64,000 nt of DNA from Limisphaerales bacterium (GTDB taxonomy: Bacteria; Verrucomicrobiota; Verrucomicrobiia; Limisphaerales; AAA164-E04), in contig JAMASS010000004.1 in the NCBI GenBank assembly GCA_024761205.1, positions 124,001 to 188,000 on the forward strand, in the 5' to 3' direction. Under the pieces are notes generated by a model. It was not told the DNA's origin. It ran no database searches and saw nothing but the letters and a program-made list of their open reading frames with translations. Below, in pieces: positions 1-64,000 of the stretch (position 1 is the first letter of the stretch; the number at the start of each line of letters is the position of its first letter). The position numbers were made by a program, and so were the translations under genes.

Positions 1-382
1 CGAGCAAGAGCCCATCATGCGCTCGCAATCCAGTGGGAAAAGACATTGAACCAATCACATACTTCAATCCATCGCGGATTACCGTGGAATGCGATGGGCC
101 AAATCCAGTGGGACTCGGCTGAGACCGAACCGGTTGGGAACCCATGCGCACCGTTGATACAGCAGACGCTTCCGCACCCCTACTGACCGGTCTGACTCGA
201 CTATAAGGCAACCGCCCCGGATAGTGCTCTCCCCGGGTCTGATCATAGGACGAGGCTTGGTTTCGACGATCATTGGAAACAGATTGGGCCGTGATGAAAT
301 TCGTCGCGATAATTGCTATGGCACCAAGACTTCCTCCCCATAGGAGGAACGATTTTCGGTTGTTTTTATATGATTTGAACAT
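1..382 (-). CDS. Secreted protein, N-terminal part only (runs off the left edge)
   Basis: The minus strand is open without a stop from an ATG at 382 down to base 1, giving 127 residues of an incomplete protein. The N-terminus looks like a Sec signal peptide: basic start (MFKSYKNNRK), a hydrophobic stretch (FLLWGGSLGAIAIIA) and a likely cleavage near TAQ-S at about residue 33. The mature part is rich in Arg, Ser, Pro and Gly and I see no known domain. No strong ribosome binding site precedes the ATG. It is probably an exported or cell-surface protein. Function unknown. Confidence 0.6.
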   Translation of the reverse strand, partial: MFKSYKNNRKSFLLWGGSLGAIAIIATNFITAQSVSNDRRNQASSYDQTRGEHYPGRLPYSRVRPVSRGAEASAVSTVRMGSQPVRSQPSPTGFGPSHSTVIRDGLKYVIGSMSFPTGLRAHDGLLL

Positions 383-526
383 GGTCTTTGGTCGATATGA
401 AATTGTTTAACGCCGCTCCACATCCACGCGTTTTACCTTCGGAACCCAACGAATATTCGCACTCCGGTGAAGCGAAGGACATCATCACCCTATTCAACCG
501 GTCGGAAAGAAGAAAGTTGAAGAAGC

Positions 527-575
527 TCGGAAGATAAAAGAGGGTAGGTGGAGACGGAAAACACGCAACCTACCC
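527..575 (-). terminator. Possible intrinsic terminator, minus strand
   Basis: An 8-bp perfect inverted repeat (542-549 with 568-575, GGGTAGGT/ACCTACCC) has an 18-base loop. Read on the minus strand it is followed by TCTTTTATCTT. It lies about 100 bases past the small ORF ending at 680, so it may end that transcript. The loop is long and the T-tract imperfect. Confidence 0.35.
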
Positions 576-679
576 CCGGGGTGGATGCAAGAGGAAGGAA
601 GCAACCTCACACACCCTAAGCCAACGATTATCTCGAACCCATCCGCGCGCAGCTGAGCCGCCCCTGATCACAACACAGC

Positions 680-841
680 TCACAACCAGGACCGCGTTTC
701 CCGCAGCATTCGCTTCTTTCTTGCGGCCTCAAGGTCCGAAGGGACCCCATGACCCGCCAAGAAATATCGAACCATCAAGACATAGCAACGAAGAACCGAA
801 GCGGTGGCAAAAAATATGAGAAATGCGTTAAACGCAATCAT
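680..841 (-). CDS. Small predicted membrane protein
   Basis: A 53-residue ORF whose first 23 residues are hydrophobic (MIAFNAFLIFFATASVLRCY), followed by a soluble, charged tail with a basic cluster (AARKKRMLRETR). This fits a one-pass membrane peptide. I chose the ATG at 841 over one at 865 because a purine-rich AGAGAGAAAG sits just before it. A hairpin with a T-rich flank follows. No family recognised; it could also be spurious. Confidence 0.35.
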   Translation of the reverse strand: MIAFNAFLIFFATASVLRCYVLMVRYFLAGHGVPSDLEAARKKRMLRETRSWL

Positions 842-1057
842 CACGGAGCTTTCTCTCTCTCTCAAATTTGATCTGTTCTATCAGGTCCCCACAAGAGAAC
901 CATCCACAGCCTACCGACTCCACCGCGATTGCCGAGCATGACCCCAAAATTGTCCTGGCCAATCACTCAAGGAAGCCCGAACCCGAATCAAAAAACGGGA
1001 CGGATTGGCCCAAATCTGCGAAGACAGGAGAACAGGCGGAGACTATAATCGCTCCCG

Positions 1058-1891
1058 ATGAAAACATCAATGTTCCGGGAAATCATACATCCAACAGACT
1101 TTTCGGTCGGCGACAGTGGAGCGTTCGCCCATTCTTTGAGGATAGGATTAGCGGGAGAGTCGGAAGTCACCCTGCTCCATGTCAGCGATAACCGTCCCTC
1201 GGTTCACTGGACGGACTTTCCTCAAATTAGAGAAACACTCACCCGCTGGCAGTTCATACCGGCGAATGCCACGCGTCAAATGGTAGAAGCGACAGGATTG
1301 TCTGTGAAAAAGGCCATTCGTGAGGGGAAGGACCCGGTGAGAGAGATCGCCACTTACCTGGAACAACATCCCTGTGATCTCATCATCCTCGCCACTCACC
1401 AGCGGTCGGGCCTGTCAAGCTGGTGGCAGCAATCAAAATCAGCGGCCATCGCACGCGACACGAAAACGATGACACTATTCGTACCCCGCCAAGTTCAAGG
1501 GTTTGTCTCTACGGAAATCGGCTGTGTGCAGCTTCGGAATATCTTGGTACCCATTGCCAACAAACCAAAGCCCAGAAATGCGGTCAGAGCGGCCGAAGCC
1601 ATTGGCAGCTTGTTCTCTCTTTCCGAACTGCGAATCGAGTTCCTCCATGTCGGCCCCCAAGATGATGCGCCAAGCATCAACCTACCCGACCACTCGGGCT
1701 GGACCGTCGAGCAATCCGCCTGGAAGGGAAATGTCGTGGAGCACATTCTTGACACGAGCGAAACCCAAAATATAGACCTTATCGTGATGGCGACTGAAGG
1801 CCACCACGGCTTCCTCGATGCGCTGCGCGGAAGCACCACCGAACAGATTGTCAAACAGGCCAAGTGTCCCGTCCTCGCCGTGCCTGCCTAA
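1058..1891 (+). CDS. Universal stress protein, two tandem Usp domains
   Basis: 277 residues with two UspA-type alpha/beta domains. Domain 1 begins FREIIHPTDFSVGDSGAFAH and ends near residue 145 (DLIILATHQRSG). Domain 2 starts at LRNILVPIANKPKPRNAV (about residue 160) and ends IDLIVMATEGHHG...GSTTEQIVKQAKCPVLAVPA. The C-terminal domain keeps a GHHG...RGST nucleotide-binding-like loop; the first domain has lost the matching glycine loop, which is common in tandem Usp proteins. Family members are cytosolic and help survival under starvation or respiratory stress, some by binding ATP. It stands alone. Two further usp loci in this window (15.7 and 18.5 kb) are decayed, so this is the only intact copy seen. 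Confidence 0.9.
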   Translation: MKTSMFREIIHPTDFSVGDSGAFAHSLRIGLAGESEVTLLHVSDNRPSVHWTDFPQIRETLTRWQFIPANATRQMVEATGLSVKKAIREGKDPVREIATYLEQHPCDLIILATHQRSGLSSWWQQSKSAAIARDTKTMTLFVPRQVQGFVSTEIGCVQLRNILVPIANKPKPRNAVRAAEAIGSLFSLSELRIEFLHVGPQDDAPSINLPDHSGWTVEQSAWKGNVVEHILDTSETQNIDLIVMATEGHHGFLDALRGSTTEQIVKQAKCPVLAVPA

Positions 1892-2160
1892 AATGCCTGC
1901 CCGATATCCTTCACCCGGCCGCCCAAGTGGCCCCAGGCAGTCGGATTGAGGGAGTCAGGGGGCACCCCTAGACGTTGATAGCATCGCCCTCGAAGGGCGC
2001 CTCCTGAATCTCTCCCACAGCGAATTCACGCAGCCCTCGTGATGTTCCGACGACCCTCAAAAACCGTGGTGGTGTGGCGCCAATCTTACTTAATTCGTTG
2101 CGCAGCGAAGAAGCCTCAGATATTTTTTGGTTAAACCAATCAGAACCCAGACCACCCGCT

Positions 2161-3540
2161 ATGTTAAATATCACTGGCAAGGGCTCAATCACCACGTGCG
2201 ACGGGATCACCCGCCGAGAATTCCTGCAAGTTGGCACCTTAAGTGCGATTGGGCTTTCCATGGCCCAATACTCGGCGTTGAGCGCCGCACAAACCGCCAA
2301 GGGGACAGCCGACAACAAGTCCGCAATCATGATCTTCAATTTGGGCGCCCCCAGCCAACTGGACACCTGGGATCCCAAGCCCGATGCTCCGCGAGAAGTT
2401 CGCGGTCCGTTCAAACCGATGCGAACAAAATCCGACGAATTCGAAATCACCGAGATCTTCCCGCTGCACGCCAAAATTGCCGATAAGTTCTCCATCGTCC
2501 GCTCGTGCTTCCACACGGCCGCCGCCGTCCACGATAGCGGCCATCAAATGATGCAGACAGGCCGCCTCTTCACCGGCGGTGTCAATACCCCTCATGCTGG
2601 CTGCGCTCTCGAGTTTCTCAAGGGGTGGCGCAACGAGCTGCCCGCCCACGTGATTCTTCCCGAGCCCATGGGCCCCACCGGCGGCAATATCCCCCACGGT
2701 CAGGACGCCGGCTTTCTAGGTAAGGCCCATGACCCGTTCGTCTTGAACGCCGACCCTTCGGTCGAAAACTTCGAGGTACCCGACCTCCGCCCTCCACAAG
2801 AAATTGGCGAAGCGCGCCTGAACCGCCGTCGCCGACTTCGCGAGATTGTCGATGACACGGTCCGCAGTTTCGAAGCAAGTCCCAACGCCGAGCTCATGAA
2901 CGCCAATTTCGCCGCCGCCTACCGGCTGATGACCAGCACGAGAGCGCGGGAGGCATTTGATCTCACCAAAGAGCCGCTCAAGGTCCGCGAACGCTACGGC
3001 ATGACCCGGTTTGGCCAGTGCTGTCTGCTAGCGCGTCGCTTGATTGAGGCCGGGGTTCGATTTGTCACCATCAATACATTCATCACGGTGTTTAACGAAA
3101 TCACGTGGGATATCCATGGCTCCAAGCCCTTCACTTCGATCACAGGGATGAAGGAAATCGTAGCGCCCATGTATGACCAAGGCTACAGCGCGTTGATCGA
3201 AGATCTGCACCAGCGTGGCATGCTCAATGACACCTTGGTGTGCAACCTCGCCGAATTCGGGCGCACCCCAAAAATCAATCCTGCGGGCGGGCGCGACCAC
3301 TGGCCGCAGTGCTGGTCCATTTACTTTGCCGGAGGCGGCATCAAGGGGGGGCAAGTGGTGGGCAAGAGTGATGAGATTGGCGCCTATCCGGTCGAACGCC
3401 CAATTGCACCGAACGAAGTCGTCGCCACCATTTACAAGAGTTTGGGGCTCGGTCTGGAAACCCACCTGCCCGGTCCGCAATCGCGACCCTTCCCCTTGGT
3501 GGATTTCGGCACGTTGCCGATCAACGAACTCTTCGGTTAA
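2161..3540 (+). CDS. DUF1501 family protein, Tat-exported
   Basis: 459 residues from the ATG at 2161. A twin-arginine motif (TRREFLQVG, Arg 18-19) and a hydrophobic stretch ending near AQYSALSAAQ form a Tat signal; an upstream in-frame ATG at 2074 would bury it, so I reject that start. The body is DUF1501, a relative of sulfatases/alkaline phosphatases: IMIFNLGAPSQLDTWDPKP near the N-terminus, a central HDSGHQMMQTGR block and EFGRTPKINPAGGRDHWPQC near the C-terminus, where family metal ligands lie. Typical length for the family. It leads a three-gene set with the PSD1 gene (19 bases downstream) and the cytochrome/WD40 gene. DUF1501 and PSD1 genes are habitually paired in Planctomycetes and Verrucomicrobia; their reaction is not established. 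Confidence 0.9.
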   Translation: MLNITGKGSITTCDGITRREFLQVGTLSAIGLSMAQYSALSAAQTAKGTADNKSAIMIFNLGAPSQLDTWDPKPDAPREVRGPFKPMRTKSDEFEITEIFPLHAKIADKFSIVRSCFHTAAAVHDSGHQMMQTGRLFTGGVNTPHAGCALEFLKGWRNELPAHVILPEPMGPTGGNIPHGQDAGFLGKAHDPFVLNADPSVENFEVPDLRPPQEIGEARLNRRRRLREIVDDTVRSFEASPNAELMNANFAAAYRLMTSTRAREAFDLTKEPLKVRERYGMTRFGQCCLLARRLIEAGVRFVTINTFITVFNEITWDIHGSKPFTSITGMKEIVAPMYDQGYSALIEDLHQRGMLNDTLVCNLAEFGRTPKINPAGGRDHWPQCWSIYFAGGGIKGGQVVGKSDEIGAYPVERPIAPNEVVATIYKSLGLGLETHLPGPQSRPFPLVDFGTLPINELFG

Positions 3541-3559
3541 CGACCCAGCGAGAGCCGCA

Positions 3560-6007
3560 ATGATTACTTTGTTCATGCATCAATCTCGACTGACCGGACT
3601 CATTGTCCTGGCCATTCTTGGCTTAGTCCCCAATGCCAGCAGTGCAACCTCCATCCGCATTCTCCCTGAACGAATCGTCCTCAATGGCACAACCGCGCAA
3701 CAACAAGTCCTTGTCCAGCGATTTGAAGAGGACAGCACCCGTGAACAAATCACGGAGGATATCCTCTGGAAGGTCTCACCTGATAATATCCTGAGAATCG
3801 AAGGCAACGTTTTGACACCTCTGGGAACTGGCAAAGCCACGCTGAGCGCCGCCGTTGGCGACCTGGCGACTGACGTCGAAGTGGTCATTCGCGACTTCGA
3901 TCAGACAAGCAACTGGAGTTTTCGGAACCACGTGCAGCCGATACTCGCCAAATTCGGATGCAGCGCCGGCGCCTGTCATGGCGCGGCGGCGGGAAAAAAC
4001 GGTTTCAAGTTGTCACTTCGCGGCTATGACGACCAAGGTGATTTCATCGCCCTCACGCGGCACGCCCTAGGGAGACGGATCATTCCCCAAGATCCCGGCC
4101 GGAGTTTGCTCCTCACCAAACCCACGGGGGCCATCCCCCACAAAGGCGGTAAACGATTCGAGATCGACTCGCACGAATATCGCGTCATTTCCCAATGGAT
4201 CGCGAACGGCTTCCCCAGTCCCCAAGAAACCGACACACGCATTGAACGCATCGATATCACACCAGCTCAAGTCAGTCTAAAACCAGGTCTCTCCCAACAA
4301 ATCCTCGTTCGTGCCTATTTCGATAACGGCCGCTATGAAGACGTGACGCGTTGGGCGAAGTTTTCTTCAGCAAATGAGTCCGTCGTTTGTGTGGACGAAA
4401 ATGGTCGAGTCGAGATCATTGGCTACGGAGAAGGCGCCATCACCGCTTGGTATCTCAGCCGCATCGCTACCATGACCATTACCGCTCCCTTCGAATCTTC
4501 CAACGCTCTCCCAGAAATCGCGGCAAGAGAGCCCAAGAATCTCATCGATCGGGAAATTCAAAAGAAACTCGCCCAACTTAGGATACCATCGTCAACACAG
4601 TCAACGGACAGTCAGTTCCTGCGGCGCGTTTTCCTGAACACATTGGGCATTTTACCCAGCATCGAAGAAGCCAAGGCATTTCTCGATGATCCAAGCCCCG
4701 CCAAACGATCAGCCCTCATCACACAGATACTTAAGCGCCCTGAATTCGTCGACTATTGGAGCTATCAGTGGTCGGATCTCCTCCTGGTCCAAAGCAAACG
4801 ATTCGAGCCCTCAGCGATGTGGGCTTACTACCGTTGGATTCGTGACCAAGTCGCTCGCAACACGCCGTGGGATGATTTCGTCCGGCAGATCGTCACCGCG
4901 CAAGGCAGCAACCTGACCAACGGCGCCGCCAACTTCTTCGTCCTTCACGACGATCCTAAAATCATGGCGGAAACCACCACCCAGGCATTCCTTGGGATGT
5001 CGATTAATTGCGCCAAATGCCACAACCATCCTCTGGAGAAATGGACCAACGACCAGTATTTTCAAATGGCCAATCTCTTCGCCCGGATTCGCACAAAGAA
5101 CGGCGCGGCCAGTAACGAGAGCATCATTTTCACGGCGCTGAGCGGCGACGTGGTTCAACCACTGACCGGAAGGAGCCAACCGCCCACGCCACTCGACGGC
5201 CGCCCCATGGCGGAGAACGATTCGCGAGATCGGCGCCAACATCTGGCAGACTGGTTGGTCGCCCCCGAAAACCCTTACTTCAGTCGAGCGATCGCCAACC
5301 GCGTTTGGACAAACTTTATGGGAGTGGGCCTCGTCGAAAAAATTGACGATCTGCGGGCCACGAATCCGGCCAGCAACGAAAGCCTCCTGACCGGACTCGG
5401 AAACTACCTGGCGGAAAATGATTTCGACCTGAAAGCACTGATTCGGCTGATTCTCGAATCGGACGCTTATCAACGCAACAGTCAACCAAACGGTATCAAC
5501 AAAGCCGATTCCCGGTTCTATTCTCGCTACTACCCGCGGCGGCTCATGGCCGAGGTGATATTGGATGCATTTTCTCAGGTCACTGAGGTGCCAACCAAGT
5601 TCAGCGGCTTCCCCCAAGGCTGGCGCGCGCTCCAACTACCCGATTCAAACATTGAATCTTACTTCCTCAGTTCCTTTGGCCGAGCGGATCGCGCTCAGAC
5701 CTGCGCCTGCGAACGAACCGATGAACCGAGCGTGGCTCAAGTGCTTCACATTGCGAATGGCAAAACGTTGAACCAAAAACTCAGCACTCCCAACAACCGC
5801 ATCGGTCAAGAGCTGGAAGCCGGCGTGCCCCTCCTCACCATGGTCGATAACCTTTACCTCAGCGCCCTCAGCCGCTACCCCACCCCGGCGGAACGAAGCC
5901 GCATTCAGAAACTCCTGGATGAAGCCGGCCCGTCCGAACGTCGAGAGGCTTTGGAAGACGTCTACTGGGCCGTTCTCAGCAGCCGCGAGTTCCTTTTCAG
6001 CCACTGA
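3560..6007 (+). CDS. PSD1/DUF1549-DUF1553 cytochrome-type protein
   Basis: 815 residues. The start at 3560 gives a Sec signal peptide (MITLFMHQSRLTGLIVLAIL...NASSA); the frame is open much further upstream but that part overlaps the DUF1501 gene. Order: Ig-like/BIG2-type region (about 25-105); a haem-like region with CSAGACH (residue about 134, C-x4-C-H as is usual in this family); a second BIG2-like stretch; DUF1549 (about 330-510) containing the classical CAKCH motif near residue 484; and DUF1553/PSD1 (about 545-790). Probably a periplasmic multi-haem-type protein. It sits between DUF1501 and the WD40 cytochrome gene with short spacers, so co-transcription is likely. The function of the family is not experimentally settled. 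Confidence 0.9.
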   Translation: MITLFMHQSRLTGLIVLAILGLVPNASSATSIRILPERIVLNGTTAQQQVLVQRFEEDSTREQITEDILWKVSPDNILRIEGNVLTPLGTGKATLSAAVGDLATDVEVVIRDFDQTSNWSFRNHVQPILAKFGCSAGACHGAAAGKNGFKLSLRGYDDQGDFIALTRHALGRRIIPQDPGRSLLLTKPTGAIPHKGGKRFEIDSHEYRVISQWIANGFPSPQETDTRIERIDITPAQVSLKPGLSQQILVRAYFDNGRYEDVTRWAKFSSANESVVCVDENGRVEIIGYGEGAITAWYLSRIATMTITAPFESSNALPEIAAREPKNLIDREIQKKLAQLRIPSSTQSTDSQFLRRVFLNTLGILPSIEEAKAFLDDPSPAKRSALITQILKRPEFVDYWSYQWSDLLLVQSKRFEPSAMWAYYRWIRDQVARNTPWDDFVRQIVTAQGSNLTNGAANFFVLHDDPKIMAETTTQAFLGMSINCAKCHNHPLEKWTNDQYFQMANLFARIRTKNGAASNESIIFTALSGDVVQPLTGRSQPPTPLDGRPMAENDSRDRRQHLADWLVAPENPYFSRAIANRVWTNFMGVGLVEKIDDLRATNPASNESLLTGLGNYLAENDFDLKALIRLILESDAYQRNSQPNGINKADSRFYSRYYPRRLMAEVILDAFSQVTEVPTKFSGFPQGWRALQLPDSNIESYFLSSFGRADRAQTCACERTDEPSVAQVLHIANGKTLNQKLSTPNNRIGQELEAGVPLLTMVDNLYLSALSRYPTPAERSRIQKLLDEAGPSERREALEDVYWAVLSSREFLFSH

Positions 6008-6039
6008 CAGATCACCAAGCAAACCGAAGATCTGAAATC

Positions 6040-9000
6040 ATGAAGCGTTTTCTTACTCTCTCCAACACGCTACTCATAGCGTTTGTCGCGCTTGCGGTTT
6101 CACGCACTCCCTCCGCTTGGGCCGAGCCAGGAGCGAATCCTTACGCCCCCATCGACGCACTTTTCGCCAAGCACTGCCTGGATTGCCACAGCCACGATGA
6201 TCCGGATGCTCAGCTCAACCTTGAGACCTACGAAACACTCATCAAAGGAGGGCAAAATGGTTCCCCCATCTTGAAACGCGATAGTGCACGCAGCCCGTTG
6301 GTTCGGCTCCTGGTAGGCTTCACCGAAACCAAGGGCAAGAAGCGGATCATGCCACCGGGACGGCGCGAGAAACTGACCACCGAAGAGATTAACCTGGTCC
6401 GCACGTGGATCGATCTCGGAGCGCCCGGACCGCCGGCTGGATGGCGTCGTCCTGTCAATCTCATCATTCCAGAAATCGCAGTGACCGGCGACGCACCGAA
6501 CCCCGCCCAAGCCTTAGCTTACTCCCCGGTTCGTACGCTTCTCGCCATCGGCCGTTATCGTCAGGTTGATCTCTTAGACACACAGCGTCGCGTCGTCGTC
6601 AAATGCCTTGACGGCCATCGGGGGAACGTCAACGGTCTGGTCTTCAGCTCCGACGGTGCCACTCTCTACAGTGCCGCCGGGGAACCCGGACTTTCCGGCG
6701 AGATAAAGAAGTGGAACACCACGACCGGCGATCTCCTTCAGACAATGTCTGGGCACACCGACTCCATCTATTCACTAGCCCTCAGTCCGGACGGTTCCCT
6801 TTTGGCCACTGGGAGTTATGACCAGCAAATCCTCCTCTGGAACACCGCAGAAGGCACTCGCAGCCGGACGTTGTCAGGACACCAAGGCGCCGTCTTCGAT
6901 CTCGACTTCCGACCCGACGGGAAGATCTTAGCCAGTGCCAGCGCAGACCGGACTATCAAACTTTGGAACGTGACTAAAGGCGAACGGACCGACACATTGT
7001 CACAACCGCTGAAGGCACAGCACACCGTCTTGTTTAGTCAAGACGGCCGGCGTTTGTACGCTGGGGGCGTGGACAATCGGATTCGTGTCTGGGAGATCAG
7101 CAAGTCTGCCAAGGAAACCACCAACCCTATCCTTAAAACCCGCTTCGCTCACGAAGGGACTATCCTCAAATTGTCCCTGTCTCAAAACGGGAAAACCATC
7201 GTCTCAACCGCTGATGACCGAACTGTCAAACTGTGGGACATTGAGCCCCTCAAAGAACGATTCCTCTTGGAAACCCAACCTGACTGGAGCCCCGCTATCG
7301 TCTTCTTCGACGAAGACAAGAAAATTGCCGTCGGAAGGCTAGATGGAACGATCGGCTACTACCAAAGCCAAGACGGCAAAGTAGCCTTACCGCCAAAACC
7401 TGAGATTGCCAGGCTTTCCCCTTTTGGTGTGCAACGAGGCATCCTAACCCACATTCGGGTCGAAGGCAAGAACCTCGGAAATATCGAATCGATCAATTTT
7501 GATTCCCCCGCCCTTCACGCGGCCGTCATCCCCGAAGAGTCCACTGAATCCGCCGGTCTCGAATTGTTAGTCTTTTCACCCGAGTCCCTGGAACTAGGAA
7601 AGTATCCCCTCACCATTAAGACGGCACATGGCGCCAGCAACAAGGTGTCTCTTCACGTGGATAATCTGCCACAAGTGGCGGAGATCAAGGAAACGAAAGG
7701 GGCCCAACAACTCAGCCAGTTGCCGGTTAATGTCTGGGGAAGCATCACCGAAAATGGTCAGGTCGACCGGTATCGATTCGAGGCAGAGGCAGGTCAAGGA
7801 CTCGTCTTCGACGTGGCCGCCAAGCAGCTGGGATCCAAGGGTGACCTGGTCATCACGCTGAACCACAGCAACGGCACCCCCATCGCCTCAAGCCGCGGGT
7901 TTGATCAATCCATCGACCCGCTCCTTTTTCATCGATTCAAAGACAGCGGAACCTACGAGCTCACCGTTGGAGACAGTTTTCTTCAAGCCTCACCGGATCA
8001 TTTCTATCGCCTTTCCATTGGCGGGTTCCCCTACGTGACCGATGTGATGCCCCGTATGATCACCAAGGGCCAAGATACAAAACTCCGCTTGATTGGATTC
8101 AATTTGAGCGAGAACGATCATGCCGAAGTTGCCGTAGAGAGTAGCTCCACCCACACGGTCAAGCTAGACCGCAACCGCTACCGTTTCCGAACGGCACCCA
8201 AGATTGCTCTCTCCGAATGGGAAGCCATCACCGAAGCCGAGTCGAACAACGCCATCAATCAGGCCACACAAATTCAGATCGGCCAGAATGCCACCGGCAG
8301 AATTTGGTCGACTGATTCTGGCTGCACTGACGTTGATTACTTCCGTTTCTCAGCTCAGAAAGACCAGCAACTCATCATCGAAACCATCGCGAATCAACTC
8401 GGGTCGCCCATTGACACCCGCATCGAAATCCTCACCGCTTCCGGACAGCCGATCCAACGACTACTCCTCGAAGCCGTTCGTGACACCGCCATCACCTTCC
8501 GCCCCATCACCTCGACTGCCAGAGGCGCGCGTTTGGAAAACTGGGAGGAAATGTCGATCAACGATTATCTTTACATGAATGGAGAAGTCGTCAAACTCTT
8601 CCTCGCACCCCGAGGGCCCGATTCGAGTTGGGATTTCTACCCGGCCTCCGGAACCCGGCGAAACTACTTCGACACCACAGCCACCGCCCATGCTAATTTT
8701 GAGCCCTGCTACATCGTTCGACCGCACGCCCCCGGAACCAGCCTCGTGGCCAACGGCCTCCCACAATTCCCGCTTTTCTACGAAAACGACGATCATTCCG
8801 AGGCCGGAAAAGGTCGCGATTCCCGTCTCTATTTCACCGCTCCCGAATCTGGTGACTATGTGGTCCGAGTGGTCGACACTCGCAGCCAAGCAAGTCCCCG
8901 CTTTGTCTATCATCTTCTCGTCCGCGAAGAGCAACCCGATTTTGAAGTGACGATTTCGCCGCAAAACCCTTCGATCAATCGAGGCAGCGGTCGCTCCTTT

Positions 9001-9723
9001 GCCATCAATCGCCAACGCATCGATGGCTACGATGGCGAGATTGAAATTGAGATCGGCGGATTGCCTCATGGGGTCATAGCTTCGAGCCCCATCGTTATTG
9101 AGGCGGGCCACCACCGGGCAACGGGGACGCTCTTTGTCGATGATTCCGTAACTTCAATTTCGGCACTAGAAAGCCTCAATATCGAAGTCACCGCTACCGC
9201 AAGAATCGGCAGCTCCACTACGATCCGTCAGGTGAAGAACTTCGGCAGGATCAAAATCGCTGACGAACCGAAGTTGTTTGTCACGCTGAGCCCTATCTCA
9301 GGACAACCATCGACCATCCCGACGAGCCTCAAGCCATCATTAAATGGGACGGGTTCCGCAGCAGGCGCTGATTCCCCGATTCCCGTCATCACGATATCAC
9401 CCGGCACGACGGTGCCTGCTCGGTTGACCGTCCGCCGCAACGGCCATAAAGAACGCATCACCTTTTCCATCAGTAATCTCCCTCACGGGGTTATCGTCGA
9501 CAACATCGGCTTGAACGGGGTCCTCATGCCGCCGGATGTGTCTGAACGAAAAGTCTTTCTCACCGCGGACGATTGGGTCGAAGAAACCGAACGCCTCTGC
9601 CATGCCATTGCCAACGAAGCCGGCGGCCAAACCTCACGCCCTGTTCTTTTGCGAGTTGTCAAACCAAGCACACTCACCGCCGCCAATCAAAAGGATAACT
9701 CAGGAATACGCAGAATACACTGA
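6040..9723 (+). CDS. PSCyt1 cytochrome / WD40 repeat / pre-peptidase C-terminal domain protein
   Basis: 1227 residues with a signal peptide (MKRFLTLSNTLLIAFVALAV...AWA). Residues about 30-130 are a planctomycete-type cytochrome domain (PSCyt1) with CLDCH and the MPPGRREKLT...W block. Residues about 165-430 hold six or seven WD40 repeats (LLQTMSGHTDSIYSLALSPD, TIKLWNV, TVKLWDI). After this come IPT-like and PPC (pre-peptidase C-terminal-like) beta domains, for example VDRYRFEAEAGQGLVFDV near 570 and VDYFRFSAQKDQQLIIETIA near 765. The protein probably sits in the periplasm with a beta-propeller docking face. It is the last gene of the DUF1501-PSD1 cluster. A single open frame of this length argues against general base-calling error in the assembly. 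Confidence 0.88.
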   Translation: MKRFLTLSNTLLIAFVALAVSRTPSAWAEPGANPYAPIDALFAKHCLDCHSHDDPDAQLNLETYETLIKGGQNGSPILKRDSARSPLVRLLVGFTETKGKKRIMPPGRREKLTTEEINLVRTWIDLGAPGPPAGWRRPVNLIIPEIAVTGDAPNPAQALAYSPVRTLLAIGRYRQVDLLDTQRRVVVKCLDGHRGNVNGLVFSSDGATLYSAAGEPGLSGEIKKWNTTTGDLLQTMSGHTDSIYSLALSPDGSLLATGSYDQQILLWNTAEGTRSRTLSGHQGAVFDLDFRPDGKILASASADRTIKLWNVTKGERTDTLSQPLKAQHTVLFSQDGRRLYAGGVDNRIRVWEISKSAKETTNPILKTRFAHEGTILKLSLSQNGKTIVSTADDRTVKLWDIEPLKERFLLETQPDWSPAIVFFDEDKKIAVGRLDGTIGYYQSQDGKVALPPKPEIARLSPFGVQRGILTHIRVEGKNLGNIESINFDSPALHAAVIPEESTESAGLELLVFSPESLELGKYPLTIKTAHGASNKVSLHVDNLPQVAEIKETKGAQQLSQLPVNVWGSITENGQVDRYRFEAEAGQGLVFDVAAKQLGSKGDLVITLNHSNGTPIASSRGFDQSIDPLLFHRFKDSGTYELTVGDSFLQASPDHFYRLSIGGFPYVTDVMPRMITKGQDTKLRLIGFNLSENDHAEVAVESSSTHTVKLDRNRYRFRTAPKIALSEWEAITEAESNNAINQATQIQIGQNATGRIWSTDSGCTDVDYFRFSAQKDQQLIIETIANQLGSPIDTRIEILTASGQPIQRLLLEAVRDTAITFRPITSTARGARLENWEEMSINDYLYMNGEVVKLFLAPRGPDSSWDFYPASGTRRNYFDTTATAHANFEPCYIVRPHAPGTSLVANGLPQFPLFYENDDHSEAGKGRDSRLYFTAPESGDYVVRVVDTRSQASPRFVYHLLVREEQPDFEVTISPQNPSINRGSGRSFAINRQRIDGYDGEIEIEIGGLPHGVIASSPIVIEAGHHRATGTLFVDDSVTSISALESLNIEVTATARIGSSTTIRQVKNFGRIKIADEPKLFVTLSPISGQPSTIPTSLKPSLNGTGSAAGADSPIPVITISPGTTVPARLTVRRNGHKERITFSISNLPHGVIVDNIGLNGVLMPPDVSERKVFLTADDWVEETERLCHAIANEAGGQTSRPVLLRVVKPSTLTAANQKDNSGIRRIH

Positions 9724-9774
9724 ATCTCTAAATCCTTGCTTTCCGCGTAATCCGCAGTTCCCGCCCTCGCTCAC

Positions 9775-9894
9775 TTGAGAAAATACATCTCCATCACCCC
9801 TCCGAATCTTTTGCAGCCGACCCGACTGTTCCTTGCGATGCTCTGCCTCATATTTCCCGCCTGTTCCACATCCGAAAAGACCAGCGATGGATGA
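9775..9894 (+). CDS. Short lipoprotein or truncated lipoprotein remnant
   Basis: A 39-codon frame starting with TTG at 9775 encodes a hydrophobic stretch ending in a lipobox-like LIFPAC|ST (LFLAMLCLIFPACSTSEKTS) and stops nine residues after the cysteine. It looks like the N-terminus of a lipoprotein cut short just before the CoiA-like gene. It could also be a genuine tiny lipoprotein. No clear ribosome binding site. Confidence 0.3.
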   Translation: MRKYISITPPNLLQPTRLFLAMLCLIFPACSTSEKTSDG

Positions 9895-9963
9895 TGCGCT
9901 CGGCCTCAGCAAGCTGAAGTCGAGTGCGAGTTCGGGCAAAACCGCATCCCGGTGAGGACCGAC

Positions 9964-11022
9964 ATGCCCCTTAGCTGCAAGATCAAGGGTGAAGGTCAAA
10001 AACTTCTTGCTTTTGACCTGACAACGGATCAGTGGGAACAACTACGCGTCGACAATCGCAGAAAGAAGCATCTTCGGATGCCCTGCTGTGACGCGAAGGT
10101 CGTCCTGAAAAAATCCAATCGGGGAACTCGCTTTTTCGCGCACAAACGAGTTGGGGACTGCGACGCTTCCGGGGAAACCGAACACCATCTTCGACTGAAA
10201 CAAATAGCGGTCGAGGCCGCCCGTTCGGCCGGATGGGAGGCGGAAACCGAGGTTCCTGGGGGAACCCCCTCAAGCGGGGAGTGGGTGGCGGATGTACTCG
10301 CGACCAAGGGGCACGCGAAGGTTGCGATTGAGATACAGTGGTCCGGCCAAACCTACGAGAAAACACTACAAAGACAGCAACGCTACAAGGCCGATGGCGT
10401 TCGATGCCTGTGGTTGATGCGTCGGATTGGCGAGGATTTCACACCCACCAGGGAATTGCCTATCGCCCAGGTCTCAGAAGATCAGGATGCTGGGTATCTC
10501 GCGCATCTTACGCCCGGTTATGAACACGATTCCGAACAGGTTCTGCCAGTCAGAGAGTTTCTTGACGCCGCATTCTCACGTCGCTTTCACTTTAGTGTTC
10601 CGCGACGGTGTCTTGGAACCGCATCCGTTCGGGTGGGAAATCTAGAATGTTGGCGATGCAAAAAGGAAACGAACATCATTTCGTTCATAACGGTAGATCT
10701 TGGCTTCGGGCCGATCCGGTTCACAGTGCCTTACCTAGATGGATGCGATTCCCTCGTTTCCGGGCTTGTCAGACTGATTCCACGGGATCTTCGTGTCGGA
10801 GCCATCAAGCATCGGCATAGCAAGACCCAGGGATACGCATACCTGAGCAACGGGTGTGGGCATTGCGGAGCGTTGATCGGACAATTTTTCGAGTATCAGG
10901 TTCGGGGGGACGACAAGGAGGTGGCCAGGCTGGACATCCGCATCGACGACGACTGGCTTGACCTGTTGTGCGGGCAAGTTCATGGTTGGACGGTATATAC
11001 ATTCGAGAACACGGGGCTGTAA
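9964..11022 (+). CDS. CoiA-like nuclease-domain protein with C-terminal zinc ribbon
   Basis: 352 residues from the ATG at 9964 (a GTG at 9952 would add four). The N-terminal half resembles the competence protein CoiA: a CC pair (40-41), FFAHKR (57-62), a following His-rich HHLRLKQ (74-80), then WVADVLATKGHAKVAIEIQW with an Asp (110) and an E-x-Q pair (123-125). This is the restriction-endonuclease-like D...ExQ pattern of the family. The C-terminal half has CWRCKKE (about 222) and CGHCGALIG (about 300), a likely four-Cys zinc site. CoiA acts in transformation or recombination in Firmicutes; CoiA-like proteins elsewhere are uncharacterised. It stands alone between a truncated lipoprotein frame and decayed genes, which suggests insertion of foreign DNA (inference). 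Confidence 0.7.
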   Translation: MPLSCKIKGEGQKLLAFDLTTDQWEQLRVDNRRKKHLRMPCCDAKVVLKKSNRGTRFFAHKRVGDCDASGETEHHLRLKQIAVEAARSAGWEAETEVPGGTPSSGEWVADVLATKGHAKVAIEIQWSGQTYEKTLQRQQRYKADGVRCLWLMRRIGEDFTPTRELPIAQVSEDQDAGYLAHLTPGYEHDSEQVLPVREFLDAAFSRRFHFSVPRRCLGTASVRVGNLECWRCKKETNIISFITVDLGFGPIRFTVPYLDGCDSLVSGLVRLIPRDLRVGAIKHRHSKTQGYAYLSNGCGHCGALIGQFFEYQVRGDDKEVARLDIRIDDDWLDLLCGQVHGWTVYTFENTGL

Positions 11023-11156
11023 TCCGGCCAAATCGGACAGATTAGATGTTCTTGAACCGAACTACTCTGCTTGTTGCCAACAGTACCTACATGGCGTATC
11101 CGTTTGAAATCCCCCTTGAAGAGGTTGGTCCGTGTTACGATTAAAGTGCGTTGTTT

Positions 11157-11454
11157 GTGAAGATTTTGGTCGATGGAGAAAGGCGCGGACTCCACCGAAC
11201 CATAGCTCGTCATCATCACCACGAGTGGCGGATTGGTCATAGCCTAGCGCCGCGGGTCAGGATATTGCAGCCGCACCTTCGGGAAGACGCACATCCGCAA
11301 AAATCAGATCGAAATCGTTCTTCTCCAGATAGCTTCGCGCTTTTTCGAGCGACGGCACCTTGGCGACGTCGAGACGTTTCCGGTGAAGGAGTTGAACCAA
11401 ATCCTTTCGAACCACCGTTTCATCCTCAAGGACGATGACCTTCTCAATAGCCAT
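11157..11454 (-). pseudogene. Response regulator receiver domain, broken
   Basis: From an ATG at 11454 the frame reads a receiver domain: MAIEKVIVLEDETVVRKDLV (acidic pair), then DFDLIFADVRLPEG with the phospho-acceptor Asp, and stops at 11257. The domain resumes in another frame at about 11240 as PPLVVMMTSYGSVESA, the usual beta4-Thr/Ser region (T-x-Y-G-S-V-E-S). So a frameshift lies between about 11240 and 11275, and nothing convincing follows. The TSYGSVESA form is common in NtrC-type regulators, but no ATPase domain remains. The TPR remnant upstream (11547-12215) may have belonged to the same operon. Confidence 0.65.
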
Positions 11455-11546
11455 GGGCGGTGATTCTAGTCCGTGGAAGCGAGGTAGAGTTTTCGAGACG
11501 AGATCAGGCCGTTTGGAAACCACAGCCGGCGCCGTTCCGGGACGTA

Positions 11547-12215
11547 TCAATCCCCCTTCTTCAGGAGCAGCTTCTTGTTCTCCCAGTCTAGCGCAACCGT
11601 ATTCATGATCGTCTGCACGCCCTCTTGAGTGAAGAGGGCAATGTCTTTGTCCAAGACCGAGCCGACCTTGCCTTCGAGCTCTAGGGCTTGGCCATAGTTT
11701 TTGATCGATTCCTTCAGTCCCTCCAGCCGTGTGGCCAATGCTCGTTTTAAGTCTGCCCGTTTGCCGGCAGGCTCAAAACAATTCTGTCCTAATTGCCTAT
11801 CTTTCCTCCCGAATAATCTCCAGAATATCACGACAGACCTCTTTGTGTAGGGTTGCTAATTATTTCCTTCTTACTAGTCATTGGCTCTAAGGTGTAAGCA
11901 CCTCCAGGTTCTCGTTCCCAATCCGCTTGAGGATAAGTTGCTTCCATCGGATCCAATCGCGCATTCCCATTCGCCATTTCGTCATACTCACAACCAATAC
12001 CAACAATTCTCCGCGAGCCTTGTCCGGGGCTTTGTCCATTCGTTCTTTGATCTTCTCATAGCAAATGCAAAGGCCTTGGCCAGATTGCTGCAGGCGCTCA
12101 TAGACTAGCCCCATCTGATAGAGCGCCGCCACTTCGTCTACCGGCTTGTCAAACAATCTTTAGTAACGACTCATAAATCCTCAACGCATTGAGGAAATCT
12201 CCCAGGCTAGACCAC
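11547..12215 (-). pseudogene. TPR-type repeat protein, decayed
   Basis: Three minus-strand pieces in different frames look like one helical-repeat protein. GDFLNALRIYESLLKI (about 12215-12165) is followed after a frameshift by DKPVDEVAALYQMGLVYERL (12147 down to 11887), then after a further break by ADLKRALATRLEGLKESIKN...GVQTIMNTVALDWENKKLL (to 11547). The spacing of Ala, Leu and Tyr is TPR-like. I cannot name the parent gene. A response-regulator relic lies just downstream. Confidence 0.45.
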
Positions 12216-12944
12216 CTCCAAAGCCACTCCCAACCCGATGAATCACGCTTCGAGGACGGGTCACTTGAACGATCCCACTCGAGGGATCTTACGGAAATGT
12301 TGCAGCGCTCTGAGTATCGGTGGGTGTTTTATCGGGTGCACCCTCTCCCCGTTCGTTCGGCTGCCCCGGTGGTGGTGGCCTTTCCTTGGGCTTGCCGCCG
12401 AGATAGCCACGATCCCAGCACGCAACCGCTGATGATCCGTTTGGGGTGCATCGCTTGGTGCATCTGCATCAAGAGACGCTCGGCAACGTTTTTGTTCACC
12501 TCCAAATCGGGCTAACTGCAAGCCCTTCTTGCCGCCCAAGATGAGCGAGACGGCCAAAACCTACTGATGCAACGGCGGATTGACTGTGATGAAAGCCCTC
12601 CCCCCACCGGGCTGCTCCCGAGGGGCGCACGCAATCCGCTTGCGTCGGAAACTGATTGAACCTGTCCGAGCCGCTCACAACCTGAAACCACTCGAACAGA
12701 ATGATTCCAAAACAGCCAACACCTTCTAGGAAATTTCGTATCGGAATATTTTCCTAATACCGTAATTGGCTTGAATTAAAAAATGAACATTGTTGTTTTT
12801 GGTGATTTTTGCAGAGAAAATCGAGATTTCGGTTGTTCATCAGGGAATCCTTAACAAGTCATTTGAAAACAATGATACTAATTGAACTAGAAAGACATAA
12901 GTACTCAACGGTTTGGCTCACTTCGCTGATTAATTAATCATCTG
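12216..12944. other. Gene-free stretch, partly AT-rich
   Basis: No frame in this stretch reads like a protein over more than about 30 residues. The first half has ordinary base composition. From about 12720 to 12940 it is clearly AT-rich (for example GATTAATTAATCATC near 12930), unlike the surroundings. It may be decayed intergenic DNA between two dead loci. Confidence 0.5.
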
Positions 12945-13717
12945 AGTGCCGCTGATTGTGGCGTCCACCGCCGGCGTGTTCTGGGAGTATAAATTTCAAT
13001 TTTAGTCCGTCGCCGACGGTGATGTAATCTACGAATTAACTGGACAGTTCGAGACCGAGGGCGACTTCATCAGAGATTTGAATGTGCAGGAGATTGATTA
13101 TAAAATTACTTCCTGGAAAAGTTAGTTGTGGATGGCGAGGATTTAGCCCCAATATTCAATGATCCGACCCTGAACGTGCTCTTTTCGACGGGACGTCCAC
13201 CGAGACCAGAGGACCTTCCCACGATGGCGGCTGAGGTTTTTAATAAATTCAAAGTGAGGCTTCCCAACATGAGGGCGCAGGGGAAATCGACAACGACGGG
13301 GATTTCGTCGGGGACAATGCTGACTATATCTTCTATGTTGATCGGGAGCTTTACTTGAAGGGGTAGAGCGAGGTTTACATATTCTTTTATAATAGTCTGT
13401 ACCAAAGGATACGCTCGATTATCAGTATAGATATAAAGAAGTTTAAGGGTTTTATTGATATTCGCGGTCTCCCATTCACCCGAAGATCCTCGGCCTCTTT
13501 GAACAAACCAAATCCGAGTTCATCGGGCACATTCTAAGCTACGATATCCGGCTCGCCGCCGAGGAAGATGGCGGATGTAATCTTCAAGCCAATACCAAAC
13601 CGTTACGTCATCACCCCAGAACCCCGTGAGGTTAGCCTTGCCGTGTGCCTAGCGCTCCTCCTCTTCGCCGCCTTCAGAGACGGCAAGCCAGCCGAGCGGC
13701 GGCAGAAGCAGCCATGA
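12945..13717 (+). pseudogene. PEP-CTERM sorted exoprotein, decayed
   Basis: The C-terminal end is a textbook PEP-CTERM tail: YVITPEPREVSLAVCLALLL then FAAFRDGKPAERRQKQP and a stop at 13715-13717, i.e. a Pro-Glu-Pro motif, a hydrophobic span and a basic end. The N-terminal part, in another frame, reads VADGDVIYELTGQFETEGDF...IDYKITSW (about 13006-13122), resembling the beta-rich start of PEP-CTERM proteins. An in-frame TAG interrupts it at 13003-13005 and another TAG ends it. Between them, fragments such as VDGEDLAPIFNDPTLNVLFS appear in changing frames. PEP-CTERM proteins are processed by exosortase, so the genome probably encodes, or once encoded, that system. Confidence 0.6.
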
Positions 13718-13943
13718 AGGGCGAGGGAAGACCGCGAAGGTTTTTGGCAAGATGGGCAGGATTTTTTTCAGGCATTGAACCAGGCTCCGCGGACTGTCCC
13801 GCTCGCGGCAAAGCAGGCGCTATGGCGGGCGAGGTCAACAGGCAACTCGTGGCGGACTCATTTCCTGACGCCTGGACCCGAGCAAAAGGCGACGGACTCC
13901 CATCTGCTTGAGTTTTCAATTTGTGTTCCCGTAAAGAGTGCGA

Positions 13944-14260
13944 CTAGCTAGCGGACTCATTTCTACAGAATTGGTCGAACCTGGCCAGGGCGAATCCTTC
14001 CTGATGGCGGGGATTGTAGTAGCAGGGAGCGCTACGAAACCCGATCATCGGATTCTCCTCCTTGGGTTCGAAGCGGGCGCCGCCGAGGAGATTCGCGTAC
14101 TCGTTTGTCCTAAAGCCGTTGAGCCAGAGAAGCATATCTTTCGGAAAGAACGCCGCGGTTTGTGACAATGACGCTGGCAATTTTCATGATTGGCCCCCCA
14201 ATGCGGGTTGGCGCTGTCCGCCACGAGAATCTCTCTCGGTTAAAACTCATCCGCCTGCCT
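13944..14260 (-). pseudogene. ppsA: Phosphoenolpyruvate synthase remnant
   Basis: Minus-strand pieces match PEP synthase in order. LVADSANPHW (about 14240) is followed, after a shift in a G-run, by PIMKIASVIVTNRG, the start of the swivelling phosphohistidine domain just before its catalytic His. Then, in a third frame, comes LNGFRTNEYANLLGGARFEP followed by KEENPMIGFR from the C-terminal PEP/pyruvate-binding barrel. In intact PpsA these two blocks are separated by roughly 150-200 residues, so a large internal deletion has occurred. The catalytic histidine and most of both domains are missing. The intact enzyme makes PEP from pyruvate and ATP for gluconeogenesis. Confidence 0.7.
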
Positions 14261-14624
14261 GGCGTTATCGATTTTGCCTCGCGTTTCCGACAGGGGATCT
14301 TACCCCCCCGACACTCCACCTCTATGCGAGTGCCGGACCGCGCAAATTGCTCATGTGTGATCGGAAGTTGGCAAAACCGCGAGGTTTCCGATCAAGAAAG
14401 GAGAGGCGGCAAGATTTAGAGAAGAAAGAGCAGCATAAAAGGTCCCTTCGCTCACTTCAGAACCGGTGTGGTGCGTCAGGGATTTGAGCCGATTCGCATT
14501 GGCTGCCGCGCAAATCGGGGCGGCGCTCTAAGGGAATCCCTTAGGCCATGCTATTTCCTCCCTTAGAAACACCGGGAGCTTGACCTAATTGTGGCAAATC
14601 CTGGGCCTTTTTAGGCTAGTCTTG

Positions 14625-15572
14625 ATGAAAGCAACCTCAGCAATCACACTAACCGTCAATCTCAATGGCAAGCACCGACGTTCAACCACGCCCAGTGTAC
14701 CACCGTCTCGACCAAGCTCGGAGACAGAACGGGACAAACAGCTGATTAAGATTCTCGCCCACTCAGCCACGTTTCAGGAATTCGCCGAATCATTCAGCAC
14801 CGTCACCGGTCTCCCGCTGACCCTTTGTCCGGCTGTCTGTTGGGACCTGCCGCTCCACAACCATCGCAACGAAGGCGCTTTCTGCCGCGCCGCCGAGAAC
14901 GGAAAGAACGGATGCGCCACCTGTTTCCAAAGGCAAGAAGACACCATCCTTACTCGGGAATGCCCGTTCGGTCTGATCGATTCCGCACTACCCATCAAGG
15001 TAGAAGGTCGAACGATCGCCCATCTGCAAACAGGACAAGTTATGATCAAACCCATTCGGCCGGAATGCTTCGAACAAGCCGCCAAGACCTTGGAGGCGAG
15101 AGGCATCACCCTGGATGCCTCTCGCCTCCAAGAAGCCTACCTTCAGACCCGCTACATCGCGCCGGAGAAATACCAAAGCATGGTTCGTCTCCTCCGCTTC
15201 ATGGCCGAGCACTTGTCCGCCACCTGCAATCAACTGGCCATCCAACAAAATAACGCAGAACCGGTCCTGATCACCCGCGCTCGTAAGTATATCAACGACA
15301 ACATCACCGAGGAACTTTCGCTTTCACAGGTCGCCACTGCGGTCAATGCTAGTTCGTTCTACTTCTGCAAAATGTTCAAGAGGGTCACCGGCCTGAACTT
15401 CACCAACTACGTTTCGCGCGTTCGCGTCGAAAAAGCCAAAGAGTTGCTCCACAACCCAAATCTCCGAATCAGCGAGATTGCCTTCGACGTCGGTTTTCAA
15501 TCGCTCACCCACTTCAACCGCGTCTTCCGCAAAATCACGGGCGTCTCGCCTACGGATTACCGCCGCTCGTGA
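14625..15572 (+). CDS. AraC-family transcription regulator with PocR sensory domain
   Basis: 315 residues from the ATG at 14625 (a TTG at 14589 is possible but less likely). Residues about 45-200 form a PocR-type ligand domain with conserved cysteines (CPAVCWDLPLHNH, CRAAENGKNGCATCFQRQED) and the FGLIDSALPIKVEGRTIAHL core. The C-terminal 100 residues are a two-helix AraC DNA-binding domain (ELSLSQVATAVNASSFYFCK and LRISEIAFDVGFQSLTHFNR with the typical F-R-K-x-x-G-x-S-P-x-x-Y-R end). PocR-AraC proteins sense small organic molecules and are common in Verrucomicrobia. A strong terminator follows. No target gene is obvious beside it. Confidence 0.9.
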   Translation: MKATSAITLTVNLNGKHRRSTTPSVPPSRPSSETERDKQLIKILAHSATFQEFAESFSTVTGLPLTLCPAVCWDLPLHNHRNEGAFCRAAENGKNGCATCFQRQEDTILTRECPFGLIDSALPIKVEGRTIAHLQTGQVMIKPIRPECFEQAAKTLEARGITLDASRLQEAYLQTRYIAPEKYQSMVRLLRFMAEHLSATCNQLAIQQNNAEPVLITRARKYINDNITEELSLSQVATAVNASSFYFCKMFKRVTGLNFTNYVSRVRVEKAKELLHNPNLRISEIAFDVGFQSLTHFNRVFRKITGVSPTDYRRS

Positions 15573-15593
15573 GCAGCGCGCAACTCGACCACC

Positions 15594-15632
15594 AAAAGGC
15601 CAAGTTCCCAATCGGAGGACGGCCTTTTTTAT
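15594..15632 (+). terminator. Intrinsic terminator after the PocR-AraC gene
   Basis: An AAAAGGCC / GGCCTTTT inverted repeat (15594-15601 with 15621-15628) runs into a T-run (TTTTTTATT). It starts 21 bases after the stop codon at 15572. Confidence 0.8.
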
Positions 15633-15714
15633 TGATGGACTGATCGCCTTCAATGCGCGAAGTCGGGCTGCTTCTCTCTCGCTCCTAGCACCGGACAGGA
15701 AGCACGCCACACGA

Positions 15715-15976
15715 TGACTTCATGGACTTGGATTTTTAAAAAGCCCCATTCGTTCCGCAACGTTTCCAGTTTCTCCCAGCCGGCTTCATGGCGGCAGTCT
15801 CATCCCATGCTGTCGGACCATAAACAATATCTGGCGCAGCGGCGGGGACAACCATGTGCGCAAGCAGGCAACTTTGCTCCCGAGGTCTCCGAGAGCAACA
15901 AGGCATGCTCCAGTGCCTTGTGTGAGGATTCTGAAAAATCGGTGGGCGCCAAAATCGATTTCCAAATCAAAAACAC
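15715..15976 (-). pseudogene. Universal stress protein, frameshifted and truncated
   Basis: A GTG at 15976 starts VFLIWKSILAPTDFSESSHK...LLLSETSGAKL, the N-terminal strand and helix of a Usp domain. The protein continues in a second frame as HMVVPAAAPDIVYGPTAW and in a third as WEKLETLRNEWGFLKIQVHE (about 15775-15720). At least two frameshifts are present, and the C-terminal ATP-loop half is absent, ending near the araC-gene terminator. It lies downstream of the response regulator gene (16051-16728) and may once have shared its transcript. Confidence 0.7.
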
Positions 15977-16050
15977 ATCAATAGGATTTTTCCTAACCGC
16001 ACCGCCAAAGAGCCGGGAATCGATCTGATAACACGTATCAACCCGAAGTC

Positions 16051-16728
16051 CTACCACCCCGACTCGGTCCAGCGAATGGCAAAGGAGACCAAATCCGAAG
16101 CTGAATCGAGTCCAAGCTTGCGCTTGATATTGAGCCGGTGCACTCCGACGGTCTTGACGCTGAGATGAAGATATTCGGCCATCGCACGGGTGGTTTTCCC
16201 CTGACCGATCAGTTCGAAAACCTCGAACTCTCGATCCGTCAATGACTGAAGCAACGTCCGATCTTGAGACCTACCGCCGGTGAGCGATTCCAACACCTGA
16301 GCGGACATGGCATCACTCAGATAAACTTTTCCGGAGAGAACTTTCCGAATCGCTTCCATAATCTTCTTTCCGCCCGCCTGTTTCATGATGTAGCCACGGC
16401 CGCCGGCACGAAGAACGCGTTCGGCATAGGGAGATTCCTCATGCATCGAGAGGACCAAAATCTGACAGCGCGGATGCAACGCCAACGCATCCTTGATCAC
16501 CTCCAACCCACTGCCATCGGGTAGCGTAATATCGAGTAAGACAAGATCCGGTTTCAACTCGTCAATCAAATTGAAAGCTTGCCGCGCCCCATCCGCCTCA
16601 CCACAAACATTGAGATCAGACTCGAAATTGATCAATTGGGCCAATCCCTGCCGGGTAATAGGATGGTCATCAACGATCAAGATACGGTATTCTCTATCAT
16701 TCGAAGATTTTTTGGGTTCAGATTTCAT
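16051..16728 (-). CDS. NarL/FixJ-type response regulator
   Basis: 225 residues from the ATG at 16728; the frame is open upstream to 16905 but the added residues overlap the kinase gene and look unlike protein. The receiver domain (14-130) has the acidic pair in RILIVDDHPI, the phospho-acceptor Asp66 in LLDITLPDGS and Lys115-type QAGG region. The C-terminal LuxR-type helix-turn-helix (about 160-220) contains SLTDREFEVFELIGQGKTTR and YLHLSVKTVGVHRLNIKRKL. The start codon lies inside the 3' end of the kinase gene (11-base overlap), so the two are translationally coupled and form a two-component system. Family members are dimeric DNA-binding activators. Targets are unknown; a decayed usp gene lies directly downstream. 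Confidence 0.92.
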   Translation of the reverse strand: MKSEPKKSSNDREYRILIVDDHPITRQGLAQLINFESDLNVCGEADGARQAFNLIDELKPDLVLLDITLPDGSGLEVIKDALALHPRCQILVLSMHEESPYAERVLRAGGRGYIMKQAGGKKIMEAIRKVLSGKVYLSDAMSAQVLESLTGGRSQDRTLLQSLTDREFEVFELIGQGKTTRAMAEYLHLSVKTVGVHRLNIKRKLGLDSASDLVSFAIRWTESGW

Positions 16729-17893
16729 AAGATCCCGCACGAGATTGTTGATGCACCGTACAGAGAACCGTCGTCCCCCCTTCATTTCGCCGCTGAACAG
16801 CCAACGAACCCCCAATAAGACCGGCTCGATAGCCCATGACTCGCAGTCCCATGCCTCGCTTTTTCGGCAGTTTTTTGAGGATTCCCTTTCCGTTGTCCCG
16901 AACACTCAATGCAGTTCGCTCAGGCGTTTTGGTCAGCCCGATCTCAATCTCGGTCGCGCGCCCATGCTTGATAGCGTTTTGAATGGCTTCTTGGGCAATG
17001 CGGTAGAGGTGACTCGCCGTCGCTTCATCGTCGATCACAAAATGCCGCGGGCATTGAAATTCACAACGAATCCGAAACCGCTTCGCCGTGGCTTCGGCCA
17101 GCTCGCCCAAGGCAGGAATCAATCCTCCCGGATCAAGGATAATCGGCGATAGTCCCCGCGCCAAGCGGCGGGTGTGAGCGATCGCGGAACGGACCAGCCT
17201 CCCAATCTCCTGCACTGCGGACGCCTCCTCCACTCCCTTCGCCTTCAACGTCTGCTCCAGGGTCTGACACATGAATTCCACCCCCGTCAGATGCTGTCCC
17301 AAGTCATCGTGCAAATCCTGCCCAATCCGCAAACGCTCTCGATCACTGATGGCTAGAATCTCTTTCTCAAGTTGTTTGCGCTCGGAGATGTCACGGACAA
17401 AGCCGCAAAAGGATCGCTGCTCTCCAAACCAGACTTCGCTTACGGACAAATCCATGGGAAACACCGTGCCGTCTTTGCGGCGCCCGACCACTTCCCTCCC
17501 GATGCCGATGATCTTTGCCTTCCCAGTCGTCCTATAAGCCTTCAAGTAATCATCATGCCGGCTGTGGTAGGGTTCCGGCATCAGTATACCGACATTCTTC
17601 CCCATCACTTCGGCTTGTCGGTAGCCAAAGATCCTCTCAGCTGCCGAATTGAAATCTTCGATCGCGCCCTCTTCATCAATGGTGATGATCCCCTCCACGG
17701 CCGTGTCAAGAATGCTCTGCAGCCGAGCCTTTGCCTCGTCGGCATTTTCAGCCAACAAGGCGTCCAGTCTCTCGGCTTCTTCCACCAACTGCTGTTTTCC
17801 CAGTCGGGTGTAATCCTTCACCAGTGCCGTCAGCTTACCTGATCTCGCCCCCAAAGAACATCCCCGAGCTGAGCGAACCGCATTGGCAATCAT
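16718..17893 (-). CDS. PAS-domain histidine kinase (HisKA_3 type)
   Basis: 391 residues without membrane segments, so cytosolic. An N-terminal coiled stretch (about 20-55) leads to a FixL-like PAS domain (about 58-175: LDTAVEGIITIDEEGAIEDF, AAERIFGY, SFCGFVRDISERKQLE). The HisKA_3 dimerisation domain carries the phospho-acceptor His in RLRIGQDLHDDLGQHLTGVE. The HATPase domain (about 285-385) has QEAIQNAIKHGRA and DNGKGI. This layout matches NarX/DegS-like kinases partnered with NarL-type regulators, and such a regulator follows with an 11-base overlap. FixL-type PAS domains can bind haem and sense oxygen; I cannot tell whether this one does. Confidence 0.9.
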   Translation of the reverse strand: MIANAVRSARGCSLGARSGKLTALVKDYTRLGKQQLVEEAERLDALLAENADEAKARLQSILDTAVEGIITIDEEGAIEDFNSAAERIFGYRQAEVMGKNVGILMPEPYHSRHDDYLKAYRTTGKAKIIGIGREVVGRRKDGTVFPMDLSVSEVWFGEQRSFCGFVRDISERKQLEKEILAISDRERLRIGQDLHDDLGQHLTGVEFMCQTLEQTLKAKGVEEASAVQEIGRLVRSAIAHTRRLARGLSPIILDPGGLIPALGELAEATAKRFRIRCEFQCPRHFVIDDEATASHLYRIAQEAIQNAIKHGRATEIEIGLTKTPERTALSVRDNGKGILKKLPKKRGMGLRVMGYRAGLIGGSLAVQRRNEGGTTVLCTVHQQSRAGSYEI

Positions 17894-18505
17894 AAGTGCT
17901 GCACTCCACTCTCCTCGAGATTCCGTTTCACTGCTTCACCTCCCTTGGCAACAACCTCCCACGAATTGCTGTCACATGTTATTGCCACCAGGTCGAAACG
18001 GTAGGGTTAAGGCCAAGCGACCCGACCAAAAAACGCGGTTCAATTCGCGAACCGATCCAAAACGGCCAAGAATCGCCACTCATCCAAAACCTGACAGCTT
18101 TTTCCCGGGCTCCAGTTAATGCAATAGCCCCGGTTCGTCATCTGAAGCAACGACCCTAACTAAACACAAAATCAGGGTGGCAAACACCAAAAGATACCCA
18201 GCACTCCCGCCCACAAACCCTATACTCAATCTGATGAAACCCCTACCCACCAAACCACAAATCAAGACTCGCCGAGATTCGGCTCAATCAACCCCGACCT
18301 CCTCATCCATCCGCAGCGACCTCGCCATCCGTGGTCAAACCGTCACCAAAGTTCTCAAACAATGCCAGATGACCGGCCGTTTCAGAACTCAGTCGAGCCT
18401 GTCCCAACCTTCCTGTAGCACCGTCGCTCGTAGTACTGGGGGGAGCGACATTGCCGATCATCTTTAAGCACGCAGAAGCTGTGCTCCGACCATTAGGGTA
18501 GAGGC
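17894..18505. other. Gene-free stretch between divergent genes
   Basis: The 612 bases between the start of the kinase gene and the broken usp gene contain short frames only, none protein-like. It should hold the promoter of the two-component operon (minus strand). I could not pick out convincing promoter boxes or repeats. Confidence 0.5.
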
Positions 18506-19034
18506 ATGAAAGCTGCGAAGAAAGCAACTCCCAAAAGATCCACCCGCAAGCCGCCAACACCCGCTCGTTGCCGAGCGCATTGTCCAAAACCAAGATCGGA
18601 CAGATACTCGTTCCAATAGACTTCTCGGATTTTTCAAAGGAAGTCCTGCGTTACGACCAACTGATCGCCACATCCTTCAATGCCAGAATCGATCTGGTCT
18701 TCGCGACAAAACGAACTACGGAAAAATCGCCGCTTTCGGTCCTATCGACATAGGACTCCTTCGAGCGCAATCACAAGACGACATCAATCGAAAAATTCGA
18801 GAACTCACAAACAATCTAAAAGAGCAGGGGTTCAAGCCTTCTGAGATCATCCACATCGGACGCACCCACCATATCACCACGGAAACGGCATCAGAGCTAA
18901 AGTCGGAGCTCATTGTCATCGCTACGCACGGACACAGCGGCCTCGAGCATCTGCTGATGGGCAGCACAGCCGAAAACATGGTCCGCCATGTCCTCTGCCC
19001 GGTTCTCTCGGTTCACGTAAACCGGAAGAAATAG
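18506..19034 (+). pseudogene. Universal stress protein, two frameshifts
   Basis: Reading starts at ATG 18506 with a basic tail (MKAAKKATPKRSTRKPPTPA). It continues in a second frame as IGQILVPIDFSDFSKEVLRY...RIDLVFATKR and in a third as KIAAFGPIDIGLL...LKSELIVIATHGHSGLEHLL, GSTAENMVRHVLCPVLSVHV and a stop at 19034. The C-terminal Usp ATP loop GHSG...GST is complete. Breaks lie near 18565 and 18710. The rest of the sequence is well preserved, so inactivation looks recent. The basic N-terminal tail is an unusual addition for a Usp protein. Confidence 0.75.
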
Positions 19035-19069
19035 CACTAACGAGCCACAATCGTGAAGTCGCCTTGTAT

Positions 19070-19200
19070 GAAGGGACTTCAGTCCCTTCCCCTCCGGGGA
19101 TTGCAAGAGTATTGCGTGCAGACTCTTCGCAAGAGTTTCCGTCCTCGCACCGTAGGGTCTGAGAACGGATATCCATTCCCCAGAGTCGCCGCTTGGGGAA
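19070..19200. repeat. Cluster of short hairpins in intergenic DNA
   Basis: Two clear inverted repeats lie in the 337-base gap before the permease gene: 19070-19089 (GAAGGGACTTCAGTCCCTTC) and 19176-19200 (TTCCCC...GGGGAA with an 11-base loop). Between them ACTCTTCGCAAGAGT and CGTCCTCG add weaker symmetry. Neither hairpin is followed by a T-run, so they are not simple terminators. They could be a repetitive extragenic palindrome unit or a regulatory RNA. No gene is seen in 19035-19371. Confidence 0.4.
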
Positions 19201-19371
19201 ATAAATCCGTTTGATGCCTCCCATTACATTCGGTGATAACGGCTTGACAGAGTCTCGCCGCACCTCCCTTCTTTTAAGCGTGCGCCCGAAATCAGGCGGC
19301 ACTTTTTCCATTGCCCGATAGTCTTTGATTCGACAGATTGCTGGCTCGCCTCAACCTAAATCAGACCAAGG

Positions 19372-21162
19372 ATGACGATTGAGATAGCCCTCGTGTTTGT
19401 TCTGCTCCTAGCCACCTTTGTGGCCATGGCAACCGAGCAGCTCTCTCCCGATATGGTGGCCTTGCTGGCCTTGGGCATTTTGCTTGGCACGGAGATTCTA
19501 ACCCCAGCCGAGGCTTTTCGTGTCTTTAGCAATGAAGCCGCCATCGCTGTCGGTTGTATGTTTATTCTCAGCGCCGCTCTGGAACGAACCGGCGCGCTCG
19601 ACCAGCTAGGTGCCACCGTTGACAAGCTAGTCGGGAAAAGTGATTGGTCGATCCTGATCGTCCTATTGCCGCTGGTCGCCTTCACCTCGGCCTTCGTCAA
19701 TAACACGCCCGTGGTTCTGATCTTTCTTCCGATCGTCACCAGCATCGCCACCAAACGAGGGATCAAACCCTCCAAGCTGCTCATTCCGCTCTCATTCGCC
19801 TCGATCCTTGGCGGATGCTGTACCTTGATCGGGACCTCCACGAATCTACTCGTCAGTTCAACTGCGGCGTCCTTAGGCCAAGCCGGCCTCCGCATGTTTG
19901 ATCTCGCTCCGGTGGGTTTGGTCATTGCCTTTATCGGAATGGCTTATCTGCTCACCGTTGGACGTCACCTGCTCGCGGGAAGAGACACCCTGGCGGCCAT
20001 CTTGAAGTCCACGGACAGCAAAAAGTATCGAACGGAATTCGTGATCCTTGAAGATTCGCCACTGGCGGGAAAACCGCTGATCGAAACACCGCTCAAGTAT
20101 CTTCCCAACGGTCGAATCCTCGATGTCATACGCCGTCACGAATCCCTGCCTTTGAGTTTGGACGAGATCACCCTCCAAGCCGGTGATCGCATTCGCCTCA
20201 GCATCGTGTTGTCATCCGTGATCGAGATCAAAAATCTGAAAGGAATCGAAATCCTCCAACAACCGGACGATATTGGTCTGGCACTGGTGGAAACCGAAAA
20301 GGCCGTGGTCGTCGAAGGGATTATCAGCCCTCAATCCCGACTCGAGAGGAACACCATCCGGCACCTAGACCTTCGTCGCCGTTACGGAATCCGGGTTCTC
20401 GCGCTGCATCGACGCGGGGTCAATCTGAAGAAGAAATTCGAGGACACGCCATTGCGCTTCGGCGACACGCTTTTGATCGAGGGCACCGAGTCTAGTATCA
20501 AACGACTACAGGACAGCCGCAATATCCTCGTGTTATCGGCCGAGCCCCATCGGGCGCCACGGCGGAGCAAGCAGAAATATGCGGCCGCGGCAATGGGCTC
20601 GATCGTTCTCCTCGCCACGGTGACGTCCATTCCCATTTCAATGCTGGCCTTGATCGCGGCGATCTTCGTCGTGATGACCGGATGTTTGGAAAACGACGAA
20701 GCGTATCAGGCCATCGACTGGCGGATTATGTTCATGATCTTCGGTATGCTTTCGCTCGGTTTGGCACTCGAGAAGACGGGAGGCGTAACCCTGATCGTCA
20801 ATGCCTTGCTTGACGTGAGGGGAAGTTTTGGCCCGCCCGTGATGCTCTCCGCTGTGATTTTCGTCTGCTCGTTCCTGACCACGTTTCTTTCCAACAACGC
20901 TGTCGCCGTGATGATCACGCCCATTGTGGTGCAGATTGCCACCTCCCTGCAGGTCGATACGAAACCCTTCCTGATCGGCGTGGCTATCGGCTGTTCGGCC
21001 TGCTTTGCCACGCCCATCGGCTACCAAACCAACACCTTGGTCTATGGTGCCGGAGGTTATAAGTTCAGCGACTTCGTCAAAGTGGGCATCCCCCTCAATC
21101 TTCTGGTATGGATCGTGGCGAGTGCATTCATCCCGCTCCTCTACCCGCTATCCAAACACTAG
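19372..21162 (+). CDS. SLC13/DASS-type permease with two TrkA-C domains
   Basis: 596 residues. Hydrophobic membrane segments flank a soluble middle. The N-terminal half carries the transporter signature SAFVNNTPVVLIFLPIVTSI and the matching ILGGCCTLIGTSTNLLVSS hairpin; the C-terminal half repeats them as TTFLSNNAVAVMITPIVVQI and ACFATPIGYQTNTLVYGAGG. Between them (about 205-390) lie two RCK_C/TrkA-C domains (EFVILEDSPLAGKPL, LERNTIRHLDLRRRYGIRVL). Such proteins are inner-membrane anion symporters for sulfate or di/tricarboxylates; the substrate here cannot be fixed from sequence. AAGG lies directly before the ATG. It converges with thiS, overlapping it by 4 bases. Confidence 0.92.
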   Translation: MTIEIALVFVLLLATFVAMATEQLSPDMVALLALGILLGTEILTPAEAFRVFSNEAAIAVGCMFILSAALERTGALDQLGATVDKLVGKSDWSILIVLLPLVAFTSAFVNNTPVVLIFLPIVTSIATKRGIKPSKLLIPLSFASILGGCCTLIGTSTNLLVSSTAASLGQAGLRMFDLAPVGLVIAFIGMAYLLTVGRHLLAGRDTLAAILKSTDSKKYRTEFVILEDSPLAGKPLIETPLKYLPNGRILDVIRRHESLPLSLDEITLQAGDRIRLSIVLSSVIEIKNLKGIEILQQPDDIGLALVETEKAVVVEGIISPQSRLERNTIRHLDLRRRYGIRVLALHRRGVNLKKKFEDTPLRFGDTLLIEGTESSIKRLQDSRNILVLSAEPHRAPRRSKQKYAAAAMGSIVLLATVTSIPISMLALIAAIFVVMTGCLENDEAYQAIDWRIMFMIFGMLSLGLALEKTGGVTLIVNALLDVRGSFGPPVMLSAVIFVCSFLTTFLSNNAVAVMITPIVVQIATSLQVDTKPFLIGVAIGCSACFATPIGYQTNTLVYGAGGYKFSDFVKVGIPLNLLVWIVASAFIPLLYPLSKH

Positions 21163-21365
21163 CCACCGGCGACGACCCGCACAATCTCCAGCCGATCTCC
21201 CGCCCGAACGATTCGATCCTTGAACTCTGAGGGAGCAACCGCTTCACCATTCAATTCAACAACGACGCTTTTGGGGAGTAACCGTTGCGACTCCAGAAAG
21301 GAAGTCAGGCTGCACGGAACCTCCACCTCAACCGAGTTGCCATTTGCCGTGACGGCGCCTTTCAT
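21159..21365 (-). CDS. thiS: Thiamine biosynthesis sulfur carrier protein ThiS
   Basis: 68 residues from the ATG at 21365. Small beta-grasp protein: NSVEVEVPCSLTSFLESQRL, SVVVELNGEAVAPSEF, then DRIVRAGDRLEIVRVVAGG. The essential C-terminal Gly-Gly, which is adenylated and then thiocarboxylated, is present. ThiS donates sulfur to the thiazole moiety of thiamine via ThiG. The start is 2 bases from the stop of the upstream hydroxylase gene, so they are probably co-transcribed; no thiG, thiF or thiE is beside it. An in-frame ATG further upstream is rejected because it lies inside the hydroxylase gene. Confidence 0.9.
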   Translation of the reverse strand: MKGAVTANGNSVEVEVPCSLTSFLESQRLLPKSVVVELNGEAVAPSEFKDRIVRAGDRLEIVRVVAGG

Positions 21366-21367
21366 GC

Positions 21368-22201
21368 TCAGCGAGACTGTTGGTAAAATTTCTTCTCCCA
21401 CTGCTTCTGTTTCCCATCGGCATCCTTCAACCAAGGTGTTCGCGCAGCGAGCCTTAAGAGCGCCTTCACCCAACGATCATGAGGCGAACGCATGGGCCGG
21501 ATGAAATCGACGAATAGCACGACTCGACAACCATCCGTATCATTCCAAACCTCATGATTATAGGTATCGTCAAAAATCAGGCTCTCGCCTTCTCGCCAGG
21601 TGCACATCTTGGTGCCAATCCGGATCCGACACTGTTCAGCAGGTTCGGGCACAATCAATCCCAGATGGTATCGCAGCACTCCATTGAACGCACCGCGATG
21701 AGCGGGAATGTGTTTCCGGGGTGAAAGGATCGAAAAAAAAGCCGTTTGTGTCTCTGGAATTTCTGCCAGGGCGGCCATCGTTTTGGGACATTGTTCCTGG
21801 CTCTTCTGACAATCCATGCCGGGGCCGATCAAGAAGAAGGTCTTCCACTGATTGTCTTGAGTAATGGTCCCCGCCTCAGCCAAGATTTCATGAAAATTCG
21901 GCATTGCCTCCCGGCGCGACATCAGCACATCCAGCTCCTCCCTTATCCCACACCACTGTGCCTCAACCTTAGCCGCCCAGGGAAAGATTTCGTTTTCGTA
22001 AACCGCCACATCCTCATGGATCGACCGGCTCGCTACGAACCACTCCACAGCATCGGCCAACTTCCGACTGAGCCTGACACCAATGTGCTGCGGAGGTTTG
22101 AGCCGATACCGACGGCTGGCCAGCGGGTTATCAAGACCAATCTCCGGACCTGCCGGATTTTTAGAGCTCTCCTGATTTGTAATGACCTTGTTACTCATCA
22201 A
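21368..22201 (-). CDS. Aspartyl/asparaginyl beta-hydroxylase family dioxygenase
   Basis: 277 residues. The catalytic domain spans about 110-240: TQTAFFSILSPRKHIPAHRG contains the first Fe(II)-binding His and its following R-G, GVLRYHLGLIVP the strand after it, and SLIFDDTYNHEVWNDTDGCR the distal His followed by RVVLFVDFIRP, where an Arg binds 2-oxoglutarate. This is the Asp_Arg_Hydrox/LpxO-like family, which hydroxylates protein Asp/Asn or lipid A acyl chains using O2 and 2-oxoglutarate. Substrate unknown. No membrane helix is evident, unlike LpxO. It is the first gene of a pair with thiS. Confidence 0.85.
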   Translation of the reverse strand: MMSNKVITNQESSKNPAGPEIGLDNPLASRRYRLKPPQHIGVRLSRKLADAVEWFVASRSIHEDVAVYENEIFPWAAKVEAQWCGIREELDVLMSRREAMPNFHEILAEAGTITQDNQWKTFFLIGPGMDCQKSQEQCPKTMAALAEIPETQTAFFSILSPRKHIPAHRGAFNGVLRYHLGLIVPEPAEQCRIRIGTKMCTWREGESLIFDDTYNHEVWNDTDGCRVVLFVDFIRPMRSPHDRWVKALLRLAARTPWLKDADGKQKQWEKKFYQQSR

Positions 22202-22444
22202 TCGTTGCGTCTCACACAGAGCATCAAATGGGCAGTTTCAAATGAGGACAGGCCCGTCTGCAAGGAGATTTCATCGACCGCGGGAGGAGAGAACTGAGTC
22301 TACAAGCGCGGAAAATGAATCGAGACAAGATTCACATGCTGAAATCAATCCTGTAGATCCCTGCCCTCCCCCCCCCTGCGTCCAAATGAAAACAACACTT
22401 GCAATTTGGAACGGCACTCGTAAAAATCGGCGCCGCATTTGGAT

Positions 22445-22520
22445 GCGAGTGTAGCTCAGTTGGTAGAGCGTCACCTTGCCAAGGTGAATGTCGAGAGTTC
22501 GAATCTCTTCACTCGCTCCA
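22445..22520 (+). tRNA. tRNA-Gly (anticodon GCC)
   Basis: A 76-base cloverleaf: acceptor GCGAGTG (22445-22451) pairs with CACTCGC (22510-22516), the D-loop reads AGCTCAGTTGGTAGAGC, the anticodon arm CACCTTGCCAAGGTG carries GCC, and the T arm GAGAGTTCGAATCTCTT. CCA is encoded at 22518-22520. A hairpin with a T-run follows at 22651. Confidence 0.97.
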
Positions 22521-22650
22521 TTTTTTTCCTCGCCCCAACTCAATTCACAGATTTCCCAGCTTACAACTTACAACCAACGCACATAATCGCCAGCAATAGG
22601 ATCGGAGAATCCTAACAACATCTTTTTGATACACCAGCCGGATCTGCGGT

Positions 22651-22687
22651 AGTTGGCATTTTTTGATCATCGCCAACTGCCTTTTTT
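22651..22687 (+). terminator. Likely terminator downstream of tRNA-Gly
   Basis: AGTTGGC (22651-22657) pairs with GCCAACT (22672-22678), followed by GCCTTTTTT. The loop itself also carries a T-run (TTTTTTGATCA), so a near-repeat TGCC/GGCA-T6-GATCA unit occurs twice in about 40 bases. Confidence 0.55.
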
Positions 22688-22702
22688 GATCACGCTGGCC
22701 AA

Positions 22703-22736
22703 AAGAAAACAAAAACGCCGCCCGTAGCAGGCGGCA
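22703..22736 (-). terminator. Intrinsic terminator of the glutamine synthetase gene
   Basis: On the minus strand GCCGCC, a 7-base loop and GGCGGC (22717-22735) are followed by GTTTTTGTTTTC. It lies 29 bases past the gene's stop codon. Confidence 0.8.
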
Positions 22737-22764
22737 CCGTCATCGGATATTAGATTGCCGCTAA

Positions 22765-23778
22765 TTAAGAGGTCGGGACCTCAGCAATCGTCTTTAGGAT
22801 TCGGGAGCATATCTGGTAGGGGTCACCCTGTGAGTTCGGACGACGATCTTCCAGGTAACCTTTGTAGCCATTGTTCACAAAGCTGTGAGGCACACGGATG
22901 GACGCGCCACGATCAGCCACACCCCATGAGAATTTATCGATCGATTGGGTCTCGTGCAACCCGGTGAGCCGCATGTGGTTTTCCGGACCATAGGCGGCAA
23001 TGTGCTCGTCCTTGTTCTTCTCAAAGGTAGCAATCAAAGCCTTGAAGTAGTCTTCGCCACCGACTTCACGCATGTGCTTGGTGGAGAAGTTGCAGTGCAT
23101 ACCGGACCCGTTCCAATCACCGAGGAACGGCTTGCAGTGCCACTCAACATCGACTTCGTATTTCTCACAGAGGCGCATCAGGATGTATCGAGCCGTCCAC
23201 ATGTCGTCAGCACACCTCTTGGAGCCTTTGGCGAAGATTTGGAATTCCCATTGTCCCTTAGCCACCTCGGCGTTGATGCCTTCGTGATTGATTCCAGCAG
23301 CCAAGCAAAGGTCGAGATGCTTGTCAACGATCTCGCGGGCAATGGAGCCAACATTGGCATAACCAACGCCGGTGTAGTATTCGCCCTGAGGATTCGGGAA
23401 GCCTTCGCGTGGCCACCCAAGTGGTCGTTTGTCATGGAATAAGAAATACTCCTGCTCTAAACCAAGCCACGCATCGGGATCATCAATAATAGTGGCGCGC
23501 ATGTTGGAAGGATGAGGCGCACCGTCCGGCAGGGTGACTTCGCACATCACCAAAAAGGCATTGTCACCGCGGCCAAGATCAGGGTAGAACGCGACAGGTT
23601 TCAGCATACAATCAGAATCACTTCCATCCGCCTGTTGAGTGGAACTACCATCGAATCCCCACCGAGGACAATCCTCGAGCGATTTAGGCACTTTTGTGGC
23701 AATTCGAGTCTTTCCACGGAGGTTTGGTACTGGCTGATAACCATCCAGCCAAAGGTATTCGAGCTTATATTTAGGCAT
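22765..23778 (-). CDS. glnA: Glutamine synthetase, type II (eukaryote-like)
   Basis: 337 residues, the short length of GSII rather than the 440-470 of GSI. Characteristic blocks are LEYLWLDGYQPVPNLRGKTR at the N-terminus, PRWGFDGSSTQQADGSDSDC, the Mg-binding GLEQEYFLF, GINAEVAKGQWEFQI, KPFLGDWNGSGMHCNFSTKH and the C-terminal IRVPHSFVNNGYKGYLEDRR. It joins ammonia to glutamate with ATP in the cytosol. GSII is not regulated by the adenylylation tyrosine of GSI. Monocistronic: it has its own terminator at 22703-22736, and a 12-base perfect palindrome lies 42 bases upstream of its start. GSII genes occur in several bacterial groups including Verrucomicrobia. Confidence 0.95.
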   Translation of the reverse strand: MPKYKLEYLWLDGYQPVPNLRGKTRIATKVPKSLEDCPRWGFDGSSTQQADGSDSDCMLKPVAFYPDLGRGDNAFLVMCEVTLPDGAPHPSNMRATIIDDPDAWLGLEQEYFLFHDKRPLGWPREGFPNPQGEYYTGVGYANVGSIAREIVDKHLDLCLAAGINHEGINAEVAKGQWEFQIFAKGSKRCADDMWTARYILMRLCEKYEVDVEWHCKPFLGDWNGSGMHCNFSTKHMREVGGEDYFKALIATFEKNKDEHIAAYGPENHMRLTGLHETQSIDKFSWGVADRGASIRVPHSFVNNGYKGYLEDRRPNSQGDPYQICSRILKTIAEVPTS

Positions 23779-23819
23779 ATGTTTCGTGTTCTCTAAGGGT
23801 AATCAGTTGAATAACGGAT

Positions 23820-23831
23820 GGCTTTTAAGCC
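23820..23831. promoter_or_regulatory. Palindrome upstream of glutamine synthetase
   Basis: GGCTTTTAAGCC is a perfect 12-base palindrome 42 bases before the glnA start codon, in the position of an operator or of a symmetric promoter element. No known regulator site matches. Confidence 0.3.
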
Positions 23832-24078
23832 CTAATTCCCCAACAAAGTCAACCACAAGCAAACAGCGTGCCGATTAGCGTTGGCCGGCGAACGACCTAC
23901 CCCCGGAGGGAGTCGGCAAACCGCGGGCGCCTCTCGTTTGCAGACTGAGACAGAGTGGATCCACAGAATTAAACTCATCATGCAAATCCCGTTCATCTTA
24001 CCTAACCGACTTCTCCCGAAATCAATCAACCTTTGCGATTTGGGGAAGCGCCCGCTAGCCTTCCAGTCGGATAGAGAC

Positions 24079-24504
24079 ATGAGACCCGTCAAAGAAACCA
24101 AGCGCGCATCCGTTCACGTCGGTTACGACGGACGGGTGCACAAGCGTTTTTTAGGGCCCTTCGCCGAACTACGCTACCAAAACGAAGTTCGGACCTTGCG
24201 CTATCTGCAGAACAAGGGGTGCCCGTTCGTTCCTCGGCTTATCCAAGAGGATCCCAAGAAACTCTACATTGTCACTTCAAACTGCGGCACCATCGTGGAG
24301 AGCATCAGCGACGAACGCCTGAGAGCCTTGTTTGAAGAATTGGAATCCTTCGGTGTTCGGCACGATGATCCCTTTGCCCGCAACGTCACCTACAACCGAC
24401 ATCTCGGCCGGTTCTGTATCATCGATTTTGAATTCGCCACGACTTTGGAGACAGGAGAAGGGTTGACAAGCGCCGATCTCGAACGTCTCCAGAAAGGAAC
24501 ATGA
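24079..24504 (+). CDS. Minimal protein-kinase-like (RIO/LPS-kinase-like) protein
   Basis: 141 residues from the ATG at 24079; the frame is open to 23881 but that part is not protein-like. It shows a compressed kinase fold: DGRVHKRFLGPFAELRYQNE (candidate ATP-binding Lys and helix-C Glu), KLYIVTSNCG hinge, then the catalytic loop HDDPFARNVTYN (H-x-D...N) and metal-binding IDFEFAT. This is about half a normal kinase domain and lacks a substrate lobe, as in small Bud32/RIO/WaaP relatives. Its last four bases overlap the PP2C start (ATGA), so kinase-like and phosphatase proteins are translationally coupled and probably act on the same target (inference). Activity is unproven. Confidence 0.7.
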   Translation: MRPVKETKRASVHVGYDGRVHKRFLGPFAELRYQNEVRTLRYLQNKGCPFVPRLIQEDPKKLYIVTSNCGTIVESISDERLRALFEELESFGVRHDDPFARNVTYNRHLGRFCIIDFEFATTLETGEGLTSADLERLQKGT

Positions 24505-25334
24505 CGTCTCCAAATTCTTCGCCCCGGCGCCTTGCCTGGTCCGCACAAACCCATCAAGGACGCGTTCGCCGCAATAATGAGGATGCCTTCCTCGGCTTGA
24601 GATTTGACCGCCGAGAATTGACCTACCTCGGCAAGGAAGGCGAAGCGGTCATCAATGAGCACGAATTTATTTTCGCGGTCAGCGATGGCATGGGCGGCGA
24701 AAACGCCGGAGAGTTTGCCAGCAAGGTTGTTCTACAAACGGTCATCAATCTTGTTTCACGAGAATTCCACCAAAAAACGCAAGAAGAGCACCTTAAGCCC
24801 GGGAAATTGCTCTACGATTTTTGTCAGCGCATCCACGAGCACGCCCGTGACGTGTCACGCTACTACGAAGAATGCCGCGGCATGGGAGCTACTCTGAGCC
24901 TGTGCTGGCTACAAAAGGGCCTCGCCCATATCGCCCACTTGGGAGACAGCCGTATCTACTATCTCCCCCAGGACGGACAAATCCAGCAGCTGACCGATGA
25001 CCACACGGTCACAGGACGGCTCGTTCGGGAAGGTTGTCTCTCAGAACAAGAAGCCAGAAGGCACCCTCGCCGCCATCAACTCGAACGATCTATCGGATGC
25101 CACCCCGATCCAGTGCAACCACAAATCATTGCCACACCTTTTATTCCAGGCGATCACTTCCTCATCTGCACGGACGGCATCACGGATGGGGTATGGAATC
25201 ACGGCATCGAAAAGTTTATTCACCATCCGCCACCATATTTGGTTGGACTGCCGCCCGCCCAAAGATTGGTCAAAGAAGCTCTAGAAGCCTCCGGGCGGGA
25301 TAATCTCACTGCGTTGGTCCTGAAGGTTCAGTAA
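24501..25334 (+). CDS. PP2C-family serine/threonine phosphatase
   Basis: 277 residues covering one PPM/PP2C domain: QTHQGRVRRNNEDAFLGL (N-terminal Asp motif), FAVSDGMGGENAGEFASK (metal Asp-Gly), GMGATLSLCW, IAHLGDSRIYYLPQDGQIQQ, LICTDGITDGVW and the final ASGRDNLTALVLKV with the conserved Asp. All main Mn/Mg ligands appear present. A 30-residue insertion (FDRRELTYLGKEGEAVINEH) follows the first motif, as in the PrpC/Stp class. Cytosolic, no membrane segment. It begins inside the stop codon of the kinase-like gene, forming a kinase/phosphatase pair. Confidence 0.93.
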   Translation: MTSPNSSPRRLAWSAQTHQGRVRRNNEDAFLGLRFDRRELTYLGKEGEAVINEHEFIFAVSDGMGGENAGEFASKVVLQTVINLVSREFHQKTQEEHLKPGKLLYDFCQRIHEHARDVSRYYEECRGMGATLSLCWLQKGLAHIAHLGDSRIYYLPQDGQIQQLTDDHTVTGRLVREGCLSEQEARRHPRRHQLERSIGCHPDPVQPQIIATPFIPGDHFLICTDGITDGVWNHGIEKFIHHPPPYLVGLPPAQRLVKEALEASGRDNLTALVLKVQ

Positions 25335-25725
25335 GCACGGAGAACGATCAAAAAAGCGCGTGTCAAATCGATCGTAGATTATCCAAATCGGCAAAGAATT
25401 TGCCGCACCCTAAAACCCTGCCGGCATCTTGCTAGCTCCGTTAACGCGTGAACGGTCCTGATCCATCAAGGGCCATAAGTGCCAAATCATGCCTACGGCC
25501 GGGGCCGCGCGCTTTTGGGGGTTATCCAATGCCTTGGGACGGAAAAGGGAAGAAGGAGGCCCAGAGAGAGCTTCCTCAGTCTTCTCGCGTCATTCTTTCA
25601 ACGCTCCGGTTGGCCCTAGAATAACGCCCGTCTGAGGTGCGGCCAGGGTTTGAGCCTCCGCTTGGTGCTCAAGCGATCAGCCTACTTTCCACGGCTTCTG
25701 CCAAGCAACACGACGTCAGTCGCAC
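25335..25725. other. Gene-free stretch
   Basis: Between the phosphatase and DUF465 genes I see no protein-like frame, RNA gene or strong hairpin in 391 bases. It separates two genes that converge here. Confidence 0.5.
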
Positions 25726-25965
25726 TCAGCCTGCCGACCGAATCAGCGCAACCAGTTGATCCTTCAACTCCAAGCGACGAGATTTCCGCGCGTTCGTGTA
25801 ATCATCACTCGGGGTTTCAATGCCCTTCTCAATTCGATGAATCTCATGGTCCACCTCGTGATATTCGTCAAAGAGCCGCGCAAAATAGGCATTACTCACT
25901 TTAAGATCGTGAATTCGATCCCGATACTCGGGCAGTTCGTGAACAAGATCGTGTTTTTCGAGCAT
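25726..25965 (-). CDS. DUF465/YdcH family small coiled-coil protein
   Basis: 79 residues, all helical in character: MLEKHDLVHELPEYRDRIHD, LKVSNAYFARLFDEYHEVDH and EIHRIEKGIETPSDD...RRLELKDQLVALI. This is the DUF465/YdcH signature, a short cytosolic helical hairpin of unknown function found widely in Proteobacteria and other phyla. Typical length 70-80 residues. It is transcribed divergently from lgt with about 200 bases between them. Confidence 0.85.
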   Translation of the reverse strand: MLEKHDLVHELPEYRDRIHDLKVSNAYFARLFDEYHEVDHEIHRIEKGIETPSDDYTNARKSRRLELKDQLVALIRSAG

Positions 25966-26170
25966 TGTGGTGGATCCTTCGCTTAACGTTCGGAATCAGC
26001 CTACCGCAGTGCTCGGTGGCAATCTCTCCCATTATGGTCGTTGTGTCACCCTATACTGTCCTAGCAGCGCCGTTGGGTCGGTGGCACCATCCACAGCGTG
26101 AGACAAAATTTCTGCGGAGACTGATTCCTGCCGTTGAACCATCGTCCGCCTCCCCGTACACTCGCCAACA

Positions 26171-26980
26171 GTGTATCCGGTAGCGTTTTCAATCGGGAGT
26201 TTTGATATTCATTGGTACGGCATTTTCGTTGCGGTGGGCTTTTTAGCCGGCCTCTGGACGGCGGGGCGACGTAGTCTCCTCTATGGGCTATCCCCGGATA
26301 AAATGGCGGCCCTCAGTCCTTGGATCATTGGCGGGGCTATAATCGGTGCCCGAACGCTCTACGTGGTTACCTACTGGGATGAAGACTTTGCCGGCAAAAG
26401 CTTTGTCGAGGTATTCAATATCCGACAAGGTGGATTGGTCTACTACGGCGGTTTCATTGGCGCCGCCTTGAGCACATTCGTTTACACCTCGTGGAAAAAA
26501 CTCGCGCTCTGGCGAGTGGCGGACGCCTTTGCGCCTAGTGTCGCACTCGGACATGCCTTCGGCCGTATCGGCTGTTTGATGACTGGCTGCTGTTATGGAA
26601 AAATCTGCGAACTCCCCTGGGCCATCCAATTCCCAAAAGACCATCTGACGCATCCCCACGCAGTACATCCCACGCAGATTTATGAATCAATCCTCAACTT
26701 CGCACTCTACCTTGGTCTCGAGTTCCTCTATCGCAAGAAACAATTTGATGGGCAGATCTTCGCCATCTATTTGATGGCCTATGCTGCACTTCGAGGATTT
26801 ATCGAGATGTTTCGCAGCGACTACGCGCACCAGCAACTGACAGGACCGATGACACCGGGACAATTGATGGGAATTCTAATTTTCGGTGCCGGACTCGGAC
26901 TCTACATCCTGCGCGCTCGGAGCCCTAAATCGGTAGTTGCCACGCCGTCGCATGACCGATCCTCTCAAGATCACCGTTAG
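26171..26980 (+). CDS. lgt: Prolipoprotein diacylglyceryl transferase Lgt
   Basis: 269 residues with a GTG start. About seven membrane segments. Signature blocks: SIGSFDIHWYGIFVAVGFLA, the catalytic YYGGFIGAAL loop after RQGGLVYYGG, LGHAFGRIGCLMTGCCYGK (conserved GRIGC), HPTQIYES and FRSDYAHQQLTGPMTPGQLM. The enzyme moves diacylglycerol from phosphatidylglycerol to the lipobox cysteine of preprolipoproteins at the inner membrane, the first step of lipoprotein maturation. Its 3' end overlaps the rluD start by 29 bases, so the two are coupled. Confidence 0.95.
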   Translation: MYPVAFSIGSFDIHWYGIFVAVGFLAGLWTAGRRSLLYGLSPDKMAALSPWIIGGAIIGARTLYVVTYWDEDFAGKSFVEVFNIRQGGLVYYGGFIGAALSTFVYTSWKKLALWRVADAFAPSVALGHAFGRIGCLMTGCCYGKICELPWAIQFPKDHLTHPHAVHPTQIYESILNFALYLGLEFLYRKKQFDGQIFAIYLMAYAALRGFIEMFRSDYAHQQLTGPMTPGQLMGILIFGAGLGLYILRARSPKSVVATPSHDRSSQDHR

Positions 26981-27893
26981 CAAATCAGAACCCGGGATTC
27001 GGCTCGACACCTGGCTGCATCGCCAACTGCCGCAGCTATCCCGTAGCGCGCTCATTCAGCTAATTGACGAAGGCCAGGTGACGGTTGATGATCGCAGCGT
27101 CAAACCACGGTACACACCGAAGCTAGGTGAAATTGTCCGGATTGACTTTCCACCGCCGAGGAGCAGTGAAGTATCCGCGCAGGTGATGCGGCTCGACATT
27201 CTCTTTGAAGACGAGCATTTGCTGGTAATCAACAAAGCGCCTGGCATCTGTGTGCATCCATCGGCCGGGCATGCCGATGACACATTAGTGAATGGTCTCC
27301 TTCACCACTGTCAGGGGCAACTCAGTGGCATTGGCGATGCCTCCCGCCCGGGTATCGTTCACCGTCTCGATCAAGACACCAGCGGCTGCATCGTCGCGGC
27401 CAAGACGAACGCGGCGCACGCCAACCTCGTCCAACAATTCGCCTGCCGCACCGTCCGTAAAACCTATCAAGCCATCGCCTGCGGCCGCTTCGCCCCGCTG
27501 CACGGCGACATTCAGACGAACATCGTGCGGCATCCCTCTCATCGAAAACGGATGGCCGTAGCCGACGGTTCAGGACGATCGGCTCACACAAAATTCCGCG
27601 TCATTGAACACCTCGCCACTGCTTCACTCCTTGAAGCCCGCCCCCTCACCGGGCGGACGCATCAAATCCGCGTTCACCTCAAACACCTCGGATTCCCCAT
27701 CTTTGGCGACAAAACCTACGGCAACCGCCAAACCAAGCGCCTGGCGGCAAAAGTTCATTTTAACCCCCAACGGCACCTCCTCCACGCTTGGAAACTCGCC
27801 TTCGAACATCCGGACACCGGGCAACCCATCCATTCCGAAGCACCCTTGCCCCAAGACTTCAACCAAGCCATCGCCACGCTGAAAAAACCGTGA
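26952..27893 (+). CDS. rluD: RluA/RluD-family pseudouridine synthase
   Basis: 313 residues from the ATG at 26952 (a TTG at 26937 is possible). An N-terminal S4 RNA-binding domain (RLDTWLHRQLPQLSRSALIQ) precedes the catalytic domain with the RluA-family motif GIVHRLDQDTSGCIVAAKTN (catalytic Asp), LEARPLTGRTHQIRVHLKHL and PIFGDKTYG. RluD-type enzymes convert uridines of 23S rRNA helix 69 to pseudouridine. Specificity within RluA/C/D cannot be decided by eye; the S4 domain favours RluC/RluD. It starts inside lgt. Confidence 0.9.
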   Translation: MTDPLKITVSKSEPGIRLDTWLHRQLPQLSRSALIQLIDEGQVTVDDRSVKPRYTPKLGEIVRIDFPPPRSSEVSAQVMRLDILFEDEHLLVINKAPGICVHPSAGHADDTLVNGLLHHCQGQLSGIGDASRPGIVHRLDQDTSGCIVAAKTNAAHANLVQQFACRTVRKTYQAIACGRFAPLHGDIQTNIVRHPSHRKRMAVADGSGRSAHTKFRVIEHLATASLLEARPLTGRTHQIRVHLKHLGFPIFGDKTYGNRQTKRLAAKVHFNPQRHLLHAWKLAFEHPDTGQPIHSEAPLPQDFNQAIATLKKP

Positions 27894-28035
27894 CGCGCCA
27901 GTCGCTTTTTTGTTGGGATGCGTAATGACGCCGGAGCGTCACTAGATTCTCCGATGGAACGCGCCAACGCCCGGCAACGAGAGCCGTCCGAGTGGTGAAT
28001 CCTCGAAACTAGCCGCCCCTTCGGTCCGGGAGATT

Positions 28036-28722
28036 TCAGCGGCGAAGGTCGAGCGGAAGCGGATCATCCGGCCGGGTTCCTGCAGATGGATGACGGCACA
28101 AGGCGCCTAGAATTGAATCAAAGTACGCCTCAAGATGCACGCCTTGTCTCTGCTCAGTTTCGCCAAAGCAAATTCGGAGGGGCGCCATCGGACTAGCCTT
28201 CCTCGCCAAATTAATTCCCCAATTTCTGGCGCCCATATCCATCCGTCCGTCGGCGTCAAAATCACCGTAAGCGATCGATCCACGCATCTTCATTGAGATA
28301 AGAGAACACCATTCCAAAAAACCATCCCCAATCTCTGAAAATCTCCGTGAGCTCCAAAATTCTTCAGCAGCCGTCCCCCCCCCTTCGTTCACTAACAAAC
28401 ACATCCAGATCAATATCTCCGACAGCAAACGGTCCGATTGATCTCGGTAGATCGAGTCCCTCTGTTTTCCAGAGCGTTTCTCCGAATCGCAAAAACAAAA
28501 GCGATGGCACTTGCGAATCGCCTTCATAGCCAGAGACTGTGGCTAATAAACCGCCGTCAGACCAGGCACTGAGTCCCAGCTAGTCACCCGGCAAGGTGCC
28601 TTCCGCCGGTAAGATGCCTTCTACAAATTGCCGACCGAGGAGATTACGGAACACGACTGGCAACGCTCCCTTTCCGGCGCCCAGAACGACATTTTCCTGG
28701 ACATAAGCATGATGATGTTGTG
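28036..28722 (-). pseudogene. FG-GAP/VCBS repeat protein, decayed
   Basis: On the minus strand a frame from about 28722 reads GAGKGALPVVFRNLLGRQFV, EGILPAEGTLPGD, an in-frame TAG, then LGLSAWSDGGLLATVSGYEG...TEGLDLPRSIGPFAVGDIDL DVFVSE. After a shift in a G-run it continues as RGSIAYGDFDADGRMDMGAR NWGINLARKASPMAPLRICF down to 28036. Asp-rich D-F-D-x-D-G loops followed by NWG-N are typical of FG-GAP/VCBS propeller proteins, which are secreted. At least one nonsense and one frameshift mutation are present, and the N-terminal repeats are gone. Confidence 0.65.
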
Positions 28723-29038
28723 AATGCTATAATTTTTTTATTGAAACACTCGTTGATTGGTCGCGGTTTGGGAACGCTGTACAATGGCGGTCATCGCGTT
28801 TTTGTTTGAGGGTAGGGATTTTGGCCGAGCCCGCCACCGCCTTCATATCAATGGACTGACGAGTACTATAAAAAATTGGAACAAAAAGAGTTCCATCTTT
28901 TGAGTCGCAGCCAGCAATGGAGGAACACTCAAGTCCGAACTGAAAAGGAATACGCGCCGACTACCACCTACTAGGTAGAGGTGGCAGTCAAGTGCTTCTA
29001 TAATGCGCAATAGGAGAAACGGTATTTTTCGGGGGCAA
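28723..29038. other. Gene-free stretch
   Basis: No protein-like frame in 316 bases. A T-run (TTTTTTTA, about 28733) follows the decayed FG-GAP gene's 5' side, and the bases near 28865-28900 are AT-rich. Confidence 0.45.
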
Positions 29039-29485
29039 TCAACGAAAACAACTCACCGATGGGACGGCACTTGTTTTACTAAAATCACATTCTTGAATAG
29101 CGAGGGGAACTATATGGACGACAACTACTGTCTCCTTTCCGTCGGTTTTCCTCTTTGCAAGAGATAGGACCGATATATCAACGGCGGTGTTCGCATCACT
29201 GAAAAAATTGATCCTGAGTTGCTGGTCACGACCAGCTCTAGTCGGAGTGGCGTCCATAATTGAGGCATCCGGCTTGAGATAGTCACGAGCAGCCTTGCCA
29301 ATGATTACGTCCACTCCTGTAGCACGCAAATCGTTTCCCTGGCGCCGGACCATCACCCCATGTCGGCGGTCGAGGAGGGACTGCGTGGCAACAGTGAACA
29401 TCCACCGTAGATAATCCTGAGAACACGACAGGAGCCATGAAAAAGACTGCTTTTTCCTGTTATCAGGACTCGGCGCATGCGTCAT
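29039..29485 (-). CDS. Uncharacterised ORF, possibly a gene remnant
   Basis: A 148-codon frame with some protein-like stretches (GVDVIIGKAARDYLKPDASI, ISVLSLAKRKTDGKETVVVV) but an unconvincing N-terminus and no family I recognise. It lies between two decayed loci, so it may be part of a broken gene or spurious. A real start could be the internal Met of MFTVATQSLLDRRHG. Confidence 0.25.
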   Translation of the reverse strand: MTHAPSPDNRKKQSFSWLLSCSQDYLRWMFTVATQSLLDRRHGVMVRRQGNDLRATGVDVIIGKAARDYLKPDASIMDATPTRAGRDQQLRINFFSDANTAVDISVLSLAKRKTDGKETVVVVHIVPLAIQECDFSKTSAVPSVSCFR

Positions 29486-29556
29486 TTTGCTTTGCCTGGA
29501 AATACGGCGGGGGCTTCATCCGTGATTTCCTTTCTTTCCGAAGAGGGGGCAAAACA

Positions 29557-29848
29557 GCGGTAACAAAAGAGAACTCACCGGGCAAGCTCGGGCGTCCCGC
29601 CGGCACCCATGGTTTTAATTTGTCTGGTAAGACCTATTATTATGACCCGGAAACGGCGATGCCGGCTCACGGCCAAAACCTGGCTTGAAAGCTGGCTCCG
29701 TTTCATCCCTCTGCTCAGGAATTCCAATTCATCGCTCAATACGAAGCCGGACTCAAACGCCTCAATGCAGCGATGAGCGAAGCCGAGTTTTTTCCGGGGA
29801 GGGCCGGATGGCGTGGCGCAAAAAGGTGTATGCGTTGAAACGATAACT
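29557..29848 (+). pseudogene. Unknown protein fragment with an in-frame TGA
   Basis: One frame reads KENSPGKLGRPAGTHGFNLS...AMPAHGQNLA, a TGA at 29686-29688, then in the same frame LAPFHPSAQEFQFIAQYEAG LKRLNAAMSEAEFFPG and a stop near 29848. The second part is clearly helix-like. No family recognised. It overlaps the next decayed frame. Confidence 0.25.
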
Positions 29849-30377
29849 GAAGCGGCAGTTGGGAAAGGATCACCATGAACGCTATAATTACATATTCGGG
29901 CACGACAGCCTTTACATTCCCGCCTAGCGCGTTCTTACGGTCAACGGCATCAGTGAGGACCGCACGGAGGAATTGCTGTCTCTGGCGGGGGAGTACCACC
30001 GTTTGGTTTATGGCACGGAGTTTGATCTTATCCAAATGGACGATGACTGGAAATGGCTGGAGCCGAATGTCAGAAAACAAATCACCGCTCCGTTTCGCAA
30101 GCGGATTCGTGAAGGGTTCGGTAAGCAAGTGCTTTACGACATCCTTGCCCTAGACGACGCCATTTTATTCAGCGATTTGGATTCGGGACTCGAAGGGGTC
30201 GGCTTTTTTCGCGACGATGCCGCAAAGAAACGGCTGGAGGAACATTATGGCTTCACCATCAGGCGCATCCGGCGTGAACAACTGCAAGGAACAGCCAATG
30301 AAACGGACCGGTTGACGGAACTTGAAGAGACGTTCCAAACACAAGAGCAGCAGACGACGAAAGCCTTGCCACGGTAA
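29808..30377 (+). pseudogene. Unknown protein with two in-frame stops
   Basis: From ATG 29808 the frame reads MAWRKKVYALKR, TAA (29844-29846), LKRQLGKDHHERYNYIFGHD, TAG (29925-29927), RVLTVNGISEDRTEELLSLA, then a clean 135-codon stretch GEYHRLVYGTEFDLIQMDDD, DDAILFSDLDSGLEGVGFFR, ending at 30377. The sense is continuous across both stops, so these look like two nonsense mutations in one gene of about 189 codons. Charged and mainly helical; no known domain. The portion after 29973 could still be translated from an internal start. Confidence 0.5.
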
Positions 30378-30480
30378 GGGGCGCACGCCTTGCCCCTCTC
30401 AACCCCAGTGCTAAATCGCCATCTTCTCAAGGCCACAACCCGCCCGCACCACAACCGGTCCCGCCTCATCTTGAGCACGG

Positions 30481-31584
30481 TCAACAAATATGAGCACCCT
30501 GCGTCTCCACGTAAACGGCATAGAGCGACTGGCTTCCCGTCATGAACAACCGATTCCGCTTGGGTCCACCAAAACACAGATTCGAACAGATTTCCGGCAA
30601 CCGGATTTGGCCGATGAGATCACCGTTTGGCGCAAAGATGTGGACGCCGTCAAACCCATCCCCAAACCATCCCGCACTTGCCCAGATGTTCCCGTCAACA
30701 TCCGCTCGGATTCCATCAGAACCGCCTGCCCCAACGTCCGGAATCTCCATCTTACAGAAGGTCTTCCGATTCTTTAGAGATCGTTGACTAACCACGTCAA
30801 ACTTGTAGATCGGCTTCGGCGTCGCCGTTCCGGTATCGGCGATGTAGAGCTTCTTATAATCGGGAGAAAAACAAAGGCCATTGGGTTTGACCAATTCATC
30901 CGTCACCAACGCTATTGTGCCTGAATCCGGATCAATCCGGTACACCGCCTCCTTGATGTGTAGCTCTCCTCTCCACCCCTCATAGTTCATCATGCTTCCG
31001 TAGCCTGGATCCGTGAACCAGATGCCTCCGTCTGGATGCACGACCGTATCATTCGGCGCATTCAGTGGCTTTCCTCTCCATTCGGAGGCCAGCACCGTCA
31101 CGGACCCATCATACTCGTAACGAACTACCCGCCGGTTTCCATGCTCACAGGAAATCTGCCGGCCCTGCCAATCAAACGTATTGCCGTTGCTGTTTCCCGA
31201 GGGATGCCGAAACACACTCACCTTTCCATTCTCATTCAACCAGCGATGTTGCACGTTGTTGGGGATATCGCTCCAGACCAAATATCGTCCGACACCATTC
31301 CACGCAGGGCCCTCGGCCCAGAGCGTTCCGGTGTGCAGGCGTTGAATGGGGGTGTTCCCAAGTTTGTATTTCTGAAACCGCGGATCCAATGCCACGATGT
31401 CTGGATCCGGGTAGCGAACAGGCGTTTTACCCGACCAATCGCGGCCACCTCCTTTGACAGCGGGAGCCGCCAGAGCGACGCCCACCACACCAATCGCTCC
31501 CGAGAGAAACGAACGGCGATCGACCGTTTTGGATTCAGATTGATTTAGTACGCCAGCATTCACGGAAGAATTTGGGATGCTCAT
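30481..31584 (-). CDS. SMP-30/gluconolactonase family protein, Tat-exported
   Basis: 367 residues from the ATG at 31584; upstream codons to 31635 are less likely. A twin-arginine signal (VDRRSFLSGAIGVVGVALAA) is at residues 21-40. The rest is a six-bladed SMP-30/gluconolaconase/LRE propeller: LWAEGPAWNGVGRYLVWSDI (metal Glu), RQISCEHGNRRVVRYEYDGS, LNAPNDTVVHPDGGIWFTDP (metal Asn), LVKPNGLCFSPDYKKLYIAD, GGSDGIRADVDGNIWASAGW (metal Asp). Family enzymes hydrolyse sugar lactones with a divalent cation, here probably in the periplasm. A divergent sulfatase gene lies about 330 bases away, consistent with sugar catabolism. Confidence 0.88.
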   Translation of the reverse strand: MSIPNSSVNAGVLNQSESKTVDRRSFLSGAIGVVGVALAAPAVKGGGRDWSGKTPVRYPDPDIVALDPRFQKYKLGNTPIQRLHTGTLWAEGPAWNGVGRYLVWSDIPNNVQHRWLNENGKVSVFRHPSGNSNGNTFDWQGRQISCEHGNRRVVRYEYDGSVTVLASEWRGKPLNAPNDTVVHPDGGIWFTDPGYGSMMNYEGWRGELHIKEAVYRIDPDSGTIALVTDELVKPNGLCFSPDYKKLYIADTGTATPKPIYKFDVVSQRSLKNRKTFCKMEIPDVGAGGSDGIRADVDGNIWASAGWFGDGFDGVHIFAPNGDLIGQIRLPEICSNLCFGGPKRNRLFMTGSQSLYAVYVETQGAHIC

Positions 31585-31917
31585 CGTCAGCGGAATATCT
31601 CTTAGGGTTAATGGCTTAAAGACTGACACTCGCACGATCTGAATTCAAGAAAAAGGCCATCATCCTGGAATTAAGAGAAATCCTCCAACAACGGCAAACG
31701 AGCCTACCGAAAGTAACTTTCGATGAACGGTTTTCTCTGCGAACGGAAATTTTAAGAGGGGAGAGCGGTGATTTTTCACCGCTTTGGACTTCACATGACT
31801 GACGGACCTCTTGGGCCTGCATGCACCCTGTATCGCCATCGGCCACACGGTCTAAGGGGATGGATCACAAAAAAGATTTGTCAGTCATCCAGAAAACTCG
31901 CTATGGATTGGTGAATC

Positions 31918-33657
31918 ATGAAATCCCCGTTCAACCACCGCTTGTACCCTTATCGGCTACTCCTTGCATCAATCACCTGCTCAACGATCCTTTTGCTACT
32001 CAGCAGCCCGAACGCACAGGCAGCCAAGCAGCCAAACATCATCATCATCATGGCCGATGACATGGGCTGGTCGGACATCGGCTGTTACGGTGGCGAAATC
32101 AAAACGCCCAATCTGGATCAGCTGGCAAAGAACGGGCTCCGGTTTACCCAATTCTACAACACAGCACGATGCTGCCCCACCCGTGCCACCTTGCTAACGG
32201 GGCTCTACGCTCACCAAGCGGGTGTGGGACACATGATGGAAGATCGCGGCTTCGATTCATATCGTGGAGATCTGAGCCGTAACGCAGTCACCATCGCCGA
32301 GGTGCTAAAAACCGCCGGCTATCGCACTTATCAATCCGGCAAATGGCACGTCAGCCGGCACATCAATCCAGAAGGCCCCCACCACAACTGGCCCCGTCAA
32401 CGCGGTTTCGACCGCTTCTTTGGAACGATCCACGGAGCCGGGAGTTTCTACGATCCCAATTCACTCACCCTCGACAACACCCAAATCGCTCCCTGGCAAG
32501 ACTTCTACTATACGGAAGCGATCAATGACTTTGCCTCTCGGTACATTCGCGAACACCATGCCAACCACGCCGATCAACCGTTCTTTCTGTACGTAGCCCA
32601 CACCGCGCCTCACTGGCCGATGCATGCGCGACCGGAAGATATCGCACGCTACCACGGACGGTACGCCGAGGGCTGGGATCAACTCAGAAAGGAGCGTTAC
32701 GAACGACTGAAGAAGATGAAACTCATCAACCCCAACTGGAAACTCTCGCCACGTGATCCCCGCTCCAAAACATGGGAAGACGCCGACCTTAAACCTTGGG
32801 AACAGCGCTGTATGGAAGTGTACGCCGCAATGATTGATCGGCTCGATCGGGGGATTGGCGACATTATCCAATCGCTCAACGATACTGACCAATTCGACAA
32901 CACCTTGATCCTGTTCCTAGCCGACAACGGGGCCTGCGCCGAAACCTACGGTCGACAAGATAATCGACCGAAAGCCATCCCTGATCCCACCCTGCGTCGC
33001 CCCATGTCACCAGGAGAATTACAACGGCGCATGGAACCCCTTTTCACTCGCGATGGTCGTCCGATCCGGACGGGCCGAGGCATCATGCCAGGTCCGGACG
33101 ACACCTACATCGCCTACGGCCTCTCCTGGGCTAATGCGTCGAACACGCCTTTTCGGGAATACAAACACTGGGTTCACGAAGGGGGTATCTCAAGCCCGCT
33201 GATCGCCCACTGGCCCAAGGGCATCAAACCCGGTGCGTTCGGCAACCGACGCGCCGCTGAAGAAGGCCCCTTGGTCGACGACCCCGCCCATCTCATCGAC
33301 CTCATGGCAACCTGCGTCGACATCTCCGGAGCAGTATATCCGACCGAGCATGCCAACCACAAAATCCAGCCCCGGGAGGGTGTCAGCCTCGCACCCCACT
33401 TTGAAGGAAAGCCACCCGTTCGTCCCAATCCGATCTTTTGGGAACACGAGGGCAATAAAGCCATCCGCAAGGGAGAGTGGAAACTGGTTTCCAAGCACAA
33501 AGGAGAACCCGAACTCTACAACATTCGGAAGGACCGAACGGAACTCAACAACCTCGCCAGCTCCATGCCCGAAAAGGTTAAAGAACTCTCCCGTGAATGG
33601 AGACAATGGGCCGCCCGTGCAGGCGTGCGCCCCTGGCCAGTGAAAAAACCGAAATAA
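31918..33657 (+). CDS. Arylsulfatase-type sulfatase, secreted
   Basis: 579 residues with a signal peptide (LLLASITCSTILLLL...AQA). Sulfatase domain from PNIIIIMADDMGWSDIGCYG (metal Asp pair) onward. The formylglycine motif is RCCPTRATLLTG with Cys85 as modified residue (C-x-P-T-R), so an FGE/anSME enzyme elsewhere is needed. Later landmarks are SGKWHVSRHIN, LFLADNGACAE (metal Asp-Asn) and EGGISSPLIAHWPKG; the C-terminus has EWKLVSKHKGEPELYNIRKD. It is most like subfamily S1_4 arylsulfatases (A-type), acting on sulfated polysaccharides or glycans outside the cytoplasm. Full length for the family. Confidence 0.93.
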   Translation: MKSPFNHRLYPYRLLLASITCSTILLLLSSPNAQAAKQPNIIIIMADDMGWSDIGCYGGEIKTPNLDQLAKNGLRFTQFYNTARCCPTRATLLTGLYAHQAGVGHMMEDRGFDSYRGDLSRNAVTIAEVLKTAGYRTYQSGKWHVSRHINPEGPHHNWPRQRGFDRFFGTIHGAGSFYDPNSLTLDNTQIAPWQDFYYTEAINDFASRYIREHHANHADQPFFLYVAHTAPHWPMHARPEDIARYHGRYAEGWDQLRKERYERLKKMKLINPNWKLSPRDPRSKTWEDADLKPWEQRCMEVYAAMIDRLDRGIGDIIQSLNDTDQFDNTLILFLADNGACAETYGRQDNRPKAIPDPTLRRPMSPGELQRRMEPLFTRDGRPIRTGRGIMPGPDDTYIAYGLSWANASNTPFREYKHWVHEGGISSPLIAHWPKGIKPGAFGNRRAAEEGPLVDDPAHLIDLMATCVDISGAVYPTEHANHKIQPREGVSLAPHFEGKPPVRPNPIFWEHEGNKAIRKGEWKLVSKHKGEPELYNIRKDRTELNNLASSMPEKVKELSREWRQWAARAGVRPWPVKKPK

Positions 33658-34117
33658 CTCCCGCCTGAATTATGAACGCAGGGTGCCTTCTCTTCTGGTC
33701 TTAGTGGTTTTTTCTTTGCCTGTTGGGCGGGTGGTTTGGCGGCGGCATATAACACGGATGGATACACAGGCGCCATTTATGTGCTAACAATAACAGTTCA
33801 AACCTATTTACAGCTAATCGTGGGTAAATTCGATCAGCACAATCTTCTCCGTGTCCCATTTTGGTGTTCCACGAAACCAGCTGTGATATACTTATTTTTT
33901 ATACTTATCACTTTTGCTTCTTACGAAAATTTCTCTGATTGTCTACGGTTTCATGCACTTTAAATGGTATAAAGTCATTTTATTTTATTGTTTAACAATT
34001 CCTGGCGCAGCTTGTATAAGAATAATAAGAATATTACAAACCAATGCCTTTGTGATTCCTACAGTCTACTGTGGATGGCCTGTCACCCTTTGCCTCGCTT
34101 TGTATTTATGGTTTTAT
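33658..34117. other. AT-rich gene-free stretch
   Basis: From about 33770 to 34130 the DNA is strikingly AT-rich (for example TATACTTATTTTTTATACTT near 33885-33905), far below the GC of adjacent genes. Short frames here are rich in Phe, Ile, Leu and Tyr as expected from base composition, and overlap in several frames. It adjoins the broken 3' end of the prepilin peptidase gene, so it may be inserted or translocated DNA. No repeats at its edges were spotted. Confidence 0.45.
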
Positions 34118-34624
34118 TTATAGAGCATCCCCGTGCTGTATTATGGATACCGTTTTCAGGAATCCGTTACTTTCACCCCTCATGATTGCCAACCGGCAAA
34201 TCCACTTACTATCTGGAAAAGAGAAAGGCGCCACCACAAAAGCCGAGAGCACAAACCCGTAAACTACCGCCAAACCCACGCTCACCGGACCAAAGATGAG
34301 CCAACACGTCAAAAACAACAACCCTACCAACGCCTCAACCGCGACATAACGCACCGAGATCAGACACCGGCAATAGGCACACTTGCCCCGAAGAAAAAGC
34401 CAGGAAATCAAAGGGAGGAGATTATAGCGCCAGGTAATTCGGTGATCACAATTTGGGCAGTGGGAAGGCGACGTGACGACGCTAATATCCCGCGGCATTC
34501 GATGACTGCAAACGTTGAAAAAACTCCCGACCATTGAGCCAAAGATGAAAAGCACCACCGACCAAAAATGGAACGGCACTGTCCCCAGACATAGGGATCG
34601 AGAAGCTTGTTCATACACTGCCAA
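34118..34624 (-). pseudogene. pilD: Prepilin peptidase, C-terminal catalytic part lost
   Basis: 168 codons. The N-terminal domain is typical of type IV prepilin peptidase/GspO: a hydrophobic start, GSMVGSFFNVCSHRMPRDI, then the zinc tetracysteine CPNC...LLPLISWLFLRGKCAYC. After two further hydrophobic stretches the sequence should enter the A24 domain with its first catalytic Asp, but instead reads AFVVAPFSFPDSKWICRLAI and ends 25 residues later in AT-rich DNA. The second catalytic Asp with GxGD and all later helices are absent, so the enzyme cannot work. The intact enzyme would cleave and methylate pseudopilins such as GspG-K at 52.9-56.4 kb. It follows a decayed aroE, an order also known from other Verrucomicrobia. 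Confidence 0.7.
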
Positions 34625-34706
34625 CGTCGACCATCACTCAGGCCGATCCATAGATATGCTTCTCTAACACGACGCGCATCACGCCAACCAACGCCTCACG
34701 CTCGGC

Positions 34707-35427
34707 TCAAATCTCGAGCGTCTTCGCCCCTTGGTAGACCAGCATTCCCAAACCATTGGCAACCAGTATCCTGAGCCTCGTGCAACAACAAGGTCTCTGC
34801 GGGTTGATAGATCATATCGTAGGCCGCCGCCTGGGAAAGACTAAATTGCTTGCGATCGATCGGCAGAGGATCCGCCACTTTCAACCCCAAGAAAGTTCCA
34901 TTCAACAGGGTATCCACCCTTTCGGATGGATACCCGAGGGTCACTCGACATCCCGAAAATCGCGCTTCGATCTCCACCTTCAACGCCTCCGCCTTTCCAA
35001 CCGTTCGATTCACCACGAAGAGCCGATTCACACCACCCGCAGCCAACTTCAAAGCCGCCACCCGACCCGCGTCGGCGTCAGTGTTAAAGCCATTCGACCG
35101 GGTCTTGGCAAAGTCATCCGACTCCGCATGCGCGATGGAAACCTATCGCCCTCAGAATCGCGCCCCTCAAACCGAATGGTATTCACGGCTCCCCGCTCGC
35201 AAGCGGAGTCATCCAACACATTGACCAATTCAACAGCCAGTAACTTATGCGGCGCCGTCAGGTTCAGCCCCATAAAATGCAGTCGCTTTGCCCCCTCGAA
35301 TCGCTTCCGCCAATTGGTTTGGATGCACATCAAACGCGAGATAACGCCAATCCAATCCCAGATGCCGGATTCCGGCGTTTTGCATGGCTGGCGAACCCGA
35401 GTGCCGAACCGGATGCCCGACGACCAA
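34707..35427 (-). pseudogene. aroE: Shikimate dehydrogenase, multiply frameshifted
   Basis: Four minus-strand pieces in changing frames give AroE in order. Substrate-binding start VVGHPVRHSGSPAMQNAGIR and LGLDWRYLAFDVHPNQLAEA (35427-35280); MGLNLTAPHKLLAVELV with the catalytic Lys, and ERGAVNTIRF (about 35275-35150); then AALKLAAGGVNRLFVVNRT from the NADP domain with NGTFLGLK and DMIYQP (35061-34740); and GLGMLVYQGAKTLEI to a TGA at 34707. At least three frameshifts separate these. AroE reduces 3-dehydroshikimate in aromatic amino acid synthesis, so an intact copy elsewhere or auxotrophy is implied. Confidence 0.8.
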
Positions 35428-35770
35428 TCAACCCAATACAACACCGGTGAACGGTGTTTTTGACCGTCTCGCCGCCCACTTTCCGACTCTGAAAAAAAAT
35501 CGAACAAAATCGCAATTCGCCCTTGACGCCGCCTCGGTTCTCCGGTGGAATCAGTCCCGCTAAAACTAACATGACTCGTCGAATGTCGGGTCGCTCGTCC
35601 GATACAACAGCCCCAATCAAGGCACCGGCAGGAGTTTGCAAGCTTCTGCCGGTAGCGGGGTGAAATGGCGGGACCGCTTCGTAACTCAGTTATGTTGGTT
35701 TTAGCAACGGCCCGGCGTCGTTGCGTTCGGGTCATTGTCCGAAGTGAAAAACTGATACGACTCGAAAGTT
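35428..35770. other. Gene-free stretch
   Basis: The 343 bases between the decayed aroE start and the next plus-strand gene hold no convincing frame. A minus-strand fragment (LQTPAGALIGAVVSDERPDI, about 35641-35580) is mildly protein-like and may be further debris from an aroE-operon neighbour. Confidence 0.4.
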
Positions 35771-36736
35771 ATGAAGACCGTTTATGCTCTCCTGCCAGCG
35801 TCGCTCAACGCCAGCCAACAAACCACCCGGGCGCTTCCCGCTCGGAACAAGCCGCTGCTGCTCGTGGCGGCCCTGATGACGGCATCGGCCCTGCTGCCGA
35901 TGAAAACTCACGCGGTGGACTTCAGTGGAAACGTTCTCGAACTGCTCGCCAGTCAACTCACGGGCGGGTGGTATGACGCCGCCAAGGGATTGATCACCCA
36001 GCCCGGAGAATCCGTCGCTAGGGCGGGCCATGTGGAAATGGACTTCGCCCAGGCTGCGTTTGTGCAGTATTACGCCGATGAATTGTTATGGTTAACTCTC
36101 GCCCACACCAGACAGAAGAATCATCTCCAAGGCGAGGAACACCTCCTTGGCAACGGCATTCCCCTGGAAGACCGGCGGTTCTCCTTCTACGACTACGAAA
36201 TCGCGGACTACGACCCGGAAGAAGGGCTGGGAGGCGACTGGGAACGGGTAGCCGGCCTCGGGTTACGCCTCCCGCATGATACCGACGAGAATTGGATCGA
36301 GGGCGTCACGAGATTATGGGACGCCAAATACGTGGTTCATTCGACTTACGGTTGCACCGACGAAGGACTGCGGCGCCCCGCAGGGAAGTTTGAGATTCGA
36401 ATCGAGTACAAGCTGGCCGACCTCACCTACGATACGAGCAGACCCCTCGGAAACGGCATGGTCAGCACGGAACGGGATAAAATCCAGCGCCGCCGCGTGC
36501 AGATGAGCAAGGTTCAGCAGGACAAGGTGACGAACGTGGACTTGCTGGAAGACGACACGGAGATTGTCGAGGGGCCGGTCGCTTACGGCGTCTGCAAGCG
36601 AATCTGGAAGCTGCAATATCCCCCGATCGGATTAGTGGCCTTACGCACCTTGATGAGCAGTGAGGGCATACTCGCCTGGTTGGATGAAAACACCGAATGG
36701 GTGGTGCACGAACTACCCGTTGACTATGGTGACTAA
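35771..36736 (+). CDS. Secreted protein of unknown function
   Basis: 321 residues. A long N-region (about 28 residues) precedes a hydrophobic segment PLLLVAALMTASALLP with a likely cleavage after THA (about residue 48), so exported. The mature part is acidic and rich in aromatic residues: NVLELLASQLTGGWYDAAKG, RRFSFYDYEIADYDPEEGLG, VVHELPVDYGD at the end; one Cys pair at TYGCTDEGL and YGVCKRIW could form a disulfide. I recognise no domain. It is 36 bases upstream of the first of two paralogous anchored proteins and probably shares their transcript. Confidence 0.6.
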   Translation: MKTVYALLPASLNASQQTTRALPARNKPLLLVAALMTASALLPMKTHAVDFSGNVLELLASQLTGGWYDAAKGLITQPGESVARAGHVEMDFAQAAFVQYYADELLWLTLAHTRQKNHLQGEEHLLGNGIPLEDRRFSFYDYEIADYDPEEGLGGDWERVAGLGLRLPHDTDENWIEGVTRLWDAKYVVHSTYGCTDEGLRRPAGKFEIRIEYKLADLTYDTSRPLGNGMVSTERDKIQRRRVQMSKVQQDKVTNVDLLEDDTEIVEGPVAYGVCKRIWKLQYPPIGLVALRTLMSSEGILAWLDENTEWVVHELPVDYGD

Positions 36737-36772
36737 GGATGAGAGGCTGAAGCGGATCATCCGGCAAAGGTC

Positions 36773-37702
36773 ATGAAATCCAATTCATCCAAAATTCCGG
36801 TCGGGTTGGCAGTGCTGGCGGCGGCGATTCTGGGTCTCTTTCTCTTTCTGCGGCTGACGGCTCCGTCATTGCCAGAGGAAGAGGCGAAGGAAGCGCCCGA
36901 GGCGGCGAAAACCCCGCCCACGGCTCCGGCCGCCAATCCGCTCGCGGACCAACTGCAGGCCATGCATCGAGGGATGGAGGCCGACCGGCTCGCCCGAGAG
37001 GCCGAGGAGGCGGAGCGCAAACGCCGGGAAAACTGGGAGAAGAACTTCCCCTTCAAACCCACGTATCATCCCACGCTGGTGCATGATCCCGAGCGCTACG
37101 ACGCGAACAATCCGGCCACCTTCAGGGGGGACCCGGAGATGGAGATGGCCGTCAAGCGGCACAGCTATATGGTCTGCTTCTTCAACAATCCGCAGCGGTT
37201 CAGCGTGGAGTTCGAGCAGCTGTATCATCTGCTGGGGGAGATCGACCGGGAGGACAACCCGCTAGTGATGGGCGATGTCTTCAGTCATCTCAAGGACTAT
37301 CATCGGGCGAGGCGCTTTGATCCGGAGGCCTTGCATTCGAAGAAGGAGTGGCGTCCCTATGATCCGGAGCGGGATCCGCCGGATCCTTTGCGGCGCGGGG
37401 TAAGTGAACGGGTTCCGGTGGACGGCAAAACAACTTGGGGAGATCGGGCCAACAGTTTCAGCAATGCGATTGTCGGACTGCTGGGCTTGCCGGAGTATTG
37501 GCCCGACCGGGAACTCCTTGATGTTCACGTGGCCCGGGAGATGCGGGATCGGCTGTTGCGGGAGATTCCTTCGGAGAATATCGGCGAGCAGGCCGGTTTC
37601 TTCGGCTACGACGGCGATGTTCAAAGAAGCCTGAAAGCCGGGGATCGTCTCCTGACGCCTTTTCCGCATCACGCCGCTCCCTCCGGCGAGCCGAACCGCT
37701 GA
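36773..37702 (+). CDS. Membrane-anchored protein of unknown function, paralogue A
   Basis: 309 residues. One N-terminal membrane span (VGLAVLAAAILGLFLFLRL, residues 10-28), then a Glu/Ala/Pro-rich linker, a charged helix (ADRLAREAEEAERKRRENWE) and a globular part. It shares with the next gene the blocks NFPFKPTYHPTLVHDP, CFFNNPQRFSVEFEQLYHLL, GEIDREDNPLVMGDVFSHLK-DYHRA, a central TTWGD and the C-terminal LKAGDRLL. So the pair arose by duplication. No family recognised. It is probably held in the inner membrane with its domain outside. The terminator at 37744-37776 ends its transcript. Confidence 0.65.
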   Translation: MKSNSSKIPVGLAVLAAAILGLFLFLRLTAPSLPEEEAKEAPEAAKTPPTAPAANPLADQLQAMHRGMEADRLAREAEEAERKRRENWEKNFPFKPTYHPTLVHDPERYDANNPATFRGDPEMEMAVKRHSYMVCFFNNPQRFSVEFEQLYHLLGEIDREDNPLVMGDVFSHLKDYHRARRFDPEALHSKKEWRPYDPERDPPDPLRRGVSERVPVDGKTTWGDRANSFSNAIVGLLGLPEYWPDRELLDVHVAREMRDRLLREIPSENIGEQAGFFGYDGDVQRSLKAGDRLLTPFPHHAAPSGEPNR

Positions 37703-37743
37703 CCCGAACGGCCAAGGTCTTTGCAGACGGCCAACCCCTTCAC

Positions 37744-37776
37744 GGCCAAGTCCTTTTCCGGGGCTTGGCCTTTTTT
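37744..37776 (+). terminator. Intrinsic terminator after paralogue A
   Basis: GGCCAAG (37744-37750) pairs with CTTGGCC (37764-37770), followed by TTTTTT. The 50 bases before it (CCGAACGGCCAAGGTCTTTG...) closely match the bases after paralogue B, so gene and terminator were duplicated together. Confidence 0.85.
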
Positions 37777-37819
37777 ACTGCGCTTGAAGTTTCCCGAAAC
37801 CCATCCCTATGCTGCGGCC

Positions 37820-38797
37820 ATGAAAACAAACCTTTACGTCTATGCCGGGCTGGCGGGCGGGGCGCTGGTCATTCTCTGGCTTGTCTTCGGGTGGCCGTCT
37901 GCAAAGACTCGCCCGGTCACGGAAGAGACCGCTTCTCTCTCTTCACCCGCTGTCGCCGAAGCGGAGACTTCGGAACCGGCGGACAGCGCTTACCGGCGGT
38001 TGCAGAAACAACGGACGCAGGGCAGTGCCTTTCCGGAATACTTTGTCAACGGGCGTCCGGCAACGCCGGAGGAAGTCGCGCAAATCAAGGCTCAGGACAA
38101 ACGTGTTGCCGAAGAACGACGGCGCCAAACCGAGGAAGCGGCCTATTGGGAAACGCGGCAGGAATGGATTGAAAATTTCCCCTTCGAGCCGACGCCTCAT
38201 CCCGAAATCACCTATGACCCGGAGGTGCTGGAAGAGAAGAGGCTGGAGCTGGACGAGGAAGGCTGGCCGATTGTGGAGCTGGACGAGGAAGGCTGGCCGA
38301 TTATTGAGCCGATTGAGGACCGGCGACGCGAGCAAATGCTCACTCTATTGGAGCGGAATCGCTTTTTGTGTTACTTCTACAACGAAAGCCCTCAGCGTTA
38401 CTCGCCGGGGTTCGAGCAGATGCACGGCATCCTTGCTGAGTCCTCGCTGGAAGAGGATCCTGTTATTTGGGGCCGAGTCTTTACCCATTTGGTGCAGTAT
38501 CATCGGGCTGCCATGCACGATCCCAATAAACCTTTTCCCGTAAAACAGGTGGGAAGGACTTGGGGAGAGGAAAAGGAGGACACATGGAATTCCATGATAG
38601 GGTGGCTTACTTGGCGGAGGGGATTGGACGGCAGCGGCAAGCATGAAACCCTGCTTTCAGAGGAAGAAGCGATTGCTGTGCGAGAACGTTTGATTAACGA
38701 GCTCCCGGCTGAACTGTTCATCGACCAACCAATTATCGTTGGCCACCACAAGTATGATGACATGCTGAAACCCGGCGACCTGCTGCTCATCCGCTAA
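37820..38797 (+). CDS. Membrane-anchored protein of unknown function, paralogue B
   Basis: 325 residues from the ATG at 37820; the frame is open to 37721 across the upstream terminator, so the later start is preferred. An N-terminal membrane span (YVYAGLAGGALVILWLVFGW) is followed by a linker, a basic/acidic helix and the family blocks NFPFEPTPHPEITYDP, CYFYNESPQRYSPGFEQMHG, EEDPVIWGRVFTHLVQYHRA, TWGEEKEDTWNSMIGWL and LKPGDLLLIR. It differs from paralogue A by an N-terminal insertion (SAFPEYFVNGRPATPEEVAQ) and a tandem ten-residue repeat ELDEEGWPIV. Function unknown. Confidence 0.65.
   Translation: MKTNLYVYAGLAGGALVILWLVFGWPSAKTRPVTEETASLSSPAVAEAETSEPADSAYRRLQKQRTQGSAFPEYFVNGRPATPEEVAQIKAQDKRVAEERRRQTEEAAYWETRQEWIENFPFEPTPHPEITYDPEVLEEKRLELDEEGWPIVELDEEGWPIIEPIEDRRREQMLTLLERNRFLCYFYNESPQRYSPGFEQMHGILAESSLEEDPVIWGRVFTHLVQYHRAAMHDPNKPFPVKQVGRTWGEEKEDTWNSMIGWLTWRRGLDGSGKHETLLSEEEAIAVRERLINELPAELFIDQPIIVGHHKYDDMLKPGDLLLIR
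38246..38305 (+). repeat. Two tandem 30-bp units inside paralogue B
   Basis: GAGCTGGACGAGGAAGGCTG plus GCCGATT and three more bases is repeated directly (38246-38275, 38276-38305), encoding ELDEEGWPIV then ELDEEGWPII. The first 27 bases are identical, so the duplication is recent. It keeps the frame. Confidence 0.9.
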
Positions 38798-38823
38798 CCC
38801 GAACGAGCAAGGTCTTTGCAGAC

Positions 38824-38854
38824 GGCCAAGATTTTCAGTGGCTTGGCCATTTTT
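38824..38854 (+). terminator. Intrinsic terminator after paralogue B
   Basis: GGCCAAG (38824-38830) pairs with CTTGGCC (38842-38848), followed by ATTTTTG. The preceding bases (CCCGAACGAGCAAGGTCTTTG) match those after paralogue A. Confidence 0.8.
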
Positions 38855-39065
38855 GTGATGCGCCGACAAGGAAGGACGGGATCATTGGACTTATGGAGAT
38901 GAAGAATCTCACTGAACGCATGGAGAGTTGAGCGAATCCATTCCATTTTTGCTTGTATCATCGCAAATGTTTGCTTGCCGGAATGGTATCGGAAACGCAT
39001 TGAAGCGTTGATTGACTGGTTTCACCAGCAATTTTTACGGTCGCGCATTCCAGGAGGTCATCGCC

Positions 39066-39602
39066 ATGACAGAACGCAGCGAAGCAACAAATCCGAAACG
39101 CTTGATCGGAATGGTCGCCTTGGGCGTCTTGTCCGTGGCCTTCATCCTCTGGGTGGGGCGGGAGAAAGACTCGCCCCGCATCCGCCAGCAGCCCCGCCTT
39201 GACGCCGGAAGAAGAGGAACGGTGGGAAAGTAGGAGCGGCAAAAGCACATCGATGTGGCCGATGCCCGCTACGATTTAGAGCAATTTCAATCCAAGAGCA
39301 GCCCGCGCGAGCAGGCGCTGGCGGATTTAGACGACTTCGCCAACGATGTCATGTTCAGGAATGCCCTATCCGGGAGAATAGATAATACTGACGAAGAGGA
39401 GGTCATTATGTCCTTGCTCTCCCTGAGTGCGAGTCCGCCGATATTCGACGACGATGCGTCGCTTGACATGGAATGGATTGAGGAAACCGACCGGACCCTC
39501 GGCGTCAACGCGGCATCGACTGCGTTTCATGTTCGGCTCCCATCTTCGGGCGGAACTTCCTCTCCTTGTTCTCGGGGCCGGACCTATCCTTTCCTTCCCT
39601 GA
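39066..39602 (+). pseudogene. Membrane-anchored protein gene interrupted by TAG
   Basis: A perfect AGGAGG (39052-39057) sits 8 bases before ATG 39066. The frame encodes a basic N-terminus and one membrane span (LIGMVALGVLSVAFILWVG), reaches a TAG at 39231-39233, and then stays open in the same frame as HIDVADARYDLEQFQSKSSP, REQALADLDDFANDVMFRNA and EEVIMSLLSLSASPPIFDDD to 39602. Just before the TAG another frame reads TPEEEERWE, so there may instead be two compensating frameshifts around 39200-39235. The architecture (span, linker, acidic domain) resembles paralogues A and B, but I see no shared motifs. Either a decayed gene or a short peptide. Confidence 0.45.
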
Positions 39603-39645
39603 CACAACCCAAAGAAAGAGGATATGAGCCAACTCACGTTGGCTG

Positions 39646-42600
39646 CTAAGGGTTCTTTTCTATGGCTCCGCCGTCACCTTGCTCCTGCAACCGGAACATG
39701 CTATGAGACGTTTTCCGAAACGCTAGATCCAACGCGGGCAGCCGTTGTAATGCGTCATTCCCCAAATACTTCCCAGCGATCGCCTGCTGACAAACACTCC
39801 AGGCCTCCGTAATATTCCCCTGACGCCAATAAGTCTCGATCATCAGTGCCAGGGTTCGATAAGGCGCTAAGTCATCGAACTCGTAGTTGGTCGGACCCAA
39901 ACCGAAGTCCTGACTGAACGCCAAGCCCGCCAGTTCAAAGAAACGCTCATCATCACCCCGATCCCAAGACAACTCGGCCAAGTGCATCCGATAGACCCGC
40001 TGGAACGAAGGATCCAGTTCAATCAATCGCTTCAACACCATCTCTATTTCCGCAGCATCAGGAATATGAAAGGCCGAACGACTGCTCCGATAGTCTTGCA
40101 GAAGATATTTGGCATATTTCCTCAAGAGATCCGTATCCGATTCCGCCTGTTTCAGAATCGCCTCTCGATGCCCGCCGAGAAACGCCACCTCCCCTCCCCA
40201 CGGTGTCCGGAAATCTGCGATCTCCGCCGACATGGCCAAGGCCAAGGGATCGTCACCAAACTGGCGCAACCATTGATTCAAGATCGTTCGAAAGTATTCC
40301 GGATCGTACGTCTTACGCTCGAGAAAGAACGAGGCAATCGCCCGGAAATCAGGCTGGCTGAGGGTATGGGTTGAAAGATATCGGCCCAGCAAGGTGGTCG
40401 GTCGTGGACTGTACAGTTCGTTGAACTGCGCCCAGTAATTAGCCACTCGCCGCTCAAAGAACCCCCGCTGTGCCAAGTACTCCAGTCTCGGAAAAAAATC
40501 CGAATGGACCAACGCATCATCCGGCGTGGTGAAATACCCGTTTTGGTGAGACACCAACTCCGTAGTGAGAAAGACAGGAAATCGCAATATATCGATCTGC
40601 TTAAAATGATCGTGTATCCGAGGCCGGTAGAAACGCGCCTCCAAGTCTTCCAAATCCACGGAAAGCGGCTCCAGCGAACCAATCAAAATCAAATCCGACT
40701 CCATCCCCATCCAAATACTGAGGTGAGGAAAGACAAAGGAGAAAGTTGCCAGAACCGTTTGGAGCGCATCGTTGTTTGTTTCGTATAACTGCACCCGCTG
40801 AGCCATCACGCCACCGGGTTTTAACTTTGAACGACAATCCTCATAGTACTCCGCCGAGAACACACCCGAGACGCCCGCCAACCAAGGATTTGACGGCTCG
40901 CTGATGATCACGTCGTACTCATGCTCCGTGAGTTTCAGAAAGGACTTTGCATCTTCCACCGCCAGATGCATGCGCTCGTTATTCAACGCGTCATCATTGG
41001 CCTTCTTGAAGAACCGAGCCGCCTCCACGACTTCGGGGGAAATCTCTACTGTGTCCAAGCGCTGGACGGTTTCATACCGCAAAACAGCGCCGCAAGTAAT
41101 GCCACTACCAAGCCCAACCACCAACACGTTCTCAGCCCTTGGATGAAGCAGTAGCGGAATATGGCCACTCAAAAGTTGAGTCAGCATATCCCCTGCGGTG
41201 CTCGCGTCGACCTTTCCGTTGACCCGAAGACTCAACAGATTGTCCTCGTCAGAATCATAAGAATTCACAGTCACCGTAGCCCCGGTGCCATCCCGGTGAT
41301 AAAGGATCTCACTATTATACGCCAATCGACGCACCTCTTCCATACTAGCCGGCGGTGCGGCTCGACGCCAAAGCCCTTGAGTAAGTACCCATTGCCAAGT
41401 CGTCCCAAAGCGACCGCCCGCAAACGAGACGATCCCTAGGACCAACAATGGCAGACCAACAAACGCAAAGCGTCGCAACTGATCTGCTCCCCGCATCAAA
41501 ATGACCATTCCAATGACCACGTTAACGGCAATTCCCAAACCGAAGACCCGTGAGAGGCCCAACAGCGGCAAAAGCACCAGCCCCGTGAGAGCCGCCCCCA
41601 AAACGGTTCCCACCGTGTTCACCGAAAAGACTAACCCCACACGTCTGCCAGTCTTCGACACCTCCTCAGTAGCAATTCGGCTCACCAAAGGCAAAGTCAT
41701 GCCCAGACAAACCGTGGGCACAAACATGACCAAAAAACAGATCGACGCCTGCACCAAATGATACAGCGGATACGCCTCCGGTGTTCGATTCAACACATTG
41801 GCAAACCGAACAAACCAATACGGGAGATATTCAAACGTAAAAAGAGAGGCAAAGATGGTGCACCCCACCAAGATCTCCAACCAAGCAAACAAGCGCACCC
41901 GATCCCGAACGCCACGCCATCGCCCGATGAACCAAGCACCAACAGCAATACCAGAAATGAATGTAATCAACATCACCGAGAAACCATGGGAACTCGAGCC
42001 TAGCACCATCCCCAACATTCGTGCCCACGCCACCTCGTAGAGCATGGCCACAAATCCGGATAGCGCGATCAACCACAGAATGAGCTTCTGAACCGATCCC
42101 TGCTGCTCGACTGAGGCGGGAGTGGTCGACGATTGCTGAGGAGCCTCATTGTTCTCCTCTCCAAGGTAGCCACTCATTCCGAGTGCCCCCGCCCCCGCGA
42201 CCAAATTCATCGCCGCGGCTAGAAACACGGTCATCTGCAATCCACCCCCAGGAATGAGCCAGAACTCGGCTAAAACCACCCCCATCACCGCACCAGCGCT
42301 GTTCACAAAATAAAGGGCGGAAACCCGCTCTTGGAGCTCACCCAGGGTTCTCGTCACCAGACGCGTCAACACCGGCAACACCCCCCCCATCAAAACGGTG
42401 GGCACAAACAACATAGCGAGTCCAAACGCAAACTTAAGGCCCAAGGCCATCGCACCTCCCATGCCCGCCTTGGCCGCCAGCCCAAAATAGATCGACTGAG
42501 CCACCTCGAAGTACCAAGGAAACAGCCAGGCATAGATGCCAATGACAATCTCCAGCCACCCATAAAGAGCGAGTGGTCGCCGCACTCGATCAGCCAATGA

Positions 42601-42813
42601 TCCCAGAAGCGCATTCCCCAGAGCCAAGCCTCCCATAAAAACCACCAACACCGCCACAACCGCATAACTAGTATGCCCCATGAAGAGCGCTAGGTAGCGC
42701 ATCCACACGACCTGATAGACCAGTGCCGCAATCCCCGACACCAAAAGACAAAAAAACGCCGTCCAATAGACAAAACGAAAACCCGGGGCACCTGTCTCAG
42801 GGGAGTTCATCAT
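39646..42813 (-). CDS. Fused multi-span membrane protein with spermidine-synthase-like domain
   Basis: 1055 residues. Residues about 10-470 hold roughly 12-14 membrane spans in MFS-like duplicated halves (ALVYQVVWMRYLALFMGHTS; YEVAWARMLGMVLGSSSHGF). Residues about 490-740 are a class I methyltransferase fold of the spermidine-synthase type: GTGATVTVNSYDSDEDNLLS, NVLVVGLGSGITCGAVL (nucleotide loop), LDTVEISPEVVEAARFFKKA, VIISEPSNPWLAGVSGVFSA. The remaining 300 residues are helical and could contain TPR-like repeats (RLIELDPSFQRVYRMHLAEL). Such fused proteins are frequent in Verrucomicrobia and Planctomycetes; whether they make polyamines is doubtful because the aminopropyl-acceptor residues vary. 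Stand-alone gene. Confidence 0.85.
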   Translation of the reverse strand: MMNSPETGAPGFRFVYWTAFFCLLVSGIAALVYQVVWMRYLALFMGHTSYAVVAVLVVFMGGLALGNALLGSLADRVRRPLALYGWLEIVIGIYAWLFPWYFEVAQSIYFGLAAKAGMGGAMALGLKFAFGLAMLFVPTVLMGGVLPVLTRLVTRTLGELQERVSALYFVNSAGAVMGVVLAEFWLIPGGGLQMTVFLAAAMNLVAGAGALGMSGYLGEENNEAPQQSSTTPASVEQQGSVQKLILWLIALSGFVAMLYEVAWARMLGMVLGSSSHGFSVMLITFISGIAVGAWFIGRWRGVRDRVRLFAWLEILVGCTIFASLFTFEYLPYWFVRFANVLNRTPEAYPLYHLVQASICFLVMFVPTVCLGMTLPLVSRIATEEVSKTGRRVGLVFSVNTVGTVLGAALTGLVLLPLLGLSRVFGLGIAVNVVIGMVILMRGADQLRRFAFVGLPLLVLGIVSFAGGRFGTTWQWVLTQGLWRRAAPPASMEEVRRLAYNSEILYHRDGTGATVTVNSYDSDEDNLLSLRVNGKVDASTAGDMLTQLLSGHIPLLLHPRAENVLVVGLGSGITCGAVLRYETVQRLDTVEISPEVVEAARFFKKANDDALNNERMHLAVEDAKSFLKLTEHEYDVIISEPSNPWLAGVSGVFSAEYYEDCRSKLKPGGVMAQRVQLYETNNDALQTVLATFSFVFPHLSIWMGMESDLILIGSLEPLSVDLEDLEARFYRPRIHDHFKQIDILRFPVFLTTELVSHQNGYFTTPDDALVHSDFFPRLEYLAQRGFFERRVANYWAQFNELYSPRPTTLLGRYLSTHTLSQPDFRAIASFFLERKTYDPEYFRTILNQWLRQFGDDPLALAMSAEIADFRTPWGGEVAFLGGHREAILKQAESDTDLLRKYAKYLLQDYRSSRSAFHIPDAAEIEMVLKRLIELDPSFQRVYRMHLAELSWDRGDDERFFELAGLAFSQDFGLGPTNYEFDDLAPYRTLALMIETYWRQGNITEAWSVCQQAIAGKYLGNDALQRLPALDLAFRKTSHSMFRLQEQGDGGAIEKNP

Positions 42814-42904
42814 GGGGAGGGGATGCTATTACGCCGAACTATCAAGGCAATGTCTTTCAGACGGAATCCAGCCCCAAAAGCCGTGCCCACTCCCAAGGCT
42901 GGCG

Positions 42905-43051
42905 TTATCCCAACTCCCGCTCAAGGACGGTTAAAAACGCGAGAAACGGAGGCAGTTGATTTTCTCCCCAAAACGCCAACCGGCATCCATCCAAGTCGAA
43001 GACGGCAAATTCGAGCACCTCATAGGAATCAGTAGACGGCTCATCCTTCAT
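42905..43051 (-). pseudogene. Glyoxalase/VOC-type fragment
   Basis: A minus-strand frame ending at TAA 42905 reads STDSYEVLEFAVFDLDGCRL AFWGENQLP. E-F-x-V-x-D-x-D-G-x-x-L-x-F is the C-terminal strand pair of VOC (glyoxalase/bleomycin resistance) proteins. Only this end is visible; the rest is missing. Confidence 0.45.
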
Positions 43052-43080
43052 ACGACTCTCATTAGTTTCGGCTCCTTTAC

Positions 43081-43450
43081 TTAAGCGAGAACAGTCTTCC
43101 TCTGATGAATGAAAATCTCACTTCCATCGGGGTCCGGCACGATAACAAAACGACAGGTGGGCGTTTCAGTAATCTCGCCCCGAAAGGTTACCGCATGCCC
43201 TTGAAGACGATCAACTTCAACATCCAAATCGGAAACTTCAACCGCAATCTAGGCCTCTCGACCGGTGCCAAATACGACTCATCGGCGGCGCTGATCACGA
43301 AGGTCGCATCACCCAAATCGTACTCAACCCACTCACCACCAACCTCCTCTGCGTCAACTCGAAACCAAGAATCTTCTCATAGAAATGGCGGGAAGTTACT
43401 ATGTCACGAACAAGACAGGCAATAAACGCAATATTTTTGATCACAGCAGA
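43081..43450 (-). pseudogene. VOC-family (glyoxalase-like) protein, frameshifted
   Basis: From about 43450 the minus strand reads VIKNIAFIACLVRDIVTSRH FYEKILGFEL, the usual VOC start; after a shift EEVGGEWVEYDLGDATFVIS; after another FEVSDLDVEVDRLQGHAVTF and RFVIVPDPDGSEIFIHQRK to a TAA at 43081. At least two frameshifts. The PDPDGSEIFIHQ end carries the usual metal-ligand region. A second VOC fragment lies directly downstream, so a pair of such genes has decayed here. Confidence 0.7.
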
Positions 43451-43504
43451 AGGAACTACACGAAAGGCAGAGTTAACTAAAAAGAAACCGGAGGAAGCGA
43501 ACAG

Positions 43505-43690
43505 TTACTTCGCTTCCTCCGAAGATGGCTCCCAAGTTTCGGGATGGGGCAAATTATCGTTATTCCAGCGGCATCGAGCTTCCAGCGTGCGAGCACCTAG
43601 TTTGGCCTAGAGAGCGGATTCGACATGGCCGTCGGCAAAGACAGAATTGATCCCTACTATATGCTGTTGCTTTTCGGTCCGAACCGTGTC
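43505..43690 (-). pseudogene. C-terminal remnant of an H-X9-DG pseudopilin-like protein
   Basis: The minus strand reads HIVGINSVFADGHVESAL, an in-frame TAG at about 43607, then LEARCRWNNDNLPHPETWEP and a TAA at 43505. INxxFADGHVE followed by W-N-x-D-N-x-P-H-P-E-T-W is the C-terminal signature of DUF1559/H-X9-DG prepilin-like proteins, abundant in Planctomycetes and Verrucomicrobia. The prepilin N-terminus was not found. Confidence 0.6.
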
Positions 43691-43905
43691 CACTGGACTA
43701 AGTAAGAAACTAGCGATCCCAAATCCATTAACCCTCCCCCTTAAACCTTCTGACAAAAATCATAAGCCACAGAACCGATAAAGCATAAACAATGCCGAGG
43801 CATTCCTGCAAAGCCCCCCAAAGGGGATGACTCTCGCCCTACCAAATGCTTCCGAATTGTCAAACACCGTTGAACATGACACATTCCCACAGAACTCAGT
43901 TTTTC

Positions 43906-45339
43906 ATGAAAAAGCCCACTCTTTTAGCACTAGCCATCTCCCTGATGAGTTGGACCATCCTCGGTTTGGCCGCTCCCAAAAACATCGTGATGTTTATCGT
44001 CGACGATCAAGGATTAGACGCCGGTTGTTACGGAAACGAAGTGATTCAAACCCCAAATCTGGATCAACTAGCCCGTGAAGGCACTCGATTCACCAACGCC
44101 TTCTGTACGACGGCGAGCTGCAGCGCCAGTCGATCAGTCATCTTGAGCGGGCTGCACAATCATGCCAACGGCCAATACGGACACCAACATGGCTACAACA
44201 ACTTTCACACGCGGACCCATATCCAATCACTTCCGGTACTGTTGGCGGACGCCGGTTACCGCACAGCATCCGTCGGCAAGTACCACGTGCAACCGGAAGC
44301 CGTCTATCATTTCCACCACTATCTCAAAGGGAATCAAGGCGGTTCACGAAATCCCGTGACGATGGCCGACATCAGTGCGCCATTCATCACTCAAGACCCC
44401 GAGCGACCGTTCTTTCTCTATTTCTGCACATCCGACCCTCATCGCGGCGGCGGCTACGCCACGAACCTTCCCCATGCCCCAAACTATTTCGGGAATAACC
44501 AATCCTACGACGGGGTTACCGAAGTGACCTATCATCCAGAGGACGTCATCGTCCCTCCTTACCTGCCAGACACACCGGAGTGCCGCGCGGAATTGGCCCA
44601 ATATTACCAATCCGTCTCCCGAATAGACCAAGGCCTCGGCCGATTGATCGAAATCCTCAAGGCCAACGACCTCTACGAAAACACCTTGATTCTTTATCTC
44701 TCGGACAACGGCATTGCCTTCCCCGGTGCGAAAACAACGCTCTATGACCCCGGGATGAATTTGCCGCTGATCATCCGCAGCCCCGATCAAGAAAAACGGG
44801 GCATCGTCACCGAAGCCATGGTGTCGTGGGTCAGCCTCACCCCAACCCTACTCGACTATGCCGGAATCGATCTCGCAACCCTCAAATCCGACGGCAAGCC
44901 CTACCGATTTCACGGACGCTCCTTTCACGGCATTCTCTCCGAAACGGATCCTGAAGGATGGGATCACGTCTTTGCCTCACACACCTTCCATGAAATCACC
45001 ATGTACTATCCTATGCGTGCGATTCGAACCAAACGCTACAAATATATCCTCAACCTCGCCCATCAGCTGCCCTACCCCTTTGCCTCGGACCTTTACGCCG
45101 CCCCCACCTGGCAAGAGGTCATCAAGAGCAACACTAAGAAGTATGGCCAACGAGACGTCAGCGCCTATCTCCAGAGACCCCGACACGAACTCTACAACGT
45201 CGAAGTGGATCCCCAAGAAATCGTCAACCTAGCTGAAAACCCGGAATTCTCCCGAACGCTCAGCAACCTACAAAGGCGCTTGAAGGTTTTTCAAAAAGAC
45301 AGCCAGGATCCCTGGATCGTCAAGTATCGCTACGAATAG
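43906..45339 (+). CDS. Sulfatase, N-sulfoglucosamine-sulfohydrolase-like
   Basis: 477 residues from the ATG at 43906, which puts a signal peptide first (MKKPTLLALAISLMSWTILG). Sulfatase domain: KNIVMFIVDDQGLDAGCYGN with the metal Asp pair; formylglycine motif SCSASRSVILSGLHNHANGQ with Cys72 (C-x-A-S-R, Ala where most sulfatases have Pro, as often in SGSH-like subfamily S1_8); GKYHVQP; LYLSDNGIAFPGAKTTLYDP; and C-terminal HELYNVEVDPQEIVNLAENP. By similarity it would remove sulfate from N- or O-sulfated aminosugars outside the cytoplasm. It needs a formylglycine-generating enzyme, not seen here. Flanked upstream by decayed genes. Confidence 0.9.
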   Translation: MKKPTLLALAISLMSWTILGLAAPKNIVMFIVDDQGLDAGCYGNEVIQTPNLDQLAREGTRFTNAFCTTASCSASRSVILSGLHNHANGQYGHQHGYNNFHTRTHIQSLPVLLADAGYRTASVGKYHVQPEAVYHFHHYLKGNQGGSRNPVTMADISAPFITQDPERPFFLYFCTSDPHRGGGYATNLPHAPNYFGNNQSYDGVTEVTYHPEDVIVPPYLPDTPECRAELAQYYQSVSRIDQGLGRLIEILKANDLYENTLILYLSDNGIAFPGAKTTLYDPGMNLPLIIRSPDQEKRGIVTEAMVSWVSLTPTLLDYAGIDLATLKSDGKPYRFHGRSFHGILSETDPEGWDHVFASHTFHEITMYYPMRAIRTKRYKYILNLAHQLPYPFASDLYAAPTWQEVIKSNTKKYGQRDVSAYLQRPRHELYNVEVDPQEIVNLAENPEFSRTLSNLQRRLKVFQKDSQDPWIVKYRYE

Positions 45340-45366
45340 AACGGAGATCAAAAGCCTCCCCGCCGA

Positions 45367-46260
45367 TCACGGAACGATCATCCGCAAAGTCTGCGGCAAG
45401 ACCTCAAAAGAACAAGGGAGTTTCCCCACCAGATCCCCTTCCAACTGGAAGGGCACCGCGCGGTCGCACCACAGCTCAAGCTTCGATCCCCGAAGCACTC
45501 GGACACCATCTTGTCGCGAAATCGTTTGGGTAAACAACCCCCAACCCCGCCAGACGAGATCTGCCCAATGAACACGCTCGAACACCACGGCGTGGAGTAG
45601 CCCGTCCGTCAAACTGGCTTTTGGAAAAATCTCAACCTTCCCGCCATAATAACGTCCGTTCCCAATCAGCACCATTTCACCCGTTAGACTTTCGGAGCCA
45701 TTGGACACGGTCAATTTCACCTGGGTCTCCACAATCGCCTTTAACCCCGCTTTAATGTAGGCGAAGGCCCCGAATCGCTTTTTCGATTCCCAATCTACTA
45801 GCTCAATAGCGCGAGAGTCCAGTCCGGCACCTCCCAGTTGACCGAAGTATCGTTGAACTCTTCGATCGTTTTCCTGAAACGAAGCCACCGCCAAATCTAC
45901 CGACCGCTCGTTGCCTCGCCGCAACACATCCAATGCGGCATCAAGGTCCAATGGCAATCCCAACTCCTTGGCAAACACGTTAACCGTTCCCAAGGGCAAG
46001 ATACCCAAACGGACCGATTCAAACGCCTTGGGATCGGCGCCCACTCCGTTCAGCACTTCATTGAACGTACCGTCGCCCCCAACCGCAACGACCGTATTGA
46101 AGCCTTGCCCAACGGCGATCCTCGCCAGATTGCGAGCGGATTCGGCGGACGTCGTCTCCCGCAGTTCCAGCTCGAGTCTGAGCGACTCCAACCGTTTCCG
46201 AAACTCCGCCGCCTTCTCACTGCGGGCCGCAGGATTAAACAACACGCAAGGCTTCATCAA
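45367..46260 (-). CDS. Diacylglycerol kinase / lipid kinase (YegS/DgkB family)
   Basis: 297 residues, soluble. The NAD/DAG-kinase fold begins KPCVLFNPAARSEKAAEFRK; the nucleotide motif is VVAVGGDGTFNEVLNGV (G-G-D-G-T), followed by LGILPLGTVNVFAKELGLP. The C-terminal beta-sandwich includes MVLIGNGRYYGGKVEIFPKA and SLTDGLLHAVVFERV, and ends with VPFQLEGDLVGKLPCSFEVL. Such enzymes phosphorylate diacylglycerol or related lipids with ATP at the inner membrane. Exact substrate unknown. It lies 12 bases downstream of the esterase gene on the same strand, so probably co-transcribed. Confidence 0.88.
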   Translation of the reverse strand: MMKPCVLFNPAARSEKAAEFRKRLESLRLELELRETTSAESARNLARIAVGQGFNTVVAVGGDGTFNEVLNGVGADPKAFESVRLGILPLGTVNVFAKELGLPLDLDAALDVLRRGNERSVDLAVASFQENDRRVQRYFGQLGGAGLDSRAIELVDWESKKRFGAFAYIKAGLKAIVETQVKLTVSNGSESLTGEMVLIGNGRYYGGKVEIFPKASLTDGLLHAVVFERVHWADLVWRGWGLFTQTISRQDGVRVLRGSKLELWCDRAVPFQLEGDLVGKLPCSFEVLPQTLRMIVP

Positions 46261-46272
46261 TCGAAACCCTCC

Positions 46273-47175
46273 TTAAGGGCCTTCAATGAACTCCATATCC
46301 TGCAACCAAGCAACAAAACTCACTTTCCACAATGCAGCCGACTCGCCTCGGCCATCGGCCAGATCAAATCCATGATTACCCTTCCCAAAAACGTGCAGTT
46401 CGGCAGCCACACCTTTCCCCAGCAGAATGCGGTAAAGATCAACACACTTGATCGCCGGGGTTATTCGGTCGGGGCCGCCATTCATGATAAAGGTCGGCGG
46501 AACATCCGCAGCCTGCTCAGCCACCACCTCGAATCCCTCCCACAACCACGGATAAAACAACCCCACAAAATTCGGTTGACCCACTCCCTTCAATCCATCG
46601 GACCAGTACTTTGAATCATAACCCGCCATAAACGCCAAATGGCCACCAGCAGAGAATCCGCCAATCCCAACCTTGTCCGGATCCAGATTCAACTCCGAGG
46701 CCCGATCGCGCAAAACAGCAATCGATTTCCGCGCATCCGCCACCACAGCCGGCAAGTAAGTATCCCATTCATATTGCCGCTCCTGCCCTTCCGCTCGGGA
46801 ATTAGTCCGGTATTTAAGCACCAAGGACGTGATCCCCCTCGCCGCCAACCACAAACCCAAATCATGACCCTCCCGATCCAGCCACACATCCACATACCCG
46901 CCGCCCGGGCAAATGACCAACCCCACTCCATTCGCCAGATTCTTCGGCGCCTGATGGATGACATACGTCGGCTCCGACACCTGGCTATAGACCCGATTCA
47001 ATCCGGAGGGTGAGGTTGCTGAAGGATTCCCCTCCCGGCACTTCTCGCCTTGGGGATAAACGATCGGATTTTCTTCCAAAGCCTCGCCCCAAAGTAACAC
47101 TTCCTTGGGAATTGACGCGCCTAGAACACTGCCGACCATCAACACAACGCCTGCCATAATCGCTCGTTGAATCAT
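46273..47175 (-). CDS. Alpha/beta-hydrolase esterase, secreted
   Basis: 300 residues with a signal peptide (MAGVVLMVGSVLGA). Alpha/beta-hydrolase of the BD-FAE/acetylxylan-esterase type: VGLVICPGGGYVDVWLDREG (oxyanion loop), the nucleophile elbow KVGIGGFSAGGHLAFMAGYD (G-F-S-A-G), FIMNGGPDRITPAIKCVDLY with the acid Asp, and HVFGKGNHGFDLADGR with the catalytic His. Related enzymes deacetylate xylan or other polysaccharides, or hydrolyse small esters. Exported. First gene of a pair with the lipid kinase. Confidence 0.88.
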   Translation of the reverse strand: MIQRAIMAGVVLMVGSVLGASIPKEVLLWGEALEENPIVYPQGEKCREGNPSATSPSGLNRVYSQVSEPTYVIHQAPKNLANGVGLVICPGGGYVDVWLDREGHDLGLWLAARGITSLVLKYRTNSRAEGQERQYEWDTYLPAVVADARKSIAVLRDRASELNLDPDKVGIGGFSAGGHLAFMAGYDSKYWSDGLKGVGQPNFVGLFYPWLWEGFEVVAEQAADVPPTFIMNGGPDRITPAIKCVDLYRILLGKGVAAELHVFGKGNHGFDLADGRGESAALWKVSFVAWLQDMEFIEGP

Positions 47176-47735
47176 GGAGACATTGTTGGTCTTCCGCCCC
47201 CACCGTCAAGCCAATCCCAAACCAGGTGTAGAAGACTCCCTCAAGCCACCGTCTCGCAACGCGAGACGGCATTTCGGATTCGAGCAAGGCATCCCGCGAC
47301 CGTGCTCTCCATCCTCTGCGGCCTAGCGAGGGCCGGCGGCTCGCGGCATGAGTCTCCCCTTGGTTCGAAGAATTCAGGGTGATTGTTCCGGCCGCTGCCC
47401 TCCCTCAAGCCGCCCTTGCCGATCCCAAATGTGGCTCCCTCGCCTCCAATCGCAAGGGCCAATGATGGAAATTAACAGCACTTCCTCAACAACGGTGAAA
47501 CCCGACGCTCCCGGCGGCAGCCCTTGCCGCGCTGGTTGGCATTGATTGGAGCGGTCAGGAGCCACGGGAGCCCGACGGCGGTGTTTTTGGCCTTGAGTTG
47601 AATTTCGAAGCGTCGCCTCAGAAGGGCAACCCAAAGCAGAAAAACAGAACCTAGCACAGCCTAAGTTTCCAGAAATTTATCCGGGCAGATGCTCTACTCG
47701 ACAGACCGGCTCAGGGTTTGTCCCACCTCGGTCGT
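47176..47735. other. Gene-free stretch with a perfect hairpin
   Basis: No coding frame stands out in 560 bases between the esterase start and the end of the type II secretion operon. CCGTCTCGC-AAC-GCGAGACGG (47249-47269) is a perfect 9-bp hairpin without a T-run. No clear terminator was found directly after the secretin gene. Confidence 0.5.
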
Positions 47736-48917
47736 CTACTTCTTCCCTCGGGGCTTCTTTTTGGTTCGGCGAGACGGATCCATGACCATTTCCGAGTTGT
47801 CGATATATTTCTCCAACGGTTCACCGGGCAGCACATTGGGAGTGAATTCCGTTTGGTCGGTTTCGTCACGAGTGAGGCGTTGGAGTTCGTCGGGCTGATT
47901 GACGACGTACGGGGTCAGGAAAATGAGGAGTTCGGTCTTGGTATCTTCCTTGATCTTGCGGCGGAACGCCCAGCCTAAGACGGGAATGTCGCCCAGCAGC
48001 GGCACTTTGCGGATGGACTCAGTTTTGTTGCGTTCCATCAGCCCGCCAATGACGACTGTTTGCCCGTTTCCGGTGACAACGACCGTTTCGGCCGATCTCT
48101 TAGCAATCACCGGCGCATTGACGTTGTCCGTAATCGGAATCGTCCGATCGGTAATGGTCGAAATCTCCGGGGCGACGATCATTTCCACCAGACCGTCCGA
48201 TGTGATGAACGGAGTCACACGGAGGATGATTCCCACGTCTTCGTATTCCAGCGTGTTGATCTGCTGTCCGGTGCTGCTGATCTGGGTATTGCGGACAAAG
48301 GGGACTTCTTGGCCGACGGTGATGATGGCTTCTTGATTGTTGCGAGCGAGAATGGACGGACGAGACAGCACCTCGAAATTGCCGGCTTCTGCCATCGCTC
48401 GCGCAGTGACCGAAAAGTCATTGTCGAGAATCCGATAAACCCCGCCCTGAAAAGGCAGTTCAAGGGACGTCTGATCTAGCAGTCCAAGGAGCGTCTGATC
48501 TGGCAGTTCAAGGAGCGTCTGATCTGGCACTCCAGAAATTCTCTGAGCTAGGTCGTCACTCTGACGGTAATTGATACTTTCAATGCCGACATCGAGCTCG
48601 TCACGATGGGTCACTTCAACGAAGACCACTTTGATCAAAACCTGCGGTTTTGGCTGATCGAGCTGCTTGATAATCTGATCGATGTGTGTGTTGGTTTCCT
48701 CATCCGTGATGATGATCAGGGAACGCGTCTCCGGATCGATCTCGATGAGAGCGTCGCCAAGCATTGTATTGTTGAAGTACTCACGCTGTCCGTTGGCCCC
48801 GGTATTCCTGCCGGTCCCGCCAAATCCCTGCCCTGTCATCGACATCGGTAAAATAAGAAGCGCGACAATGGTGAGGAGCGTTTCGCTAAATCGAAAATGT
48901 TCATGAAAGTACTGCAT
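47736..48917 (-). CDS. gspD: Type II secretion secretin, C-terminal (pore) protein
   Basis: 393 residues with its own signal-like start (ETLLTIVALLILPMSMTGQG). Residues about 55-95 are the second half of an N-type domain (DALIEIDPETRSLIIITDEE, IDQIIKQLDQPKPQVLIKVV). The secretin beta-barrel domain follows (about 160-350): FEVLSRPSILARNNQEAIIT, VGQEVPFVRNTQI, VVTGNGQTVVIGGL and the signature VPLLGDIPVLGWAFRRK. It forms the outer-membrane gate of the type II system. The basic C-terminus (RRTKKKPRGKK) is unusual. The gene is in the same frame as the upstream N-domain gene, 18 bases past its TGA, so the secretin is encoded in two parts. It lacks N0-N3. Confidence 0.88.
   Translation of the reverse strand: MQYFHEHFRFSETLLTIVALLILPMSMTGQGFGGTGRNTGANGQREYFNNTMLGDALIEIDPETRSLIIITDEETNTHIDQIIKQLDQPKPQVLIKVVFVEVTHRDELDVGIESINYRQSDDLAQRISGVPDQTLLELPDQTLLGLLDQTSLELPFQGGVYRILDNDFSVTARAMAEAGNFEVLSRPSILARNNQEAIITVGQEVPFVRNTQISSTGQQINTLEYEDVGIILRVTPFITSDGLVEMIVAPEISTITDRTIPITDNVNAPVIAKRSAETVVVTGNGQTVVIGGLMERNKTESIRKVPLLGDIPVLGWAFRRKIKEDTKTELLIFLTPYVVNQPDELQRLTRDETDQTEFTPNVLPGEPLEKYIDNSEMVMDPSRRTKKKPRGKK
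48454..48525 (-). repeat. Three tandem 24-bp units in the secretin gene
   Basis: GGCAGTTCAAGGAGCGTCTG-ATCT occurs three times with a few changes (48454-48477, 48478-48501, 48502-48525). It encodes DQTLLELP, DQTLLGLL and DQTSLELP, a leucine-rich insert between the last N-domain and the barrel domain. Confidence 0.9.
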
Positions 48918-48935
48918 CGGATCAAATGTTGGCGA

Positions 48936-50366
48936 TCATTGGGCGGCAGCGCCGCGGATGGGTTGCGCGTTCACGGTTCGGTTGTTGAGCGGATTGTTCT
49001 GCTGATTATTTTGACGTGAGATCGATCTGGCGGTGCCGTTGAGTCGGTCTTCAAACATGCCACGCAGAATCTCGGCCACGTTGTCCGCATCCGCGTGTTC
49101 GAGCGAGTAAACATAGACCTTTTGTTTCCGAGAATTGTCGTTGTCGAGCTGGTTGATCATTTGGCTGATTTGGGACATGAGGCCGCTGGATGCGCTGACG
49201 ATGACCGAGTTCGTACGCGGGTCGGCCACTGCGATGACCGTAGTTTGCTGCTGGAGACGCTGGCTGTCCTGATTATTTCCGCCACGTCTCCTGCCGTCAC
49301 TTCGGCCGAAGCGGAATGAGGGTTGATCCTCGTCATCTTGGTCCTCGAACAAGTTTTTGATGATCTGTGCCGTTTCCGTTGCATCGGCGTGTTCGAGGTG
49401 AAAGACGGCAATCTCGGTGATATCGTCTACGTTGCGATCAATCTGGTTCACAATTTCCTCAATCGTGGGCATAAATTCATCTGGAGCGGAAACGACGAGC
49501 GAGTTGGTTCGCTCGTCTGCCACGGCGACGACGTGAGAGGCTGCTTGGCGAGCTTCGCTGCTTCCGAGGGAACTCGACCCTCGACTGTCACCTCGACTGC
49601 TCCCTCGGTCGCCTCCGAAGCCAAACCGTCGACTCATGGCTTCACGGATTAAGGACGATGACCGTGATTGGCTGCTGCTGGCGGGTTGTTCGAAGATTTC
49701 CTTTACCACGTCGGCCAGCTCGGCGGCGTCCGCATATTCCAGGGGGAAAACGCGAATGGTTGAGATGCTGGAGATCGATGTGTCGAGCGCGGTGATGATC
49801 TCTGCAATTCGATGAATACTGGCTTGCCGATCTGTTAACACCAGAGCGTTGCTGCTTTGATTGGCCGTGAGAGTGGCCTCGTCAGGGAGCAGGGGTTGCA
49901 AATCTTCAATGAGTTGCGTGGCATCCGCATAGCGGACAGGTATGATTTGGGTGACCATTTGATCTGTGCTCGGGATCTCGGAGGGATTCGATCCCTTTTT
50001 TACCGGTAGGGTGTATTTGCGGGCGGCGTTTTGGGCAACAATCTTGAGAATTCGGCCGTTTCTGACGGCGGCGTAACCTTTGTCGGCCAATAGGGTATCC
50101 AGCAGGTCGACCGCTTCGTTGCTGGTGATCGGCTGGCTGCTCCAAGCGTTGATTTCACCGGACACTTCGGTTTCCAGGACGATGATGAAACCGGCGGCTT
50201 CGCTTAGATAGTCAAGGACGGTTTCGATAGGCACGCCGCGAAAGTTAAATTTCAAGGTGGCCTCATCAGCTTCCGTGCTGCGGGCTGCCGGCTTGATGGC
50301 GACGAAAGCGAGCAGGGTGACTAGTGCCAAGGCCGCTCCGAGTGGATGAGTCGTTCTGGTTTTCAT
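48936..50366 (-). CDS. gspD: Type II secretion secretin, N-domain (periplasmic ring) protein
   Basis: 476 residues with a signal peptide (GAALALVTLLAFVAI). Order: N0 (about 36-105: LKFNFRGVPIETVLDYLSEA); N1 (138-195: IIPVRYADATQLIEDLQPLL); N2 (200-313: FPLEYADAAELADVVKEIFE...DERTNSLVVSAPDEF) with a Ser/Gly/Arg-rich insert; N3 (317-413: FHLEHADATETAQIIKNLFE...DPRTNSVIVSAS); then only the first half of a further N-domain (VYVYSLEHADADNVAEILRG) and an Asn-rich tail. The missing half and the pore domain are in the next gene. It starts inside the gspC-like stop codon (ATGA overlap). Whether both halves assemble together is inference. Confidence 0.88.
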   Translation of the reverse strand: MKTRTTHPLGAALALVTLLAFVAIKPAARSTEADEATLKFNFRGVPIETVLDYLSEAAGFIIVLETEVSGEINAWSSQPITSNEAVDLLDTLLADKGYAAVRNGRILKIVAQNAARKYTLPVKKGSNPSEIPSTDQMVTQIIPVRYADATQLIEDLQPLLPDEATLTANQSSNALVLTDRQASIHRIAEIITALDTSISSISTIRVFPLEYADAAELADVVKEIFEQPASSSQSRSSSLIREAMSRRFGFGGDRGSSRGDSRGSSSLGSSEARQAASHVVAVADERTNSLVVSAPDEFMPTIEEIVNQIDRNVDDITEIAVFHLEHADATETAQIIKNLFEDQDDEDQPSFRFGRSDGRRRGGNNQDSQRLQQQTTVIAVADPRTNSVIVSASSGLMSQISQMINQLDNDNSRKQKVYVYSLEHADADNVAEILRGMFEDRLNGTARSISRQNNQQNNPLNNRTVNAQPIRGAAAQ

Positions 50367-51004
50367 TGATTAATCTCCTGTCTTCTGCGTTCCATCATCT
50401 TTCTCAAAATATCACTGGCTGAGCCGCTTAGGGGAGCGGGTTTTTCAGTGGCTTTCTGGCTATCGCTCGATCGGCTCAGTCCGCCGGAGACGGACGGCCT
50501 CCAATCGCCGCTCGCGTTCTTATCGAGTTTCCATTCGGTTTCTTTGGGTTGCCGGCTCATCTCCATCCCAATGGCAAACTCAAAGGATTCGCCGTCTTTT
50601 GCCAGCATGATGACCTTGTCGTCGATGGATTTGACGGTGTAGCCCGCGATGTCTTGTTCGACTTTTAAAACCGATCTAAATTCACGCTGCGTGCCGGTGA
50701 AGAAGGCATAGGCCTTGTCATCATCGTGCATGGTTCCAACCAAGGCGAAGCGGTCGGCTGGAAGCAAACTTTCTTGGTTGCGCTGTCGCTCGACGTCGAG
50801 ACGGGCACGGTCTTGGCGGTTAGCATCAAAGATGTTGTTGTCCAGAATCAGGGCAAAGTCCCCAAATTGGATGCCGGGGTGAGGTTGCGAGGTTGCCTTC
50901 TTGGTGATTTCTTCGTCAGCATGGTTGAGTAGAGGGCATGTCAGCCCAACGCTCAGTCCAACCAGCAGCCTGAACTGGAGGGTGAATTGTCTTACTTGAC
51001 TCAC
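50363..51004 (-). CDS. GspC/PilP-like periplasmic protein of the type II system
   Basis: 213 residues with a signal peptide or anchor (FRLLVGLSVGLTCPLL). The core reads FALILDNNIFDANRQDR, ADRFALVGTMHDDDKAYAFF and VEQDIAGYTVKSIDDKVIML, the HR-domain pattern of GspC (an INxFG-like start, then short beta strands). The C-terminal 60 residues are Ser/Arg-rich and unordered; I see no PDZ domain. By position between gspM and gspD it should connect the inner-membrane platform to the secretin. Overlaps both neighbours by 4 bases. Confidence 0.7.
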   Translation of the reverse strand: MSQVRQFTLQFRLLVGLSVGLTCPLLNHADEEITKKATSQPHPGIQFGDFALILDNNIFDANRQDRARLDVERQRNQESLLPADRFALVGTMHDDDKAYAFFTGTQREFRSVLKVEQDIAGYTVKSIDDKVIMLAKDGESFEFAIGMEMSRQPKETEWKLDKNASGDWRPSVSGGLSRSSDSQKATEKPAPLSGSASDILRKMMERRRQEINQ

Positions 51005-51534
51005 TGTGGCGCCTCCGTCAATTGAAGACCGCTGAATCGAAGGGCCAGCGTGAGTTTACCGCCTGCATCGTCGCGTGAACTGACCTCGATTTCTTCCGCA
51101 CGAATGGGGAGGGGATCGACCTCGAGTTCGTAGATGAACCGGCAGATGGCTTCAAGATCACCCGTGGCACTGGCACGGCAGTCGTATATCTTGTAGTTGT
51201 CGTCGTAATTGATCCATTGCGGTTTAAAGGAGGTGAAGGTGATCCGGCTGTCATTGCTCCAGCGATTGGCTGCTTTCACGACGGTATCCTCGGCAGACGA
51301 TGCACTCTTGGAGAGGGCGGTTCGTTGCATGTCTTGCCAGCGACGGGTGATGGTGGTTTCGCGATCAAGGAGGTTGCGTCCTTGATCGATGGCTTGTCGA
51401 AGCTCGGCAATTTGTGTCGAGCGTTCCGACCAAAGAGAGTCGAGCGGCCCCAAGATGAGCCTGTCCGCCGCCAGTATGCCGCCGGCACTGAGTGCGATGA
51501 TTAGGAGGAGTTTCTCACGGTTTTGTGGATTCAT
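51001..51534 (-). CDS. gspM: GspM/PilO-like inner-membrane assembly protein
   Basis: 177 residues from the ATG at 51534, which overlaps the gspL stop by 4 bases. One N-terminal membrane span (LLLIIALSAGGILAADRLIL), a coiled coil (STQIAELRQAIDQGRNLLDR) and a ferredoxin-like periplasmic domain (ITFTSFKPQWINYDD, ASATGDLEAICRFIYELEVD, GGKLTLALRFSGLQL). Its PilO/GspM fold pairs with GspL. An alternative start at 51555 is rejected because the overlap pattern of the operon favours 51534. Confidence 0.75.
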   Translation of the reverse strand: MNPQNREKLLLIIALSAGGILAADRLILGPLDSLWSERSTQIAELRQAIDQGRNLLDRETTITRRWQDMQRTALSKSASSAEDTVVKAANRWSNDSRITFTSFKPQWINYDDNYKIYDCRASATGDLEAICRFIYELEVDPLPIRAEEIEVSSRDDAGGKLTLALRFSGLQLTEAPQ

Positions 51535-52925
51535 CGGCGACCTCCAGGATTCCACACGAATTTGAAGGCGAATTGGACGGGCGCTTCCCCGTGGCTTTGT
51601 TGGAGCGTAACGTCGCTGATATCTTCTATGGCCCGGAGCCTATCGGTGACGGCGATGAGGTCTTGGTAGTTTCTTGCCGATCCGGAACAGAAGACGGTGT
51701 TGTTCTCCTTGATCTCGAATGATTTGGCCCAGATCGATCCCTCCTTCGGAAATGCCGCCGCGAGTTGTTTGGCGATCTGAAGACTCTGCGCTGAGTTATC
51801 ATACCAGGGGCGAAACTGACGAATCTTATTTTGCAGGGTCTCGAGCTCGGTCACTTTGTCCGCCATTCCATTCCATTCACGCTCTAGTGACTTGAGTTGA
51901 TAGCCCTGAAAGTAGAAGATGGCCGCCGTAAGGACCGTGAGAGACCCCACAGAGGCGCTAATCCAAGCATTTCGTCGGGAGGACACGCGTTCAGCGAAGA
52001 TCTGCAGCTGAGTTTTTTTGGGAGGGAGAAATTCCAGCGTCGATTTCTGGTCGCGTAGAAAATTGGTAACCGCCGCATCAAGCGCGGTGTGGTCGCCAGA
52101 GCGGAGTTCCGTCCTGAACCCTAGCTGCTTCAGTTCCCCCTCCAATGGTTTCATCACATCTCCCGAAAGGTGGGGCTGATGGCAGATCGTGGCGGTGGAG
52201 AGATTCTTGCGGAGCTGGTTCGGAAGTTGTCCCAACGTGATCTTGATCTCCCGTGTCAGAACGTCACAATCCAGGCTGGGATAGTTTTCCCCCGGCTCAA
52301 AGACTTCGTCGAGCGATCGGATGACCGAGAACCCGTTGCCGCAGCGAACGCTAAGACCAACGTGATCCTGCTGCACGTCCAAGAGTAGATGAGGGGTGCT
52401 TGATTGGGTATCTCGATGGCAACTCTCCGGCAGACTCAGCGTGAGGCTAAGCGGGCGCAATCCAGCGTGTTGCAGAATCTGTTGAATTCGAATGACGTAG
52501 GTCTTGGGAACCGCAGCCAACATGGCATGGCGGGAGGGACCAGAAGTTGTGTAGGCCACGGATGCGAGATTCAAGTCCTCAAGGGCAAAGGGAAATTCAG
52601 CCTCTGCCTGAATCTCAAGATAGCTCTGGAGGTCGTCATCCGAGAGGTCGGGAATATCGACCGAGGCTGCCATAGCCAGATTCGAAGGGAGGCAAATGAG
52701 ACAACGACTTTCACGAATCTCATGTTGATCCAGAAAGCTTCGAATCTCTTGTGCCACCAGCTCGGGATCATTGGTCAAAGTATCCCGGGAGAGTGTGATG
52801 CTCGCTCTGGGGCCGATACGGAGCTCCCCGTTTCGCCTCGAGACGGCGGCAGTGAGCCGACGTCCATAGAGCGCGAGGCCAAGCAGCGATTGAATAGGTT
52901 TGGGCTTCAGCGGGTTCAAAATCAT
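51531..52925 (-). CDS. gspL: GspL/PilM-N-like protein of the type II system
   Basis: 464 residues from the ATG at 52925. The cytosolic part is an actin-like PilM/GspL domain (LGLALYGRRLTAAVSRRNGE; CLICLPSNLAMAASVDIPDL; ALAVP-like MLAAVPKTYVIRIQQILQHA). One membrane span lies near 330-350 (WISASVGSLTVLTAAIFYFQ), then a PilN-like coiled coil (LKSLEREWNGMADKVTELET) and a small periplasmic domain. So it behaves as a PilM-PilN fusion, as GspL does. It would recruit GspE to the inner membrane. Four-base overlaps with gspK and gspM. Confidence 0.82.
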   Translation of the reverse strand: MILNPLKPKPIQSLLGLALYGRRLTAAVSRRNGELRIGPRASITLSRDTLTNDPELVAQEIRSFLDQHEIRESRCLICLPSNLAMAASVDIPDLSDDDLQSYLEIQAEAEFPFALEDLNLASVAYTTSGPSRHAMLAAVPKTYVIRIQQILQHAGLRPLSLTLSLPESCHRDTQSSTPHLLLDVQQDHVGLSVRCGNGFSVIRSLDEVFEPGENYPSLDCDVLTREIKITLGQLPNQLRKNLSTATICHQPHLSGDVMKPLEGELKQLGFRTELRSGDHTALDAAVTNFLRDQKSTLEFLPPKKTQLQIFAERVSSRRNAWISASVGSLTVLTAAIFYFQGYQLKSLEREWNGMADKVTELETLQNKIRQFRPWYDNSAQSLQIAKQLAAAFPKEGSIWAKSFEIKENNTVFCSGSARNYQDLIAVTDRLRAIEDISDVTLQQSHGEAPVQFAFKFVWNPGGRR

Positions 52926-54265
52926 TGCATGGGGTTTTGTTTCCGTTCTGCAAGCTGCAAGCGCGTCTGTTCGCCCAACGCCCAACCGGCTCGTGGGAGG
53001 TCTCGTCGGGACACCACTTTGACCGAGTCGAGGGTATCAATGACAAACTGCGTTCTTCGATACCCCTTGCCTCCTCGTCCGACAGCGGCAATGTCAATGA
53101 GGTATTGAGAAGTCGAGCCAGTGAGATAAGGGCCCGCCTCGGTGGTCGCGTCTTCGTCCAGGATCTCGTGGATCCAGGTCACGGTTGACGTTCCGGGCTC
53201 ATTGGATTGGCGCTGGGCGACAACGTTCGCGGCATTCTCGGGACCGATCCCGGGCACGCAGGCCAGCACCGCTTCACTCGCAGTGTTGACATTAATCAGA
53301 GCCTTCGGTCCGTCTTCGCTGTTGACGGCGAGCCGTCTTTCGATTTGGGCGAATTCCCCCATCGTCATGCCGGAAAATTGGAAGTATTCGAGGACGCTTT
53401 GATAGGTGGCGTTGTTCCCTGGCGTTCTGATCTCGTTAGCACGTTCTTCGCCGAAGGTTTCTTCTAGTAGGGCGGATAGCTGGTTGTCTTCATCGTTGTT
53501 GAGGTCGATGACTTGGGACTCTTCGCTGCCGGTTATCGGATTCTGAGTGTGAACTGTCACGTATTCCAGGATGCCCAAATCCAGCCGTCCGTCCTGATTG
53601 TCAGGAGGATATGAGGTCTCACCGTCGTTTTCATTGGGATCGAGCACGCCGTTTTGATTGATGTCTTCACCGAATAGGTAAATGGGCTCCGCTCCAGCGA
53701 GCATGTGGAGTTCGTCGATGGAATCAAAGGGCGCGTTCTTAGCTTCGTAGGGCGGATTGCGTTGCAAGTAAGTGGTGGATTCCGCACCGTTTTCGCTGGA
53801 GTCTTCATCCTCATCTCGCCAATCGAGAATCGAGCCGACCAGATGCGGCGTCATGAACGGGAGGGCTTCGAGCATTTCCTGGGTAGCGGTATTGAGGTTG
53901 AGCTTGGCGGCTTCATCCTGGATACCAAAAAAGGGATGGGTGGAACTCAGATAATTGTGCTCGCGTCCAATGAACCAAAAATAAGCTTCTCCCACGGGGA
54001 CTGGCCCTGACTGATAGGGTTCGAGAGCCGGGATGGAACCGGGCACTTCCAAATTCTCAATGAGGTAAATGGCGTAGCGGAGGCCGGCCTCGATGGCTTG
54101 TTCGGCTTGCCATCCAGCGGCGAGGTTTTCAGCCGCGCGAAAATCGAGCATCGCCGAATGTCCGAAGAGCAAGGCGATCGTGACCAGCCCCAAGGCAACC
54201 CAAAGGACGATGATGAGCACCGAACCCCGGTTTCGGGAACGACGATGTGGCGCACGCAATTTCAT
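52922..54265 (-). CDS. gspK: GspK minor pseudopilin
   Basis: 447 residues, longer than usual GspK (about 320). Prepilin-like start RNRG|SVLIIVLWVALGLVTIALL, with cleavage after Gly14 and, as normal for GspK, no Glu at +5. The body has KLNLNTATQEMLEALPFMTP and a second HhH-like block INVNTASEAVLACVPGIGPE, typical of GspK. A 40-residue insert near 205-240 contains DINQNGVLDPNE and DNQDGRLDLG, matching EF-hand calcium loops. GspK caps the pseudopilus with GspI and GspJ. Four-base overlaps with gspJ and gspL. Confidence 0.88.
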   Translation of the reverse strand: MKLRAPHRRSRNRGSVLIIVLWVALGLVTIALLFGHSAMLDFRAAENLAAGWQAEQAIEAGLRYAIYLIENLEVPGSIPALEPYQSGPVPVGEAYFWFIGREHNYLSSTHPFFGIQDEAAKLNLNTATQEMLEALPFMTPHLVGSILDWRDEDEDSSENGAESTTYLQRNPPYEAKNAPFDSIDELHMLAGAEPIYLFGEDINQNGVLDPNENDGETSYPPDNQDGRLDLGILEYVTVHTQNPITGSEESQVIDLNNDEDNQLSALLEETFGEERANEIRTPGNNATYQSVLEYFQFSGMTMGEFAQIERRLAVNSEDGPKALINVNTASEAVLACVPGIGPENAANVVAQRQSNEPGTSTVTWIHEILDEDATTEAGPYLTGSTSQYLIDIAAVGRGGKGYRRTQFVIDTLDSVKVVSRRDLPRAGWALGEQTRLQLAERKQNPMQ

Positions 54266-55086
54266 TGTTGGCCTCTGCCGCCTCCTTGTCCACCACCGGC
54301 GTTACCTCCCTGAGATTGACCGTTACCTTGGTTCGGTTGAGTGTTGTTCGGCGTGTCGTTGTCAGGCGTGGTTTCACGCTCGGCCTCCTCTTCACCAACC
54401 GCCTCTTCCTCCGCGACTCTCGGTTCCGCGAGTATGGACACGATTTGTGTCATCGAGGGAGGCACTTGATTGTCTTGATTGGTGGAGGCGAATTCCAGAT
54501 AGATATGAACCGCTTTCGGGATAAGCGGATATTGCAGCTCGGAGTCCCAAGTTTGGGTCCAGATTTCACCGTCGAAGAAGGAGAGTTGGAACGCGCTCAC
54601 CCCAGAGACGAGCCGTTGCTCAATGGGTGGTTGGTAGGTGCTGACTAAAAAGTTGCGAGTCACCGCGCGAACGAGATCGAGACTATTCTTGTCCTCGCGT
54701 GGATCGATTGTCGGCGCAAGGTAATACTCCACTTGCTGCACATCCGGCCAAGGGGCAAATTCACTGGTGATCCCCGTGGTGGTGAAGAATTGAATCTGGT
54801 CGGCTGGGATGTTGAGTCCTTGGCCGGGTTCCGACCAAAAGCGATCGGCACGGAATCTTTCACTGTAGAACGTTGCTCGGAGATCCCGTTTGAGAAAGTC
54901 AAGCGCCCGAAAACGCGGTCGGTATTCCTTCTGTTTGGCGTCCGCTCGTTCGCGGAGTCGTAGCGAGCCGTAAAAGACCGTATTGATCGCAGCCAGAACA
55001 ATCGAAAACGCTAGGGTAGCGAACAGGATTTCGATCAAGGTGAAGCCGCCGCCGCGAAGGGGCGCTGTTGGCGAGGTGAGCTTCAT
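54262..55086 (-). CDS. gspJ: GspJ minor pseudopilin
   Basis: 274 residues. Prepilin signal LRGGG|FTLIEILFATLAFSIVLAA with cleavage after Gly14 and Glu at +5. The globular part contains FRALDFLKRDLRATFYSERF, QVEYYLAPT and VSAFQLSFFDGEIWTQTWDS, in line with GspJ. The last 50 residues are an acidic then Gly/Gln/Asn-rich tail, probably unstructured and unusual for the family. Part of the pseudopilus tip. Overlaps gspI and gspK by 4 bases each. Confidence 0.85.
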   Translation of the reverse strand: MKLTSPTAPLRGGGFTLIEILFATLAFSIVLAAINTVFYGSLRLRERADAKQKEYRPRFRALDFLKRDLRATFYSERFRADRFWSEPGQGLNIPADQIQFFTTTGITSEFAPWPDVQQVEYYLAPTIDPREDKNSLDLVRAVTRNFLVSTYQPPIEQRLVSGVSAFQLSFFDGEIWTQTWDSELQYPLIPKAVHIYLEFASTNQDNQVPPSMTQIVSILAEPRVAEEEAVGEEEAERETTPDNDTPNNTQPNQGNGQSQGGNAGGGQGGGRGQQ

Positions 55087-55499
55087 ACCTCAGATTCCTC
55101 CACCAGTGTGCTGGTTCGCACCCAGTGCTCGCAGCCTTGAACAGTAAACAGCACCTGTATCTCCAGATAGATCATTGTGTCGATCTCCCAATTGCGCTGA
55201 TTGAGCCGCCACTCGTAATCCTGATGAATGCCGGGAAAATTGCCCCACGCCGGGATGTTCTGCCACGATTCCGTGATCACGAGTTCAGTGAGGTAACTAT
55301 CGGCTAGCTGAGCGGCAATGGCTTTGCGTTCGGCGATGACCGAGGCCCGGTTGGCCAACGTGATGGCATGGACGGTCACGGGAATGACGATCGCCATGAA
55401 AAGCATGGCTGCCAAAACTTCCACAAAGGTGAATCCTGACGCCTGACGTCTATGGACGCGGCTGGACCATTTGATCGTGTTGTCTGTCACGAACTTCAA
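55083..55499 (-). CDS. gspI: GspI minor pseudopilin
   Basis: 138 residues; a GTG at 55493 is an alternative start. The prepilin signal RRQASG|FTFVEVLAAMLFMAIVIPV has Glu at +5. AITLANRASVIAERKAIAAQ and ADSYLTELVI follow, the usual GspI helix, with short beta strands behind (YEWRLNQRNWEIDTMIYLEI). It begins 50 bases inside gspH. Initiates the pseudopilus tip with GspJ and GspK. Confidence 0.82.
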   Translation of the reverse strand: MKFVTDNTIKWSSRVHRRQASGFTFVEVLAAMLFMAIVIPVTVHAITLANRASVIAERKAIAAQLADSYLTELVITESWQNIPAWGNFPGIHQDYEWRLNQRNWEIDTMIYLEIQVLFTVQGCEHWVRTSTLVEESEV

Positions 55500-55986
55500 A
55501 GTTCAATCGATTGTGAGACTGAGCAATCCGGGTTTCTCCCTCACGTCGATCCTTAATCCGGATCGAGTAGAGGCTGGTTTCCGAGATCGATCCATCCGGT
55601 AAGAACCAGACCGTCGGTGTGCGGATCACGTCCAACTGATTTAGTTCCGTGGTTTCAATATCCATCTCCAAATCTTCGTGGAGGTGATAGCGAAAGGTGT
55701 TGTATCGATTGGTGGGATAGCCGGTTTCTGGACGCAGGCCGTATTCGCCCAGTTTGGTTTCGATCCAGAGTACCATGGGAATGCCTTCGTTGATTGCTTG
55801 GTTGCTTCCGTATTGGGTCAGTGCAAGAAACCGTCGGGTTTCCTCTTTCAATGCCCGTCCGCTGAAAAACCGTGACAACGACGGGGCGGTGACCGTGAGA
55901 ATTGCCGCCAAGAGCCCGAGAACCAGGATCAACTCAATTAAGGTAAATCCGGGATTATTTCGTTTGATTCCAGTTGGTGATGTCAT
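55450..55986 (-). CDS. gspH: GspH/FimT-type minor pseudopilin
   Basis: 178 residues. Prepilin signal KRNNPG|FTLIELILVLGLLAAILTV, cleavage after Gly13, Glu at +5. The helix continues PSLSRFFSGRALKEETRRFL, and the beta domain includes GIPMVLWIETKLGEYGLRPE and TPTVWFLPDGSISETSLYSI, the GspH/FimT pattern. Its start lies 32 bases inside gspG and its end overlaps gspI by 50 bases. Confidence 0.85.
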   Translation of the reverse strand: MTSPTGIKRNNPGFTLIELILVLGLLAAILTVTAPSLSRFFSGRALKEETRRFLALTQYGSNQAINEGIPMVLWIETKLGEYGLRPETGYPTNRYNTFRYHLHEDLEMDIETTELNQLDVIRTPTVWFLPDGSISETSLYSIRIKDRREGETRIAQSHNRLNFEVRDRQHDQMVQPRP

Positions 55987-56407
55987 CGTCTCCTCCAGCG
56001 CGGCCGTCCGGGCCGTAAGAGCTCAGATCGTAGCCGCCGGTGTTGCGTCGACCGGGATACTCGTAGATGTAGTCGTTGCCCCACGGATCCTTCGGCACAC
56101 CGCGCTTGATGTATGGACCTCGCCAATCAGGAGCGTTGCTCGGTTGGATCACCAAATCCGCCAAACCGCCGCCGCCCTTCGGGTAGTATCCGTTGTCGAC
56201 CTCAAAGGAATCGAGTGCGGTTTCCAGCGTGGCGATTTCCGTCTTCGCGGCGGTGACCTTCGCTTGCTTGGATCGTCCGGCAAACTTCGGCACGACCACG
56301 GCCGCAAGGGCGGCCAGAATGACGAGGACCAAGAGCATTTCCACCAGGGTGAAGCCTTGCGATCGTTGCTGGTTTCTCTGCGTTTGTTCCGTTCCGCTTA
56401 CTTTCAT
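55955..56407 (-). CDS. gspG: GspG major pseudopilin
   Basis: 150 residues. Prepilin signal QQRSQG|FTLVEMLLVLVILAALAAV, cleavage after Gly18, Glu at +5. The family block KTEIATLETALDSFEVDNGY YPKGGGGLADLV, then WRGPYIKRGVPKDPWGNDYI YEYPG and DLSSYGPDGRAGGDDDITNW, contains the calcium-binding loop residues typical of GspG. It forms the body of the pseudopilus. It needs prepilin peptidase; the copy at 34.1 kb is broken. Confidence 0.95.
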   Translation of the reverse strand: MKVSGTEQTQRNQQRSQGFTLVEMLLVLVILAALAAVVVPKFAGRSKQAKVTAAKTEIATLETALDSFEVDNGYYPKGGGGLADLVIQPSNAPDWRGPYIKRGVPKDPWGNDYIYEYPGRRNTGGYDLSSYGPDGRAGGDDDITNWNQTK

Positions 56408-56428
56408 CTTCGCTGTGCTGTTGTTGAG

Positions 56429-57655
56429 CTATTTGATGTAATCTTGAATGGTGAAGATCGGCATCACCATGCCAACGAAAATCGTGCCAATGAATCCGGC
56501 AATCAGGAACAACATGGCGGGCTCCATCAAGGCGACCGCCGTCTTCAGTTGTTGATCGAGTTCTTTTTCCGTGACGTCCGCCAAACGAATGAATTCTTGG
56601 TCGAGCCGGCCGCTCTCTTCGGCGACGGAAATCATTTCGATCACCGGGCCAGGAAAGAGATTGCGACAATCCCGCAGGCTGTTGGCCAACTGACCGCCCT
56701 TCTTCACGCGTTCGATACTCGACTCGATCGCATCAACTAGGATCTGGTTGCCAATGGATTTGCGAGCGACGTTTAGCGCGCTCACCAGCGGCACCCCCGA
56801 GGTAGTGAGAGTTCCCAGCATCCGGCAGAAACGAGCCATGGAAAAGCGGGCGTTGAGCGGTCCAACGACCGGTGCCCTGAGCAGCCAGCCTTCCCAAAGG
56901 CGGCAGCCTTTCTCCGTCCTGAGCCATTGTTTCCCGAGGTAGATTGCGAAGAATATCCCGATCACGAGGAAGATTCCGTAGTTCTGAAAAAAATCACTGA
57001 TGCCGACGATGATGCGCGTCAGGAGGGGCAAGGCGGCGCCGAAACCTTCAAAGATGGTGGTAAACCGCGGAATAAAGAACACCAGGAGAAAGATCAGAAC
57101 CGCAATCGCGAGCACGGCCAGCACGAGCGGATAAATCGCCGCTGACAGCACTTTGCCTCGCAGCTCCTTGTCACGGAATTGAAAGTCCGCGATCTGCATG
57201 AGCACGAGATCCAAGAACCCGCCGACCTCACCGGCCTGCACCATGGCGACATAGACCCGAGGAAAAGTTTCGGGAGATTTAGCCATGGCATCGGCGAGGG
57301 ACATGCCATCGACCACGAGATCGTGGACCTCTTTCCATTTGGCACCTGCTGCGGGTGTGGCGGCTTCCCGATAGAGGATGACCAGCGCACGGCTCAAGGA
57401 GACACCGGCGGCTAGGAGGCTCGATAGCAGGCGAGTAAAATTCTCCAGCATGCTGAAGGAAATCCGATTGGACTGCCACGGCAGCGGCAAGCGGAGACTC
57501 GACTTGGCGGCTTTGGACGTCGCCTCCGTCACCTTGACCGCTTTCATGCCGAGGTCTTGGATTTGGCACAAGGCATCAGCGCGTCCACTGGCCTCCAGCG
57601 ACCCTTGGGTCATGGTGCCGTCGGCTTGGATAGCCTTATAGTCAAATGCTGCCAT
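56429..57655 (-). CDS. gspF: GspF inner-membrane platform protein
   Basis: 408 residues. It starts MAAFDYKAIQADGTMTQGSL and has two T2SF domains (about 70-195 and 275-400) with FTRLLSSLLAAGVSLSRALV, AMVQAGEVGGFLDLVLMQIA, and in the second FCRMLGTLTTSGVPLVSALN and ISVAEESGRLDQEFIRLADV. Three membrane spans (about 170-190, 220-240, 375-400). Cytosolic domains couple to the ATPase GspE. Six bases separate it from the gspE stop. Confidence 0.93.
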   Translation of the reverse strand: MAAFDYKAIQADGTMTQGSLEASGRADALCQIQDLGMKAVKVTEATSKAAKSSLRLPLPWQSNRISFSMLENFTRLLSSLLAAGVSLSRALVILYREAATPAAGAKWKEVHDLVVDGMSLADAMAKSPETFPRVYVAMVQAGEVGGFLDLVLMQIADFQFRDKELRGKVLSAAIYPLVLAVLAIAVLIFLLVFFIPRFTTIFEGFGAALPLLTRIIVGISDFFQNYGIFLVIGIFFAIYLGKQWLRTEKGCRLWEGWLLRAPVVGPLNARFSMARFCRMLGTLTTSGVPLVSALNVARKSIGNQILVDAIESSIERVKKGGQLANSLRDCRNLFPGPVIEMISVAEESGRLDQEFIRLADVTEKELDQQLKTAVALMEPAMLFLIAGFIGTIFVGMVMPIFTIQDYIK

Positions 57656-57661
57656 GACTCC

Positions 57662-59338
57662 CTACACGATGCCGATACTCGCTTGCTCGTCCTTGGTGAC
57701 GCGCATCACCTCATTGGGCGTGGTGACGCCTTTGCGGACCAATCGCCAACCATCTTCGCTCAACATCGTCATACCGTCCTGCCGGGCTTGCTCACGCACC
57801 TCTCCGCTCGAACAGTAGCGCAGGGCCATCTCGCGAACCATCGACGTCATGTCCATCATTTCGAAGATGGCGTGCCGGCCATGGTACCCCGTCTGCCGAC
57901 AGGCTTCGCAACCGTTCGATTGAAAGATCGTTACCTCTTCTTCGAGACCGATGTGCTGGCGGAGGGTTTGGATGCGGTCGGACGTGTCTGGCGTTTTGCA
58001 CTCGGAACAAAGAACACGGACGAGTCGTTGAGCGAGGATTGCCTCCACCGCGGAGGCAACGAGGTAAGGCTCCGCGCCCATGTCGATCAGCCGGGAGACC
58101 GCGCCGGGGGCGTCGTTGGTGTGTAATGTAGAAAAAACTAAATGACCGGTGAGAGAGGCCTGCACAGCAATCTGGGCAGTCTCTTTGTCTCGAATCTCAC
58201 CAATCAACAGGACGTCCGGGTCGTGACGGAGAATGGCTCGCAAGCCGCGGGCAAAAGTGAGCCCCGTTTTCTCCGAAACCTGAATCTGATTGATCCCGCG
58301 GATTTGATATTCAATGGGATCCTCAATGGTAATGATCTTCCGCACCATGTCATTGATTTCATTTAGTGCGGTATAAAGGGTGGTGGTCTTGCCGCTTCCC
58401 GTTGGTCCGGTGACCAACACAATCCCATGCGGCAAGCCCAAAACCCGCTCGAAGAGTTTCAACTCTCGCGACGCCATGCCGAGCTCGGAAAGGCCTATGA
58501 TTGCCCCGTCCTGGCGCAGCAGACGCATGACCACGGCCTCGCCATGGAGCATGGGAATGATCGAGACGCGGACATCCACATCGGAGTCGTTCACGCGGAT
58601 TTTGATGCGCCCGTCTTGTGGGACTCGTTTCTCAGCGATGTTAAGATGGCTCAGGATTTTGACGCGGGAGACAATGGCTGGTTGAAAACGTTTGATTTCC
58701 GGGGGGACGGAGATGTCCTGGAGAACGCCATCAATACGGTAACGAATTTGAAGTTCATTTTCGAAGGGCTCCAGGTGAATATCCGTGGCTCGTAATTCGA
58801 TGGCGTCGCCTAGGACTTGGTTGACGAAGCGGATGATTGAGGCGTCTTCGGCGGCGCTATCCAGATCGGTATCGTCAGCGATCCCTCCGTCGACGACTTG
58901 AAACGCTTCGTCTTCCTTAAGCGTGTCAATGGTGTCCGCGCCCACGCCGAGGCGTTGCTTAATCTCCTTTTGAATGATCCCCGAAGGTGCGAGCACTGGC
59001 GTCAGTTTGAGGCCGGTCATCGCCCTTAGCGTGTCCAATCCGCGGGTGGCGAAGAGGCGACTCGTGGCCATTTCGACGGCACCATTCACTTGGCGCAGTG
59101 GGAGGAGTTCTTCCTTAAGCAGGACCCGAGCCGGGAACTGCGAGAGCAATTCCCGGTCGGATTCGATGGATTCTAAGTCTGTAAATTTCACCCCGTACTC
59201 ATCCGCCAGCCATTGTAGGACCGCAGCCTCGCTCTCCGCGAAATGAGCGCCACCGTTGGTGGCAACTTCCTGCCACAAAGCGGCGTCCGAAGCCGAAAGC
59301 TGCTTCGTGACGACCATTTGTTCGAGGAGTTTGCTCAT
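57662..59338 (-). CDS. gspE: GspE secretion ATPase
   Basis: 558 residues. The N-terminal GspE_N domain (about 55-145) precedes the ATPase: ATDIHLEPFENELQIRYRID, Walker A GPTGSGKTTTLYTALNE (about 318), Asp box TIEDPIEYQIRGINQIQ, Walker B DPDVLLIGEIRDKETAQIAV and the His box SLTGHLVFSTLHTNDAPGAV. A C-terminal four-Cys zinc site (CSECKTPD and CEACRQTGYHGR) is intact. It powers pseudopilus assembly at the inner membrane. First gspgene of the operon. Confidence 0.96.
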   Translation of the reverse strand: MSKLLEQMVVTKQLSASDAALWQEVATNGGAHFAESEAAVLQWLADEYGVKFTDLESIESDRELLSQFPARVLLKEELLPLRQVNGAVEMATSRLFATRGLDTLRAMTGLKLTPVLAPSGIIQKEIKQRLGVGADTIDTLKEDEAFQVVDGGIADDTDLDSAAEDASIIRFVNQVLGDAIELRATDIHLEPFENELQIRYRIDGVLQDISVPPEIKRFQPAIVSRVKILSHLNIAEKRVPQDGRIKIRVNDSDVDVRVSIIPMLHGEAVVMRLLRQDGAIIGLSELGMASRELKLFERVLGLPHGIVLVTGPTGSGKTTTLYTALNEINDMVRKIITIEDPIEYQIRGINQIQVSEKTGLTFARGLRAILRHDPDVLLIGEIRDKETAQIAVQASLTGHLVFSTLHTNDAPGAVSRLIDMGAEPYLVASAVEAILAQRLVRVLCSECKTPDTSDRIQTLRQHIGLEEEVTIFQSNGCEACRQTGYHGRHAIFEMMDMTSMVREMALRYCSSGEVREQARQDGMTMLSEDGWRLVRKGVTTPNEVMRVTKDEQASIGIV

Positions 59339-59401
59339 CAGGTTGACTGCCTGGGTTGACGGAGACCGATCGGGGCGGACTGCGGGGTGAGCTTGTGAAT
59401 G

Positions 59402-59917
59402 TCAGTCGAGGAGCCCCATGAGGACCAAATTGGCCTCCTGCTTGAACGTCAGCACCTGGCGCAAGTCGTTGCGGACTTTTTTAAGTTCATCGGCTCGTTT
59501 TTTCTGAGCCGCTCGATAAGCGGCAAGTTCGGATTTGATTTTATCGTCGTTGCCGGACTTAATTGCTTCGCGAAGATTAACGGTGCTTGAGTTGTTATTG
59601 TCGCCACCGCGCTCTCCACGTTCTCCGCGGTTGCCTCGTTCTCGATTGCCATCGTTGCCGCCTCTTCCGCGCCCGCCGCCAAAACCAGCGAAGCGATTGC
59701 CTCGATTGGCAAACTGCTGCTCGATCACTCTGACGATGAGTGGTTTGAGGACAGTCCATTCGTCGTCGGAAACTTCCAAAGTTTCCTGAATCCGTTCGGT
59801 CATTCGATCCATGAATTGGCTGCGGTCAAAACCGCCGCGTTGCGCTTGAGCCGATACGACGAGCAGGAGGCACCCGACAAGGATCGGCAAGAGGGTGTAC
59901 TTTGAAATCATTTTCAT
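59402..59917 (-). CDS. Secreted Arg/Gly-rich protein upstream of the secretion operon
   Basis: 171 residues with a signal peptide (YTLLPILVGCLLLVVSAQAQ). The mature protein has a helical part (SQFMDRMTERIQETLEVSDD EWTVLKPLI), a 35-residue low-complexity segment of Gly, Arg, Asn and Glu (GGGRGRGGNDGNRERG-like) and a C-terminal helix pair (AAYRAAQKKRADELKKVRND LRQVLTFKQEANLVLMGLL). The two helical ends resemble Spy/CpxP-like periplasmic proteins, but I cannot confirm that. It lies 63 bases upstream of gspE and could be the operon's first gene. Confidence 0.65.
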   Translation of the reverse strand: MKMISKYTLLPILVGCLLLVVSAQAQRGGFDRSQFMDRMTERIQETLEVSDDEWTVLKPLIVRVIEQQFANRGNRFAGFGGGRGRGGNDGNRERGNRGERGERGGDNNNSSTVNLREAIKSGNDDKIKSELAAYRAAQKKRADELKKVRNDLRQVLTFKQEANLVLMGLLD

Positions 59918-60140
59918 CTTATGAATGCGTTTTGTTTGTTGCTGTGGGGCATGGGTTTAGTTCGAGTCGCAGATGAAGTGCACAAAAACCGCGCCCGTCG
60001 CTGCTGACTGGTTCGCTTTGATCCCTGCGAATCGTCTGGGAGTCCAGCTTTTCACAGAGATTTGCCATGTTACGAACTGTTGGTAGAGACGGAGTGACGA
60101 GGGGAAAGGTTACAGGAGGGAGGGGGCGAGTGATGCCAGA

Positions 60141-61726
60141 TTAAAGATTTAGCAACGCAATCAAAATACCCATGATCGATTCACCCAAGATAAATCCAGA
60201 ATTCACTAGCACACCGGAATCCGTATCGCTCGCCTCGGTCTTCACTTTGTGTCCCCGCTCGACAAAATACCGAACCAGTCCGCCCAGAAAAATCGGAACG
60301 CCCAAAGCAAGTGGCAGATAGACGCCAACGGCAAGTGGCATCAAATAAACGAGGAACAGAGCCTTCGCTCGCTTCAATCCCCCGTCAATCAGCAAGACAA
60401 CCACTCCAATGACCACCATCCGGATAAGGCAACGCCCCGTCCTCAAACAGGGCCTGAGTCAGACAGGCAAAGAGAGTCGCTTGCGGCACTTTCAAGCCAT
60501 TGCCAATCCCATAGCTGGAATGCAACAAGGTTAATATGGGAGCGATGACAAAGGCAGGAATCAAGACACCGATCATCTGTCCCATCTGCTGATGCTTTGG
60601 CGTTGCGCCCACCAAAACACCGGTCTTCAAGTCCTGAGAACAATCACCGGAGGTTGTCGTCGCACAGCACACAACGGCTGCAACACCCAGAGTCGCCAAG
60701 ATGGTCATCACCACCGTTGTGAACAACGACACGGTCAGCGAGCCAACCAAAGACCAATACAGAAAAAAGACCAGCACCACCGCTGCACTTAACACACTAA
60801 TCAAACCACCCAGTGGAATATCCGTCTCTGTGCGACTCCCCTCCGCACCGGTCAGGGATTTGTAGGCATCAACCAGTGCCGCAGCCCGGAGAATAATCCC
60901 GGACACACCGAAATGATCGACGCGATACCGCCAACCACCATAGCCCCGACACCTATGTAGCGAATCTGAGTGCTCCACAAAGTCTCAGTCGCTTCCGCAG
61001 CTGCTTCACCTGCTAACTCCGAAGAAAGACCAAACATCGGAATGACAAAGAGCCAACCGATCACACCACCCAAGAAGACAAAAACTGCAATTTGAAGTCG
61101 GACAATATAGCCGACTGCCAGCAACGCTGGTGAAATATCCGCTCCGAAAAAGAATGCGCTATCTCCTATCTTGGCCCCCGCCGCCCCTACGCTCCCCTGC
61201 AGTAAAGCCAATCCACTTGACAGGAGATTTGACGATTCCTCCAACCACCAAACCCTTAACGATCATCATGATGCCCGCGCCGCTCTCGGATGATCCGGTC
61301 TCCAAAACCGTGGCGCAAGCCACCCCTTCCGGATAGGTCAACTCCTTCTCTTCGTTGATGCGAGCCCGCCGCAAGGGCATCATAAAGGCCACGCCCAACA
61401 GCCCGCCGGTGATGGCAATCAGCAGGGTTGGCTAAAACTGAAATCCCTGCCACGCACCGACAATCACCAGAGCGGGCAAAGCGAAAATGATCCCACCCCT
61501 ATCGATTCCCCTGCACTAGCGATAGTCTGAACGAGATTGCTCTCCAGGATGCTCTGTCGCTTCAGAATACCCTGAAAAACACCCCATTTGCGATCACCGC
61601 AGCCGGAATCGACGCTGACACAGTTATGCCGGCATACAGGCCTAAGTAGACATTTGCAGCCGTTATGATGACGCCCACAATCAAACCAACGCCAACTGCC
61701 AATAAGGTAAACTCACGGGGGATCAT
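60141..61726 (-). pseudogene. OPT-family oligopeptide transporter, heavily frameshifted
   Basis: Pieces in at least five frames follow OPT order on the minus strand. FTLLAVGVGLIVGVIITAAN VYLGLYAGITVSASIPAAVI (61726-61560, ends at TGA); GGIIFALPALVIVGAWQGFQ and a TAG; LLIAITGGLLGVAFMMPLRR, ELTYPEGVACATVLETG; FFFGADISPALLAVGYIVRL, QIAVFVFLGGVIGWLFVIPM; CATTTSGDCSQDLKTGVLVG, ATPKHQQMGQMIGVLIPAFV IAPILTLLHSSYGIG; and finally RAKALFLVYLMPLAVGVYLP, IFLGGLVRYFV and GVLVNSGFILGESIMGILIA to 60141. Intact OPT proteins import oligopeptides across the inner membrane. An M49 peptidase gene follows on the same strand side, which fits peptide use. Confidence 0.85.
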
Positions 61727-61802
61727 TGATCTCAAAGGGATTTCGCTGATGCTTCAGAGGGGTTGAACCACTGCCGTTCTCAACAAACAACGAGTCGTGA
61801 CC

Positions 61803-63859
61803 TCAGTTGTAGTTCGGCAAGAACGAATAAGTCTTGGAGTATTCCAAATGCTGCTTCGTGAAGTCATCCGGATACTCAATCCGAACACCGGTGATTTCCC
61901 CATCCGCATTGGTTTCGGCTACCAGCCGCGGATTGATGAACCCGGAATAAGGAGCGATGTTGAGAGCGACGACGCGATCCAGCACTTCCTGATGCAACTC
62001 CCGATCCACCTTCACACCGTAGTTCTCCACCAACACCTTTCCCGCCGCATAATCGCCCTCGGATTTGATCCGTTGAATCTCACGCAAGAGTTGACCAAAC
62101 AGATCGGTCAAAGCCGCGTAGTCATTGATGACGACGTAAGTCTTCCCGTTCCGCTTTTCCATGGTGACAACATTCCCATCTGCCCCCTTTTCCAAGACCC
62201 ACTTGCAGATCAACTGACGATTCCGCATGTGATCTTCCTCAATGTTGTCGCCCATCTCCAGCCGATGTAATTGAACCAGCAAGCCATTCCGAAAATAACT
62301 TTGGTAGGCCTCTTTACCGACGTCCGTGGTGGTCATCAAGCCCATGTCGATCAACTTTTGATCCATGGCGAAGTAGAGTGCAACGAGATCCGCCCGCGCT
62401 TCCTCCAAAGTCGACGCGTAGGATTTCAAGGTCTCCTTTGGCGTCCCAACACCGGGATTGAGTTTCCCCGAGGCGTGGCCGATCACCTCATGCATATCCA
62501 CATGGAGATTGTGAGACAGGGCTCCCCACTTCTTAGATAGTAGGACTTCCTCTTCGGTGGCTGCAAACTCCTCCAGTATGCCACTTGATTTTGAGGCTTC
62601 ATCGTATGCATGCACTATATTCGCCAAATTCACTGACTTAGATCCATGCAGCGAACGAATCCAATTCGCATTGGGTAGATTGATCCCGATCGGACTTGCG
62701 GGCGAGGTCTCGCCAGCCTCCATGACTACATTGATCACCTTTGCCGAAATGCCCCGCACCTTCTCCTTTTTGTGAGCGTCCATGATCGACGAGTGATCCT
62801 CAAACCACTGAGCGGCTTCACTGATCTTGGCAATCCGTTCCGACGCTTCCAGATCTCGAATGGAGACCACCGACTCAAACGCCGCCCGATACCCTGCCGC
62901 ATCTCCATAGACCTCGATGAAGCCATTGATGACATCCACCTGCGAATCCACATCCGCAACCCAAGCAATATTGTAGTGGTCAAATGTTCGCAGTTGACCC
63001 GTTCGGTAATAGGCGATCAACAACTCGAGCGCCCGCCGCTGCTTAGAGTTCTCAGCAACCTGAACAGCTTTCTCCAGCCAATAGACGATTCGCTCAATCG
63101 CTTCAGTGTACATGCCACCAATTTTCCAAGTCTTCTCGTAAATGACGCCGTCCTCCTTGATGAGCTTCGAGTTGAGGCCATAAGAGATCGGCTTGTCATC
63201 GCCTTCACTGATCATCTTTTCGTAGAACGTCTCGACCTCCACTTGCGTCAAGTTCTCATAGAAATTGTTCGCCGAATCAGCAATCAAATCGGCCGTGGCA
63301 TCCTTGTTAACCCGCTTGGCGTCCACTCTCGGATCAAACATCACCGGGTGCAATCGCTGAAGCAATGCAGCGACGGACTCACCCTTTTCTAACGGCAACA
63401 AAGGGTTCTCAGAACCTCGCACCATTTGCTCGAAGTATTCGGGATAAAGCCAGGGTCAAATTTCTTGGTCGAGTAGTGATGGTGAATTCCGTTCGAAAAC
63501 CAAACCCGTTTCAAATAGACCAAAAACGCCTCCCATTCATCGCCAGAACGCTCCCCCCGATAACTGTTCATGACCGCTTCCAGTGTGCGGCGAATACAAA
63601 GGTTATGCTTGTAGTTCTGATCGTAAATAATGTCCCGTCCCGAAAGCGCTGCCTGCGCGAGGTAATAAAGCAGCCGCTTATGCTGCAGCGGCAAGGACTC
63701 AAACCCAGGAACCTGGTAGCGAAGAATTTTTAGATCGGCGAACTGCTCCGTCTGCCAAACAAACGACTCATCCGATGGACTTTCTGCAGCTCTCACGCCT
63801 GAATCAACCACCAAAACGGACACCAACAACCCGAACGACATCAACTTTGGCATAGGCAA
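61803..63859 (-). pseudogene. M49 dipeptidyl-peptidase III, single frameshift
   Basis: The first part (63859-63444) has a signal peptide (LMSFGLLVSVLVVDSGVRA) and reads to HHHYSTKKFDPGFIP. At 63441-63443 the minus strand has CCC where CCCC would keep the frame; the protein then continues EYFEQMVRGSENPLLPLEKG through to 61803. If the frame were restored it would be about 685 residues, a normal M49 length. Motifs are intact: zinc site HEVIGHASGKL (62476-62493 region) and EEARADLVALYF, then the C-terminal VAETNADGEITGVRIEYPDD. DPP III removes dipeptides from short peptides. Only one lesion, so either a very recent mutation or a sequencing error. A translated downstream half alone would keep the zinc site. 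Confidence 0.8.
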
Positions 63860-64000
63860 AAGATGCTGTGCTCACCCCCAAGAAGCAAAACAAAAAAACG
63901 CGGCGATCAAAAGGTGGGGCAAGACTCTACCGAGCTTTCCGTCATCCACAATCTGTCGCACACAGGCGAGATTTCACTCCATTGCGTCCAAATACTCATT

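Follow-up and report, generated by a model that had tools for sequence, protein, structure and literature searches.

A minimal kinase-fold protein paired with a PP2C phosphatase and tied to type II glutamine synthetase in Verrucomicrobia

The covalent control that GlnE exerts on glutamine synthetase (GS) counts among the founding examples of metabolic regulation: its two active sites, within a single polypeptide, carry out dedicated, opposing modifications of a housekeeping type I enzyme (GSI). Kinase and phosphatase activities dedicated to one metabolic enzyme are also joined in AceK, the isocitrate dehydrogenase kinase/phosphatase, a single bifunctional protein of kinase fold. Neighbouring kinase and PP2C genes are familiar from the PrkC–PrpC and PknB–PstP systems, where the Hanks kinases are full-sized, often membrane receptors, and act on many substrates. 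Small kinase-fold enzymes are represented by ArkI (COG2112/AQ578 family), Rio and Bud32, and a reduced C-lobe is seen in OspG and SteC, which are pathogen effectors of unrelated role; SteC keeps helix αF, which binds substrate.

Here, we describe a locus in a 64,000-nucleotide stretch of a Limisphaerales genome (hereafter the window) in which a kinase-fold protein of only 141 residues, unusually small for a kinase, and a PP2C phosphatase make up a writer/eraser pair. This pairing is real, conserved across many genomes and linked with type II glutamine synthetase (GSII). The pair has the PP2C fold and gene adjacency of PrkC–PrpC and PknB–PstP. Like GlnE it may unite two active sites within a single chain, as its fused members do, and like AceK it would be dedicated to one metabolic enzyme, but its eraser is a separate PP2C domain and its kinase is far smaller than AceK. 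It differs from GlnE in chemistry (phosphate rather than AMP), in its unrelated folds and in the type of GS concerned. The folds of the parts are known; their combination, and their place opposite GlnE, were not found in the literature searched. Full-text searches, mainly of openly available papers, returned no report of the kinase–PP2C pair and no account of GSII control by a bacterial kinase or phosphatase, and a full-text search likewise gave no account of covalent GS control in bacteria that have only GSII and no GlnE.

The kinase–PP2C pair and its glutamine synthetase

The kinase gene (24079–24504, + strand, stop codon included) runs from ATG 24079 to codon 141 at 24499–24501, followed by the stop TGA at 24502–24504. 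Its reading frame stays open upstream as far as TTG 23881, but conservation marks ATG 24079 as the start: in 70/70 kinase loci compared, an ATG aligns there with zero offset. The PP2C gene (24501–25334, + strand, 277 aa) begins at ATG 24501, and the two genes share the ATGA at 24501–24504 that the first-pass annotation of this DNA had pointed out. Divergent from the kinase lies the gene for GSII (22765–23778, − strand, 337 aa), the probable substrate. The region between them (23779–24078) presumably holds divergent promoters; no promoter, terminator or RNA element was recognised in it, and its conservation in a small alignment is mostly at the GSII 5′ coding end. Rfam found nothing across the window but one tRNA (22445–22517, + strand), whose gene sits between that of GSII and an aspartyl/asparaginyl hydroxylase gene (21368–22201, − strand).

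The phosphatase belongs to the PP2C/PPM family (PF13672, PP2C_2, 4.9e-18, 65.9 bits against a cut-off of 24), with the DGMGG, GDSR and GxDN-type core motifs conserved. It scores 173.7 bits against the Stp1/IreP equivalog NF033484, under the cut-off of 230. The fold was seen in a fused relative, whose PP2C domain matches structures of PstP, of Stp1-type enzymes and of tPphA, with a TM to target of 0.82–0.89 in the best 17 matches.

How constant is this pairing? We examined 166 kinase loci, made up of a set of 158 (with 131 distinct kinase sequences) and 8 further ones; some places are represented more than once. In 154 of them PP2C follows the kinase in the same orientation (152/158, together with L184 and L186 of the 8 further). 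Two of the 12 loci without an adjacent PP2C represent one contig end (L028 and L051, genome G097), and the other ten come from ten genomes of family f64. In nine of these PP2C stands divergently beside GSII rather than beside the kinase (L163, L165, L168–L174); in the tenth, G508, it was not found on either side. Kinase and PP2C form one reading frame in 24 loci, 22 of them distinct. Because the two are co-conserved and naturally fused, the coupled writer/eraser pair suggested at first pass is supported, and the gene pair is indeed conserved across genomes.

The most informative part of the locus was missed in that first reading: kinase and PP2C go with one particular glutamine synthetase. Of 286 genomes sampled from the class, 139 carry the kinase, 141 GSII (counted at E<=1e-50) and 138 both (Fisher 1.3e-77, a statistic that ignores phylogeny). 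The number of genomes lacking both is inflated by incomplete assemblies in which two neighbouring genes drop out together, an effect that leaves unlinked pairs untouched. The place of GSII relative to the 139 kinase copies of these 138 genomes varies: it is most often upstream in divergent orientation (102 copies), less often on a different contig (23) or downstream in the orientation of the kinase (10), and for 4 copies it shares the contig at a distance above 5 kb. The 4 include G001 and G481, each a single contig, in which the two genes are 1.1–1.2 Mb apart and both retained. At L067, L068 and L070 GSII lies upstream of the kinase on the same strand. The association thus survives rearrangement. 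Five families (f12, f14, f64, f72 and f74) each include genomes with kinase and GSII as well as genomes with neither; the presence of the two genes has therefore changed together more than once.

The exceptions in the class sample are one kinase-only genome (G425) and three GSII-only genomes (G033, G176 and G503). In G503, which is 99% complete, GSII is 74% identical, and its flanks (about 3 kb and 4 kb on the two sides) contain neither partner. Among 320 genomes sampled from the order, the kinase occurs in 163, GSII in 186 and both in 153, which leaves 10 genomes with the kinase alone and 33 with GSII alone. Of these 33, 26 fall in lineages that have a distant GSII (f2, f53 and genera g89 and g90 of f24), and the rest are mostly incomplete assemblies. 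The distant GSII (59–62% identity) had neither kinase nor PP2C beside it in 12/12 loci examined, with a flank of at most 1.5 kb.

One genome, G520, carries two kinase–PP2C fusions, each next to its own GSII. Its second set (L142) consists of a fusion at 7402–8628 followed by a diverged GSII at 8668–9669, 46% identical to the window GSII; the standard set is also present, and L142 is possibly a specialised paralogous module.

The kinase was found in Verrucomicrobia. A single-sequence search of genome contigs gave 12 loci, all in Verrucomicrobia or groups within, and named relatives include Pedosphaera sp. ARS72 (60%) and Persicirhabdus sediminis (L071, 49%). Among 288 genomes sampled from the phylum there were 52 members of the window's own class, a number that counts the window genome itself, and 4 further, weak matches (E 1e-10 to 6e-4). 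One weak relative outside the class (E 1.1e-10) is the protein of L147 (genome G691, 4635–6002, + strand), which by reading joins a methyltransferase-like N-terminal part to a minimal kinase-like C-terminal one amid glycosyltransferase- and flippase-like ORFs; we take it to be reminiscent of WbdD. No relatives were found on plasmids, and none on viral contigs with the single sequence. A profile search of viral contigs gave one match, L202 (an IMG/VR contig of 52 kb), which also carries GSII and PP2C and is probably a bacterial contig misfiled as viral.

Glutamine synthetases and GlnE in genomes with and without the kinase

The window's own genome has a single PF00120 match, which is GSII, together with one PII and GlnD. 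GlnE was not found in it: the sole PF03710 match (30.4 bits) was rejected as a GlnE candidate because it lies in the ORF of GlnD (PF08335, 3e-35). We compared this genome with 12 hand-picked ones, 2 kinase-bearing and 10 kinase-less. Both kinase-bearing genomes (G001 and G340) have one GS and GlnD and no GlnE. In seven of the ten kinase-less genomes, strong matches of GSI type occur together with a GlnE-like ORF in which PF08335 matches two regions. The three such ORFs retrieved all match GlnE models best, and against PRK11072 (cut-off 487 bits) L219 scores 620.4 and L221 563.7, with L220 under the cut-off at 453.7. The adenylylation-site motif is present in the GSI of 6 of the 7 and was not seen in that of G023; it is absent from the window GSII. 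In two further kinase-less genomes (G336 and G379) the only PF00120 matches are weaker ones in frames of 717–790 aa, whose size is GSIII-like, and in G334 no glutamine synthetase was found. Across the 13 genomes checked, GSI is accompanied by GlnE and the GSII described here by kinase and PP2C, GlnE taking the complementary place in the kinase-less relatives.

These patterns lead us to propose, with a probability of roughly 0.6, that kinase and PP2C are a dedicated phosphorylation/dephosphorylation pair controlling GSII in place of GlnE. We infer the phosphorylation itself and GSII as its substrate, and likewise which residue is modified, that the effect is inhibitory, and that the pair replaced GlnE in evolution.

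A different nitrogen target has to be weighed. The pair might act on the T-loop of PII at the Ser49 position, as in cyanobacteria, with the GSII linkage reflecting nitrogen co-regulation. The PII of this genome (L200, 1480–1818, − strand), which by reading lies beside an ammonium-transporter-like ORF, has the T-loop YRGSEYTV, and we take the Ser of its RGSEY to stand where cyanobacterial PII is phosphorylated. The presence of tPphA among the structural matches of the fused PP2C domain points the same way; PphA dephosphorylates PII, and one report gives the corresponding kinase as unidentified (PMC4285133). However, the PII gene lies elsewhere in the genome (contig C89), whereas kinase and PP2C stay with GSII, and GlnD is present and can modify PII. 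We consider PII an unlikely target.

Fold, catalytic residues and family placement of the kinase

The AlphaFold2 model of the kinase (44-sequence alignment; pLDDT 96.4, pTM 0.89) comprises strands β1–β5, helix C, helix E, strands β6–β9 and a single terminal helix. The chain stops just past the metal-binding Asp, where αF would start, and helices F to I are absent, in agreement with the first-pass description of a protein half the normal size with no obvious substrate lobe. The ATP-binding Lys22 (24142–24144, + strand) is placed in β3 by the model and Glu36 (24184–24186, +) in helix C; the catalytic loop HDDPFARN occupies residues 95–102 (24361–24384, +), and the metal-binding DFE motif beginning at Asp116 (24424–24432, +) forms part of IDFE at 115–118, all as originally read. 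Lys22, Glu36, His95, Asp97, Asn102 and Asp116 are invariant in 44/44 diverse members, the 43 relatives aligning with the window kinase at 46–72% identity. HxDx4N plus DF[EDG] is matched by 130/131 distinct kinase sequences, and the remaining one has DLE, with the Asp kept. Unfused kinases (134 loci) have 124 to 171 aa, with a median of 132.

Because the catalytic residues are invariant in 44/44 members, the 141-residue protein looks like an active kinase. On the same invariance we reject the other suggestion made at first pass, that of a pseudokinase acting as a phosphatase partner. Neither the lack of a kinase fold nor loss of the H-x-D, Asn and metal Asp residues in homologues, which would have spoken against the kinase assignment, was found. 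Thus the kinase fold and the writer/eraser pair of the earlier interpretation are supported, and its pseudokinase alternative is not.

Foldseek ranked ArkI (8yv5, E 8.4e-7), Rio2 and a Kae1–Bud32 fusion best. In a VIA-align comparison of Foldseek's own list, the best 50 entries have Z 12.1–10.1 and rmsd 2.6–5.5 over 112–135 aligned residues (for example Rio2 1tqi: Z 12.0, rmsd 2.9, 121 aligned). The β3 Lys, αC Glu, HxDx4N and metal Asp place the protein in the protein-kinase-like fold superfamily, with a C-lobe that reaches only to β9. In contrast to the kinases of PrkC–PrpC and PknB–PstP, the model lacks the αF–αI of the complete C-lobe of a canonical Hanks (ePK) kinase, and no Pkinase entry (PF00069) is among its Pfam matches at E<=1. 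The Kdo/WaaP family PF06293 matches 26/44 members at E<=0.01; the window kinase scores 21.5 bits against a gathering score of 21.3, in a match confined to residues 83–139. APH (PF01636) matches 43/44 members at E<=0.01 (best 2.1e-9), and the window kinase, at 20.5 bits, is under the gathering score of 23.2. Bud32 TIGR03724 matches 35/44 members at E<=0.01, the window kinase not being one of them, and the genomic context, where a Bud32 would call for KEOPS, is GSII and PP2C. Similarity to ArkI/COG2112, whose hallmark is 2′-phosphorylation of tRNA U47, is structural only, from Foldseek and VIA-align; the genomic context of ArkI is unrelated and its solved chain has about 172 residues.

Could the substrate be RNA or a small molecule, as for ArkI, Kdo kinase or aminoglycoside phosphotransferases, with PP2C regulating the kinase and the GSII link being metabolic? 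PP2Cs of the window type act on phosphoproteins, and PP2C is here a constant partner, even a fused one. The score against the Kdo kinase equivalog NF002475 is 13.4 bits, far under the cut-off of 142. The solved structure nearest by Foldseek is nonetheless that of an RNA kinase, ArkI, which phosphorylates tRNA (PMC9095486), and the Pfam matches, weak as they are, are to Kdo and APH. On balance such a substrate seems improbable to us. Equally improbable is a kinase domain that serves chiefly as a sensor or scaffold by binding nucleotide or GSII, with a separate Hanks-type kinase phosphorylating GSII and PP2C acting on the product, since the missing substrate lobe would suit this role but residues invariant in 44/44 members would be needless for a pure scaffold.

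Proposed mechanism, candidate phosphosite and significance

How might the pair control GSII? In our preferred reading, that of a dedicated pair, the kinase would add phosphate to GSII, most plausibly to a Ser or Thr at or near the active site, and lower its activity, and PP2C would remove it; together they would play for GSII the part that the adenylyltransferase/adenylyl-removase GlnE plays for GSI. A candidate phosphosite is Thr272 in RLTGLHET of the glutamate flap (22963–22965, − strand), which we take to correspond to Thr301 of mammalian GS, the first residue of the flap in the human sequence. Being conserved in every GSII compared (110/110 of the kinase-type clade and 13/13 distant ones), Thr272 is only a candidate. 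One paper (PMC6536897) describes phosphorylation of mammalian GS on Thr301 within the glutamate flap (T301–N308), with activity lowered, and gives the mammalian phosphosites as absent from the prokaryotic forms compared there.

No Ser or Thr cleanly marking the kinase-type GSII was found between 110 distinct kinase-type sequences, which include a few from genomes without a detected kinase (e.g. L161), and the 13 distant ones. Thr233 and Tyr308 differ from the distant GSII but also occur in other GSII, such as those of yeast or Streptomyces, and Ser186 is missing in 5/110, in some cases from kinase-bearing genomes. In the second GSII of G520 most sites that differ from the distant GSII are changed.

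Because the kinase lacks helices F–I, we propose that the surface on which its substrate docks would probably come from GSII, from PP2C or from both. The reduced C-lobes of the effectors offer an analogy: SteC constructs truncated before αF lost substrate phosphorylation and OspG requires a bound partner for activity (PMC13395416). A kinase ending after β9 need not, by this analogy, be active alone. A model of a kinase–PP2C fusion is confident for both domains (pLDDT 92.4, pTM 0.78); its output is without inter-domain error and therefore allows no conclusion on PP2C completing the kinase lobe. More tentatively, and at somewhat less than even odds, the class would use phosphorylation instead of adenylylation as its covalent GS switch, by means of a kinase whose chain stops at the metal-binding Asp and which would rely on the GSII ring or on PP2C for a substrate lobe; it would be among the smallest self-standing protein kinases known.

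In conclusion, the kinase and phosphatase proposed here to be dedicated to GSII, which Verrucomicrobiae-type genomes conserve and often fuse, make the control of GSII directly testable with three small proteins, and the proposed reading predicts mutual exclusion of GlnE and the kinase. The locus presents a writer/eraser pair whose target genomics points out, and a natural opportunity to ask what minimum of the kinase fold suffices for catalysis.
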